From: a virus
IMG/VR virus record: IMGVR_UViG_3300010885_025346
Coordinates: 1-46,200 of that record
Strand: one strand, 5' to 3'
Length of the DNA stretch: 46,200 nucleotides
Below, piece by piece: positions 1 through 46,200 of this stretch. The notes below the pieces were generated by a model. That model was not told the DNA's origin, ran no database searches, and saw only the letters and a program-made list of their open reading frames with translations. The number at the start of each line of letters is the position of its first letter. Position 1 is the stretch's first letter. The position numbers and the translations under genes are program-made.

Positions 1-599
1 ACCTCATGGATCATCAGATAGGACTCAGGCCCGATCACCCGCTCGTCGGCAGCCTGTAACAGGATCGCCGCCATTGAGGCCGCGTAGCCGCGCACCGTCA
101 TGGTGATCTTGTGGGTGCCTTTACCGCGCAGCGAGTAGGCTACCAACTGGTCGAACAGGTGCATCCCGTCCATTGCGCTGCCGCCACCGGACTGCATCAC
201 AATGTTGATGTCACAGGCGGGGTCTTGGCGGTGCCACACCGCTAACTGCTGAAGTGCTTTATCGACGGTCTTGGAGTCCACGGCTGACATGAAGTGAAGG
301 TGGTGATGGAAGTGGTCAGCGGCTAAAGCGAACTCTTCCGCACGCAGCGTGGCATCCACGTTGATGCGGGCCATTTCCGCGCTGTAGATCGCCTCACAGG
401 CCATAGCTTCCGACGCTCTAAGGTCAGCCCTCTGGGTGGCCTCATTAATTGAGGACAGTTCGACGGCAGCAGCTAAGTCGGCCAGCAGGTTGTCGGCTTC
501 AGCTTCCAGCTTCTTAGCTTCAGCGGCCAACTTTTTCAGCGTGGCTTTTTCGATGGCCGCAGACGTGGGCTTGTTGTCGGGGGTGTTAGGGGTAGGCAA
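1..599 (-). CDS. ClpP-like serine protease, 3' end cut by window edge
   Basis: A serine protease of the ClpP (S14) family; 199 codons are visible and the C-terminus lies beyond the left edge. The fold motifs are clear: an oxyanion-strand GGGS near residues 138-141, the nucleophile in GYAASMA (Ser175) and the catalytic His198 in MIHE; the third residue (Asp) would be off the edge. Residues 1-95 are an Ala/Glu/Lys-rich helical extension that classical ClpP lacks. The start is TTG, chosen because a GGGAG ribosome site lies 6 nt upstream and an in-frame stop is close behind. It sits next to SSB, far from the capsid genes, which have their own U35 protease at 40.2-41.4 kb. So a head-maturation role is not obvious; a regulatory or accessory protease is inference. 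Confidence 0.85.
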   Translation of the reverse strand, partial: MPTPNTPDNKPTSAAIEKATLKKLAAEAKKLEAEADNLLADLAAAVELSSINEATQRADLRASEAMACEAIYSAEMARINVDATLRAEEFALAADHFHHHLHFMSAVDSKTVDKALQQLAVWHRQDPACDINIVMQSGGGSAMDGMHLFDQLVAYSLRGKGTHKITMTVRGYAASMAAILLQAADERVIGPESYLMIHE

Positions 600-771
600 G
601 TGAGTCTCCCAGGTAGTTAATCAGCAGCATCGCTAGTGCTATGCCGGATACCTCAATGACGATGACGATTGACACGATCAGCAGGACGGCGCGGCCCCGG
701 CGGGGGGGTAAGCCCCGCCGGGTCAGCCGCTTCCAGGTCAGAACGGGGGTTCCGTTTCGCTGGCACCCCAC
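586..771 (-). CDS. small predicted membrane protein
   Basis: A 61-codon frame starting with GTG. It has a basic N-terminal half (many Arg/Lys) followed by one hydrophobic helix (about residues 28-53, rich in Val/Ile/Leu), which suggests a single-pass membrane protein with the basic end inside the cell. It overlaps the end of ssb by 34 nt and the start of the ClpP-like gene by 14 nt. Start codon and length are uncertain. I do not recognise a family. Confidence 0.45.
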
Positions 772-1193
772 GGGTCAGAGGCAGCCGGTTCGCTGCTGAC
801 CTGACCGCCGCCCGACGAGCGGGGCGAGTCGCCCTTAGCCCGCTTAGTAACGCTGGCGGTGGCGTACTTCAGGGACGGCCCCAGTTCTTCGATTTCCATT
901 TCGATGACGGTGCGGTTATCGCCGTCAGCGGTTTTGAAGCTCCGCTGCACGACCTGGCCGGTGACGATCACCCGCCCGCCCTTGCGGAGGGATTCGGCGG
1001 CGTTCTCTGCCGCTTCCCGCCACACGCTGCCCCGCATGAACAGGGTTTCGCCGTCTTTCCAGTCGTTGCTCGCCTTGTCAAACTTGCGCGGCGTGTACGC
1101 AACGGTCAGGGCTGCGACTGCAACCCCGCTCTTGGTGAACCTAAGCTCGGGATCGCCGGTCAGGTTGCCAACTACTGTCATGGTGTTCGTCAT
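738..1193 (-). CDS. ssb: single-stranded DNA-binding protein
   Basis: 151 aa with the N-terminal OB-fold of bacterial SSB: the opening [18 protein letters not shown], the central W-x-D and [18 protein letters not shown] strand/helix, and GRVIVTGQV. The C-terminal third is a Gly/Ser/Pro-rich linker ending in the acidic tip SETEPPF, close to the usual SSB protein-interaction tail. It coats ssDNA during replication and recombination. The start is the ATG directly before NTMT; an upstream in-frame ATG would only add antisense-like sequence of the previous gene. The start overlaps the preceding stop as ATGA. Confidence 0.93.
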
Positions 1194-1807
1194 GGTTGTT
1201 TTCTTCTTTCGTTTCGTGACAAGGCGAAACAGTGTTCTTCGTACTGTTCGCGGGTGAAATCCGATCCACAGTCCTCGCTGGCGCAGTGGATCGTGTCGCT
1301 GCCCAGCCATGCCCCTAAGGTGGACTGGTTGCAGCGTGGGCATGGCGCGGCTCTGCGTTGCCATACCCGGTTAAGGCCCACCATCTGGTCGGCCTTGCGG
1401 TGGACTCGTCGCACGTCCAACGCTCTGTTGATGCCGTCGAGAAACACTTCCTTGCGGGAGTCTCGCCGCCACAACAGAAACTTTTCAGCCGGGAGCCGGA
1501 TAAGGTCGGCCACCCGGTATCCCCCAACCCGATCCGTAACGTCACCGATCTCGTCAATAAGGTCGGTGACCGCCACATTCAGTGGGGCTTGCGGGGTTGG
1601 TGTCGAGTTCACCTTGGAGGTGTAAGACACGGACATAGACCCGCCCTTAAATGCTTGGAGGGCTTGCGCCAGGTGCGGAAGTTCATCCAAACGTCGTTGA
1701 ATGTCGTCCACGCACCCGGCGCATAAGCTGTCGGGTTTACTGGTTACTGCCGCACCGTCAGGTGTTCTCGACACGCACTCTTTGCCGCCCCGGCAGCGAT
1801 GATCCAT
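1190..1807 (-). CDS. zinc-ribbon protein of unknown function
   Basis: 205 aa. Cysteine pairs occur near the N-terminus (CVSR, LCAGC) and towards the C-terminus (CPRC near residue 156, then CASEDC about 20 residues later), which look like zinc-binding knuckles. The middle (residues 70-130) is helical, with [46 protein letters not shown] resembling a nucleic-acid-binding or coiled segment. It lies directly upstream of ssb in the same operon and overlaps it by 4 nt, so a replication-linked role is possible. The family is not recognised. Confidence 0.7.
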
Positions 1808-2242
1808 CTAGCTGGCCCACCGCTTACGATCCTTAGCCCGCTTACGACTGACCGTGCGGCACTCACGGCAACGCCGCTCAGTTCCTTTCGGTGAAGTCCA
1901 CACGTTGTCGCCCTCAAAGAGGTGACCTTGGCGGCACATTGTGTGCCCCGCCGTAGACCCCTTAGTCGCCCCCTCCATACCTCGGATCGGGGTGTAGGCG
2001 GGCCACTGATAGTTCTGGCCGTGAATCTCGCGCAGCAAACCCAACCGCTCATCGCTGGACGTGCCACCCCACACCCCGAACTCTTCCTGCCCGTCCAAGC
2101 TCGCCTGAAGGCAGTCCTCCATCACCGGGCAGGAGTTGCAGATGCGCTTAGCAACCTTGAAGGTGGAGCCGCCCGCAGGGAAAAAGATTTCAGGGTCAGT
2201 CTCCGAACACAACGCACCGATATGCCAGCCGGGGCTAAGCAT
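1808..2242 (-). CDS. WhiB-family regulator with C-terminal zinc-finger-like extension
   Basis: 144 aa. The N-terminal 70 residues carry the WhiB signature: C12, CNSC (35-38) and C44 as four iron-sulfur ligands, followed by the FGVWGG turn. WhiB proteins bind a 4Fe-4S cluster and act with the primary sigma factor in Actinobacteria. Residues 95-144 add a second motif, C-x2-GH followed by CRECR and a very basic tail, similar to HNH/zinc-finger ends of other phage proteins. The start is one of two ATGs, 2242 or 2248, both overlapping the end of the previous gene; 2242 is chosen. The long in-frame upstream extension is only the shadow of the neighbouring gene. Confidence 0.88.
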   Translation of the reverse strand: MLSPGWHIGALCSETDPEIFFPAGGSTFKVAKRICNSCPVMEDCLQASLDGQEEFGVWGGTSSDERLGLLREIHGQNYQWPAYTPIRGMEGATKGSTAGHTMCRQGHLFEGDNVWTSPKGTERRCRECRTVSRKRAKDRKRWAS

Positions 2243-2498
2243 CCGCATCGTCCGTGGTCTGGAACGGGATCGGCAGGTTGGCATTGATAAACCTGTTCGC
2301 CATGCCCTTGGCGATCCCCCACAGCAGTTCGTCGCGGCCCTGATCGGTGCCCAGGAGCCGGAACAGTGCATCAACATCCATCACATGCACGTCAGTGAAA
2401 GTGATCGTTACCGTGTGGTCGCTGGTGAATTTGACCTTGGCATCAATCACCTCGGTGCGGTCATGGTCGTCGTCGAAGTCAAACGGGGAGAACGGCAT
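2235..2498 (-). CDS. hypothetical protein, acidic N-terminus
   Basis: 87 aa. An Asp-rich start (FDFDDDHDRTE) is followed by a predicted beta-hairpin (KVKFTSDHTVTITFTD) and a helix-rich C-terminal half ending DDADA. The ATG is preceded by AGGAAG about 10 nt upstream; a TTG 9 nt further up is the alternative. It is nested between the RusA-like and WhiB genes, overlapping the latter. No family recognised. Confidence 0.65.
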   Translation of the reverse strand: MPFSPFDFDDDHDRTEVIDAKVKFTSDHTVTITFTDVHVMDVDALFRLLGTDQGRDELLWGIAKGMANRFINANLPIPFQTTDDADA

Positions 2499-2499
2499 G

Positions 2500-2865
2500 T
2501 TAGTCAACTTCCTGAATAAGGATTTCGATGCGAGGATTTTCTTTGTCGAACTTGACGGCTAAGCGGTCTTCAACCACCCACAGGTAATGGTCATCAGGCC
2601 ATACACCCGCCAACACCAGGCCGTCCTTAACTGCTTTAAGGAATGGGCCTAAGCCGTCGTTGTCGCGTTTGCGTTTATCCGGCGCAAACCAAGTGACCGT
2701 CACAATGGACGGCCTCAAGTTTTTAATGCCCTGCCTGACGGCGAGCCAGTACACAACGTCGCCCACTTCCTTTTTGGCTTTAGCCTCTTGATGGAAGTGG
2801 GCGCGTCGTTGCTCGTTGGCACTTAGGGGGGGTCGCCGGAACGGGGTAACGATCCGGTAATCCAC
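2500..2865 (-). CDS. RusA-like Holliday junction resolvase
   Basis: 121 aa, the normal size of RusA-family endonucleases. The core contains PDKRKRDNDGLGPFLKAVKDGL, the conserved R-x-D-x-D/N metal-binding block, then a later acidic stretch (WPDDHYLWVVEDRLAVKFDKENPR) which is also typical. It would resolve branched intermediates made by phage recombination and replication. It starts with GTG immediately after the stop of the preceding gene. It fits with SSB, the annealing protein and the exonuclease encoded in the same operon. Confidence 0.85.
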   Translation of the reverse strand: MDYRIVTPFRRPPLSANEQRRAHFHQEAKAKKEVGDVVYWLAVRQGIKNLRPSIVTVTWFAPDKRKRDNDGLGPFLKAVKDGLVLAGVWPDDHYLWVVEDRLAVKFDKENPRIEILIQEVD

Positions 2866-3198
2866 CTAGTGGTTGTTGTTATTGTTCAGCGGAAACACAT
2901 TGCTGTTGTCGGTGTTTCCGCTGGTCGCCGGCCCCACAGTGTCGGCGTTAAGCTGCTCCGACACCGCCTGTTCAGCCTCATCCTGCAAGCCAATCGTGCG
3001 GATGTGATGCTCTGCCTGGGCAAGCCTGATGCCGGTCAGAACATCGGAGGGAACCGACGCTAAGGTGGCATACACTTGAGCTAGGTGGATGTGCGCGAAA
3101 TACTCGGCTGAGTCTGCCGCGAACGTAGCTGCATCACCCAGGATGGTGTTCGCTGCCTGCCATGCCATGACTCGCGGGTCTTCACTTTGAACAAACAT
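2866..3198 (-). CDS. hypothetical protein with poly-Asn tail
   Basis: 110 aa, mostly alpha-helical and alanine-rich, ending in an unusual run of Asn and a His (LNNNNNH). The chosen ATG has a GAAGAG-type ribosome site; a longer in-frame version would run far back into the upstream whiB gene. Located between the second WhiB gene and the RusA-like gene. No family recognised. Confidence 0.65.
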   Translation of the reverse strand: MFVQSEDPRVMAWQAANTILGDAATFAADSAEYFAHIHLAQVYATLASVPSDVLTGIRLAQAEHHIRTIGLQDEAEQAVSEQLNADTVGPATSGNTDNSNVFPLNNNNNH

Positions 3199-3433
3199 TT
3201 GGCTCTTCTTTCCATTCGCCTGCTGCCCACACGCCGTACACGTCTGGGTGGTTGTGAAATGTGAAGCATTCGGTGAACACTTCACACCGACGACAGATCA
3301 CCCCTAGCTGCTTAGCTAAGAGTTCGCCGGGTGCATCTTTTTGGGTGAATCTCGGATCGCCGTGACAGGAAGCCAAGTCGATCCAATGGCTGTCCCCACC
3401 GGGCTGCATCAGCGACTCAATGTCGTCGCTCAC
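3182..3433 (-). CDS. WhiB-family transcriptional regulator
   Basis: 83 aa with four WhiB cysteines (C23, then CRRC at 47-50 and C56) and the YGVWAAGE turn that follows them. The length is close to a minimal WhiB protein. The start is GTG, because it forms a GTGA overlap with the stop of dnaB; the in-frame ATG upstream lies well inside dnaB. Phage WhiB proteins are thought to mimic host WhiB factors at sigma-A promoters; the target here is unknown. It is the second WhiB of this window. Confidence 0.88.
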   Translation of the reverse strand: MSDDIESLMQPGGDSHWIDLASCHGDPRFTQKDAPGELLAKQLGVICRRCEVFTECFTFHNHPDVYGVWAAGEWKEEPNVCSK

Positions 3434-4671
3434 CCGATCCGCGCTAAGTCGCCGCGCCACAACATTTCGATGGTGCCCTGCTTGCCGTCCCGGTTCTTTC
3501 CGACGTTCATCAGGACGGTGCCCGAACCCTCATTTTCACGGTGCAACAGCAGCACCACGTCGGCATCGTTTTCGATGCTGCCGCTCTCCCTAAGGTCAGC
3601 GATGGTGGGCATTCGGTCTGCGCCGTTACGGTTCACCTGGGATGCCAGGATGATCGCCGTATGGGTGTCGGCGGCGCATATCTTGAGGGAGCGGGTGATG
3701 TGGTCGATGGCTTCCCGCCGGTCGCCACCCTTAAACGAGGCGGTGATTAGCTGGCAGTAGTCGATGAAGACTAACGCCGGTTTGCGACTCCGAATGTGGG
3801 CGACGACCTGCTCGACGGTGATCCCGGCTTTGTCGAACACCTCAAGGTTCATGGCGCGGCGGGAGTCGATGTATTCGGCTACCCGTTTATGGGTTTCCTG
3901 TTTCATCTGCTTACGGAAAATCTCGCCGTAGTTAGCCCATGCCCCTGATGCTAAGAGCCGTCCCGCGACTTCCAGCTTCCCCATTTCCAGGGAGAACACG
4001 GTGACCGGCAGGCCGTTCTCCGCGACATGTGCGGCCATGTTCAGACCGCCCATGCTTTTACCGGAGCCGGGACGGCCCGCAATCACATACAGCTTGCCTT
4101 TGCGGAAGCCGCCACCCAGGTATTCGTTAAGCTCAGTCCACGGGGTGGAGATAATGTCTTCCGGCTTGGCCTGCCAGGTCTGCCACATCCCGGCCAGTTC
4201 CCCGAACATCACGCCGCCCTCTGAGGGCTTCCGCAACTCGCGGAAGTAACTTTCGGCCTGGGCGATAGCGTCATCGAACTCGTCCTCGCCCACCTCGGAC
4301 GCTAACTGGATGAAGCGGTTACCTACCGCGATCATCCCCCTTAGCTGTGCCCGCTGCGCCACGATCTTGGCGTAGTAGCTGGCGTTGACCACGGAGGGGA
4401 CGGCGGCGATAATGTCGAGAAGGGCGGTCGCGCCGCCTATCTTGTTGAACTGCTTACGCACACCCAACTCTTGGCCGACAGTGATCGCGTCGGCTGGCTC
4501 GCCCCGCGTGAACAGGGCTACCGCAGCGTCGAAGATCATGCCGTTGATGGGCCGGTAAAAGTCGTTGGATTTCAAAACTTCCAACACCTCCGGTATCACG
4601 GCGTTGTTCAGTAACATCGCCCCGATCACCGACTGCTCTGCGGCTAAGTCCTGCGGTGGTGTCTCGTTCAC
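3430..4671 (-). CDS. dnaB: replicative DNA helicase, DnaB type
   Basis: 413 aa. The N-terminal primase-interacting domain (LAAEQSVIGAMLL, residues about 8-22) is followed by a linker and a RecA-type ATPase domain. Walker A is GRPGSGKS (about 199-206), Walker B is ALVFIDYCQLI (about 299-309), and the later ASQVNR and DLRESGSIENDADVVLLL are DnaB family motifs. It unwinds the phage fork 5'-3'. The GTG start forms a GTGA overlap with the stop of the gene before it and has a GGAAGGAA ribosome site. Translational coupling to the initiator-like protein upstream is likely. Confidence 0.95.
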   Translation of the reverse strand: MNETPPQDLAAEQSVIGAMLLNNAVIPEVLEVLKSNDFYRPINGMIFDAAVALFTRGEPADAITVGQELGVRKQFNKIGGATALLDIIAAVPSVVNASYYAKIVAQRAQLRGMIAVGNRFIQLASEVGEDEFDDAIAQAESYFRELRKPSEGGVMFGELAGMWQTWQAKPEDIISTPWTELNEYLGGGFRKGKLYVIAGRPGSGKSMGGLNMAAHVAENGLPVTVFSLEMGKLEVAGRLLASGAWANYGEIFRKQMKQETHKRVAEYIDSRRAMNLEVFDKAGITVEQVVAHIRSRKPALVFIDYCQLITASFKGGDRREAIDHITRSLKICAADTHTAIILASQVNRNGADRMPTIADLRESGSIENDADVVLLLHRENEGSGTVLMNVGKNRDGKQGTIEMLWRGDLARIG

Positions 4672-5333
4672 TGTTCCTTCCTGACCTGTTCGATCCACTG
4701 CTGTTTGGCGTTGAGCATGAAAGCCTTAGCCTCGTTGACGGTCACGATGGACAGCGGAAGATCGGGTGCCGTGAACACCAGCCCAAACCGGGCCAGCACT
4801 TTGGTGTCGCCGGTCTTCCACGCTTCCCGTAAAGCCGCATCGCGTTCCGCGTAGCCACCCCGGCGAACCACATCCGATACCAGCATCGGAAGCCAGGAGG
4901 GCGCGGCGTTCGACTTGCCCAGCCACAATTTCAACGCGGCTTTAACCACGTCGAACTCGATGCCCTCAATGAGCAGATCGCTGACCTCTTTGGTGAGCTT
5001 CTGAATCACGTCGCCGGGATGGCCGGGAGGGATGATCTTGTGGACGAGCAGACCTGCGGTGGTGCGGGGCGACTCGTCGGCGTTCCATTCGGCCCAGTCC
5101 TTGAACTGGTAGCCATGCTTAGGTGTTTCGACTTTCGCCCACAGGCCGGATTGCAGTAGTGCGGCCACCTCGTCGTGGTGTTCCGTTACCCGTTCAGCGG
5201 GGATGAATCCTGCTGTCCGGTTGTCCCGTGACCAAGAGTTGCAGAGAGTCCACAAGCCCATCGCAGCTAAGCCAGCGTTTTCGGCTTTAGGGTGGTTGTG
5301 GAGTTTCCGGTGGATTCGCCCCCAGTCGCTCAC
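4668..5333 (-). CDS. replication initiator/DnaD-like winged-helix protein
   Basis: 221 aa. The N-terminal 90 residues look like the winged-helix domain of phage replisome organisers (GLAAMGLWTLCNSWSRDNRTAGFIPAERV, then ALLQSGLW and YQFKDWAEWN). The C-terminal part is helical. Its position, overlapping dnaB by 4 nt, fits a helicase loader or origin-binding role. The GTG start overlaps the upstream stop (GTGA). Function is inferred from context and fold-like pattern only. Confidence 0.7.
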   Translation of the reverse strand: MSDWGRIHRKLHNHPKAENAGLAAMGLWTLCNSWSRDNRTAGFIPAERVTEHHDEVAALLQSGLWAKVETPKHGYQFKDWAEWNADESPRTTAGLLVHKIIPPGHPGDVIQKLTKEVSDLLIEGIEFDVVKAALKLWLGKSNAAPSWLPMLVSDVVRRGGYAERDAALREAWKTGDTKVLARFGLVFTAPDLPLSIVTVNEAKAFMLNAKQQWIEQVRKEQ

Positions 5334-5548
5334 CCGGTTTCTTCTGCCGGATACCTTAGGTCTTTTTCCCGCACACACACGGTGGGCATGTGGGGCATCC
5401 AGCTATTGAGCGATCCGTAGTCGGCTTCAGGGTCAGCGAGGATGCGGCACATGATGTATCCGTTCACCGCGCTGACCGAAATAACCTCGCCGGGAGACTC
5501 GTTGCCGTCGAACGTGACCACCACATCGTCACCGGGCTGAAATGGCAT
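5330..5548 (-). CDS. small beta-barrel-like protein
   Basis: 72 aa. The sequence opens with FQPGDDVVVTFDGNESPGEVISVSAVNGYIMCRI, a strand-rich pattern like an SH3/KOW barrel with the early Gly-Asp turn. The ATG is preceded by a strong AAGGAGAG ribosome site. It lies between the PAPS-reductase-like gene and the initiator-like gene. Function unknown. Confidence 0.7.
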   Translation of the reverse strand: MPFQPGDDVVVTFDGNESPGEVISVSAVNGYIMCRILADPEADYGSLNSWMPHMPTVCVREKDLRYPAEETG

Positions 5549-5561
5549 ATTCTTTCTCTCC

Positions 5562-6080
5562 TTAAAATAATTCAAGTTCCGGTTCTGTACTATTTAATGT
5601 GCATGAAGTACACAATGCTCCCGTTTTTACGGCAACCTTCCCCTTGCCCACCTTGCCGTGACCCCAAATACAGAAAGGCTCTTTGTGACCGGCTGCCCGT
5701 ACCTCAATTTCCAGATTGTCAATCTCTGCGGCGGTATTTGGATACCAAATCCTGATTCGATCAAGCTCACCCTTAGGGGCAAAGGCACCACAAAGACACT
5801 CGCCAGACATCCCTAACGCATCTGAAACTGAATTGAAAGGTACTGGATCGGATTTTTCGTCAGCAATTGCCCGATAAACAGCCATGTCTTCCTTAGTCCA
5901 CATGGCTAACGGACTGGCCCAGATTACGGAGCCGACCGATTCATGCAGGGGTATATTTACCCGCCGACGAGATTCTGCTCGCCGCCTACCGGCAATAAAC
6001 AAAACCCTCTCACGGCGAGGATGTTCTATCAGTTCATTGCGAACCTGATTCAAGCAACGCTCTTTCAACCTCTGATACAT
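5562..6080 (-). CDS. PAPS-reductase-like protein, C-terminal segment
   Basis: 172 codons that continue the phosphoadenosine phosphosulfate reductase-like protein started at 6565. It begins MYQRLKERCL, the block expected directly after the PGPAMHYK that ends the upstream segment, and carries the RRERVLFIAGRRRAESRRR block, SGECLCGAF and further Cys pairs (CIWG, CTSC). It is in a different frame from the 5' segment and is reached by crossing 47 nt. The ATG has no good ribosome site at proper distance (GAGGGG is about 18 nt away), so independent initiation is unlikely to be efficient. Either the ribosome bypasses the insert, or the gene is broken. Confidence 0.75.
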   Translation of the reverse strand: MYQRLKERCLNQVRNELIEHPRRERVLFIAGRRRAESRRRVNIPLHESVGSVIWASPLAMWTKEDMAVYRAIADEKSDPVPFNSVSDALGMSGECLCGAFAPKGELDRIRIWYPNTAAEIDNLEIEVRAAGHKEPFCIWGHGKVGKGKVAVKTGALCTSCTLNSTEPELELF

Positions 6081-6127
6081 CTTGTGAAGGTCGTTGCCCC
6101 TCGGCTTTTAGGCTAAGGGGCAACGAC
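6081..6127 (-). other. 47-nt intervening element with perfect 15-bp hairpin
   Basis: The insert separates codon AAG (6130-6128) from ATG (6080-6078). The arms 6087-6101 and 6116-6130 are perfect inverted repeats of 15 bp with a 14-nt loop; the arm at 6116-6130 also takes in that AAG codon. The pentamer ACAAG stands at both boundaries (6132-6128 and 6085-6081), like a target-site duplication or matched take-off and landing sites. The length is 2 modulo 3, and both frames meet a stop inside it: TAG at 6115-6113 for the upstream frame and a TAA for the downstream one. No U-tract follows, so it is not a normal terminator. Confidence 0.85.
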
Positions 6128-6565
6128 CTTGTAGTGCATCGCTGGCCCCGGAAATCCGCGATCAATAACCAATTCCCTGTAGGAAATTGGTGCTACACGT
6201 TCAATTAAATTGAGATTCCAATTTTTACAGGTATCCCTTACGAACTGCCGGGTTTCCTCAACACCAATTGTCGTGTTGGCATGAACTGCATGGTCAACTC
6301 GGCCCCTCATCATATGTGCCAAAACGGTTGAATCGTTGCCGCCGGAAAATAGAACACACCATGCGGCACGCATCCGGCCACCGCTTTCCTTCTCCCAGGC
6401 CATATCAACAATTTCGTTTGCCTGATCTACCAATTTCCCCACCCGATCAATTCGCTCAGATGGGTTTAATTCGGAAATCACCGAAGGTGGACAAACCTGT
6501 TTCAAATCAGGATTCAAAGGATCACCAGTAAAAAGCTGTTCATCATCGAACAGGAAATCGCTCAT
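6113..6565 (-). CDS. PAPS-reductase-like protein, N-terminal segment (PP-loop ATPase domain)
   Basis: 150 codons, of which 146 belong to the conserved protein. VLFSGGNDSTVLAHM (SGGNDS at about 74-79) is the PP-loop of adenine-nucleotide alpha-hydrolases such as CysH; HAVHANTTIGVEETRQFV and DRGFPGPAMHYK are the following family blocks. In related phage proteins the last block runs straight into M-Y-x-R-L-K-E-R, which here is found only after the 47-nt insert. The frame ends after four extra codons at TAG. The start ATG has a GGAAAAG ribosome site and overlaps the HNH gene by 23 nt. The biological substrate of phage PAPS-reductase-like proteins is not established. Confidence 0.85.
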   Translation of the reverse strand: MSDFLFDDEQLFTGDPLNPDLKQVCPPSVISELNPSERIDRVGKLVDQANEIVDMAWEKESGGRMRAAWCVLFSGGNDSTVLAHMMRGRVDHAVHANTTIGVEETRQFVRDTCKNWNLNLIERVAPISYRELVIDRGFPGPAMHYKVVAP

Positions 6566-6875
6566 AGTCAACTTTTCCTTGCGCTGTAAGTAAGGCCCAC
6601 TGAGAGAGCCGGTAATGGATGGCTGTTTGGGCGGGGTCAAGCCAGGGCCGCACATGGAATCCCTCGTCGCTGGCCGCGTCGGGATGGGATTCAATCCAGC
6701 CGTGGCATCCCCGCGTCCCGTCACCGCACACAGCGACTATGTTCTGGGGTTCCCACAAGCCCCCCTGGCCGCGTTTCTTGCGGTGGTGCATGGTGACCGC
6801 CGAACCGCTACAACAACGCTCACAGAGCGCGTCAGAGCGTTCTAGGACGATCCGGCGGCACGCCTTCTCATTCAC
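6543..6875 (-). CDS. HNH endonuclease-like protein
   Basis: 110 aa. A zinc knuckle C-x2-C (CERC) is followed by MHHRKKRGQGG, containing the catalytic-type His pair, then NIVAVCGDGTRGCHGWIESHP with the second Cys pair and the terminal H of the H-N-H motif. This is the arrangement of standalone phage HNH proteins of this size. Its position in the early region, away from the terminase, argues against a role in packaging. It may be a homing-type or a nicking nuclease. Confidence 0.85.
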   Translation of the reverse strand: MNEKACRRIVLERSDALCERCCSGSAVTMHHRKKRGQGGLWEPQNIVAVCGDGTRGCHGWIESHPDAASDEGFHVRPWLDPAQTAIHYRLSQWALLTAQGKVDYERFPVR

Positions 6876-7113
6876 CTGTTCCGTGGATGAGTTCTTCCGT
6901 TAAATCCCACAAGCACCACAGTTCCGACGAGGTGCGAGAAGGGTTAACGCCCGCATCAACTTCCCCCCTGAACCTGTCGTGAAGAACCTGATATTGATGC
7001 AGCACAATCTGGCGGTCAAACAGGTCGGGAATCGTTACGATCATCGGCCCCAACCGTTGCACCATCTGGCGTGTCTGCTTGATGCCGTTGAGCCATGCCA
7101 CATCAACCTTCAT
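6868..7113 (-). CDS. hypothetical protein
   Basis: 81 aa, predicted mainly helical (MKVDVAWLNGIKQTRQMVQRLGPM..., then DLFDRQIVLHQYQVLHDRF), ending ELIHGTGE. The ATG follows GGGGCGGGAC and overlaps the stop of the 31-aa gene upstream (ATGA). It overlaps the HNH gene by 8 nt. No family recognised. Confidence 0.65.
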   Translation of the reverse strand: MKVDVAWLNGIKQTRQMVQRLGPMIVTIPDLFDRQIVLHQYQVLHDRFRGEVDAGVNPSRTSSELWCLWDLTEELIHGTGE

Positions 7114-7205
7114 CGTCCCGCCCCTAACCAGAAAAGGAAGTAGCCAACCCGGCCTGTCACGGCGAGTCGAACCTTGTGCCACAGGGGATGCTTAACGTCT
7201 CTCAT
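7110..7205 (-). CDS. 31-aa peptide gene
   Basis: A very short frame, MRDVKHPLWHKVRLAV... ending YFLFWLGAGR. It is supported by position: its ATG overlaps the stop of the gene before it (ATGA) and its stop overlaps the ATG of the gene after it (ATGA), and it fills an otherwise empty 88-nt gap in a densely packed operon. The C-terminal half is hydrophobic with flanking Arg. Function unknown. Confidence 0.55.
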   Translation of the reverse strand: MRDVKHPLWHKVRLAVTGRVGYFLFWLGAGR

Positions 7206-7561
7206 CGCTCCCCCACACCCGCCGTGCCGTATGCCTGCATAATCAGTTTCGCCTCAGTCTGTAGAGCGGAAATCTTCTTCTCCATCGCCGCCGCAAGATC
7301 GCGGGCATAGGTGTGGGCTACGTCAGCGGTGTCCATCGCCAACCACAAATCCTCTGTAGCAATCGTGGCCTTGTCGTCGCGGTCGTTGAAACTTCCCGGC
7401 ATCGACTCCTGACGCTTAGCTGCCTTAGAAATCGTGTAGGCACGCTTAGCTTCCAAGTGCGCCTCGCGGGCATCGGCCACCACTTTTGCGCTGTTCTCTA
7501 AACGGTCAGCCGACTTTCTGATCTCAGCGGCAATCGTCACCGGATTCCACTCAGTCACCAC
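7202..7561 (-). CDS. hypothetical helical protein
   Basis: 119 aa, almost wholly alpha-helical and probably a coiled coil: Ala/Glu/Lys-rich heptad-like stretches at about 8-50 and 70-112. The start is GTG at 7561 or the adjacent GTG at 7558, the latter having better spacing from GGGGG. It overlaps the stop of the preceding gene. No family recognised. Confidence 0.65.
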   Translation of the reverse strand: MVTEWNPVTIAAEIRKSADRLENSAKVVADAREAHLEAKRAYTISKAAKRQESMPGSFNDRDDKATIATEDLWLAMDTADVAHTYARDLAAAMEKKISALQTEAKLIMQAYGTAGVGER

Positions 7562-7860
7562 ATTCCCCCTTCCCTCTTAAACGAGGGCATCCACCACCCG
7601 AACGGCGGCGGCTCATTAGCGAAGACGGCGTGCAACCGAAGCACCCCATCAGGATCAGACTTAGCCACATACGACCGGACAACCCAGCGTTCATCGCCTA
7701 ACTCAATGAACAGCGTGGCCCTGTCCTCCCGGTACACCTCAATTTCGGAGAAGGTGTCGTCGTAAGCCGCCCAAATGCCATCGAAACCGGAGTCCTCGCG
7801 GATCACCAGGCCAGCAGGCGGCGAGCTAAGCAACACCCACCAGATCGGGCTGGTAGTCAC
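7555..7860 (-). CDS. hypothetical protein
   Basis: 101 aa, mixed alpha/beta, rich in Trp (for example SPIWWVLLSSPPAG, ERWVVRSYV, FGWWMP). The GTG start overlaps the stop of the upstream gene, and the stop overlaps the next start. It sits inside the recombination gene cluster. Family not recognised. Confidence 0.65.
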   Translation of the reverse strand: MTTSPIWWVLLSSPPAGLVIREDSGFDGIWAAYDDTFSEIEVYREDRATLFIELGDERWVVRSYVAKSDPDGVLRLHAVFANEPPPFGWWMPSFKREGGMW

Positions 7861-8129
7861 ACCGGCCTCAACTTAGCTATGCCCTCAATGGTGGTGAAGA
7901 AACCGCCGCAGCTATAGCATCCCACCGCACCGCGATGGCTAAGCTTGACCACGAACTCCTGAACCCACCGCTGAATGTGCGGATCGCACAGCAGATAGTC
8001 GCCGCAGCCGTGGTAGTGGATGTGCCAGAACACCCGGTTTTGGCAGCCCTCTTCATGTTCACAAATCATGTCCTCATCAAGACCGGCCACAATCTGATCG
8101 AAGCTGTCCACGACACTTCCCGGTGTCAC
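7857..8129 (-). CDS. putative zinc-binding protein
   Basis: 90 aa with a dense set of potential metal ligands: CEHEEGC, HIHYHGCGDYLLCDPH and GCYSCGG. The spacing suggests two zinc sites. The GTG start forms a GTGA overlap with the stop of the Rad52-like gene. It may be an accessory of the recombination genes, by context only. Confidence 0.65.
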   Translation of the reverse strand: MTPGSVVDSFDQIVAGLDEDMICEHEEGCQNRVFWHIHYHGCGDYLLCDPHIQRWVQEFVVKLSHRGAVGCYSCGGFFTTIEGIAKLRPV

Positions 8130-8851
8130 GCCGCCACCGTCACCATCCCCGCCTTCAACAGTTCAACGAAAGCGGTGATCTGGTCGGAATCTGCATCCCG
8201 AAGTGAGTTGTTTCCGGCAGCCCCGGCGGCGAAAGTAGCAGCAACGTCGTTAAGCTTCCAGCCGCGATCAGCGCACAACAGTCGAAGCTCGTCGCGGGCC
8301 ACATCAGCCGGGGACGGCGAACGATCAATCTCGTCGTTGCCCAAAGACACTTGCTGCTCAACGTGAGCCTCAACGTCCTCAACCTTGTCGGGCAGCCCCA
8401 CCAAAGTGGCACCCACCAGGGCTGTCATCTGGCCCTTGTTATAAAGACTCAAGCCGAACTGGTCGCCCAAATCCTTAGCTGCCCGCTTAGTACTGAGGGA
8501 GATAGCCGACTTGTATGCCAGGTCGTGGGCATCGCCACGGGTCTGGTTCTGCGCCACCCCCATCGACCCGTCCTCGTAGACGGCAGACACGTTGCCCTGG
8601 TCGTCCTTCACGGTGAGACGAACCAACGCCTTGTAGCACACGTCCCACCGCTTACCCGTCTCATCGCGGGGAGACTCGTACACAAGCTCCACGCTCAACA
8701 CCTGTTTGTCCCAGCCGCCGAACCCGAAGATTCGGGTCAGGTGGGCGGTCACATCCTGCTGGGCGACGTGAGCGTTTCCCTTGCCGTCCCTAAGCACCCG
8801 CTTAGCGTTGATGGGGGCCAGAAGTTGGGTGATCTGCTTTTCGGTGAACAT
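8126..8851 (-). CDS. Rad52-type single-strand annealing protein
   Basis: 241 aa. The N-terminal 140 residues match the Rad52/22 annealing family: TQLLAPINAKRVLRDGKG, FGFGGWDKQVLSVELV, a long beta-sheet region, and DAHDLAYKSAISLSTKRAAKDLGDQFGLSLY, the family's helix with KR-AA--LG--FG. The C-terminal 100 residues are a linker and a small helical domain. It would anneal complementary ssDNA generated by the exonuclease encoded upstream at 9181-10149. Both are in the same operon, as expected for a phage recombination pair. Confidence 0.9.
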   Translation of the reverse strand: MFTEKQITQLLAPINAKRVLRDGKGNAHVAQQDVTAHLTRIFGFGGWDKQVLSVELVYESPRDETGKRWDVCYKALVRLTVKDDQGNVSAVYEDGSMGVAQNQTRGDAHDLAYKSAISLSTKRAAKDLGDQFGLSLYNKGQMTALVGATLVGLPDKVEDVEAHVEQQVSLGNDEIDRSPSPADVARDELRLLCADRGWKLNDVAATFAAGAAGNNSLRDADSDQITAFVELLKAGMVTVAA

Positions 8852-8860
8852 GGAGAACTC

Positions 8861-9184
8861 CTAGTAGAAGAGGGCGTAGTCGCGGCCAGTGATCCACTTG
8901 TCGGCCTCGGACTCCCGAAGCTCAAACAGGTCAGCCAAGTCAGGCTCCTGAGCCATAATCAAACGGGCATAAAAAGCCCGGTGCGTGTTGCAGATTTTGT
9001 AGTCGGGGTCGGTGGTGGTCATCGAAATCTGCCACCGCGCCACCTCAAACAAACTCGCGATCCCCACCTTGTGACGACCCGTCTTAGCCACCCATTCGTG
9101 GGCCAAATCGACCAACGTGTCGTAGATGCGGGGATTAGCGGCGTGGAACAATTCAAACTTGGCGATATTCGACAAATCGCTCAC
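8861..9184 (-). CDS. conserved phage protein of recombination cluster
   Basis: 107 aa, soluble and helical. FELFHAANPRIYDTLVDLAHEWVAKTGRHKVGIASLFEVARWQ is a block I recognise from small actinophage proteins placed beside recombination genes; its function is not known to me. It lies between the exonuclease (4-nt overlap) and the Rad52-like gene, and may be an accessory or a DNA-binding adaptor. Confidence 0.75.
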   Translation of the reverse strand: MSDLSNIAKFELFHAANPRIYDTLVDLAHEWVAKTGRHKVGIASLFEVARWQISMTTTDPDYKICNTHRAFYARLIMAQEPDLADLFELRESEADKWITGRDYALFY

Positions 9185-10149
9185 AGATGTTGCTCCATTT
9201 CAAAAGGCACCGGCTGACCGGCAGACGAAGCGAAGTAGTTGACCATCCGGTCAATCGAATTGCTTAGCTTTGCCGCCCGTAACCCCACCTCCATGTCCAG
9301 CCAATAAAAATCGACCTGGGGGTCTTTCGTGGACAGCGGGTAATGCACCAGGACGGCCCACTGCGTGTTAATCAACTCATGCAGATCGGAGCGTTCGTTC
9401 GTCTCCTGGTCGTACCGGCATCCCGTCCCGTAAGCGGCTAACTGGGCTGACACCCCCGCCGGATAGCGGGCATCCCAGCGGCCAGTCTTAAGGTCGGCGG
9501 CGCACACCCACGGCACCGTGATCGGCACACCATCCGGCCCCGGCGTGCCCACCGGAATCTCCATCAGATAGTCGATGCTCCCGGCACGCTTAATCTCATC
9601 GTTGACAATCAAGATTTCCTGCGCCAGGAACTTGGCCGGTTTCATCCGTTCGATGTAATGCTTCAACGGAGCGACCATGTGCTTCTGCACAATGGTGGGG
9701 GTGCGACCGTGGTTGACGATCTCTGCAAGCTTGTGGAACTCCGTGCCCTTAGCTGCCGCCGACGATGCACCGGCAATCTCAGCGGCCTTATCGACCGCTT
9801 TCATCAGCCGGGACTTGCCCGACTCCGAACCGCCGTCATCACCCTTGTAGTAGGGGTCGCCGTCATACTCGTTCAGCAAGGTGACGATTTCGGAGCGAGC
9901 CGCATCCGACATGACCACGCCGATAGCGGCCATCGCTGACTTCCACCTAGCTAAGCCGTCGCCGCCCTTAAGGTTGGCACCGGCACTGGACGACCGGCCA
10001 TACTTTTCGATGTCCTTGCGGTGACCGGCGGCACGGAAATACCGCTTGTTGTCCTTGGAGGTGATCCACTCCCCCTCCACCGGATCGGCACCCGGCGGGG
10101 CCACCAACACCTCGCCCCGGTAGGAGCGTTTCAACGAATAGTCAGTCAT
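9181..10149 (-). CDS. Cas4/RecB-like PD-(D/E)XK exonuclease
   Basis: 322 aa. The C-terminal half has the nuclease core: His139 in GTEFHKL, Asp193 in GSIDYLM, the D-x-K of AADLKTG (Asp219, Lys221), and QLAAY as the following helix. This is the arrangement of RecB/Cas4-like phage exonucleases. The N-terminal 110 residues are a family-specific extension. It would resect dsDNA ends for the Rad52-like annealing protein. Its start overlaps the stop of the 54-aa gene upstream (ATGA). Confidence 0.9.
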   Translation of the reverse strand: MTDYSLKRSYRGEVLVAPPGADPVEGEWITSKDNKRYFRAAGHRKDIEKYGRSSSAGANLKGGDGLARWKSAMAAIGVVMSDAARSEIVTLLNEYDGDPYYKGDDGGSESGKSRLMKAVDKAAEIAGASSAAAKGTEFHKLAEIVNHGRTPTIVQKHMVAPLKHYIERMKPAKFLAQEILIVNDEIKRAGSIDYLMEIPVGTPGPDGVPITVPWVCAADLKTGRWDARYPAGVSAQLAAYGTGCRYDQETNERSDLHELINTQWAVLVHYPLSTKDPQVDFYWLDMEVGLRAAKLSNSIDRMVNYFASSAGQPVPFEMEQHL

Positions 10150-10310
10150 TCTGGCAACCTTTCAGCAATAGCGATCAGGGCGTTAGCTGCGGCGTACAGC
10201 AGGAAGTCGATGGTGTCGATTTCGTCGGTTCGCGGGGTGTCCCCGTCCTCGCCGTACATGAAGAAGGTGACGGCTTCCTTAGCTTCTTCAAGGTGGTCAG
10301 GAATCGGCAT
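10146..10310 (-). CDS. 54-aa hypothetical protein
   Basis: Short acidic protein: MPIPDHLEEAKEAVTFFMYG, then DEIDTIDFLLYAAANALIAIAERLPE, two predicted helices. Its stop overlaps the exonuclease ATG (ATGA) and its start overlaps the end of the zinc-finger gene by 14 nt. It fills the interval fully and keeps the operon's coupling pattern. No family recognised. Confidence 0.65.
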   Translation of the reverse strand: MPIPDHLEEAKEAVTFFMYGEDGDTPRTDEIDTIDFLLYAAANALIAIAERLPE

Positions 10311-10566
10311 CGGTGAACTCCAAGAACTCGTCGTCGGAGGTGTCGTCGGGGATTCCCCAGCACGGGTACAGCCGACTGGTCAGCACCAGGCCCGACTGTT
10401 CCGGCGGCACACAGAACCGGCCACGGCGCGACGAATGGGTGCCGTCGCGGTGCTTCTCCCAGGCGGTGATCCCGGTGAACGTCAGATGGCATCCGGTGCA
10501 ATGGGAAGTAAGGCTCCCCGCCCACCGTGACGGGCACTTAGCGCAGTGGTGCGGATGGTTACTCAT
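10297..10566 (-). CDS. FDXHR-type zinc-binding protein
   Basis: 89 aa. CAKCPSRWAGSLTSHC-TGC gives two C-x2-C knuckles, followed by HLTFTGITAWEKHR, the variant of the F-D-x-H-R block that names this actinophage family, then a Cys-rich loop and an acidic tail (DDTSDDEFLEFTDADS). Probably a nucleic-acid or protein-binding zinc finger; role unknown. It starts at an ATG overlapping the end of the next zinc-finger gene. Confidence 0.8.
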   Translation of the reverse strand: MSNHPHHCAKCPSRWAGSLTSHCTGCHLTFTGITAWEKHRDGTHSSRRGRFCVPPEQSGLVLTSRLYPCWGIPDDTSDDEFLEFTDADS

Positions 10567-10856
10567 AGTGGCTCGTTGAAACGCTTAGCATCGCGCTGAC
10601 GATTCAAGTCTTCACGCCTTTCCCGACACTTTCGCTGACTTTCTTTAACCTTGGCGCGGTTGTCCTGATACCATTTCGCGTTGTAATCTGACCGATCCTT
10701 AGCTCGATCCTTAGCTCGCAGCCTGTTTGCCGCATTAACGCAATGGCGACAGATGTACTGATAACCGTCAGGCGCGGCGGGATGCCGAAAGAACTCAAAC
10801 TTTGGAAGGTTTTCCTTGCACTTACTGCACACCTTGTATTCCAGGCCGGGGATCAT
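10563..10856 (-). CDS. zinc-finger protein with basic coiled tail
   Basis: 97 aa. The N-terminus has C-x2-C (CSKC), FEFF--HP and CRHC, a treble-clef/HNH-like zinc site; the rest is a strongly charged helix (Arg/Lys/Glu) that probably binds nucleic acid. The second in-frame ATG is used because it forms an ATGA overlap with the upstream stop. Possibly a degenerate HNH protein; no clear catalytic His-Asn-His is seen. Confidence 0.7.
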   Translation of the reverse strand: MIPGLEYKVCSKCKENLPKFEFFRHPAAPDGYQYICRHCVNAANRLRAKDRAKDRSDYNAKWYQDNRAKVKESQRKCRERREDLNRQRDAKRFNEPL

Positions 10857-11065
10857 CGCATGGCCCACTTCAAACTTGCATCGGCGGCATCGACCAGGGC
10901 CAGCAGTTGACGCTTAGCCCACACGTCGTTAGCCCCGGTCAGAATGTCGTGGATGGTGGAGCGAAGCTCGTCGTGCAGCATGATCGCGTCAGCGACACAT
11001 GCCTTAGCTTCATCCAAGTCCAGGGCGATCTCGGCCATTGAAACGAAATAGTCACTTGGGGTCAT
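10853..11065 (-). CDS. hypothetical protein
   Basis: 70 aa, helical, with Asp/Glu in the first half (MAEIALDLDEAKACVADAIMLHDEL) and a basic end. The chosen ATG follows GAGGAATTG; the longer frame would only extend into the 48-aa gene upstream. Family not recognised. Confidence 0.6.
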   Translation of the reverse strand: MTPSDYFVSMAEIALDLDEAKACVADAIMLHDELRSTIHDILTGANDVWAKRQLLALVDAADASLKWAMR

Positions 11066-11198
11066 CGAACAATTCCTCACTGGCGCATCCCCACGGCGCA
11101 TGGCCGGGGATGTAATAGATGTGGTGGGCAGAACGGGCGATCACCGTGACCGGCTCACCCTGAAGCTGGGCGTAATCTCCGATAGCTAAAGAGGTCAT
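11052..11198 (-). CDS. 48-aa hypothetical protein
   Basis: MTSLAIGDYAQLQGEPVTV starts a short, strand-rich protein (beta-barrel-like: GDYAQLQGEPVTVIARSAHHIYYIPG) ending ELFDDPK. Its ATG overlaps the stop of the upstream gene (ATGA) and its end overlaps the next start by 14 nt. Coding is supported by this operon fit. Function unknown. Confidence 0.6.
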   Translation of the reverse strand: MTSLAIGDYAQLQGEPVTVIARSAHHIYYIPGHAPWGCASEELFDDPK

Positions 11199-11506
11199 GC
11201 GGAAATGCGGATGATCTCGTCAGGGAACAGCAGGCAGGCATTCCACACCGCATCCAAGAAATCCAGTGTGCTGTCGTAAGTCCCCCACTTATTGGGGGCA
11301 TCCAGGCTGCGGTAGTGCGACTCGTCCTGAACCATCTTGTTCATCGCCAGCAGCAGAGGCTTAGTAAGCTCTGAGGCAGGCTTGCCGTCGAACTTGGCGA
11401 GGTCGCATCCGGCTTTCTTCCACATCGGGGCGGTGTTCGATGTGTGGTTACGCCAGAACAGTTCGTGGTCGGTGTCGCGGTAAAAAATTGTCACGTCGTA
11501 GCTCAA
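11195..11506 (-). CDS. hypothetical protein
   Basis: 103 aa. Begins SYDVTIFYRDTDHELFWRNHTSN, continues with a helical middle (ELTKPLLLAMNKMVQDES) and ends LFPDEIIRISA. The start is TTG overlapping the stop of the phosphoribosyltransferase gene (TTGA). Family not recognised. Confidence 0.65.
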   Translation of the reverse strand: MSYDVTIFYRDTDHELFWRNHTSNTAPMWKKAGCDLAKFDGKPASELTKPLLLAMNKMVQDESHYRSLDAPNKWGTYDSTLDFLDAVWNACLLFPDEIIRISA

Positions 11507-11967
11507 TGCGGTAGCCCATTCTTATAGCGGAACGCCGCGTCAACGCCGTTCACTTCATCGCGCATCCGTGCCATATCGCGGAAGCGGTTGTCGGGGAGTT
11601 CGTCGTAGCAGAACGCCCCGGCGCATTGGGTGATGTGGCCGCGCTCAGCAGCGATCAATTCCACAACAGCGTGAACCCGGTTGAACGTGCCGCCGCTGCT
11701 GATGAAGTCATCAATGAACAGCCACCTCTCCCCCAGGAATCCTTCAGCCAAACCGGCTGAATGAATGGAGTCCTTAGGCTTACGGACAGCTAAGAACTGC
11801 GCCCCAAAAATCTCGGCCAGCCGTTGCAGCGGCAGCAGACCCGACAGGCCGGTTCCGACAACGGTGTCGAAGTCGATACTGGACAAAGCGTTGATCGCCT
11901 TAGCTCGCATTTCTGCGGGTTCCAGCACCGTCTTTACATACGACGACCTAACCCTGATCGGTGTCAC
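11503..11967 (-). CDS. phosphoribosyltransferase-like protein
   Basis: 154 aa. VVGTGLSGLLPLQRLAEIFG is the first nucleotide-binding strand-loop, and WLFIDDFISSGGTFNRV is the PRPP-binding motif of type I phosphoribosyltransferases (two acidic residues then the S/T-G-G/x-T loop). Such enzymes transfer a base to or from PRPP in nucleotide salvage; the base is not evident. The start is GTG with a GTGA overlap to the upstream stop; the 57 in-frame residues before it are antisense-like. No partner salvage gene is seen nearby. Confidence 0.85.
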   Translation of the reverse strand: MTPIRVRSSYVKTVLEPAEMRAKAINALSSIDFDTVVGTGLSGLLPLQRLAEIFGAQFLAVRKPKDSIHSAGLAEGFLGERWLFIDDFISSGGTFNRVHAVVELIAAERGHITQCAGAFCYDELPDNRFRDMARMRDEVNGVDAAFRYKNGLPH

Positions 11968-12194
11968 ATCGCCCTCGTCTTGTCGGTGCGGGTGTCGGTC
12001 GGATCGGGGCCGGGGTCGCCGCCCGCCAGGACGATCTGCGATGCCAGATCGGCCCGCAGTTCCAGAAGCTCCAACGACTCCGCGTACACCCGGTTGGTGT
12101 AGTCCTGGCCGAACAGGAACCGGAGCCGGTGGTCGCATTCATAGAGCGCAGTCATCAGGGCGTTGCGTTCCTCTAAGAACTGTGCGGCGGTCAT
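11964..12194 (-). CDS. hypothetical helical protein
   Basis: 76 aa. Two helices (AAQFLEERNALMTALYECDHRLRFLFG and AESLELLELRADLASQIVLAG) are followed by a Pro/Asp/Thr-rich disordered tail. The ATG overlaps the end of the upstream gene by 4 nt. No family recognised. Confidence 0.6.
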   Translation of the reverse strand: MTAAQFLEERNALMTALYECDHRLRFLFGQDYTNRVYAESLELLELRADLASQIVLAGGDPGPDPTDTRTDKTRAM

Positions 12195-12610
12195 ACCAGA
12201 CCCTCGTCAATCGCGGAGAGGATGCCACGGGCCATGCGGATGAACACCGCCGGGATCGGAGCAGTGTTCGCCAGCGGGCCACCGTCCTGACTGAGCGGGC
12301 CGGTGCTGCTGTCCACACCGGCACAGCAGCGACGAAGATGGATGGCAGCTTCCATCACCCGCGCCTCGTATTCCGCGAGCCGTGCCTTGTCGGCACTGTC
12401 TTCCTGGCCGTCCTGGTAACGCTGAGCGGCCAGCAGGGCAGCCAGGTATTGGCTGGCATATTCGATCTGAAGTTCGTACTCGCATTCCGGCGAGAAGCTG
12501 TACTCGCCCACGCTCACGCCGCCGTCGCAGTCGGGGATGATGTCGAACTCGTAGTCGTCGGGGTGGACGAAGAGTTCGTAGTCGGTGGCGTAATCGTCGG
12601 TGGCGGTCAT
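12191..12610 (-). CDS. acidic hypothetical protein
   Basis: 139 aa, strongly acidic at the N-terminus (TDDYATDYELFVHPDDYEFDIIPDCDGG), then a helical region (ASQYLAALLAAQRYQDGQEDSADKARLAEYEARVMEAAIHL) and a hydrophobic end. Overlaps its neighbours by 4 nt on each side. A DNA-mimic or anti-repressor type role could be imagined from the charge, but nothing specific supports it. Confidence 0.65.
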   Translation of the reverse strand: MTATDDYATDYELFVHPDDYEFDIIPDCDGGVSVGEYSFSPECEYELQIEYASQYLAALLAAQRYQDGQEDSADKARLAEYEARVMEAAIHLRRCCAGVDSSTGPLSQDGGPLANTAPIPAVFIRMARGILSAIDEGLV

Positions 12611-12807
12611 GGGCGTACTCTCTTCCGGTCATAGCGGCGGGTGTTGTTGTGACGTTTGCGGGTACGAAGACCCACGGTGGAGGCAATCGCGCCCACCGCC
12701 CGGTTGTAGATGGGCGGCAGTCCGATCACTTCCCCCTCGACAAGCGGCTCAGCCGCCAGTAACACCGCCCAGGCGGCGAGGGCCACCTGGCCGTCATGCG
12801 ACAACAT
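12607..12807 (-). CDS. hypothetical protein, first long gene of leftward early operon
   Basis: 66 aa: a helical, Ala-rich N-terminal half (DGQVALAAWAVLLAAEPLVEGE) and a very basic C-terminus (LRTRKRHNNTRRYDRKRVRP) that could bind nucleic acid. The ATG at 12807 has GGAG at good spacing; the ATG at 12819 is an alternative. A longer in-frame version would cross the structured element and the tRNA and is not credible. Confidence 0.65.
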   Translation of the reverse strand: MLSHDGQVALAAWAVLLAAEPLVEGEVIGLPPIYNRAVGAIASTVGLRTRKRHNNTRRYDRKRVRP

Positions 12808-12901
12808 GGAAAACTCCATAGGCGTAGCTAGCTCCTGCCTGATCGCCCCACGATTGCGGGACTTCAAGGCCAGGGTCTTGGGCCTCTTGAGTTGTGATCG
12901 A

Positions 12902-12919
12902 CCCGCCACAGAGGGCGGG
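12902..12919 (-). terminator. hairpin downstream of the structured element
   Basis: A perfect 6-bp GC stem, CCCGCC-N6-GGCGGG. No U-tract follows on the minus strand, but TTTG follows on the plus strand. It could pause or punctuate transcription between the tRNA and the early operon. Weak support. Confidence 0.35.
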
Positions 12920-12928
12920 AGGTTTGTT

Positions 12929-13013
12929 GATCGCCGGGGGAGCCACCGTCCAGGGCCGTCGCATTCCCCGCCCAAGGGGAGAGGCCCGGTCGGGGCTGCA
13001 AACCCCGGCGATC
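12929..13013. ncRNA. GC-rich structured element, tRNA-like folding
   Basis: An 85-nt block closed by a perfect 11-bp inverted repeat (12929-12939 with 13003-13013). Inside, GGGCC/GGCCC (12953-12957 with 12982-12986) encloses TCCCC/GGGGA (12965-12969 with 12976-12980), and GGGG-CTGCAAA-CCCC (12992-13006) forms a 4-bp stem with a 7-nt loop. The last stem competes with part of the closing repeat; using only 7 bp of that repeat gives a tRNA-like cloverleaf on the plus strand. The loop sequences are not canonical, so it is not called a tRNA. No protein is credible here. Confidence 0.45.
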
Positions 13014-13016
13014 TAG

Positions 13017-13087
13017 CACGCATCCGTGGACTTGAACCACGCCACTTACCTAAGAGGTAAATGTCCACCAGTAGAAGGATGATGCGC
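13017..13087 (-). tRNA. tRNA-Lys (anticodon CUU)
   Basis: Cloverleaf on the minus strand: acceptor GCGCATC/GATGCGT (first pair G-U) with discriminator G at 13017; T-arm CGTGG-TTCAAGT-CCACG (13025-13041); anticodon arm TTTAC-CTCTTAG-GTAAG with anticodon CTT at 13052-13054, U33 present and A37. The D-arm is weak (3-bp stem TCC/GGA with a loop containing GG), the variable loop is only 3 nt, and the 3' end reads CTA, so CCA is not encoded. It decodes AAG. Degenerate features leave some doubt that it is functional. Confidence 0.7.
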
Positions 13088-13417
13088 CCATCGCAGGATT
13101 CCTCACCCCCATATAGACGTGCTGCTGGATTTTCGACAGCACGCAGTTGCCTCGCACACACGGTGCGGTCAAGGGATGGTTTGGGAAAGACCGTGGAAGC
13201 GTGCCGCCCCCTTGGGCAACTCGGTCGTCCCGTATTCCTGCTGGAAAGCTATATGTCACAGTGACGATTACGCCTGTACTGTTTCTCAGGACTCGGCACT
13301 GGACTTGTGGTCTTCACCATAACGACTGAGTGTTACCCAGCCGCCTCGACACGCCGAAGCGTGCCCAAGTTTATGCAAGCGGTATGCGGAACGGATGGGG
13401 TGTACGCATCGGTGGCC
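13088..13417. other. intergenic stretch without credible gene
   Basis: I see no protein with convincing coding signals here. The frames that stay open on either strand have no ribosome site and an odd composition. The one motif noted is the palindrome GTCACAGTGAC at 13256-13266, inside ATATGTCACAGTGACG, which could be an operator. Confidence 0.4.
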
Positions 13418-13519
13418 TCACAGGGGCACTACCGTGCAGAAGATTGCATAAGTGGCGATCACGAACAGGGCCGTGGCCCATACCGTCATCTCGACTATCT
13501 GCCATACCGTGTACTTCAT
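13418..13519 (-). CDS. 33-aa single-pass membrane protein
   Basis: MKYTVWQIVEMTVWATALFV followed by IATYAIFCTVVPL: a short N-terminal tail and one hydrophobic helix. AGGAAG lies about 10 nt before the ATG. It is the first gene downstream of the leftward promoter, so it would be made early. Small membrane proteins in this position in temperate phages sometimes act in exclusion, but nothing in the sequence proves a role. Confidence 0.6.
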   Translation of the reverse strand: MKYTVWQIVEMTVWATALFVIATYAIFCTVVPL

Positions 13520-13587
13520 GTTGATTGTCTTCCTGACCCGGTGGAATCAAATCTTGTAAGCGGTTTGATTTATTGATGCTGGACGCA

Positions 13588-13617
13588 ACCATGCTCCGTG
13601 TGACACGTTCCTGTCAA
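13588..13617 (-). promoter_or_regulatory. leftward early promoter candidate
   Basis: On the minus strand a consensus -35 TTGACA (13617-13612) is followed by an 18-nt spacer and CATGGT (13593-13588) as a -10 with one main mismatch. The spacer contains the palindrome CGTGTGACACG (13597-13607), a possible operator for the phage repressor or a Cro-like factor. It would drive the 33-aa gene, tRNA and early operon. Confidence 0.55.
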
Positions 13618-13627
13618 GTTGCTGTGG

Positions 13628-13643
13628 TGTGATCTACGTCACA
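13628..13643. promoter_or_regulatory. CRP-type site TGTGA-N6-TCACA
   Basis: A perfect palindrome with both half-sites of the CRP/FNR consensus, also used by mycobacterial CRP. It lies just upstream of the -35 of the leftward promoter, centred about 54 nt before its predicted start. A second exact copy of the half-site pair is at 15248-15263. It may be a host CRP site or an operator of the phage repressor. Confidence 0.55.
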
Positions 13644-13709
13644 GACTTGAGCCGGGAATTACACGGCTGTCATTTATCCCAGATGGAACATTGCAGTTCA
13701 AGACACCTA

Positions 13710-13746
13710 TTGGCGACTTGCCAAAAACTCCCTGCCTACTTAAAAT
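13710..13746 (+). promoter_or_regulatory. repressor promoter with overlapping operator
   Basis: A -35 of TTGCCA (13718-13723), a 17-nt spacer and a -10 of TAAAAT (13741-13746). The expected start point falls on or within a nucleotide of the repressor ATG at 13754, so the mRNA is probably leaderless. The inverted repeat TTGGC-GACTT-GCCAA (13710-13724) covers the -35 and would suit autoregulation. Confidence 0.65.
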
Positions 13747-13753
13747 CGGGGTC

Positions 13754-14212
13754 ATGGGAAACAAGGTGACACATCAGATAAAGAAGAAGATCGGCTACGA
13801 AGAGGGCCGCGATCTTGACATTCAGACGTGCGACCGGCTGCGCCTCGCCCGCATCAAGTCGGGCCTAGAGCAAGACGAGATCGCCGAAATCCTGGGGGTG
13901 TCATCCTCCACCGTGTCCAACTGGGAATGCGGGCGCACCGCACCCAAGCTCCCCATGATGGCCGCGTGGGCACAGGTGACTGGGTACAACCTGTCCTCGC
14001 TCGTCTACGCGCCAGCAGAGGCCCAGGAATTAGCTACAGGAGCCGGTAGCGACATCGCGCCGCACGACAGTGCTGACGCTAAGGAAGTTAGCCTGCTCCC
14101 CTGCCTGGGGTCGAACCAGGAACCGTGCGGTTTCGGGATCGAACAGACTTGCGACAACATCACCATAACAAACGTGGCCGGGGTGAAAAAGCCCAGTTCC
14201 GTTAGCTGCTAA
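13754..14212 (+). CDS. HTH immunity repressor, viral (long) form
   Basis: 152 aa. Residues 26-77 are an XRE-type HTH: RLRLARIKSGLEQDEIAEILGVSSSTVSNWECGRTAPKLPMMAAWAQVTG, where Q-x-E-I-A and STVSNWE are the first and recognition helices. There is no LexA-type protease domain. The ATG has no ribosome site but lies at the predicted transcription start, so leaderless translation is likely. The gene reads in frame through a tRNA 3'-half-like sequence (about residues 115-129) and ends ...VKKPSSVSC. Integration at that site would replace the last 25-35 residues, as in integration-dependent immunity phages where the lost tail is a degradation tag. The tail here is not a classical LAA-type tag. Confidence 0.88.
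   Translation: MGNKVTHQIKKKIGYEEGRDLDIQTCDRLRLARIKSGLEQDEIAEILGVSSSTVSNWECGRTAPKLPMMAAWAQVTGYNLSSLVYAPAEAQELATGAGSDIAPHDSADAKEVSLLPCLGSNQEPCGFGIEQTCDNITITNVAGVKKPSSVSC
14096..14140 (-). other. candidate attP core, like the 3' half of a tRNA
   Basis: Read on the minus strand this has a canonical T-arm, CCTGG-TTCGACC-CCAGG (14120-14104), followed by a 7-nt acceptor strand CAGGGGA and discriminator G (14096). A 5' acceptor partner (TCCCCTG) is absent where a full tRNA would have it, so only the 3' half is present, as in phage attP cores that rebuild a host tRNA. It lies in the 3' end of the repressor gene about 200 bp before int. Variable-arm-like AACC-GCAC-GGTT precedes the T-arm. Which host tRNA it matches is not determined. 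Confidence 0.65.
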
Positions 14213-14263
14213 CCGGCCACGGAAACCCCGAAAACAAAAAATCGACACCACAAAATTGTTAGC

Positions 14264-14292
14264 TGGACTGCGGCCAATAATTGGCGTAGAAT
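14264..14292 (+). promoter_or_regulatory. integrase promoter with palindromic operator
   Basis: A -35 of TGGACT (14264-14269), a 17-nt spacer and a -10 of TAGAAT (14287-14292). The spacer holds the palindrome GCCAAT-A-ATTGGC (14273-14285), with the same GCCAA/TTGGC half-sites that overlap the repressor promoter. A shared regulator of both promoters is likely. Confidence 0.5.
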
Positions 14293-14340
14293 CAAATCAT
14301 AAGCCCAGGCCAAAGGGACAAAATGACCAGGAGAAGTAAC

Positions 14341-15243
14341 GTGCAGGGACTCGCGCTCGTAGGACAGAAGCCGGTGCGGAAGCACGCGCAGACCTATCAA
14401 CTACCCGCCCCGTGGGAAGCCGCCGTCGAGGGTTGGTTGAACTGGCTGCGGATGGGCGGCATCGCAAAATCCACCATCTATTGCAGGCGCGGCCACATCC
14501 GCTACATCGCCCGCCGCAGCAACACCGAACATCCCCGCGAAGTAACCCTTGCCATCCTGGTAGAAGTGTGCAGCGAAAAACCGTGGTCGAACGACCACCG
14601 CAAGGGAGTCAGGACGAGCCTCGTCGGATTCTTTGAATGGTGCGTAGCCCAAGGGATCACCCAGGCAAACCCGGCGGCACCGCTGCCCCACGTCAAAGAA
14701 AGTCAACCCAAGCCCCGGCCCGCCACCGATTCAATCTGGTTCGCCCTACTAGATAAGGCCACTCCCCGCGAACGGATTATGGCCCTCCTGGCGGGTGAAG
14801 CGGGGATGCGCCGTGCAGAGGTGGCCGTCGCCCACTCCGACGACCTCATCGAAGACTTGGACGGCTGGGCGATCATCGTCCACGGCAAGGGCGGCAAGCA
14901 GAGAGTCGTCCCCCTCACCGACAGCTTAGCTAAGGAGATAAGGGACTACTGCCGGGAAGCGGGATACCTGTTCCCTGGCATCGACAGATGGGGTAACAGC
15001 ATCAGCGATCATGTGTCGGTGGCGAACGTCGGAATCATCATCAGTCGGCTCATGCCACCCACCTGGACGATGCATAAGCTGCGGCATCGCTTTGCCACCA
15101 GAGGGCATGGCGGTACAGGCAACCTGAGGGCCGTACAGGAAGCCCTTGGGCATGTGTCGGTGGCAACCACCCAGAAGTATGTCGCAACGTCGCGAGCGGA
15201 GATCAGGGCCGTGTCGGAAGCGGCCCATAAGAGCAGGCCATAA
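14341..15243 (+). CDS. int: tyrosine integrase
   Basis: 300 aa from GTG, chosen for the AGGAGAAG ribosome site 4 nt upstream; an ATG at 14323 would add 6 residues. Small tyrosine recombinase with a SAM-like core-binding domain (WLNWLRMGGIAKSTIYCRRGHIRYI) and a catalytic domain. Visible catalytic residues, counted from the ATG version: Arg163 (AGMRRAE), Lys192 (GKGGKQRVVPL), His251-x2-Arg254 (HKLRHRF), His277 (LGHVSVATT) and Tyr286 (QKYV). The short arm-binding region suits the compact class found in phages with integration-dependent immunity. It would recombine the attP candidate immediately upstream with a host tRNA gene. Confidence 0.95.
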   Translation: MQGLALVGQKPVRKHAQTYQLPAPWEAAVEGWLNWLRMGGIAKSTIYCRRGHIRYIARRSNTEHPREVTLAILVEVCSEKPWSNDHRKGVRTSLVGFFEWCVAQGITQANPAAPLPHVKESQPKPRPATDSIWFALLDKATPRERIMALLAGEAGMRRAEVAVAHSDDLIEDLDGWAIIVHGKGGKQRVVPLTDSLAKEIRDYCREAGYLFPGIDRWGNSISDHVSVANVGIIISRLMPPTWTMHKLRHRFATRGHGGTGNLRAVQEALGHVSVATTQKYVATSRAEIRAVSEAAHKSRP

Positions 15244-15247
15244 GGCA

Positions 15248-15263
15248 TGTGACGGAGATCACA
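15248..15263. promoter_or_regulatory. second CRP-type site TGTGA-N6-TCACA
   Basis: A perfect 16-bp palindrome just after the int stop, with the same half-sites as 13628-13643. The two sites bracket the rep-int cassette. No convincing promoter is visible directly next to it. Confidence 0.5.
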
Positions 15264-15561
15264 AAGTCTTGTTCTTTTGACCGTACCCCTCGACGTGGGA
15301 AGTTTCCTGTTATTGAGACTCTCCGCACGACACCTGAGCGTTAGCGAAGGTGGCGGTCGCGGCCCCGCAGGGGTCGCCCTACATAACATCACCTTCCGCT
15401 CGTCACCCCCGGCTCACCACCACCCACGGACGGTCACGACCGCTCATCGGGAAAGCACAAGCAAGTGCCCTTTACCACCACCCCAGAGCGACACAGCCGC
15501 CCAGGTGAGTGGTTACCAAGTAGTGGCTAAGACCCAGCCAAACTACAGAGGGAGAAGCGGA
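15264..15561. other. non-coding gap after int
   Basis: About 300 nt with no credible gene; the frame open across it lacks a ribosome site and has low-complexity His/Pro/Thr composition. A GC-rich hairpin-like stretch near 15357-15377 (GGCCCCGCAGGGGTC) may weaken read-through from int. A promoter for the downstream genes may be here, but I cannot identify it. Confidence 0.35.
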
Positions 15562-15732
15562 ATGAAACAAGCCCTGACAAGGCTAGCCCTATGGCCTGCC
15601 GCCGCCGTCGCCGGATACATACTCAGCAACTTGTACTCGCGGGGAATCGGCACAAAATTCATAGACGACTTCACCGCCACCGCAGACATCCTTGGCACCG
15701 AATGGAACATCGACTACCGCATACCCCGCTAA
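15562..15732 (+). CDS. 56-aa membrane protein
   Basis: MKQALTRLALWPAAAVAGYI then LSNLYSRGIGTKFIDDF: one hydrophobic helix near residues 7-23 and a soluble, mixed-charge C-terminal region. The ATG has GAGGGAGAAG upstream. It lies before the Lsr2-like gene, 40 nt apart. Family not recognised. Confidence 0.6.
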   Translation: MKQALTRLALWPAAAVAGYILSNLYSRGIGTKFIDDFTATADILGTEWNIDYRIPR

Positions 15733-15772
15733 AGCGTCTACCATAAGGGTATCCAACGAAAGGGATACACCT

Positions 15773-16141
15773 ATGGGAAAAAGGTACAGCGTCTTTGATG
15801 ACATGGACTCGTCACTTGACGCAGACGAAACGATCATCTTTTCGGTAGGAAACAACTCCTACGAGATCGACCTCAACAAGGCGAACATCGACCGCCTCCA
15901 TGCCGCTCTTGAGCCGTTCGTTAAAGCGGCCAGGAGGGCACCTAAGCCGCACCTCGCCCGCCCGCCGCAGAAGAAGCACTCCAACCCCGAACTAGATGCC
16001 ATCCGGTTGTGGGCTGGCAAGAACGGTTACTCCGTGTCGGACAAGGGTCGCATCCCGGTAGAAGTGGAGACGGCATACCGCAAAGCCCACCCAGAGCCGA
16101 AGCCATCCTCGCCCGTGTTCTCATCGGACATCCTGGCTTAA
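15773..16141 (+). CDS. Lsr2-like nucleoid-associated protein
   Basis: 122 aa with both Lsr2 domains. The N-terminal dimerisation region has DDMDSSLDADETIIFSVGNNSYEIDLNKANIDRLHAALEPFVKAAR; the C-terminal DNA-binding domain is AIRLWAGKNGYSVSDKGRIPVEVETAYRKAH, where KGR replaces the usual RGR AT-hook-like triad. Host Lsr2 silences AT-rich and foreign DNA, as H-NS does; the phage copy may compact phage DNA, compete with host Lsr2, or help lysogeny. The start ATG follows AAAGGGAT. A strong hairpin follows the stop. Confidence 0.9.
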   Translation: MGKRYSVFDDMDSSLDADETIIFSVGNNSYEIDLNKANIDRLHAALEPFVKAARRAPKPHLARPPQKKHSNPELDAIRLWAGKNGYSVSDKGRIPVEVETAYRKAHPEPKPSSPVFSSDILA

Positions 16142-16156
16142 CAAAAATGCAGGTCA

Positions 16157-16199
16157 GGCGCAGTGGGAAGTTTACTTTTTTCATTCTTCCCACTGCGCC
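16157..16199 (+). terminator. hairpin terminator after the Lsr2-like gene
   Basis: Perfect 14-bp arms 16157-16170 and 16186-16199 with a 15-nt T-rich loop, followed by CATTATTTCTG. The T-run is weak, so termination may be partial. Confidence 0.6.
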
Positions 16200-16408
16200 C
16201 ATTATTTCTGTATGGTTACAACCGGCTGTCAGTTCACTGTCAGTCGGATGAAAGTTTTTAACTTTCCGTTTGGCCCAAGAACCTGGCCCTAGTCCCTGGC
16301 CCCCTGTGCCCCGCGTTGAGCGCACCATCCTTGTTCGCGGGCATCGGCCTAATCCGGCCCGCGATCCATGCACCGATCAGGGCTACCGGAGGGGACACAA
16401 GCAGTTCA

Positions 16409-16639
16409 ATGGACACCGATACCAGCCTTTTCTACGACGACATCATCACACGCCTAACGCCGCAAGCCGTCATATGCAGGGAAGCCGTCGCCTGCCCCCA
16501 ATGCCTCGCCATGCCGGGGTGCTTCTGCCTCAACATCATCAACGGAGAAATTGGAACGAAAATGCGGTTTGTGCATTACCGAAGGGCTGAACTGGCCTTC
16601 CCGCTACATGTGTCGCCGCTCGACGGGGGAATGCCGTGA
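16409..16639 (+). CDS. small zinc-binding protein
   Basis: 76 aa. VACPQCLAMPGCFCLNIINGEIG followed by VHYRR resembles the C-P-x-C-x-A-x-P-G-x-x-C...H-x-x-R signature of short actinobacterial and phage zinc proteins. The ATG is chosen at the start of a compact protein; GGAGGGG lies about 18 nt upstream, which is long. A longer in-frame start upstream is possible. Function unknown. Confidence 0.6.
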   Translation: MDTDTSLFYDDIITRLTPQAVICREAVACPQCLAMPGCFCLNIINGEIGTKMRFVHYRRAELAFPLHVSPLDGGMP

Positions 16640-16806
16640 CCCGCACCGTAAGGTACAGCAAAGACGAACTGATGCGGGCCGTCAGGATCGAACGCATGGA
16701 GCTACAGCAAGAACTCATTGCCGCATCCCGGCGCATCCGCGAGATCGAAAGCCGGATGGAAGAACTCGACAAAGCTGACAATCTGCTTGAAGGCTTAGAT
16801 CGGTAA
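16636..16806 (+). CDS. 56-aa coiled-coil protein
   Basis: VTRTVRYSKDELMRAVRIER then MELQQELIAASRRIREIESR and an acidic end: one long charged helix with heptad-like hydrophobics, suggesting a coiled-coil dimer. The GTG overlaps the stop of the gene before it (GTGA). It is the last gene of the rightward block. No family recognised. Confidence 0.65.
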   Translation: MTRTVRYSKDELMRAVRIERMELQQELIAASRRIREIESRMEELDKADNLLEGLDR

Positions 16807-16811
16807 ACGAC

Positions 16812-16868
16812 AAAAAAGAGGGCCAGGTTGCTCAACGCCGGGGGAATCAGCGGAGCAACCTGGCCCTC
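16812..16868 (-). terminator. late-operon terminator (bidirectional hairpin)
   Basis: Perfect 16-bp arms, 16818-16833 and 16853-16868, with a 19-nt loop. On the minus strand the stem is followed by six U (16817-16812), so it is a strong intrinsic terminator for the leftward late operon. It separates convergent gene blocks and keeps late transcription out of int and rep. Confidence 0.85.
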
Positions 16869-16903
16869 GGCCTTGTTGCGAGTTATATCAACACGGACAT
16901 AAC

Positions 16904-17182
16904 TCAAACAACGGCATCAACCCGCAGGTCAATGTCGTTTTTCATACCTTTCAAGCGGTCAAGATCGGAAGGCCGGTAACCGGCCCACGTCCACATCGCA
17001 CCGTCACCTAAGTCCACGACAACCACCGGGGCTGACGCGAAACCCAGCAACTCCACCGTGGCCTTAGCCTCAGGGTTGCCGTCCAGCTTCACCTCGTCGA
17101 AATCAATACCGAACTGGCTTAGCTTCTTAGCTGTCAGCTTGCACGGCTGACAATCATTTTTGGAATAGACGGTGACAATCAA
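16904..17182 (-). CDS. NrdH-like redoxin
   Basis: 92 aa thioredoxin-fold protein. VTVYSKNDCQPCKLTAKKLSQFGIDFDEVKL carries the CxxC active site (Cys11, Cys14); SAPVVVVDLGDGAMWTWAGYRPSDLDRLK holds the cis-Pro and the G-Y/F-x-P-D end of NrdH. NrdH donates electrons to class Ib ribonucleotide reductase; no phage reductase is visible, so it would work with the host enzyme or another disulfide target. It is the last gene of the late operon. Confidence 0.9.
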   Translation of the reverse strand: MIVTVYSKNDCQPCKLTAKKLSQFGIDFDEVKLDGNPEAKATVELLGFASAPVVVVDLGDGAMWTWAGYRPSDLDRLKGMKNDIDLRVDAVV

Positions 17183-17634
17183 AATGGACTCTCTTGCTTT
17201 TTGATCCTGCTACTAGTGGTGGTTCCGTATCGGCGCATCCACTGGTCACGAAAATCCATGAACGATACATGCGGGTTTGTTTCATGGCCCCTCTGGGCTG
17301 CATCGAACTCATGCTGCCGGTGCCATTCCTGGTCGCTTAAAATCCACGCCCAATACATTTCGTCCCTGACCCTAAGCTCAGTCAATTGCACGTTAAGGAA
17401 ATTGATTTGACGGCGAAGGTCTTTCAGTTCCGAATCAATCCTTAAATGATCGCGGCCATCCGACGTAGCGCGGGCACGCCACCTCTTCCCCAAAACGGGG
17501 ATAAGGCGGGCGACAGGCTCGTAAGCTGCGGAAAGCTTAGACAGAATAAAGATGAGGGCAGTAGAAATAAGGACTGAAGCCGATACCCAACCCGGTACAT
17601 GATGCCAAATGTCCTCGGGCAGGTTGTCCATCAC
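17179..17634 (-). CDS. membrane protein with coiled coil, lysis-cassette associated
   Basis: 151 aa. One transmembrane helix near residues 17-38 (VSASVLISTALIFILSKLSAAYEPVARLIP) is followed by a charged helix (RIDSELKDLRRQINFLNVQLTELRVRDE) and a Trp/His-rich C-terminus. Starts GTG-ATG. It overlaps the NrdH gene by 4 nt and directly follows the holin gene, so it may be a second holin/antiholin or a lysis regulator. This is inference from place and topology. Confidence 0.7.
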   Translation of the reverse strand: MMDNLPEDIWHHVPGWVSASVLISTALIFILSKLSAAYEPVARLIPVLGKRWRARATSDGRDHLRIDSELKDLRRQINFLNVQLTELRVRDEMYWAWILSDQEWHRQHEFDAAQRGHETNPHVSFMDFRDQWMRRYGTTTSSRIKKQESPF

Positions 17635-17635
17635 A

Positions 17636-17869
17636 CTATGACGCAGGCCAGGGCGAACCGGCTACGGTCGGGGTGGCGGGAACCTTAGGCGGGCTGGGAA
17701 CCCTGTAAACACCGACGACGGTCAGCAGGCCGATAACGCCACTGAGGATGGCAGTCCACTGCGGCGGCAGGAACGGGCGGGCCTGCTCAGACAACAGCAC
17801 CGCCATGTTCAGGATCGTTCCGACAGCAGCCGTCCATGTTTTGGGATGATCTTTAGGTAGAAATGCCAT
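17636..17869 (-). CDS. holin
   Basis: 77 aa with two hydrophobic segments: AAVGTILNMAVLLSEQ (weak) and WTAILSGVIGLLTVVGVYRV (strong), a short N-terminal basic-polar stretch and a Pro-rich tail. Size, topology and position directly after the endolysin gene fit an actinophage holin that permeabilises the membrane to release or activate the lysin. Confidence 0.8.
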   Translation of the reverse strand: MAFLPKDHPKTWTAAVGTILNMAVLLSEQARPFLPPQWTAILSGVIGLLTVVGVYRVPSPPKVPATPTVAGSPWPAS

Positions 17870-17871
17870 TG

Positions 17872-19353
17872 CTAGTTTCCTTCTGTGATGGTGTTGACGG
17901 TGCTGGTGATGTCGCGGATTTGATTACGCAAACCGATTAGCTCCCCGTAAAGCCCGGTAGCCGGGATGGAAGAAACGGAAGCTGTCACCGGGCTGGCGGC
18001 AATCACCTCGACCTGAGGTGCGGGCGCATACTCCACCACCGGGGTGGCGGTCACTCCCGGTGTGACACCCGTCGCGGGGGCGGTGCCCACCGGGGCAGAC
18101 TGGCTGATCTCATTCAAGATCGCCTGGGCCAGGAGCCGGTCATGGGTGCGATCCGCATACCTGGCCGGATCGCAATTCGCTACCTCGCGCAGCAGATTCA
18201 AGCTGTCGGGGTCGCCCAGCTTAGCTAAAGCCTGGACAAGCAAAACATGCACGCTGCCATCGACGTTGAGGTCGAATCCGGTGGCTGTGTCAGAGGCACC
18301 CTCCCCCACATGCCTTAGCGGGCTGCGGGAAACGCGCCGGTAACCGGACTGCTGACGCGCAAGTTCCAGAAGTTCTCGCTGCTCAGCATCAGTTAAAGCC
18401 ATAAATACTCCTGAAGAAGTTGTAGAAGAAACGGTGACAGTGGCAGCCCCGGCCAGCCGGTCGAACAGTGCCGAAGCGTCGGCATAATGCTCGTCATACC
18501 TGTCGGGGAAAGCACTGCGTTGCACAGCCTGGGCGTAAGAACCGGGACTGTCTGGCCCGTTGTAGTCGAGCTTCACCAACTGGGCGTAAAACAAACCCGC
18601 TGACAGGGCGGGGTTCATCAACACATCAGCGGAACCCCACATCGGGCATCGCTGCTGAAACAAACCTAAGCTGTCGTGGTCGGAGCCAACCGCATCATGC
18701 AGAATGCTAAGGCTTTCAGGAACGGACGAGTTGGCGTACATCCGCAAACCCGACTCCACCAAAGCGGTGGCGAGAGCAATCCTGATTCCCTCATCTGTGA
18801 TCCCACGACGACGGCCCTCACTGATGATCGCCGCCGCGTTAGCGTCCGTACCTGACAGCGAAGACACCTCGACTGCCGGGGCAGGGTTGCCGCCCGTCAG
18901 CCTGTTCGCGAAATCGGTGGAACGCTCATCCCCCTCAGGGAAACCCATCTGGAAATGCATTTCATCAATAGGGTTAGACCAATCGCCACCCCAAAAGATG
19001 GTTCCCTCAAACTCGTCCAGCAGCCTCCTTAACTCGGGAAGCTTATTGTTGAAAGTGCCGGGAACATGAAATGGATGCGAATCCCAATTCAAATCCATTG
19101 CCGTACCGGACAAATGGTTTGACGTTCCCACACTATTGGTGAGCGTCCAACCGGCTGTGTCGGTATCCCTTAGCGGCTCAATGCGCTTATTGAATTCGGC
19201 GGCGAAAGCCAGCATAATTGTGGAGGGCACCCCTTGACGCAACTGAATGTTGACGTTAGTGCCAGGAATTGTTGACCACACACAAGAGCCGGTATCCACC
19301 ATTTTCCAGCCGTCTTCTGACACTGTATTGCCGTAGACGGTACGAAACCCCAT
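17872..19353 (-). CDS. endolysin (lysin A): M15 peptidase plus lysozyme-like domain
   Basis: 493 aa. Residues 30-140 form a VanY/M15-type carboxypeptidase: S-x-H80-L-S-G-T-A-M-D87 and E131-M-H133 give the zinc ligands and catalytic acid. Residues 170-300 hold ALATALVESGLR (Glu200 as candidate acid) and DSLGLFQQR-PMWG, typical of the lysozyme/transglycosylase-like module in actinophage lysins. From about residue 317 a third, helical region (DAEQRELLELARQQSGY... LLVQALAKLGDPDSLNLL) leads to a Pro/Ala/Val-rich linker and C-terminal helix, probably for wall binding. No signal peptide; release by the downstream holin is expected. Confidence 0.9.
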   Translation of the reverse strand: MGFRTVYGNTVSEDGWKMVDTGSCVWSTIPGTNVNIQLRQGVPSTIMLAFAAEFNKRIEPLRDTDTAGWTLTNSVGTSNHLSGTAMDLNWDSHPFHVPGTFNNKLPELRRLLDEFEGTIFWGGDWSNPIDEMHFQMGFPEGDERSTDFANRLTGGNPAPAVEVSSLSGTDANAAAIISEGRRRGITDEGIRIALATALVESGLRMYANSSVPESLSILHDAVGSDHDSLGLFQQRCPMWGSADVLMNPALSAGLFYAQLVKLDYNGPDSPGSYAQAVQRSAFPDRYDEHYADASALFDRLAGAATVTVSSTTSSGVFMALTDAEQRELLELARQQSGYRRVSRSPLRHVGEGASDTATGFDLNVDGSVHVLLVQALAKLGDPDSLNLLREVANCDPARYADRTHDRLLAQAILNEISQSAPVGTAPATGVTPGVTATPVVEYAPAPQVEVIAASPVTASVSSIPATGLYGELIGLRNQIRDITSTVNTITEGN

Positions 19354-19364
19354 TGTTAACTCCT

Positions 19365-19715
19365 TTAGCAGCCCTGCTTAGTGTTCAATTCCAGATTAGG
19401 ATTAGTGATTGGATACACTTCCAGCACACCGTCTGCCGGAAATACCAGCGGGTGTGCTAGCTGCATCTTGCCGCCCATACGCGGCCCCTCAGGGCCGTGG
19501 AAATAGGCTAAATGGGTGTACGTCCCGGCGGGCAAGCTCACTAACGCCCTGCCGGTGATCTGGCCGTTCTCCAAGTTCCACACGATGCCGCCGCGAGAAT
19601 AGGAAACATTTTCCGGCTCCCCGTAGGCGACTAAGCCGCCGCCAGGGTCTTCCGTGCAAGCCCCCACAAATGACGGCCAAACGACCGCCCCGAAAACACC
19701 TTCCCCGGCACTCAT
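19365..19715 (-). CDS. hypothetical virion-region protein
   Basis: 116 aa, strand-rich and Gly-rich: GGIVWNLENGQITGRALVSLPAGTYTHLAYFHG then VFPADGVLEVYPI. Its position between the fibre proteins and the endolysin suggests a small tail or fibre accessory. It starts directly after the stop of the preceding gene. Confidence 0.7.
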   Translation of the reverse strand: MSAGEGVFGAVVWPSFVGACTEDPGGGLVAYGEPENVSYSRGGIVWNLENGQITGRALVSLPAGTYTHLAYFHGPEGPRMGGKMQLAHPLVFPADGVLEVYPITNPNLELNTKQGC

Positions 19716-20069
19716 TTAGGTCATCGTGAACGTGGGGGTGATGACCGCCGAACCTTGCGCGTTGTAGGTGGTCGAAGTGACCGCACACCAGTCGAACAGT
19801 GTCGCACCTGTTGCGGCAGTGCAAAGGAGTGCATGGGTGACGGTGGTGGTTGTCGGCACGTTAACTGTGACCGACGAACCCAGCATGGTGCTGGAACCGG
19901 CTGTACCCCACACGGTAGCGACCCGCGCATACGCGGGCGAGCCGCCCGTTAGCTCTAAGGTAACAGTGGATGTAGTGGACTGGGCACCAGTCGCAAGACC
20001 GACCTGCGTTGCCTGCGAACCGTAATAGGTGCAAAGAGCGTTCTTGCTGGTGATTACTGACATTGCCAT
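19716..20069 (-). CDS. small tail/fibre-associated protein
   Basis: 117 aa of alternating Thr/Ser/Val/Ala strands (STTSTVTLELTGGSPAYARVATVWG, VTVNVPTTTTVTHALL) typical of a beta-sandwich virion domain. It follows the repeat-rich fibre protein. Family not recognised. Confidence 0.7.
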   Translation of the reverse strand: MAMSVITSKNALCTYYGSQATQVGLATGAQSTTSTVTLELTGGSPAYARVATVWGTAGSSTMLGSSVTVNVPTTTTVTHALLCTAATGATLFDWCAVTSTTYNAQGSAVITPTFTMT

Positions 20070-20097
20070 ATGAAGTTGTCCCTCTGTAGTGAATTAA

Positions 20098-22011
20098 TTA
20101 TTGATATGCGTAAAACCAAACCCGGCCAACGGCACCGTCGCCACCAGAGCCGAAAAGGCCACCACCCTGACCGCCACCGCCAGGAGCGTTACCCGCCGAA
20201 CCTAAAGCGACGTTTCGGATAGCACCGCCCACATAGGTTTGTCCGTTATAAACCTGGGTTCCAGCACCCTGCCCGTTGGGGTCAAAAAGCCCCATGTTGC
20301 CCGATCCGCCAGCGGCAGACAGGGAGGTCATGCCAGTCGCGGTGGCCGTGCTTGCGACACCATTACCGCCGTTGCCGGTGCCGCCAGCCCCCACTGTGCC
20401 GGTAATTGTGGTGGTGGAAAAAGGTATATCCGCGCCGCGAGTCAGCGTGGTGGAAGTAAAGGTGCCAGCTTGCCCACCGGAACCGTTGCCAAGCGTGCCG
20501 TCAGTTCCAGCCTCGCCGCCGCCAAGCTGAATCGCATCCACTTTGTTAGCCCACCAGGGGATCGTATATGAGTAACTTCCGGCAGTGGAAAACGTAGTCA
20601 ATACCGCAGCCGTAGTTGGAAAACTTGCTGTTGCCGACAACAGACCTGCACCCGATAGGGATTCCCCCACCGTAGCTTTAGCTAACAAAGATAAAGTTCC
20701 CGAACCGGACAGGGTTTCCGTGAAGGTTTGCCGTGGCGCATTGACCGCAGACAGTGAACCGCTACCCGACAGAGCCGCCGCCACTTTCGTATACTGGACG
20801 GCTGTCAGCGAACCGACACCCGTCAGAGCCGCCGTCAATTTAGCGGCTTGGGAAGCGGTTAAAGTTCCGCTACCCGACAACACCGCATTGAGAAGCTGGG
20901 CCGCTGTGATCGTGGCAGACAGCAAGCCGGAACCCGATAGGTCAGAGGCAAGTTTCGTCGCCTGAACGGCAGACAGGGCACCCGAACCGGACAGCGCAAT
21001 AGCAAACCCGGCGGCGTGTGTGGCCGTCAACAAACCGGCCCCCGACAAAATCATTGCCAGCTTAGCGGCCTGCACGGCAGATAATGAACCGGAGCCGGTC
21101 AGCGAAGCGGCAAGGTTCTGTATCGGATTGACAACAGCCGACAAAACCCCGACACCCGACAACGCTTCCGCGAAAGCCGTGACCTGGGAAGCCGTTAAAG
21201 AACCGGAACCGGACAGCACTTGAGCTAACGCCGCCCGCTGCGCCGCACTTAACGTGCCCGCACCCGACAAAACCTCTGCGTAGCCGGAACGGTAAAGAGC
21301 GGTCAGAGTCCCCGAAGCCGACAGCACTTCCGACAGAACCTGCATCGCAAACAGCACCGCCACCAGCGACCCAGAGCCGGATAAGCTTTCGCCGTAAGCA
21401 GTCTTAGCTCCCGCCGTCAAAGTTCCCGAACCCGATAATGCGGCAGCCAGGGCGGCTGACTGCTTAGCTGTCAAAGTTCCGGCACCGGCCAGTGCGGCAG
21501 CTAGGTTCTGCACCGGGTTTACCACCGCCGACAGAAGACCTACACCGGACAGGGTTGCCGCGACAGCAGACCTCTGCACAGCCGTCAACGAACCGGAAGC
21601 CGTCAAAGCGACAGCTAAAGCCGCTGACTGTTTAGCCGTTAAAGTTCCGGCACCGGCCAGTGCAACTAACACCGAAGCGGCCTGGTCAACTGTCAAAGTT
21701 CCCGAACCGGCCAGCGCAGCACCGAGGGCTGTTTTCGTTCCGGCTTTCATCGTTCCTGTCGCCGCCAAAGCGGCCACCACGGCGGCTGACTGTTTCGCCG
21801 TCAAGGTGGCGGCACCCGTCAAAACCATTCCCACGGCCTGTCGAGCAGCGTGAATGGCCGTTAAGGAACCTAACGCCCTAAGGTCGAGGTGGTCTTCAAG
21901 TTGGGTGAAAACAAACCAGCCTTGCGGGGCAACCATGTCTGAGGCGGCAGTGGTGAACCATCCCTGACCGGCCACCGTTGCATCGGCAGAACTAGACGAA
22001 GACCAAGCCAC
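20098..22011 (-). CDS. repeat-rich tail fibre-like protein
   Basis: 637 aa. After a 60-residue N-terminal part, residues about 65-470 consist of some 22 tandem units of 18 residues with the pattern L-S/A/T-G-S/A-G-T/S/L-L-T/S-A-x-Q-x-A. About every third or fourth unit is 20 residues long (for example those containing VVNPVQN). This suggests a regular fibrous stalk. From about residue 485 it becomes a glycine-rich domain (FSTAGSYSYTIPWWANKVDAIQLGGG...), like the tips of many actinophage minor tail proteins. It probably forms a trimeric host-contact fibre. Confidence 0.85.
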   Translation of the reverse strand: MAWSSSSSADATVAGQGWFTTAASDMVAPQGWFVFTQLEDHLDLRALGSLTAIHAARQAVGMVLTGAATLTAKQSAAVVAALAATGTMKAGTKTALGAALAGSGTLTVDQAASVLVALAGAGTLTAKQSAALAVALTASGSLTAVQRSAVAATLSGVGLLSAVVNPVQNLAAALAGAGTLTAKQSAALAAALSGSGTLTAGAKTAYGESLSGSGSLVAVLFAMQVLSEVLSASGTLTALYRSGYAEVLSGAGTLSAAQRAALAQVLSGSGSLTASQVTAFAEALSGVGVLSAVVNPIQNLAASLTGSGSLSAVQAAKLAMILSGAGLLTATHAAGFAIALSGSGALSAVQATKLASDLSGSGLLSATITAAQLLNAVLSGSGTLTASQAAKLTAALTGVGSLTAVQYTKVAAALSGSGSLSAVNAPRQTFTETLSGSGTLSLLAKATVGESLSGAGLLSATASFPTTAAVLTTFSTAGSYSYTIPWWANKVDAIQLGGGEAGTDGTLGNGSGGQAGTFTSTTLTRGADIPFSTTTITGTVGAGGTGNGGNGVASTATATGMTSLSAAGGSGNMGLFDPNGQGAGTQVYNGQTYVGGAIRNVALGSAGNAPGGGGQGGGLFGSGGDGAVGRVWFYAYQ

Positions 22012-22035
22012 AACTCCCCCTACTCTTAGTACCGC

Positions 22036-22419
22036 TTAGGCTGGGGGAACGTCTTGCGGAATCTCCCCCACCGTCGAAGCAACCATCTCGGCAATCGGTG
22101 GCGGCAAAATCTCCAACACCGACTGCTCCACCGCAACAGGATCGGGAACCGTATCAACGACCGGCTGGTCAACCACGCCGTCAACCACCGTGTAGCCCAT
22201 ATTTGCTAAAGCCTCATCGTGGGTGGTTCCATCAGGAAACTTAGCGATAGGTTGCATACTGAATGGGCCAGCAGTGTCATCGGAATAGAAAACTTCCGTT
22301 CCGGTGGCGGTAAAAAAGTTGTAGGCAACGACCACTAAGTGACCGCCTTCTACCGCGTAATGTCGGGCTACTGGAATCCAATGAGCCACATCAGTGTCTA
22401 AGCGTGTCGCGTTAGTCAT
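22036..22419 (-). CDS. hypothetical tail-region protein
   Basis: 127 aa. N-terminal half strand-rich (HWIPVARHYAVEGGHLVVVAYNFFTATGTEVFYS), C-terminal half Pro/Val/Asp-rich and probably unstructured. The start overlaps the last base of the preceding stop. A fibre accessory or chaperone role is possible from context. Confidence 0.65.
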   Translation of the reverse strand: MTNATRLDTDVAHWIPVARHYAVEGGHLVVVAYNFFTATGTEVFYSDDTAGPFSMQPIAKFPDGTTHDEALANMGYTVVDGVVDQPVVDTVPDPVAVEQSVLEILPPPIAEMVASTVGEIPQDVPPA

Positions 22420-25154
22420 TAAGCTGTACTCGCCGTCTTGTAGATGATGAGGATGAGTCCTTGACCGCCTACGCCGCCAGTACCGCCAGTACCGGGGAAC
22501 ACGCTACTGAATGTGCCGCCGCCGCCGCCGCCGCCGCCGCCACCGGGTGCGCCGCCTGAACCACCGGCACCACCAATAACCCCGCTGGAAGCCGAACTGT
22601 AAACGCCACCCCCGCCGCCGCCGCCGGAACCTCCGGTGAAGCACAAACCGAAGTTGATTCCGTTGTTGCCGGAACCGCCAGGATTTCCTGTAGCGGCGGT
22701 AACGATTATCCCCTTTCCGGCACCGCCAGAACCGCCACCCACGCCCACCACCGTCGTACCGCCCGAACCACCGGCACCGTTCGTAGTGCCACCGCTGCCG
22801 CCCGACGTGGGGTTAGCACCCGTAGCTATCAAACCTAGCGGTGTCGCAACGTAAGACTTGAAAGCGTCAGCCGTGGAAAGGAAGCTTCCAAACGACGTGT
22901 TCTGACCGCCAATGGTCGTGCCGTATCCGATAGTGCAAGTGACATACGTTCCCGCTATCAGAGGATTGGTTGCATCGGAGGGGTCTAATTGCTGGGAAAT
23001 GAATCCCCCGTTAACCCCGCCAGCACCGCCGGGTTGATTGTTGGTGCCAGAACCGCCGGAACTGCCTTTACCGCCGCCGCCGAACAAGGCAATATAAATC
23101 TCTGAAATGTTGTCGGGGACAAGCCACGATGTATTGCTGGCAATCGTGTCCACATTGTATCCGGCAACGAGCGAAGTTTGCAGATTTGCAGTACCGAGAG
23201 CAGCGTCCGAAGCGTCAAGGGCAGCCGATTCGGCAGCTAATTGTGCTGCCGCAGCAACGGTAACCTCGCGAACCACAATGTCATCAAAATAGTAGGTTTC
23301 ACCGGCATTAACCGAACTGCTTAGAAGCGAAACGAACGGGGAGTATGAATACCTAAAGGAAGGAATGGTGACCGTGCCAGAAAGTTTAGTCCACCCACCA
23401 TTCAAGGCTGTACCGGCAGTCATGGTCACGGTCAGGCCGGAGGTTGGATAAATTACCCCAGACGAGTTGTACGCCAAAAGACCTAAAACGATGCCGTTAG
23501 CACCACCAATGGTTTGCGAATTAGTGGTCTTACCGTAAACCCATGCCTCTAAATAAACCTTTTCGCCTTGCGTGCAAGGAAACTTGACCTGGCCGACAGT
23601 ATCCACACTTACCACCGAATAGCGGTCTGCGGTATCCGACATAACAACCGTAGGGGAGGTGCCGCCCGTCAAGCTCGACGTAGCGGTAATGGCACTGTAG
23701 GGCAGCGCACTCGACATGGAAATCTGATAGAGCAGACCGGGCGTGGCGATCACTGTCGCGTTACCTACACCTACAGAGGCAAGGTTGCAGAAAGCCGTCT
23801 GCACGGCAGCCGCAGACGCATTGTAAGCGATAGCTACTGTCGTATAGCCGCCAAACGAAAGCGTGAAAGAACCGCCAGTCGGGCTACCGACAATGTTTAC
23901 CGTGTCGATTTCCATAACAAGCTTAAGTGATTTAGTGCCGGTATGTGCAGGCTCAGCCGGAATGTTTGTTGTACTGGCAAGCACACCATCATTCAAGATC
24001 GCAAAATTGGTGTCCTCAAAAGATGGGTTAGCGAGCAAATTACTCCCCGAACCTAAGCTACCGGAAGCGATACTATCAGCGGTGTTAGCAGTCAATTGCG
24101 CCGAATCGGCAGCCAGTTTCTGATTGCGCTGAACAACACGGAGGCTATCTATTGTGCTTCCCGAAGCGACACCAACAGTGCCATTAAAACCATCGACAGC
24201 ACTATCTAAAGTTCCCTGCAAATGATCGACAATAGTGCCAGAACCTAAAAGACCGGACACTAAAGAGCCGGTCAGGATGCCAGTCTTGTAGGCTGAAATA
24301 TCATCCCACCACACAGTACCGGCGGTCACCGTATCGAAGACGGTAAGCTTAAGGCGAATGCTAGTGACCGTTGTCGAAACAGTGAAATCGTAATTCCAGT
24401 TACCGGAAAGGCTAGTCCAACCAACCGAGGTTGCGTTAGCAGTTAAACCGGAAACGGAACCGATGATGGTACTTGACACGACGGCAGTTCCCGCATACGT
24501 CACTAACGATAACTGTATTGCCGTACCCGTCGAATACAGATTAGCCCAACGGACATACCCGCCCACAGTGAAAGTGTCACCTGACAAAACGGCGATAGCA
24601 TTGGAGTACAGAATCTGACTGTTACCGTTTCCGGTCGCCTTAGCTGTCCCGAACCCGGTGCGGCCTGCCGTTCCATCCCATGCATATGGAGAGGAAATAT
24701 CGAAGTTGGCTGCATCATCGAAGCCGCCCCCAACCAGCAGGTTAGGGTTATCGGCCCCCAGGTGTGACACCGGAATGGAAGGGATGCGGGCCTGCGGGAT
24801 AAGGTCGGTGAGGCTTCTGGTGGTATCCCCACGATGAGTCCTAGCCGCCGTCGCAACGTCAGAAACCCGCGTATTGGTGGAGATTGTGGTAGTGGGAAGA
24901 TTGGGTTTCCACGTTAACGCTGAATGCACATCGTTAAGGAACCCGCCCCACCACGACTCAAGGCTCGTTAAAGCCGTCGTGACTGCGCCCGTAGGAACAA
25001 GCCCAAACGTCAAAATGTGAACGACCTGGCTGACAATAGAGTTCAGCAGGTTCGTAGCCCACGTCTGCAACTGTTGTGCGGCAATAGGATATTGCTGGGT
25101 TGAAACAGGTTTATGTTTGTGAATGCCCTCATCTGGTGTAACCGGAAAGGTCAC
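22419..25154 (-). CDS. minor tail protein with carbohydrate-binding modules and Gly-rich tip
   Basis: 911 aa. After an N-terminal 130-residue attachment part come two CBM-like jelly-roll modules that begin NLLVGGGFDD and NLLANPSFEDTNFA. Inserted in the second is a module (residues about 421-505) also present at the end of the neighbouring protein. A third block (EKVYLEAWVYGK...) completes the jelly roll. The last 240 residues are a glycine-rich domain with long poly-Gly runs (GGGGGGGVYSSAS, GGGGGGGGGG), encoded by GCC/GCN repeats. Such proteins bind host surface glycans. Confidence 0.85.
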   Translation of the reverse strand: MTFPVTPDEGIHKHKPVSTQQYPIAAQQLQTWATNLLNSIVSQVVHILTFGLVPTGAVTTALTSLESWWGGFLNDVHSALTWKPNLPTTTISTNTRVSDVATAARTHRGDTTRSLTDLIPQARIPSIPVSHLGADNPNLLVGGGFDDAANFDISSPYAWDGTAGRTGFGTAKATGNGNSQILYSNAIAVLSGDTFTVGGYVRWANLYSTGTAIQLSLVTYAGTAVVSSTIIGSVSGLTANATSVGWTSLSGNWNYDFTVSTTVTSIRLKLTVFDTVTAGTVWWDDISAYKTGILTGSLVSGLLGSGTIVDHLQGTLDSAVDGFNGTVGVASGSTIDSLRVVQRNQKLAADSAQLTANTADSIASGSLGSGSNLLANPSFEDTNFAILNDGVLASTTNIPAEPAHTGTKSLKLVMEIDTVNIVGSPTGGSFTLSFGGYTTVAIAYNASAAAVQTAFCNLASVGVGNATVIATPGLLYQISMSSALPYSAITATSSLTGGTSPTVVMSDTADRYSVVSVDTVGQVKFPCTQGEKVYLEAWVYGKTTNSQTIGGANGIVLGLLAYNSSGVIYPTSGLTVTMTAGTALNGGWTKLSGTVTIPSFRYSYSPFVSLLSSSVNAGETYYFDDIVVREVTVAAAAQLAAESAALDASDAALGTANLQTSLVAGYNVDTIASNTSWLVPDNISEIYIALFGGGGKGSSGGSGTNNQPGGAGGVNGGFISQQLDPSDATNPLIAGTYVTCTIGYGTTIGGQNTSFGSFLSTADAFKSYVATPLGLIATGANPTSGGSGGTTNGAGGSGGTTVVGVGGGSGGAGKGIIVTAATGNPGGSGNNGINFGLCFTGGSGGGGGGGVYSSASSGVIGGAGGSGGAPGGGGGGGGGGTFSSVFPGTGGTGGVGGQGLILIIYKTASTA

Positions 25155-26278
25155 GACAGCACAACCGCAGGCGTAGTGCCACCCGTCAAGCTAGACGACG
25201 CGACGGTGATGGCGTTAGAGCTAACGGAAAGCGCACTCGACAGCAGGATGACGTAAGGGCCACCCGTGTAGCCGGTCACAGTCACATTGCCCGCACCGCC
25301 GACAGACGCAAGGCTCTGCACCGCCGACTGCATTGCGGCAACGCCTGCGTTGTAGGCGATAGCCACAGTTGTGGAGCCGCCGTAGGTGAGCGTGTACGAG
25401 CCGCCGGTCGGGTTACCGGAAATGGTGACCGTGATCGGACGGTTGTAGACGGCGGGGATCGGATTAACCCGCACCGCGAAACTCGCGGTCGAACCTGATA
25501 CCGCCCACGCATCGGTGGTTCCTGAAGCTACCTGCTTAGCAACCATCGTTAACTGCGCGGCAGAGCCAGCCGGGATGCGACCATAGGAACCTGCACCGAT
25601 AGCGGCACCGAACGCTGGCACCAAAGTGACCGGCCCCGGCGTGGCAGCGGCAAAGCTAGGCCCGTAACCAACCCTATCCGAGTTGGAGGTAATCGGGTTG
25701 TAGAGATAACACCCTATCTCAACCTTAGTATTGGCCGTTCCCGTGGCATTGAAATATCCGCTGACATCGGGTCGCCAATCGAAAGGTTGCGCCGGGACGG
25801 TCACCACGGCAATAGTCGCCTGAGTCGCGTTACCCGAATAGGAACTGTAGGTCGCCGGGGCATAGAAATCCCCCGCAAGCATCGGACTGATAACCCACTT
25901 AGCCAACGAGTTGTTGTACACCAACGCATACCCGCTAGCCGGAACGCCCACAAGATCGGTGGCCGTCGAAATGGTAAACGACCCCGACGTGCCCGTGGCA
26001 CCCTGATTGACATACAGCGTCAAGTCGTAGGTGGATGCCGTACCGGCAGCCCCAGCGGTCACCAAAGTCCACGATGAGGCCGGTGGCGTGGTGCCAGCCG
26101 CCACTTGGTTGACAGTCACATTCCTCAATACTGGCGGCAACCCAGAAGTACCGGCCACCAGGGCCGGAAGGTTGGACACGCCAATATCGGGAGTGAGAGT
26201 TAACGTAGCGACACCAGTAGTCGCAACATCGCTGGAATCAGTGAAGTTGACCTGTCCAGTCCAGACAATACCTGCCAC
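25151..26278 (-). CDS. minor tail protein
   Basis: 375 aa. The N-terminal 140 residues and the middle (TIAVVTVPAQPFDWRPDVSGYFNATGTANTKVEIGCYLYNP...GPVTLVPAFG) look like phage receptor-binding beta-sandwich domains. The last 90 residues (GGSYTLTYGGSTTVAIAYNA... SSLTGGTTPAVVLS) duplicate a module in the 911-aa neighbour. Overlaps that gene by 4 nt. Confidence 0.8.
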   Translation of the reverse strand: MAGIVWTGQVNFTDSSDVATTGVATLTLTPDIGVSNLPALVAGTSGLPPVLRNVTVNQVAAGTTPPASSWTLVTAGAAGTASTYDLTLYVNQGATGTSGSFTISTATDLVGVPASGYALVYNNSLAKWVISPMLAGDFYAPATYSSYSGNATQATIAVVTVPAQPFDWRPDVSGYFNATGTANTKVEIGCYLYNPITSNSDRVGYGPSFAAATPGPVTLVPAFGAAIGAGSYGRIPAGSAAQLTMVAKQVASGTTDAWAVSGSTASFAVRVNPIPAVYNRPITVTISGNPTGGSYTLTYGGSTTVAIAYNAGVAAMQSAVQSLASVGGAGNVTVTGYTGGPYVILLSSALSVSSNAITVASSSLTGGTTPAVVLS

Positions 26279-26301
26279 GGGATGTTCCCCTATTCAATTG
26301 T

Positions 26302-27984
26302 TTAATTAGAGCTAAGAGTCACGATCTGGAAGGCTTCTTGGAACTTAGTCAAGTTCTTTTGCACCTTCGCAATGGGATTCATGTGGGATTTGCCGTCCCC
26401 GATAACACAGCTAACGGTAGCACGGCCCATGCGGTCATCCGCGAAAGTAGCTTTCTCAAGATACTCCGTGTACAGAATGCCATCAATGGCAAAGGAAGCT
26501 AAGCTACCGACGAAAAGGTCTTTTCCAAGCGAGTACGGATAGCCATTCTGAAATGACAGGGTTACTGCGTGATAGCCACGGGTATCCCACATTGCTCCCG
26601 CTATCGAAAACCACTCGTCCAGGCTGTAAGCCGACGCGCCGGTTTGAATGAAGAATTCGGGCCAGCCATAAGGGCCAAGCTTAATTCTTCGTTCAGAGTT
26701 CTCCACCAACTGGAAAGCTAACAGCACGTCATCGAAAGTTCCGGCCAGCAAATCACTAGGCAAGCCAGTGATGCCGATCACGATGGAAATTGAATCAATC
26801 AACCAGGCAAACGTGGCATTGATGAGATCGTTAATCCACTTAGGCGATTTCCCCCCACCAATAATCGTGTGCGCGACGGGATGATGCCCGAAAATATGGA
26901 ACTCGGTAAGGCCGCTACGGGGATGGTCATGGAAGATAACCCACGGCTTAACGAAATCAACACCCAAAGCTGGGGCGATATTCACACCCTCGGGGGCGTA
27001 CTTGTTAGCCGGGTTCAGGAACGGGGCTAAGACTTCACCGAACACACTGTTCTGAAGATCGACCGTATCCTTGATGAGGCCGTCAATGAACGTGCCGGTA
27101 GGCCCGGTCACGCCAGACCTGTCCTTGCAGTCCACCACGATAGTCGGAACTTTAAGCTCAGAAGTTAAGCCAACCGGCTGCGGCTCCCCCGGCAACCAGA
27201 GATCGGCAGTCAACACCAGGCCGTTAACCTTCATTACCTCTTCGACCAGCGTACTGATCTTGTCCATGCGTCCATTGAACGAAACCCACGGAGAGGTATC
27301 GAAAATCGGGTTAGTGGGAATCACCACAATGGGGGTCATTAAAGTGTCTAGCGGATTGCCGCCCTGGCTTTGCAGTGCAGTACCGAACCACGCTTTCCAA
27401 TCCAAGTTACCGGACAGCAAATTGTTGACTAATTCCCAGATGCCGGATTGAATTCGGAATGCCTGCTCCCCCACTAAAGTCTTTATGCAGGTTACCGCTG
27501 GCCCCAGGAATAACGCTTTATTTGGAAATTGTGCCTGAATTGGCATCAAAAAGTTGGGCCAGCAGAGCATCCGATCAAACCAGGCGTAGTCCCCCATGCA
27601 TTGAAGGGTTAAAGTCTTAACCCCTTTGACCATTGCGTAATCGTAGTTATCGACGCGGCCAGACCAGCGCATAGAGCCGACCTCAATAGTGATTGGAACG
27701 ACCGTCTCAAAACACTTCATGGCTGCCGCAGCTAAAGTATCCGTGGTTTTAATGACCACCGTTGCCGTGTCAATAGTGTTACGGGTGAAGTCGGCTTTCA
27801 CTGAAATGTAGTCGTTCAGTTCACCGACCGGCTCGTACATGTTGGAATACAGCGTGACAATGCTTTCCACGGGTGGCGTTTGAGCGATCTCAGCGGCCAT
27901 CTGCGCGGCACTAGCGGCCTGGTAAGGGTCTTGGCTTAGCCTGCTAAGGTACTCGGCCCGCTCATTGAAATTTAGAGAGGCCAT
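26302..27984 (-). CDS. baseplate/tail-tip protein, Gp37-like minor tail family
   Basis: 560 aa. VTLYSNMYEPVGELNDYISVKADFTRNTIDTATVVIKTTDTL and RVDNYDYAMVKGVKTLTLQCMGDYAWFDRM match the second minor tail protein of actinophages (ReqiPepy6 Gp37-like), thought to form the tail-tip hub. The C-terminal block SYSLDEWFSIAGAMWDTRGYHAVTLSFQNGYPY...FADDRMGRATVSCVIGDGKSH is also typical. It overlaps the Dit-like gene by 13 nt. Confidence 0.85.
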   Translation of the reverse strand: MASLNFNERAEYLSRLSQDPYQAASAAQMAAEIAQTPPVESIVTLYSNMYEPVGELNDYISVKADFTRNTIDTATVVIKTTDTLAAAAMKCFETVVPITIEVGSMRWSGRVDNYDYAMVKGVKTLTLQCMGDYAWFDRMLCWPNFLMPIQAQFPNKALFLGPAVTCIKTLVGEQAFRIQSGIWELVNNLLSGNLDWKAWFGTALQSQGGNPLDTLMTPIVVIPTNPIFDTSPWVSFNGRMDKISTLVEEVMKVNGLVLTADLWLPGEPQPVGLTSELKVPTIVVDCKDRSGVTGPTGTFIDGLIKDTVDLQNSVFGEVLAPFLNPANKYAPEGVNIAPALGVDFVKPWVIFHDHPRSGLTEFHIFGHHPVAHTIIGGGKSPKWINDLINATFAWLIDSISIVIGITGLPSDLLAGTFDDVLLAFQLVENSERRIKLGPYGWPEFFIQTGASAYSLDEWFSIAGAMWDTRGYHAVTLSFQNGYPYSLGKDLFVGSLASFAIDGILYTEYLEKATFADDRMGRATVSCVIGDGKSHMNPIAKVQKNLTKFQEAFQIVTLSSN

Positions 27985-29741
27985 AGGCGTTGAGGTGTCA
28001 CGGCTGCCACAATCTTAGAGTCGGCATTGCCGCCCTGAATAGATACAGCGATCTTTGAAGGCACTGGGGGGCTACTTTCCGGCTTAGGATCAAGGGGCGT
28101 GGTGAAACGTCCCGTGAGCAGCGAATACAACGGGCCTTGCGGTGGGGTTATCCCGAAACTTGATTCCCATTGCTCAAGAAGTGGCGGGACGTTATTGTTC
28201 ACCGCGAACGTCACAAGGCTGTCGATGAAGCTCTGAAACTTTGTCAACGTCTGCGGCAATTGCTGGGTCGTAGACAAATCGACCACCCCGCGTAAGCGCG
28301 GAGTTGTGGTGACAAGTGCCACCTGATCTTCCAAAATAGGCCCGAACGTCACCGTGTTAGTGGACGGTGAGGCACCATCGGAGAAGGTGAAAGTCCCCGG
28401 CCCGTAGCACAGGTAGCGCGGCCAAGCGTCCTGATCCCCACGGTTGGTGAGCGTGATGTAACCGCTTTGTGTGGCACCGGACTCAGGTGTGATGTTGTCT
28501 GCGGCCTGCCACTTCTCCAAGCTTGGCGGGGCGATCTGATCCAACAGCGTGTAACCCAGGAAAGTTTGACCAGGCCCAGCGGCCTGACCGAAACCCCACC
28601 CCCGGTAACCGGAACCCATAAGCGATTTAGTTCCGTTTTCGGTGAAGTTGACAACGGTGAACCCGTCGCCGCGCTGAATCTTGAAATTGCGCGAACCGTT
28701 AGATGTGCCGCACAGTAAAGTCCACTTCTCATTCCAGAGCGGGCCAATCAGCAAAGGCTGCCACCACAGAACCGACTCGGTTCCGACAGGGCTACCGGCA
28801 GTGCCGCCAGTAAAACTGGACAGAACAACTACGTCGATGACACCGTTGCCGCCGATCCGTGCGCGAATACCGTTACCGTAAGCATCCATGCGCCCCCAAA
28901 TATCAATGTAGACACCACCCCAAAAGTCGAAAGCAACTGTGGAGTGGAACTTAACCTTGATGACTTGGTTGTCCGTGGTGGATAAGCCGCCATTGAGGGT
29001 GGTGGGGGTTCCGCTAGTTCCCATGTATCGGTTGATTGCTTCACGGGCAGTGGTTCCCGCCGGATACCACATAGCGTTACCGAAACCGTCATAACCTGGC
29101 CCGCCGGTAGTGCCACCCCGGTACACAGTTGACCATTTAGTGCCTAAGCCGCTAGCGGCAGCGTTCTGGAAATCGTCGCTAGCGTTAGTGAAAGTAAGAC
29201 CGAACATGCCCACTGAATCAAACGATTTCCAGAAAGCGTCATCGTTACGCCACGCCCACGTCAGCCTTTGCCTACCGGCCTGCTGATCTGCTTGCGTGAT
29301 CTGATCGGTGATGCCCTTCAACTGCCGAACGCTGGCCCACCACTCCCCGTTCTCGGGGGAGAACACATGCAGACGGCCCGTCTTCTTAGGACTGTTAGCT
29401 CCAAACCAGGATCGGGTTACGTCGCGGGTGTCGGCGGCGGTGATGCCGGAAATCTCCAACGACACGTCGATCTCACCAGGGTTGTAGACCGAATCTAGCC
29501 ACGTCGTCCCATCCTGCCGCGCCCCCTGCACATCCAGATGCTCAAACGGTGCCATGAGGCCAGACATGCCTAAAAGGGCAAGACCGTTTTGGGCACCCAA
29601 AGTGGGTGCAAGGGGGCCAGCAAGATAGAACTTTGTGCCGTCATGCCCCACATAAGTGATGTGGGGCAAGTTGTTAGCTTTGAGGGTTTTCTGGCCCAAC
29701 AGCGAAACCGTTCCAGGTGGGTAGGTGGTCGAGTAGGCCAT
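27972..29741 (-). CDS. distal tail (Dit-like) minor tail protein
   Basis: 589 aa, directly after the tape measure. The N-terminal region (TYVGHDGTKFYLAGP, VYNPGEIDVSLEISGITAADTRDVTRSWFGANSPKKTGRLHVFSPENGEWWASVR) is the usual first minor tail protein of actinophages, with a Dit-like fold that joins the tail tube to the tip. The middle has a large inserted domain (about 195-400) that may be a carbohydrate-binding-like module, and the end returns to the conserved part (LTNRGDQDAWPRYLCYGPGTFTFSDG). Confidence 0.85.
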   Translation of the reverse strand: MAYSTTYPPGTVSLLGQKTLKANNLPHITYVGHDGTKFYLAGPLAPTLGAQNGLALLGMSGLMAPFEHLDVQGARQDGTTWLDSVYNPGEIDVSLEISGITAADTRDVTRSWFGANSPKKTGRLHVFSPENGEWWASVRQLKGITDQITQADQQAGRQRLTWAWRNDDAFWKSFDSVGMFGLTFTNASDDFQNAAASGLGTKWSTVYRGGTTGGPGYDGFGNAMWYPAGTTAREAINRYMGTSGTPTTLNGGLSTTDNQVIKVKFHSTVAFDFWGGVYIDIWGRMDAYGNGIRARIGGNGVIDVVVLSSFTGGTAGSPVGTESVLWWQPLLIGPLWNEKWTLLCGTSNGSRNFKIQRGDGFTVVNFTENGTKSLMGSGYRGWGFGQAAGPGQTFLGYTLLDQIAPPSLEKWQAADNITPESGATQSGYITLTNRGDQDAWPRYLCYGPGTFTFSDGASPSTNTVTFGPILEDQVALVTTTPRLRGVVDLSTTQQLPQTLTKFQSFIDSLVTFAVNNNVPPLLEQWESSFGITPPQGPLYSLLTGRFTTPLDPKPESSPPVPSKIAVSIQGGNADSKIVAAVTPQRLWPL

Positions 29742-29777
29742 GAAACCTCCAAAGATTCAGTTTTACAATTGATTGCC

Positions 29778-32700
29778 TTAGCCGCCGACGGCCATAAGCT
29801 GACGCGCCAAATCGGCACCGCCGGATTGGTCGCCGTTGTTGGCGTTGTAGGTGTCGATCTTGACGAGCGGCTGCCCGTCACCCGGCCCCTTGCCACCAAC
29901 CGCATCGCCTTGCTGATTGATGGGATCATCAGCGTTGACGGTAGGTGCGGTATCGGTGGCCTCGTCGGCAGTTGCGGTTTCCTCCGGTTTGAGGGGTTCA
30001 GCCGCACCGGCAGAGTTAGGCGCGGAAGCGTGGGCACCGGCTAAGCCGCCAGCGATCTTATTGATCCAGCCGCCCTTACCTGAACCTTGAGCGTCGTGCA
30101 TCATAAACGTGTCCAGCAATCCCTCGACGGCGATACCGGCAACCTGACCGGCGTAACCGACAGCCCGGTTAGCTAACTGGGTTCCGGTCGATATTGCTTG
30201 ACCGGCACCGGGGGCCATGATGTTAGCCGCCAGAGCGGCACCCTGCTCGGCTGCGCCGATAAGACCGCCGCCGACGCTGAAACCGCCGGAACCTGAACCG
30301 GCCTGCGACTGCTGGGTTTGCATCCCCGTATTGGGCACCGCAGCAATTGGCGCGGGGCCAACCGGCGCAGCAGCGGCACCGGGCGCGGCACTGGGTGCGG
30401 CACCAGCCGGTGAAGGCATAACGGGGGCGGGGGCCATACCGACACCTGGCAACGGAACGCCCGCAATGGACGGTGGCGTTGCCTGGAGAGGCCCGTTGTT
30501 ACCGTAAGGCCCAGCGAAGATACCGCCAGCACCGGGAGTTCCGGTGCCGAAGGGAGTGCCGGTAGCCGAAGGGGCATACGGCGAATCGCCTGTAGTGCCA
30601 GGGTACGGAGTTGTGTCCCCCGGCCCCATGCCACCTGGCCCCTTACCGCCCGCAGGGCTAGCAAAAATGTAGCCCCGCGTCTGAGTGAGAGCAGCGGCCT
30701 GTTGAGCGGTAATCCAATACCCGCCAGCCTTGCCCTTAGCGTCAGTACCCCAGTTAGTGGGATCGGTAATGTGCAGCCTTTTATTCTTTTCATCAACACC
30801 ATTAACATTGACGTAATGCTGAATGCCGGAAGGTATATTGAACTTCTTACCGTTATCGGCTGTGCCAGCGAAACCGCCAGTGCTGCTAGTGTTAATGTTT
30901 AGAATGCCGCCGTAACCGGATTTCACCGAACTGCCCAGGTTTCCCATGAGGGCATCCGGTGTGGCCGCGCCAAACTTGCCTTGATAGTTAGCCCCAGGCA
31001 GATTCTTGTTGAGAGTTGGGGCTATGTCGCCAAAGTTTGTACCGTTTTTAGTGGTGTTTTCCTGGGCGATCAGTGAGTCTTGGCTCATGTTGATTCCGCG
31101 AGAGTTCAAGACAAGCTGAGTTGCGGTCGGGCCGCAATCCCAGCCGTTCTGCTGTGCCTGTGCGATACTGCCGAACCTTAGGACGCTAACGCCGTCACCA
31201 CCGGCTGCGGTGACAACGCCCACCCCGGCACCACCCGGCCCCTTACCGTCGCGAGGGGTGGGTTCCAACCCGGCAAAGCCGTGCGTACCCGGCGTAGGCC
31301 AACCCGCTGGCCCTGACGGTTCGCCGCTAGCAAAGCCATGCTCACCCGGCTTGGGCCAATCCGAAGGCGTACCCGCTGCGGGAGCGGCAACCCCGCCAGG
31401 GGTGTTAACAGTCACCGAAGGGCTAGTAATATCAACCGAACCGGCACCACCCATAATGGCGTTGACGGTGGCCTGATCCTTAGCTATCTGACCAGTCGCC
31501 GCATCGGCGGCAGCCTTATCCTTATCAAACTTGTCGGGATCGCTAATATCAACCCCGAGCCGCTTATCGTTCTCAAACTTGTCGATAGCGGCCTGAGACT
31601 TGTCAGCCTGAGCGGCCAACACCTGATCTATGCTGTCCCTGGAATTGAGCAGAGCATCCTCAGAGTCCAAAGCTTGCGCCGAACCTGGGCCGTACTTAGC
31701 AATCGCGGCGGCATGATCCCGAAGGTTTCCGCTATAAGTGCGTAACGCTTTCTGCAACTTGACCGTGAACTCTCGTTGCTTACGTTCAGCAGGAGACATG
31801 TTGGCGATAGCTTCCGCACTATCGGCCAAGTTCAGGGAAGCATCGCCGCCCACGGAAGCGGCACTAGAGCCGGGAGTGGCAAGCTCGGGATGCATCTGAC
31901 CGTAAGGATTTCCCAACGCCAGGTTAGCGACGAACGTCGTCATCAACTGGGCTATCGCCGGTAAACCAAACCCCTTACTTAGAGCGTCCTTGAAAGGGTC
32001 GAACGTGTAGCCGATATTGTCGGTAGCCGACTTGAATGAGCTACCCAACTGATCGAAGGAACCCTTGAGGCCACTCAGGTCAATGTGGATGGGATTTGAT
32101 GCAGTTCCATCCGGCACATCAGAATCGGGATGATGGTAGTCCACCATTCCCTGGCGGGCAGCGGAGCCAGCAATAATGGACGACGGGTAGGGGGCAGCCA
32201 TACCGTGGCCGTCTTTGCCGTGCGGCCCATTGCCGCTGCGTCCCATCTTGGGAACATCGTCGGGAATGCGGTAAGCCCCGCTTCCGAACTCAACCGGGTC
32301 GTAACCCTTCCACTCCAAGATGGAGTTCCACAGCTTTTGATACCATTTCACGCCCTCGCTGTCGTGGTAGCCGTCAGGGTTAGCGTCATTGCCGCGAGTT
32401 TTGGGATCGCCCAAATACTTCTGAGCCTCATAGGCGGCAACACCCAGGAGCGCAAGTCCCGAAACGACACCCAGGACTGCGCCGCCAGTCACGGCGGCGG
32501 TAGTACCTAAAGTGGCAACCGCGCCAGTCGTGGCAGCAGCAGCCCCACCTACGGCGGCGACCGTGGTGGTCGTGGTAGCGGCTGCCGTACCAACGGTGGC
32601 AACGGCAGCGGCTTCCGCAACGGAAGTAGCCACAATGGTGGCCTGGGTAGTAACGGCGGCAGCCCGCATCAAAGCGAACCGGGCAATCACCATGTCTATG

Positions 32701-34667
32701 CCGCCAGCAATGGTGTTCCACAGAGCGGCACCCGTCATCGCCGCCTTGACAACCAGCCATGCCGTAGAAACCGCGCCAAGCCCAACCACCAAAGTTGTCG
32801 CAATCTCGCTGTGCTTATTCAGCCAGCCGAAAACATCCTTAAGGACATCGGCAAACTTCTTCATCGTCGGCATCAAATCGTCGCCAACCTGGGTTGCCAT
32901 AGCGGCGAATGATGACTTAGCTGAGTCGATCTTGTACTTGAGGGTATCGGTAACCTTGTCCCAGCCCTCAATGTTGCCATTCGCATCGGGCTTAGCGTTC
33001 AAGTTTTCCATGTAGGACTTGCGAGTTTCCTTAGCGGCTTCCTCGTTGCCGAACAACTGGGAACCCACCAAAAGGCTCTGAGTGGAGCCGGTCGCATCTG
33101 CCCACAATTGCAGCGTCGTGCGAAGCAAATCACCGTTCTTCTTCAGAACAGGGTTGAAGCCCTCCACGGTTTGGCGGGCCTTATCCCACTGCTTCAGCAA
33201 CGTGCCCTGCTGGCCCTCGGCCTCCATCAAGTGGAGGGCTTTCAGGCTGGGGATGGTGCCGTTGTCGATGGAATCGGCCATCTTCTTATGGGATTCATCA
33301 AGCTGGTTATACATTTCCAGCATGTCTTTAGAGGCTTGAGGGTTCATGTAGAGCGCATCCATCAGAACCTTGCCGTCTGGCCCCATATGATCCTGAATCG
33401 CCTGGTGAATCTGATCCAAAACACCCAAGTATCCAATTGCTGGATCGGAAAGTTGTTGCGCCAGCACCGACGAGTTAAGGCCAAGCTGCCCAAGAGTGGG
33501 TGCGGCCTTAGGGTTCTCGCCAAGCTTAGCTAGCTGAAGGACGGAGTTACGGATGTTCTGCGAAGCCTGATCGGCACTCGTACCGTTACGGGTCATCATC
33601 GCCAGCGCAGTCGTCACCTGGGCGATACCCACAGCGGCCCTGGCCGGGTCGCCGCCGGTCAGCATCTTGAACACCGGCTCCACGTTGTGCAGGGAACCCA
33701 TGAACTGATCCATCGGGGCTTTCGCCTGACCCAGTGCGATCTGCAACTGTGCGACCGCCTGGGGGGCTTCCTTACCGTGCAGGCCGAAGTCGGTGAGAGT
33801 GGTTGTCAAACCCTTCATTGTTTCGTCCAGCGGGGCGATCTCGACGCGGGCCAACTGCGCCCCCGACTTGAGGATCGCCAACTGATCGGCACCCTCTTTG
33901 AAGCCGCCCTTAGCCAAAATGAACGCGGCATCGGACAAGTCTTGGGCGGTGTAGCCGACATCGGCACCCAAGGTCAAAATGCCGTCGTGAAGAATCTTGA
34001 TGTCCTTAGCGGTTTCCTGCGTAGCCACCTGGATTCGGGTCTGCGACACCTCCATGTGCGAAGCCATTTTCGTGGCCTCGGCGGCGGCGACAAGGAAACC
34101 ACCCGTCGCCACCATCCCCATCACGTTGAAGGCACGGCCAGCGTTGCTGGCACTGATCGCCGTCGAAGCTAACGCTGCCGAATGAGCTTCAGCGGCCTTA
34201 GCCCCCAACAGGGAAGCTGCCGCAGCATCGCGGGCACGGGCAGTCTGGAACAGGGCCGCATCGCCCGCCGCATACGAAGCCCGCTCCTGCTGAATCAGCG
34301 CAGCAGTCAAACGGTTCGTTGACGCTGCCTTAGCGGTATCCGACGCGGTGCTACTCGCCTGGATTGCGTTATTGCGCTCCGTAGCGACCGTAACCTTGTC
34401 GATCATCAACTGCTTCTGCTGAAGCGCAATCTCCGTGGCGTGGATAGCTTTGGTTTCCCGAAGCGAAGATTCCTCAGTGATGTTCGCAGCCTTCCGCTGC
34501 GCCTCGGCGAGCAGAAGAATCTTAGCCTCGGCCTCTTTGCCGAAAGTCGATCCGATAGCCGCGCCAGAAGCCTGGAACATCGACGTGATCTTAGAGAGGA
34601 TCGCACCCAGTGCCGCCATGTCGAAGCGCGGCAAAACGTCGAGAAAAATACCTTTCTCAGCGGGCAT
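29778..34667 (-). CDS. tape measure protein with C39-like peptidase domain
   Basis: 1629 aa, the longest gene here; it fixes tail length. Residues 30-180 are coiled coil (Lys/Glu/Ala), residues about 195-560 the phage tail-tape domain (SHMEVSQTRIQVATQET...DLSDAAFILAKGGFKEGADQL), and residues about 640-790 several hydrophobic Ala/Val/Thr-rich helices. Around residue 1177, QQNGWDCGPTATQLVLNSRGI with a later QHYVNVNG and DPTNWG gives the Cys-His-Asp of a C39-like peptidase, probably to open the cell wall during DNA injection. The C-terminal 300 residues are Gly/Pro/Ala-rich. Overlaps the chaperone gene by 11 nt. Confidence 0.95.
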   Translation of the reverse strand: MPAEKGIFLDVLPRFDMAALGAILSKITSMFQASGAAIGSTFGKEAEAKILLLAEAQRKAANITEESSLRETKAIHATEIALQQKQLMIDKVTVATERNNAIQASSTASDTAKAASTNRLTAALIQQERASYAAGDAALFQTARARDAAAASLLGAKAAEAHSAALASTAISASNAGRAFNVMGMVATGGFLVAAAEATKMASHMEVSQTRIQVATQETAKDIKILHDGILTLGADVGYTAQDLSDAAFILAKGGFKEGADQLAILKSGAQLARVEIAPLDETMKGLTTTLTDFGLHGKEAPQAVAQLQIALGQAKAPMDQFMGSLHNVEPVFKMLTGGDPARAAVGIAQVTTALAMMTRNGTSADQASQNIRNSVLQLAKLGENPKAAPTLGQLGLNSSVLAQQLSDPAIGYLGVLDQIHQAIQDHMGPDGKVLMDALYMNPQASKDMLEMYNQLDESHKKMADSIDNGTIPSLKALHLMEAEGQQGTLLKQWDKARQTVEGFNPVLKKNGDLLRTTLQLWADATGSTQSLLVGSQLFGNEEAAKETRKSYMENLNAKPDANGNIEGWDKVTDTLKYKIDSAKSSFAAMATQVGDDLMPTMKKFADVLKDVFGWLNKHSEIATTLVVGLGAVSTAWLVVKAAMTGAALWNTIAGGIDMVIARFALMRAAAVTTQATIVATSVAEAAAVATVGTAAATTTTTVAAVGGAAAATTGAVATLGTTAAVTGGAVLGVVSGLALLGVAAYEAQKYLGDPKTRGNDANPDGYHDSEGVKWYQKLWNSILEWKGYDPVEFGSGAYRIPDDVPKMGRSGNGPHGKDGHGMAAPYPSSIIAGSAARQGMVDYHHPDSDVPDGTASNPIHIDLSGLKGSFDQLGSSFKSATDNIGYTFDPFKDALSKGFGLPAIAQLMTTFVANLALGNPYGQMHPELATPGSSAASVGGDASLNLADSAEAIANMSPAERKQREFTVKLQKALRTYSGNLRDHAAAIAKYGPGSAQALDSEDALLNSRDSIDQVLAAQADKSQAAIDKFENDKRLGVDISDPDKFDKDKAAADAATGQIAKDQATVNAIMGGAGSVDITSPSVTVNTPGGVAAPAAGTPSDWPKPGEHGFASGEPSGPAGWPTPGTHGFAGLEPTPRDGKGPGGAGVGVVTAAGGDGVSVLRFGSIAQAQQNGWDCGPTATQLVLNSRGINMSQDSLIAQENTTKNGTNFGDIAPTLNKNLPGANYQGKFGAATPDALMGNLGSSVKSGYGGILNINTSSTGGFAGTADNGKKFNIPSGIQHYVNVNGVDEKNKRLHITDPTNWGTDAKGKAGGYWITAQQAAALTQTRGYIFASPAGGKGPGGMGPGDTTPYPGTTGDSPYAPSATGTPFGTGTPGAGGIFAGPYGNNGPLQATPPSIAGVPLPGVGMAPAPVMPSPAGAAPSAAPGAAAAPVGPAPIAAVPNTGMQTQQSQAGSGSGGFSVGGGLIGAAEQGAALAANIMAPGAGQAISTGTQLANRAVGYAGQVAGIAVEGLLDTFMMHDAQGSGKGGWINKIAGGLAGAHASAPNSAGAAEPLKPEETATADEATDTAPTVNADDPINQQGDAVGGKGPGDGQPLVKIDTYNANNGDQSGGADLARQLMAVGG

Positions 34668-35064
34668 CGTCAGCCTTCTTTCCTAAGTCTTGCCCATGCA
34701 ACTGAGCGAGGATTCCTGTACGGATAGCCAGATTCTTAGCGGCCTCTTCCTCGTTGCCCTCCCGCTGAGCGGGGGACTCCAAGAGAGTCGCATCCATCTT
34801 TTGGCCCTGAAGAGCGGCCTGGTCAACGCGCAACAAACGCACCTCGTTAACCATTGCCGCCTGGACGTACTGATCGTCAGACCAGTCACCGTCACGCAGG
34901 GCGGTCTGAAACCTAGAGTCGGGCGGTAAAGCCTCGCACAGAACGAGCAGTCGGCGGCTAGACATCTTCCCCTGATGCCAGTCAAAAATGTCGATGCCTC
35001 GGAACGCCAAATCCGCTTCAATCTCTTCAGGGAAATGGCGAACCAAGGACACCGCCTCAACTAT
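34657..35064 (-). CDS. tail assembly chaperone, frameshift product (GT) second half
   Basis: Encoded in the -1 frame relative to the upstream chaperone; after the slip it reads IVEAVSLVRHFPEEIEADLAF... and continues 135 codons with no stop. There is no good independent start (only an internal GTG), as expected for a frameshift extension. The product is the longer chaperone that binds the tape measure protein and recruits the tube protein. It precedes the tape measure gene directly. Confidence 0.9.
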   Translation of the reverse strand: MVEAVSLVRHFPEEIEADLAFRGIDIFDWHQGKMSSRRLLVLCEALPPDSRFQTALRDGDWSDDQYVQAAMVNEVRLLRVDQAALQGQKMDATLLESPAQREGNEEEAAKNLAIRTGILAQLHGQDLGKKADDAR

Positions 35065-35522
35065 TTTGGGTCTTCCTCCTGGCGTTCCTTAACCTGCTCC
35101 ACCATCCACTCCCAGGCGAGAGTCACATCGGAGGAACGTCCACCCGCTTCAATGAAACGGGCATGTTCTTCCTCACCCATGATGGCGCGGGCCGAACGCA
35201 CCGACATCGGCTCAAGAATCACACCGTCAATCTGATGCGGCTCCTTAAGGCGGGTGATCGGCTCACCGACAGCACTCATCATCGGCTTACCGTCTTCATC
35301 CATGATGGTGTCGCGGTCTAAGCCCTCGCCGCGCTGAAAGGTTTCCACACGGGTCTGCGTCACATCGTCCAGTGCCAGCGGGTGCGGAATTTCAAACGAC
35401 TCCGAACCAACCTCAAGGACGAGACTAGCTACCTGCGACTTAGCCTCAAGGGCTTGCTCGCGGAACTCTTCAACTTTCCACTTACGTTGTGCGCGACGTT
35501 GGGCGCGATTTGCTGCTGCCAT
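35061..35522 (-). CDS. tail assembly chaperone (G)
   Basis: 153 aa, charged and helical (NRAQRRAQRKWKVEEFREQALEAKS, then SARAIMGEEEHARFIEAGGRSSDVTLAWEWMVEQVKERQEEDPK), placed between major tail and tape measure genes as in most siphoviruses. Its last codons hold the slippery heptamer. The short form is made by normal termination and the long form by -1 frameshifting. Confidence 0.92.
   Translation of the reverse strand: MAAANRAQRRAQRKWKVEEFREQALEAKSQVASLVLEVGSESFEIPHPLALDDVTQTRVETFQRGEGLDRDTIMDEDGKPMMSAVGEPITRLKEPHQIDGVILEPMSVRSARAIMGEEEHARFIEAGGRSSDVTLAWEWMVEQVKERQEEDPK
35064..35070 (-). promoter_or_regulatory. -1 programmed frameshift site CCCAAAA
   Basis: The minus strand reads GAC CCA AAA TAG in the 0 frame, so C-CCA-AAA fits X-XXY-YYZ exactly. 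A -1 slip gives CCC AAA ATA GTT GAG and opens the 34657-35064 frame. The stop sits directly after the site. Confidence 0.9.
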
Positions 35523-35553
35523 GATTTTCCCCTAAAAGTTTGTTGTGAGAGAA

Positions 35554-35594
35554 CAACAACCCCCGGCACGGGATCGCCATGCCGGGGGTTGTTG
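35554..35594 (-). terminator. hairpin between the major tail and chaperone genes
   Basis: Perfect 15-bp arms, 35554-35568 and 35580-35594, with an 11-nt loop. No U-tract follows on the minus strand (it leads into TCTCTCACAAC). Likely a partial terminator or mRNA-stabilising end that keeps major tail mRNA more abundant than chaperone and tape-measure mRNA. Confidence 0.7.
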
Positions 35595-35624
35595 AGTTGG
35601 TTGCCCAAGTTTCGGGCGGTACTA

Positions 35625-36653
35625 CTAGGCCAGGAAGGTGGCCGACAGGCTGGACGACGAGGCCACCGAAACGGCACCGTTCGCACCAGTCGCGAACACC
35701 TGAACCAGCTTGGCTCCCGCCGCGACACCCGTCACCTTGATGGTGACAGCACCACTGGTGGTGGAGTAGCCAACCGTGTTGAACGTGGTGTCCAGTGTGG
35801 CCGCAACCCAGTTAACACCCGAATCAGACGACGTTTTGACCGTGTAGGTGAACGGATCGTTCAGCGACACCGGCTGGGCCAGCGCAATGCTGGCCTTACC
35901 ACCGGCAGCCAGCCCGCTGACGAGCGGAGCGGTCTGCACGGTCGGCCAAGTGACAGGGCCACCCGACGCGAACCACGACGGGCCGGTACGCAGCGTGGTC
36001 GCCGCGAAACCGGACACCGGATCGGGGAACACGTTGTAGGTCAACTCAATGGAGTCAACCTTCTTAGCGTTGAACGACCGCTTGCCAACCTTGCCCAGCG
36101 CGACACGGGGACGCAACTCGGCAATGTATTCGGCGTTCGACATGGTGCCATCGACACCGATCACGCAAATCTGACGGTACACAGTGTCAGTGGTCAACGG
36201 CTTAAGGGCGTTGTAGCCGATCTCGCCAACCTCCTGGCCGGTCACCCAGCTAAGCGGTTGGTTGTTACGCAGAGCGTCCACCAGCGGCGAAGACTGCATC
36301 GCCGTGAACATGATTTCCTCATTGTCCTCAGTGATGTCGGTGCGCTGCGAGCGACGTGACTGCCAAATCTTAGTCTCGTCAGTCGAGAACTTAGGGTTGA
36401 ACTCAACCCCGTCCTCGCTGAGCGAACCCAACTCAAACCACTGACCGCCGGGGTTAGACGACGACAGCAAAGTCGAGGTGATGTTGCCATCAGACTGGAA
36501 GATGTTAGGGGTCGCAAGGGAGGTGGTGCCGTCAGATTTCCAGTCACGGATCAGAACGGAACCATAAAGCCACTTACGGATGCGGGTGGAGTCCTCGCCC
36601 GAACCGGCGATACCATCGGCGGTGAAGAGCGAAGTCCACAAAATTCCTGGCAT
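35625..36653 (-). CDS. major tail tube protein with C-terminal Ig-like domain
   Basis: 342 aa. Residues 1-230 contain ILWTSLFTADGI, LGSLSEDGVEFNPKFSTDETKIWQSRRSQRTDITEDNEEIMFTAMQSSPLVDALR and SIELTYNVFPDPVSGFAA, the actinophage tube-protein pattern. Residues about 245-342 are a repeat-like Ig domain (VSLNDPFTYTVKTSSDSGVNW...GVAAGAKLVQVFATGANGAVSVASSSS), a common surface decoration. A strong hairpin follows, as expected for a highly expressed gene. Confidence 0.92.
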   Translation of the reverse strand: MPGILWTSLFTADGIAGSGEDSTRIRKWLYGSVLIRDWKSDGTTSLATPNIFQSDGNITSTLLSSSNPGGQWFELGSLSEDGVEFNPKFSTDETKIWQSRRSQRTDITEDNEEIMFTAMQSSPLVDALRNNQPLSWVTGQEVGEIGYNALKPLTTDTVYRQICVIGVDGTMSNAEYIAELRPRVALGKVGKRSFNAKKVDSIELTYNVFPDPVSGFAATTLRTGPSWFASGGPVTWPTVQTAPLVSGLAAGGKASIALAQPVSLNDPFTYTVKTSSDSGVNWVAATLDTTFNTVGYSTTSGAVTIKVTGVAAGAKLVQVFATGANGAVSVASSSSLSATFLA

Positions 36654-36698
36654 TATTTAGTTTTCTTTCTGTAAAGGGGGGAGGTGGGGAAGGTGGCC

Positions 36699-37109
36699 CT
36701 AAAGAACCTTAAGAAGGCGAAGGCCAAGCCTGTAACGACCGACGAAACGCCGGAGGGTTTTGTCTTCATAGTCCACATAAAAGGGGACTTCTTCGACATA
36801 TCGGAAATCAACGCCGTAGGCTTTGCCCCCCACCGTGACCGAAGTCTTAGCGTTAAGGGCTTTCATCTTAGCGTGCATTGACGTAGCCGCATCACTAGCG
36901 GCAGTGCGGGACGTGGCGAAACAATGAATCGACACGACAGCGTAATCGCTAACCATGTCCTCTCCCCCGGTGATCCTCTTGACAAGGAAAAACGGCAGGG
37001 GAGGACTGGCTTCCATTTCGGTAGCCACATTGACAAGCGTGGGCGACAGATAAGCGACCAGAAACTCTTCAGCCTGGACGGCAACACCATCAACTGACAG
37101 TAGTCCCAC
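36699..37109 (-). CDS. tail terminator protein
   Basis: 136 aa. Size, mixed alpha/beta composition (VQAEEFLVAYLSPTLVNVATEM, FFLVKRITGGEDMVSDYAVVSIHCFATSRTAASDAATSMHAKMKAL) and position directly before the major tail gene match the tail terminator that caps the tube at the head end. It starts at GTG inside the end of the preceding gene (20-nt overlap). Confidence 0.8.
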   Translation of the reverse strand: MGLLSVDGVAVQAEEFLVAYLSPTLVNVATEMEASPPLPFFLVKRITGGEDMVSDYAVVSIHCFATSRTAASDAATSMHAKMKALNAKTSVTVGGKAYGVDFRYVEEVPFYVDYEDKTLRRFVGRYRLGLRLLKVL

Positions 37110-37473
37110 CCCCGAAGTATTCTAAGGTCGCGGCACGGGGCGCGAACTCTGGCATGTGAACGGAGCCGTACTCAATCCAGTGGGCTTTGTAATCGTGGGC
37201 GGTGACGCGGGCCTTCATCGGCCTCACAGCGTTACCCTCAATGAACTTCACCTTGATGGATGCGGAATAGTCACCGGGACGCTCCACATACCCAGACCTA
37301 AGGGTATGAACCCTGGAATGGGGATGGTCGAACGCCTCCCAATAGTCAACCCAGAACTCGCGCACCTTTTCCGCTTTATGCATCAATTCCAGGGCAACCT
37401 GGGGGGAAGCATTCATTTCGGCCTCAATAGCACCGACAGCGAAACAGGATTGAACCAGACCTTGCAAACTCAT
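37090..37473 (-). CDS. HK97 gp10-like neck protein
   Basis: 127 aa. VREFWVDYWEAFDHPHSRVHTLRSGYVERPGDYSASIKV then AHWIEYGSVHMPEFAPRAATLEYF is the pattern of gp10-type head-tail connection proteins (W-I-E-Y-G...P...P...R). It sits in the usual place, after the head-tail stopper. Confidence 0.85.
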   Translation of the reverse strand: MSLQGLVQSCFAVGAIEAEMNASPQVALELMHKAEKVREFWVDYWEAFDHPHSRVHTLRSGYVERPGDYSASIKVKFIEGNAVRPMKARVTAHDYKAHWIEYGSVHMPEFAPRAATLEYFGGGTTVS

Positions 37474-37474
37474 A

Positions 37475-37831
37475 TCAACCGTCCTGCCTTTGACATATCA
37501 CCGTCACATGGTCATTTGTGCCATTCCAGGTGTCGTAAACTTGGACACCTTGCACCCGATAGGAGACACCGCGAAACACTAAAGTGTCTTCAGCTTTACA
37601 GGCCGACACCGCAGCGTTAGCCGCCGTGTCAGGCCCGCGAGTGGGAGAAATGCACTTGTGTGTGGATTCGCTGTACTTTGTGTCGCCAACCACGTCGGAC
37701 AGCGACATGGGTTGCATGAAGCAACCGTTCACCGACGTGCTAGTGGAAGCCTTAACGGCTATCCCCTGCTTATCGCGAGTCGTCGTGTTACCGGCAATGG
37801 TGAACGTCACCGTGTGATTTCCCGGTTTCAC
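37475..37831 (-). CDS. head-tail stopper
   Basis: 118 aa small beta-rich protein (HTVTFTIAGNTTTRDKQG ... AEDTLVFRGVSYRVQGVQVYDTWNGTNDHVTVICQRQ) ending in strands typical of the stopper or neck fold. Order adaptor-stopper-gp10-terminator supports the call. Overlaps the adaptor gene by 4 nt. Confidence 0.78.
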   Translation of the reverse strand: MKPGNHTVTFTIAGNTTTRDKQGIAVKASTSTSVNGCFMQPMSLSDVVGDTKYSESTHKCISPTRGPDTAANAAVSACKAEDTLVFRGVSYRVQGVQVYDTWNGTNDHVTVICQRQDG

Positions 37832-38412
37832 GACACACCAACATTGACATACCTGTCCAGTATCGAACGGTCAAGGGAGCTAAGGTCGATGACACCGCTG
37901 TTTCCGGCGAACCGTGACTCCATGTCTCCGACTCGGCGTTGCACTGTCTGCGCCGGGTTCTCAAGATATTGCTGCGCCAGCCGCACGCACACATCCTTCA
38001 ACGGTTGAGGGATCGTGGCGTAGCCATGACTGTAGGTAACCCGCAAGGAGCCGGGAAGCCACGGCCACGACGGGCCGACACTCCACACGGTTCCAGGTAG
38101 GCCAGTCGTGTTGTAGATGAGGCCGGTAGAGGCCACCCAGTTGTAGTTCGTCAACGCTATCCACGCCATCCCACCCGGTGAATCAGGGTTAGGAAGGTAG
38201 CCGTAGACGCTGGTGACGCTGACAACCGGAAATTGGGGCAGCAAAGCAGAATCCCGATTCGGGTCGATGGTCACTACGTCGCCGGTCACCAGATCGAAAT
38301 TCCGGTCGCAGTAGCCGGTAATTACCGAAGTGGCCCAGCTAAGCGCACCTTCGACCGCAGTGCTGTCGTAGGAATTGGAAACTAAATCTGAATCCTCGGC
38401 GAGCGAAGTCAC
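37828..38412 (-). CDS. head-tail adaptor
   Basis: 194 aa. VEGALSWATSVITGYCDRNF at the N-terminus and LKDVCVRLAQQYLENPAQ at the C-terminus are the helices of gp6/gp15-type adaptor proteins that dock on the portal. The middle is a strand-rich insert (FPVVSVTSVYGYLPN..., SLRVTYSHGYATIPQ), usual in actinophages. Confidence 0.85.
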   Translation of the reverse strand: MTSLAEDSDLVSNSYDSTAVEGALSWATSVITGYCDRNFDLVTGDVVTIDPNRDSALLPQFPVVSVTSVYGYLPNPDSPGGMAWIALTNYNWVASTGLIYNTTGLPGTVWSVGPSWPWLPGSLRVTYSHGYATIPQPLKDVCVRLAQQYLENPAQTVQRRVGDMESRFAGNSGVIDLSSLDRSILDRYVNVGVS

Positions 38413-38654
38413 TTTGTCTCTACACCCTCAGTGACCTCGGCAGCAGCCTTAGCGGGAGCCTTAACGACCTTAGCTTTAGCGACCTCTTCGACAACGACAT
38501 CCTCAACCGGAGCCTCAACAGGGGCGGCGGGCGGGAACAGCGCAAACATGGTGAGAACTGGCTGCGGGGAAACAATGCTGAATGTGTAGTCATCGACCAC
38601 ACACACCGACGTGTCATTCCTATTCACAACAGACTCGGAAATACTTTCGGCCAT
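38409..38654 (-). CDS. hypothetical protein between capsid and adaptor genes
   Basis: 81 aa. N-terminal strands (SVCVVDDYTFSIVSPQPVLTMFALF) lead to a repetitive Ala/Val/Glu/Lys/Pro tail (EAPVEDVVVEEVAKAKVVKAPAKAAAEV). Many actinophages encode a short linker-like protein here. The start is the ATG after GGTGGTC. Function unknown; a head decoration or scaffold peptide is possible. Confidence 0.6.
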   Translation of the reverse strand: MAESISESVVNRNDTSVCVVDDYTFSIVSPQPVLTMFALFPPAAPVEAPVEDVVVEEVAKAKVVKAPAKAAAEVTEGVETK

Positions 38655-38684
38655 GAAGACCACCTTTCAGGAAAGGGTTGAGCA

Positions 38685-38708
38685 GGGGATGCCCGTTAAG
38701 GCATCCCC
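38685..38708 (-). terminator. hairpin after the major capsid gene
   Basis: GGGGATGCC-CGTTAA-GGCATCCCC: perfect 9-bp arms with a 6-nt loop just after the capsid stop. No U-run follows on the minus strand (TGCTCAACCC). Likely a partial terminator or mRNA-end protector that raises capsid expression over downstream genes. Confidence 0.6.
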
Positions 38709-38732
38709 CGCCCACTCCTAATGGACTCCGAA

Positions 38733-40193
38733 TTAACCGTTGACGAGCTGGATAAGCTCAAACGCGCTCGGGCGGTAGACCAGCAGGCCCAGACGCTCTT
38801 CCGCACGCACGGTGATGCGACCGTTAACGAAATCGGTTCCGTTAGCGTTGGTCATCTGAAGGCTCACACCTTCACGACGGGCAGTCTGGATGGTGGAGCT
38901 ATCGAAGTAGCCCACCAGCACAGTGCCGGGAGGAAGCGACTGAGTGGTCACAACAGGGATACCCCACAGCGAGGTGTTGTTGTAGACGCTGGTGCCACCG
39001 ACACCGCCGCCGCCGTAGTTCTGACCGAAGAAGGAACCACCGAAATACTGTCCCTGCGCGTCTTTCGCAATGCGAATGACGGCATAGTCGGACGGGTGCA
39101 TCAGGATCGCAGTCGGGGTGTTGAACACCGACAACTGGATGTCCACCAGTGACGAGAAGATACCTTCAGCGATAGCAACCGCAGTCGGGTACACGCCGGT
39201 CGCACCTGTGATCTTACGACCGTAGGTCAGCGAGGCAATCGTCTGCTGCTGAACGAACGCACCGTTTTCCCCAGTCTTGGGGAAGTTGACGTTCGTAACA
39301 GCGGTGATGGTTTGCGGCTTGGTGAAGCCGGTGCTGCGGTTAAGCAGACCGTTAACACCAGGATAGCCGGAACCGGCCAGAATCTGGATTTCTTCCTGAC
39401 GCTGAATGCCCTCAAGCAGACGGCCCTGGATGAACGAAAACAGTTGCGGCGCATCCTTGATGACCTCATCGGTCAGGGTCGCAGCGTTAGCAATCTTGCC
39501 AACCTGCTCGTACACCCGCGAGAACTGCTCGCTGGAGAACGGGTACAGAGCGTTCTCGGCCACGGCGGCGGCGTTGTTCGTTGCCACCGATTCGGTCAGG
39601 TACGACAGATCGGGAGTCGTCACCGGAATTGAGGTGATGAGATCGGAAACCCGCAGGTTGTAGAACAGTTGCTGGACGATTCCCGGCAGGAACGTCGGCA
39701 GGATGCCCTGCGCGAGGCCACCCGGCAGGAACGGGTTCTGACCGGCAGCGGTCGGGCCGGTAGCACCAGTCAGACCTTCACCCATCAGGTTGTTAGCGGC
39801 GACAGCATCCTTAGCTTCCACGTTGAACGTGAAATCGAATTCCTGCTTGACACCCTTGAAGTCGTCCAGAGCTTTAACGGCTTCCTGATACTTGGGGTGG
39901 CGCAGAAGGGCCATGCCCAGGTCGCGACGGATCGCGCCAAGGTTACGAACCTCAAGCTCGGGCAGGACGGACGGAGTGCCGTCGATTTCCTTAGCCTCGG
40001 CAGTCGGGCCAAGCTTGGCCGACATTTCCGAAGCACGCTCACTGTTTTTGACAGCCAGCATGTGGGCATCCCAGTCGCCCTGAACCCGGTCAAGGGCAGA
40101 ACCCTTTTCGGCCTCAGTCATTTCACTGGCGTTGATGTCCTCAATTGACTTAGCAATCTCGCGACCGCGAGCCTTAAGTTGTGAAGAGTTCAC
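38733..40193 (-). CDS. major capsid protein, HK97 fold
   Basis: 486 aa. The first 130 residues are a charged, helical delta-domain-like prohead scaffold (EIAKSIEDINASEMTEAEKGSALDRV...). The rest is the HK97 fold: NLRVSDLITSIPVTTPDLSYL (N-arm/E-loop side), RQEEIQILAGSGYPGVNGLLN (spine), ILMHPSDYAVIRIAKDAQGQYFGGSFF and PVVTTQSLPPGTVLVGYF (P and A domains), RITVRAEERLGLLVYRPSAFELIQL at the end. It starts with GTG. The prohead protease upstream would remove the delta region. Confidence 0.95.
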   Translation of the reverse strand: MNSSQLKARGREIAKSIEDINASEMTEAEKGSALDRVQGDWDAHMLAVKNSERASEMSAKLGPTAEAKEIDGTPSVLPELEVRNLGAIRRDLGMALLRHPKYQEAVKALDDFKGVKQEFDFTFNVEAKDAVAANNLMGEGLTGATGPTAAGQNPFLPGGLAQGILPTFLPGIVQQLFYNLRVSDLITSIPVTTPDLSYLTESVATNNAAAVAENALYPFSSEQFSRVYEQVGKIANAATLTDEVIKDAPQLFSFIQGRLLEGIQRQEEIQILAGSGYPGVNGLLNRSTGFTKPQTITAVTNVNFPKTGENGAFVQQQTIASLTYGRKITGATGVYPTAVAIAEGIFSSLVDIQLSVFNTPTAILMHPSDYAVIRIAKDAQGQYFGGSFFGQNYGGGGVGGTSVYNNTSLWGIPVVTTQSLPPGTVLVGYFDSSTIQTARREGVSLQMTNANGTDFVNGRITVRAEERLGLLVYRPSAFELIQLVNG

Positions 40194-40235
40194 TTTGTAA
40201 ATCCCTATTCAGTTGTTGTTATTGGGGAAGGGGTA

Positions 40236-41426
40236 TTAGTCCGAAAGGACTTCTGATGCGAAGATGGACATGGCTAAACGCCTAGCCCTCGCCGCACTAT
40301 CTGCCACCTCGGACTCAGCGGCCTCTTCAGCGGTTTCGTCGGCGGGCGCGGGCACTACGTCAGTGGCGGCGGCAGCGTTCTCAACGGGCGAATCGGCGGG
40401 TGAATTACCCTGTGGCTCACCGGCATCAGCTTCAATGTCGGAAGTTAAAACAGCCAGAGCAGCTTTGAACTGCTCTAGCGAAAACTGGGGCACCACATTC
40501 AAGTTGATGCCCTTCATCATGTCGTCGGCGCAGTCAGGGTCATAAACACCCAACGCCTCCATCAGGCAGTCAATCGTCTCGCCCACGCCCAAGAGCATGT
40601 CCAGGGCTTGAGCAACCTCAACGGGAAGCGAGGCACGATCCACGCGGCAAGTCATGTCGATGACCTCATCTAGCACTGCGTCGATACCGGCCAGCATCTG
40701 GGCCGGGGTTGTACCGTCGCCTTCCAACGCTTTAACCGAAGCGTCATCGGCAGATTTGTTAGCACCTTCAGCTTCACCGGAAACGTCGCCCTGATCCTCA
40801 ACGACAGACTCCACAACAATGCAGCTAGCACCAAGATGGCTGGCCGCGTCATGGATGGCCTGAACCAGTGCGCCGTCACCCGAACCCGCAGACGTGCCAG
40901 CCTTAGCGGCAGCCTCAACGGATTGCAGGAACTTGACGGCGGCATCGCTCACCGAATCGGTGCCGCCTTTAGCGTCAAGGATGACCGCATCCCTGTTAGA
41001 CGGGATCGCCACAACGCCGACGTTCAGAAGCTCCCGGCGAGGGGTTCCATCCTTCTTAGACCTGTCAGTCAGGAAAGCAACGCTGACCGTGCGAACGTGA
41101 CCCTCACGGATCAGGGTTCGCACCTCCTGCGCCCGCTCAATGGACGAGAACGAAGCGTCGATCATCAACTGGCCGTCCTCATTGAAATAAGGGCGAGCCG
41201 AACCGATAGTCGTACCGACACTCATGCCGTGATCGGAGTCGATGGTGATGTGATCCGGCAGTGGGGTGATCCACTCGTCGGAAGCCAGCCGGTCGCCATC
41301 ACGATCCAGCGAAGGGGTGGAAGCGATAGCCGTGAAACCGCCGAACGGCTTATCGGGGCTGTCGCCAATGTCCTCAATCGTAGCGTCGAGCGATTTACGC
41401 TCCACGTCAGGAATGGAGTCGGTCAT
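40236..41426 (-). CDS. prohead protease (U35) with scaffold-like extension
   Basis: 396 aa. The N-terminal 160 residues are the HK97-type serine protease: TIDSDHGMSVGTTIGSA (His66) and HVRTVSVAFL (Ser115). The C-terminal 230 residues are acidic and Ala-rich (for example PADETAEEAAESEVADSAARAR) and look like a scaffold region. The protease would cleave scaffold and capsid delta domain. It lies between portal and capsid, overlapping the portal by 4 nt. Confidence 0.93.
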   Translation of the reverse strand: MTDSIPDVERKSLDATIEDIGDSPDKPFGGFTAIASTPSLDRDGDRLASDEWITPLPDHITIDSDHGMSVGTTIGSARPYFNEDGQLMIDASFSSIERAQEVRTLIREGHVRTVSVAFLTDRSKKDGTPRRELLNVGVVAIPSNRDAVILDAKGGTDSVSDAAVKFLQSVEAAAKAGTSAGSGDGALVQAIHDAASHLGASCIVVESVVEDQGDVSGEAEGANKSADDASVKALEGDGTTPAQMLAGIDAVLDEVIDMTCRVDRASLPVEVAQALDMLLGVGETIDCLMEALGVYDPDCADDMMKGINLNVVPQFSLEQFKAALAVLTSDIEADAGEPQGNSPADSPVENAAAATDVVPAPADETAEEAAESEVADSAARARRLAMSIFASEVLSD

Positions 41427-42982
41427 ATTAAGTTTTGCCTTTCGTTCTGCTCACGGACAGCAACATCGACCGCGTGCAAGATGTCTTCCCACTCGTCGGG
41501 GTATTCCTCGTAAAGCCGCAGAGCTACCTGCTGAATGTCCTTGTTCCTGCCAAGCTCACCCTTGATTGTGCGGATGTGCTTCAGCGGGGACTTAGGCCCA
41601 GCAGGCGAACCGCCCTGAGGGGCAGAAGCTGGCTTAGATGCAGGATTGGGGGCCGGAAGAGCGGGAACGCTATTCGGCTTAGAGTTATCAAGAGAAGCAA
41701 CAGGAGTAGAAGCGGGTTTGGCCGCTGGCTGATCTTCACCAGGGGCGGCACCGGACGGCGGCGTTCCCAAAGCTTGCATCGCAGAGTTGGCGTAAAGCTC
41801 ATCGGCCTTAGGGTCATCAGACCTGTTCAAGCCCATAAGCTGCCGGTACTCGTTAGGTGTCATACCGCCCGAATTCACCGCCGCCTGACCGGATTGGGTG
41901 CGCGTCTCCCAGTCGCCGCGAATAACATCATCCACCGCGAACTTCATTTGGTTTTTGCGACTCCAATAAGAGCCGACATACTTATCCATCACCGACTGGA
42001 TCAATTCAATGGGCGGGGCCATCGTATCCCTGTAGAATGCCCTCATCTGGGCACTGATATTAGAGAACGTCGCCTTATCCAAAATATGCACGATAGGCGG
42101 GGCGGTGTCGTAAACGCCGCACACCTCTTCCCGGTTCAAATGCCGGGACTCAATGAACTGCATTTCGATAGCCGTCAACTGGAACGACGCTGCCGTAACA
42201 CCGTCCTCCAAAACTAATGCCTTACCGGCGTTGCTCGACCCGGCATGATTCTGCTTAAAAGCATTGCTAAGCCGTTCTCGACCGGCCTGACCTAGCGACT
42301 TCTCCGAAGTCAACACAATGTTGGGCCGTCCAGAGTTACCCCACATCGCCGCCGTGGCGTTGCGCGACGAGTCCTCCGCGAAAATGGTGGACTTTAAAGA
42401 CTCCATGCGGCTAAGGCCGCGCTCAAGCTTATTAGGGTTGAACAGGCGAAAAGGAACAACATCCGACTGCGGGAATGACACTAGCTCCGCACCTAAGCCG
42501 GAACCGGCCTGGAACGTGTAGGTGTACTCCCCCTTTGCCGGATCGCGCCGAAGCGCAACCCTCGACGGGTGCAGCGGCATGAAGCTCACCGGCAAATCGT
42601 TGTCGTCCTTCACCATCGCCAAATACGTTTCACCGTAAATGTCGATTGTGGTTTGAACCCACGCCCAAAAACTGAAGTTGTCCATGTACTGGCAGGGGTT
42701 GGCTACAAGGGACGCATATCGCGATCTGGTATCCAGTGACCGGGTGTTGCCGTTCACGTCCCACACGTCTACTGGGAGCCTAGCAATAGCCATCGCACGC
42801 TTGTCTATGACAGTGCGAACCCACGGTTGTTGTTTGTAAATCTCCCCATACAGGGCATAGCTGCGCTCCAAATTCAAACCCAAAGAATCTGGGTAGTAGA
42901 ACGAAGTCGCTAACTGCGGAGATAGCTCCGCGAGAGCCTGGGGGGCAAGGTTGGGAATTGACTTCCCATTAGCCAACAGCAC
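41423..42982 (-). CDS. portal protein, HK97 family
   Basis: 519 aa. QQPWVRTVIDKRAMAIARLPVDVW and NFSFWAWVQTTIDIYGETYLAMVKDDNDLPVSFMPLHPSRVAL match the portal core, followed by AIEMQFIESRHLNREEVCGVYDTAPPIVHIL and a stem region GGMTPNEYRQLMGLNRS. The last 120 residues are a Pro/Ala-rich tail. Forms the dodecameric DNA channel; located after terminase as usual. Confidence 0.93.
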   Translation of the reverse strand: MLLANGKSIPNLAPQALAELSPQLATSFYYPDSLGLNLERSYALYGEIYKQQPWVRTVIDKRAMAIARLPVDVWDVNGNTRSLDTRSRYASLVANPCQYMDNFSFWAWVQTTIDIYGETYLAMVKDDNDLPVSFMPLHPSRVALRRDPAKGEYTYTFQAGSGLGAELVSFPQSDVVPFRLFNPNKLERGLSRMESLKSTIFAEDSSRNATAAMWGNSGRPNIVLTSEKSLGQAGRERLSNAFKQNHAGSSNAGKALVLEDGVTAASFQLTAIEMQFIESRHLNREEVCGVYDTAPPIVHILDKATFSNISAQMRAFYRDTMAPPIELIQSVMDKYVGSYWSRKNQMKFAVDDVIRGDWETRTQSGQAAVNSGGMTPNEYRQLMGLNRSDDPKADELYANSAMQALGTPPSGAAPGEDQPAAKPASTPVASLDNSKPNSVPALPAPNPASKPASAPQGGSPAGPKSPLKHIRTIKGELGRNKDIQQVALRLYEEYPDEWEDILHAVDVAVREQNERQNLI

Positions 42983-43265
42983 CAGTCACCACCTTACCGG
43001 GGGCAGATGGCGACACCGACACCCGCTGAATATACGAAACATTGTCCCGATCAATGAACAGCGGGCTTTCCGCACCATGACCATTAACGGTCACATCCAC
43101 AAACTGGAAGTTACTCTTAGCTACAGAGATAAGGACACCTGAAAACGGGGAAGAACCATCCTTAGGGGTAACGTGAAACCGTTCCCGCAAGTGATCCTTC
43201 AGCAGGTCTGCTTTGCGAAACAAGTGGTGGCCTTTCTCACAAGACGAGGATTTCCTCATCTTCAT
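42969..43265 (-). CDS. small protein between terminase and portal
   Basis: 98 aa. The start is one of two close ATGs (43265 or 43259) inside the 3' end of the terminase gene. SSSCEKGHHLFRKADLLKDHLRER carries possible metal ligands; the rest is strand-rich (GVLISVAKSNFQFVDVTVNGHGAESPLFIDRDNVSYIQRV). It overlaps the portal start by 14 nt. Perhaps a head-tail accessory; not recognised. Confidence 0.6.
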   Translation of the reverse strand: MKMRKSSSCEKGHHLFRKADLLKDHLRERFHVTPKDGSSPFSGVLISVAKSNFQFVDVTVNGHGAESPLFIDRDNVSYIQRVSVSPSAPGKVVTGAVG

Positions 43266-44892
43266 AGATGGAGCGAGCATTGGAGCCACGCGAATGCCAA
43301 GCATTGATCGCCATAACACAGGCCGGAACACCGTCGATACGCTTAGCAGCAATATCCCGGTCAGGCTTATCGGGGCGAATCAAATCAGGGTCATACGGGG
43401 CTACACGGGCCTCGCAAGAGTCAAAACAGAACCGTGCAAGCGGATTACCATGATGCCGGAATTTCTTCTCCATCACCATTTCGTAAATACGATGCATACC
43501 GTCAGACATGTGCGAATAATCGTTGCCGTAAGCGAAAATCTCGCGCACATAAGTGCGGGACTCAATCTCCTGAATGACAGGATCAGACGACCACTTATCG
43601 GCATCTCCACCCAAAATCTGGAAACGCTTAGAATCGGCCTCAATGTCGGCGTACACGCGCTGGAAGTCCAGCACCTCACCGTCAGTGACCGTCAACCATC
43701 CATCGCGGATGAACTGCGAAAACCGTCCACTGTTCAGCCGGTCAAGCTTAGCTACCGCAGCCTCAGGTGCCCAGAACCGCCACACAACATCGACAGAACC
43801 GTCAGCACTGGGAAACACATAGCAGATGCAGCACAAATCCTTACGCGCCGCCAAGTCCAAGCCCAACCAGCACTCCCGGCCAGCGAACGCATTCATCGTC
43901 TCCGTGGAAGTTTTATGCACCACACCAGGGGTTTCATCCCACAAATGCATTTTCATCCAGCGGATAGTCGAGTTCTGCCACTGATTGAGCCGGAACTGCC
44001 GAAAACCCATCTCCGAGATCGGATTGTTCTTAGCTTCTATAGCCTGCTTACGCATAGCTTCCCAGCTAAGGAACTGACCTAACGCCGGGTTCGCCGCAGG
44101 CCAATTAGCCTCATCCCACGGGTCGGCATCCATTGCGGTGTTCCGCATATAGACGAAGATGTGCGGGGCACGTTCAGGCTCGTCGGCCACCTTCTGCATC
44201 TCTTTGTGCATCTGACCGGCGAAACCCTCAGTGTCGTTTCCCGCAGTGGTTGAAGCCACCATGAGCGGCTGGCGGCGGGCACCGGAACCCATACCTGTTC
44301 GCATGGAATCCCACATACCGCCGTTGGGCCAAGCAAGAATCTCGTCAGCACCCACACCGCTAGGGTTGGAGCCAAGAGCCGACTGCGCGTCAGCAGCGAT
44401 AACCTCGTAAAACGAGTTAGTGCGAGGATCATAAATCCGCTTCTTGTACTCGGTGATCTTTAGCCGCTTAGACAGAACCGGGGAGAACCTGACCATCTGC
44501 GCCGCCACATCGTAGGCAAGAGCGGCCTGCTTACGATCACGGGCAATGCCGTAAATCTCAGCAGACTCCTCGCCGTCAGCGACCAGCAGATACAGCATGA
44601 TCCCGGCCAACAGTTCAGTTTTGCCGTTCTTCCTACCAATTTCGATCCACGCAATCTCATATCTGCGCTTGTAACCGAACTCGCCGGAAAACTCGCAATC
44701 ACCAAACAGGGGCCGAATAATTCCCTCGCGCTGCCAATCCGCAAGGACGAACCGCTTACGGGAATAAATACCCTTAGTGTGGACGAGGATTTCCTCAAAG
44801 AACGCCTGAGCTTTATCGGCCCGTGGGGCACAGAAATGGCTACCCGAGTCGGCGCACTCGACGCTATCGAAGGTGTACCCGCAAACCTCCAA
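43237..44892 (-). CDS. terminase large subunit
   Basis: 551 aa. The ATPase domain has a Walker A variant GRKNGKTE (about 86-93), Walker B GADEI (Asp183, Glu184) and VASTTAG as motif III. The nuclease domain starts WLGLDLAARKDLCCICYVF (about 340), with further acidic residues in YADIEADSKRF and near the end. It cuts and packages phage DNA. No small subunit gene is visible in the window. Runs at the head of the conserved late order. Confidence 0.95.
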   Translation of the reverse strand: MEVCGYTFDSVECADSGSHFCAPRADKAQAFFEEILVHTKGIYSRKRFVLADWQREGIIRPLFGDCEFSGEFGYKRRYEIAWIEIGRKNGKTELLAGIMLYLLVADGEESAEIYGIARDRKQAALAYDVAAQMVRFSPVLSKRLKITEYKKRIYDPRTNSFYEVIAADAQSALGSNPSGVGADEILAWPNGGMWDSMRTGMGSGARRQPLMVASTTAGNDTEGFAGQMHKEMQKVADEPERAPHIFVYMRNTAMDADPWDEANWPAANPALGQFLSWEAMRKQAIEAKNNPISEMGFRQFRLNQWQNSTIRWMKMHLWDETPGVVHKTSTETMNAFAGRECWLGLDLAARKDLCCICYVFPSADGSVDVVWRFWAPEAAVAKLDRLNSGRFSQFIRDGWLTVTDGEVLDFQRVYADIEADSKRFQILGGDADKWSSDPVIQEIESRTYVREIFAYGNDYSHMSDGMHRIYEMVMEKKFRHHGNPLARFCFDSCEARVAPYDPDLIRPDKPDRDIAAKRIDGVPACVMAINAWHSRGSNARSIYEDEEILVL

Positions 44893-44940
44893 GGCACACC
44901 CCCTTCCTAGAACATGGTGAAGAACTGGTTAGTCGGGGCT

Positions 44941-45564
44941 TTACTTGAGTACCACTCCGACTCCATGATGGTTGGCGGCAGCGGCCCAAGTTGTTGTGAA
45001 GCCCCTAGTGTCGCCAGTGTTTATCGTGGACTCTTGCCAGCCAAACGAGCCGCTATTTTGGCGAGAAGTTTGCGTTGCGCTAGACCAGACAACATTAGTT
45101 CCCATTACCGCAACGCCACCAGGGAAAGCGGGAAGGCTAAGGGTCAGGCCGGTGCTGTTGTTAAACGTGGCGACGTTGGCGGCGAAGCCTGTCACACCGG
45201 AATAAGCAATGCTGCTGCCGCCCACCGAATATCCAGCGAACGCCCCAATCGTTGTGCTGATTGTGCGTACACCCGGCGTAGGGTTCATCAGGCCATAGAG
45301 GTAGTAGTAAATATTGCCAAAGCTTGTGTACCCCAACGCATTAATGAACGTGAGCGTTTGGCCCGTGTCTATAGAAATTGCCGCTGGCGAATTTGAGTTG
45401 CTGACAGATAGCACCAACAGACAGTTCGCTGTTGCGCCAACGGTGTGTGTCCATGATGTACCCAAGGCAGAAACATACGATCCTGCCGCCACCGACTCAA
45501 ACGCAATACCAGACGGCGACGGTATTTTCTGATTGCCGACCATAGCGGCCCTAGACGACCGCAT
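44941..45564 (-). CDS. fibre-like structural protein
   Basis: 207 aa, Ser/Thr/Gly/Ala-rich and almost wholly beta (SVAAGSYVSALGTSWTHTVGATANCLLVLSVSNS, TSFGNIYYYLYGLMNPTPGVRTISTTIGAFAGYSVGGSSIAYSGV). The pattern resembles the carbohydrate-binding or IgG-like domain of tail-tip proteins. The ATG overlaps the stop of the upstream fibre gene (TGATG). It is placed before terminase, apart from the main tail genes. Confidence 0.75.
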   Translation of the reverse strand: MRSSRAAMVGNQKIPSPSGIAFESVAAGSYVSALGTSWTHTVGATANCLLVLSVSNSNSPAAISIDTGQTLTFINALGYTSFGNIYYYLYGLMNPTPGVRTISTTIGAFAGYSVGGSSIAYSGVTGFAANVATFNNSTGLTLSLPAFPGGVAVMGTNVVWSSATQTSRQNSGSFGWQESTINTGDTRGFTTTWAAAANHHGVGVVLK

Positions 45565-46200
45565 CAGTATTGGTATCCCTGCGCCGCTTGCCCGTACCAG
45601 TACACGCCGTCGCTGAAAAACGTCAAAATGTCCATGCGGCCTAAAACGGCAGTGATTACCGGCGCACCACCCGTACCCCACCGGACGTTAGTAAACGTCG
45701 CAGTAGTAGCCGTGCCCGTCGCAGGCTGACGCAAATACAACACAAACGAAGCACCGTTCGACACCGCAGGCATCGTCACCGTACAAGCAGTAGCCGACGT
45801 TAACGTGGCGGTCTGCACCGTTCCCGCGAGGGTCAGCGTAACCGCCGCTCCAATCGTGCCAACGGCAGTTGTGGTTTCGATGATGTTCGCCGTAATAGTT
45901 CCGGTTGCATCACGCAAAGCCAACGTGTTAGCCGTTGCCGCCGTCGCCACGCCAGTACCAGTTGGAATACCGTTTATCACCGGGGTAGTCAATGACGGGG
46001 AGGTCATGGTCTGCACACCCGTAAAGGTGTTCGCCGCGTCGGTACGGGCCAGGGTTGCACTGCTGGCTGGGAACGTCATCGTCAAGCCATCTACCGCCGT
46101 GGTGGTGGCTAATGTCAACGTGTTGTTGACCGTTAGCTTCTTGCCCGTCGCGGCCAAAGAACCGTTATATACCGCAGTCCAGTTCGCCGCCGCCGTAGGA
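45564..46200 (-). CDS. tail fibre/collar-like protein, 5' end cut by window edge
   Basis: The frame is open from the right edge to 45564 (about 211 codons). TAAANWTAVYNGSLAATGKKLTVNNTLTLATTTAVDGLTMTFPASSATLARTDAANTFTGVQTM is the stalk-like Thr/Ala/Asn pattern of phage fibres, and the end (LYLRQPATGTATTATFTNVRWGTGGAPVITAVLGRMDILTFFSDGVYWYGQA) resembles a fibre head domain. The N-terminus lies outside the window; an internal TTG at 46157 need not be the start. Confidence 0.75.
   Translation of the reverse strand, partial: PTAAANWTAVYNGSLAATGKKLTVNNTLTLATTTAVDGLTMTFPASSATLARTDAANTFTGVQTMTSPSLTTPVINGIPTGTGVATAATANTLALRDATGTITANIIETTTAVGTIGAAVTLTLAGTVQTATLTSATACTVTMPAVSNGASFVLYLRQPATGTATTATFTNVRWGTGGAPVITAVLGRMDILTFFSDGVYWYGQAAQGYQY

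Follow-up and report, generated by a model that had tools for sequence, protein, structure and literature searches.

Known examples of translational bypass are few (PMC5009743), so a confirmed addition would revise which of their elements count as essential. In bacteriophage T4 gene 60, a 50-nt gap lies between matched GGA codons, the take-off codon is followed immediately by a stop, stem-loops are present at take-off and on the 5' side, a KKYK nascent-peptide signal is encoded approximately 30 residues back, and sliding there is efficient to approximately 56 nt (PMC5009743, PMC11194080). In mitochondria of Magnusiomyces capitatus, 12 of 15 genes are affected by byp inserts, 81 in all, and the A-site codon is an unused one; a bypass candidate in the terminase of Streptomyces phage Hau3 has a much shorter gap and a dependence on a UUA codon (PMC5009743).

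The window, i.e. the whole 46.2-kb stretch of an IMG/VR virus record that was analysed, contains a PAPS-reductase-like gene which resembles T4 gene 60 and its mobA HNH cassette in several respects: a phage gene is split by approximately 50 non-coding nucleotides into halves that are out of frame, the codons at the edges are identical, a stem-loop takes in the upstream codon, and an HNH ORF lies nearby. Unlike in T4 gene 60, there is no stop right after the candidate take-off codon, no KKYK and no clearly distinctive 5' stem-loop, a 15-bp hairpin fills nearly the whole gap, the HNH ORF is upstream of the gene and unlinked to it in homologues, and the joined product is predicted from sequence. 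The locus shares with the byp elements a short, frame-breaking insert in an otherwise intact gene, but there is one copy, in a phage of bacteria, and the A-site codon is an ordinary sense codon. The Hau3 candidate is likewise a case of hopping proposed in an actinobacterial phage, although neither its shorter gap nor its UUA dependence is found here. Both halves place the gene in the family of phrog_424 PAPS-reductase-like proteins, yet all other examined members are uninterrupted at the site.

The explanation best able to account for these observations, with a probability of roughly 0.6, is that a 47-nt palindromic sequence with a 5-bp repeat at its edges was recently inserted, that it inactivates the gene and that deletion from one ACAAG to the other can probably revert it. 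The locus would then be a clean case in which a palindromic insertion has broken a phage cargo gene, perhaps revertibly. Were the ribosome instead to hop the insert, it would be a further well-defined long phage bypass, without several of the features thought necessary in T4 gene 60.

The phage and its PAPS-reductase-like gene

The record is a single contig and is judged by its gene content to be a temperate phage of actinobacteria, since it encodes an integrase, and its large terminase shares 73% identity with mycobacteriophage proteins. Both halves of the interrupted gene match phrog_424, Pfam PF01507 spans the join, and the SGGNDS nucleotide-binding motif and the conserved ECLCG and LCTSC cysteines are all present across the two halves. 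The G+C content of the gene (5562-6565) is approximately 49%, some 10 points below the approximately 60% of its neighbours, which suggests a recent acquisition. As phrog_424 is also filed under 'moron, auxiliary metabolic gene and host takeover', the gene is likely to be acquired cargo whose loss would be tolerated. Partial loss appears to be tolerated, because shortened relatives of the gene, annotated as hypothetical proteins, occur in Mycobacterium phages Krakatau (L009), which retains the C-terminal part, and PSullivan (L010)/Pita2, which retain the N-terminal part.

Decay elsewhere in the gene was looked for and is absent: there is no second frameshift or stop anywhere else, and no deviation was observed at the 57 columns found to be near-invariant against 66 other non-redundant homologues (0 of 24 before the insert and 0 of 33 after it). 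This intact remainder is what either a recent event or ongoing selection on the two halves would leave, and a single sequence cannot separate them.

A homing cassette similar to T4 mobA with gene 60 was considered for the neighbouring HNH ORF and rejected, with HNH found among the homologue loci only in L009 and L076 and never directly beside the gene.

The insert, its hairpin and the empty site in homologues

The original prediction had placed a gap of exactly 47 nt between AAG (6130-6128) and ATG (6080-6078), with the upstream product ending in HYK-VVAP-stop, and every coordinate was confirmed to the base (Table 1). The ACAAG at both boundaries and the perfect 15-bp hairpin, described as lying mostly within the gap, were likewise verified; as the hairpin takes in the gene's own AAG codon, 12 of the 15 left-arm bases are in the insert. 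The stops reported in both frames are a TAG in the upstream frame and a TAA in the downstream frame, and the third frame is open throughout. Translation of the upstream ORF past HYK would add VVAP and yield a product of 150 aa.

Table 1. Positions of features at and around the split site (window coordinates)
Feature	Position	Strand	Remarks
HNH endonuclease ORF	6543-6875	-	Directly upstream of the PAPS-reductase-like gene, overlapping its start
PAPS-reductase-like gene, N-terminal 146 codons (MSDFLF...PGPAMHYK)	6128-6565	-	Start ATG 6565
First ACAAG copy	6128-6132	-	Holds AAG 6130-6128, candidate take-off codon
Hairpin	6087-6130	-	Perfect 15-bp arms 6116-6130 and 6087-6101; 14-nt loop 6102-6115
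47-nt insert GTCGTTGCCCCTTAGCCTAAAAGCCGAGGGGCAACGACCTTCACAAG	6081-6127	-	Absent from every homologue examined
TAG closing the upstream frame	6113-6115	-	Four codons past AAG, at the hairpin loop
Second ACAAG copy	6081-6085	-	Holds AAG 6083-6081, candidate landing codon; adjoins ATG 6080
PAPS-reductase-like gene, C-terminal 172 codons (MYQRLKERC...ELF, stop)	5562-6080	-	Different frame; start ATG 6080

The hairpin at the split far exceeds chance expectation. As RNA, the 50 nt have a folding energy of -32.6 kcal/mol (z = -8.3), with none of 200 shuffles equally stable, and the DNA fold of the same hairpin is -18.5 (z = -6.7). In 1.4 Mb of both-strand sequence there are 855 comparable places, at each of which a broken pair of ORFs could be joined through a 5-nt repeat; the 15-bp stem here is the longest among them, the runner-up having 13. 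The inverted repeat reaches three bases into the target (AAG/CTT), which is expected by chance approximately once in 64 and is what a fold-back synthesis error would give, unlike a transposon end. An intrinsic transcription terminator was also considered and rejected: the stem is present but is followed by CACAAGATG on the gene strand and GTAGTGC on the opposite strand, with no T-run on either.

The expectation that in this family the PGPAMH block runs directly into M-Y-x-R-L-K-E-R was borne out. The sequence HYKMYQRLKER is gap-free in homologues L004-L008, so that the 47 nt are the exact excess over the family, and phage and IMG/VR homologues with 54-66% identity have the same block uninterrupted. 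Comparison with homologous phage genes, proposed in the original prediction, yielded no further carrier: none of the 92 loci with a match (the initial homologues together with the best 80 of a profile search, a few contigs being counted twice and two loci being partial genes) is broken at the insert site, the distant locus L108 having a stop somewhere within its aligned stretch. As a profile search that retains the best 80 loci might overlook split copies, a DNA-pattern search was added for GFPGP-(A/G)-x-H-(Y/F)-K followed by anything, and all 40 of the contigs recovered were seamless at the site (39 with the strict motif, the remaining one reading MYRQLKE). A host survey of 399 genomes, in the order of a Micromonospora locus, contained a single homologue, also uninterrupted, and a DnaB-based search of viral contigs for close relatives that might date the insertion found none. 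The insert is thus, by these sequence comparisons, a singleton in everything searched. With seamless homologues and no deviations at near-invariant sites, it is exact and apparently young.

Origin and expected consequences of the insert

Under the preferred reading of a recent insertion, 47 nt capable of forming a palindrome would have entered the cargo gene of an actinobacteriophage and left ACAAG at both edges, either as a 5-bp target duplication or as a microhomology junction, which are indistinguishable in appearance. The original prediction had listed a small palindromic insertion with a 5-bp duplication among its options, and this option is supported by the sharp boundaries of the insert, the ACAAG repeat and the empty sites in homologues. 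Because the insert alters the frame and introduces a stop, the expected product would be an N-terminal fragment in which VVAP follows 146 native residues, with loss of the enzyme; such a loss may be tolerable, as the family is classed as moron/auxiliary. Precise deletion by replication slippage classically acts on hairpins that have direct repeats on either side. Here the DNA hairpin would juxtapose the two ACAAG copies, such that the gene may be restored at some measurable rate and the insert may act as a revertible, phase-like mutation.

The collections searched yielded neither a donor nor a second copy of the insert. The hunt for other copies of the hairpin suggested by the original prediction found none in viral contigs, phage records or plasmid records, and neither the insert nor any stretch of at least 11 nt from its region recurs in the window. 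A relaxed search for both 11-nt arms across 257 Gb of prokaryote genomes matched 17 places, many of them at the 3' end of one Streptosporangiales gene family, in which these bases encode (D)YLVVAPRHLPKGQRL, and the others being scattered hairpins whose loops are mostly unrelated. An origin of the insert in the Streptosporangiales genes was rejected: in 22 comparisons, taking the better orientation, their loops resembled that in the window only weakly (best p 0.010, most p values 0.05-0.2), and the resemblance was treated as chance.

The Streptosporangiales matches have a feature of their own. At L015, L017, L018, L021, L022, L025, L026 and L028-L031, an exact 11-bp palindrome, GTCGTTGCCCC/GGGGCAACGAC, lies within the coding 3' end (LVVAPRHLPKGQRL) of a gene of Microbispora, Planotetraspora and relatives that reads like a putative VapC/PIN toxin, and the coding hairpin at these toxin-like gene ends is conserved and repeated in paralogues. 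Within the window, other strong hairpins (14-18 bp at 16157-16199, 16818-16868 and 35554-35594) are intergenic and unlike the insert in sequence, and are likely terminators.

Alternative explanations

Foremost among the alternatives, all of them unlikely, is a gene fission with termination-reinitiation, in which translation would end at TAG 6115-6113 and restart at ATG 6080, the parts of 150 aa and 172 aa forming a working two-chain enzyme. The distance from stop to start is short (approximately 33 nt), ATG 6080 is the ancestral Met codon, and split phage enzymes that reassemble are on record (Aeh1 NrdA, gp43A/B; PMC2988022). However, ATG 6080 is not preceded by a Shine-Dalgarno sequence at normal spacing, the nearest candidate, GAGGGG, being 16 nt off and inside the hairpin. 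The position of the break is also unfavourable. In a model built with AlphaFold2 for L035, a close homologue (mean pLDDT 90), the site falls within an alpha-helix at residues 140-162; among solved structures, the fold is nearest to CysH-type PAPS/APS reductases and then to FAD synthase and TtuA-type sulfurtransferases. A break within this long, modelled helix, in the core domain and not between domains, speaks against a simple two-chain enzyme and is in keeping with inactivation.

Next in order is an artefact of assembly or library preparation, with the 47 nt missing from the phage DNA or present in a minority of molecules. This is improbable, even with the insert occurring a single time and on a single IMG/VR contig, given that the large genes of the record are unbroken (a 551-aa terminase, a 1629-aa tail ORF and a DnaB-like helicase). 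As the left arm does not repeat adjoining sequence in inverted orientation and the window contains no recurrence of at least 11 nt from the insert region, a fold-back chimera of neighbouring DNA is ruled out. The insert is not known to match any sequencing adaptor.

Programmed bypass, the headline of the original prediction, is doubtful and follows third. Peptidyl-tRNA-Lys would leave AAG 6130-6128, slide 47 nt, re-pair at AAG 6083-6081 and resume at ATG 6080 to give a 318-aa enzyme. The matched AAG codons and the hairpin on which the proposal was built stand: the out-of-frame ORFs join seamlessly once the gap is omitted, the AAG pair sits in an identical 5-nt context (ACAAG), both halves are fully conserved, the gap is within reported processive sliding of up to 56 nt (PMC11194080), and the hairpin takes in the take-off codon as in T4 gene 60 (PMC5009743). 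An in-register 5-bp repeat with matched codons and a take-off hairpin is the expected look of a bypass element. Two expected features are nevertheless missing. The codon after AAG is the sense codon GTC, with the stop coming four codons later, and no KKYK-like signal occurs in the last 40 residues (QFVRDTCKNWNLNLIERVAPISYRELVIDRGFPGPAMHYK), although a different signal is possible. A candidate 5' stem-loop exists in a 10-bp hairpin 38-61 nt upstream of the site, but 70 insert-free homologues are just as stable over the upstream 80 nt. A singleton insert provides no conservation, and the ACAAG repeat is accounted for by the insertion itself. As an insertion duplicating 5 bp would alone supply the matched codons, the features favouring bypass reduce to the hairpin. 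A self-contained cassette, in which a 15-bp hairpin between matched AAG codons would suffice for full-length enzyme without an adjacent stop or a KKYK-type nascent peptide, is doubtful to the same degree.

It is very unlikely that the insert is one of a family of small palindromes (REP- or MITE-like) that move between genes with 5-bp target duplication. A palindrome with a 5-bp repeat at its edges has the appearance of such an element, but dispersed copies were not found in viral contigs, phages, plasmids or the rest of the window, and the genome arm matches consist of recurrent gene 3' ends and scattered hairpins. With loop similarity at chance or weakly above it, there is no sign of a mobile family, and an inverted repeat that includes three nucleotides of target differs from a clean transposon end. 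RNA removal, a further option in the original prediction, is unsupported, as no Rfam family reaches its gathering score at the site; the best score, RybB on the opposite strand (27 bits versus 40), is taken as a chance hairpin match.

A separate candidate for recoding was observed elsewhere in the window. On the minus strand at 34657-35522, a 153-aa ORF ends in GAC CCA AAA TAG, with a CCCAAAA heptamer just before the stop, and is followed in the -1 frame by an ORF at 34657-35052. Programmed -1 frameshifting in tailed phages usually has this arrangement, and the ORFs are a probable pair of tail-assembly chaperones.
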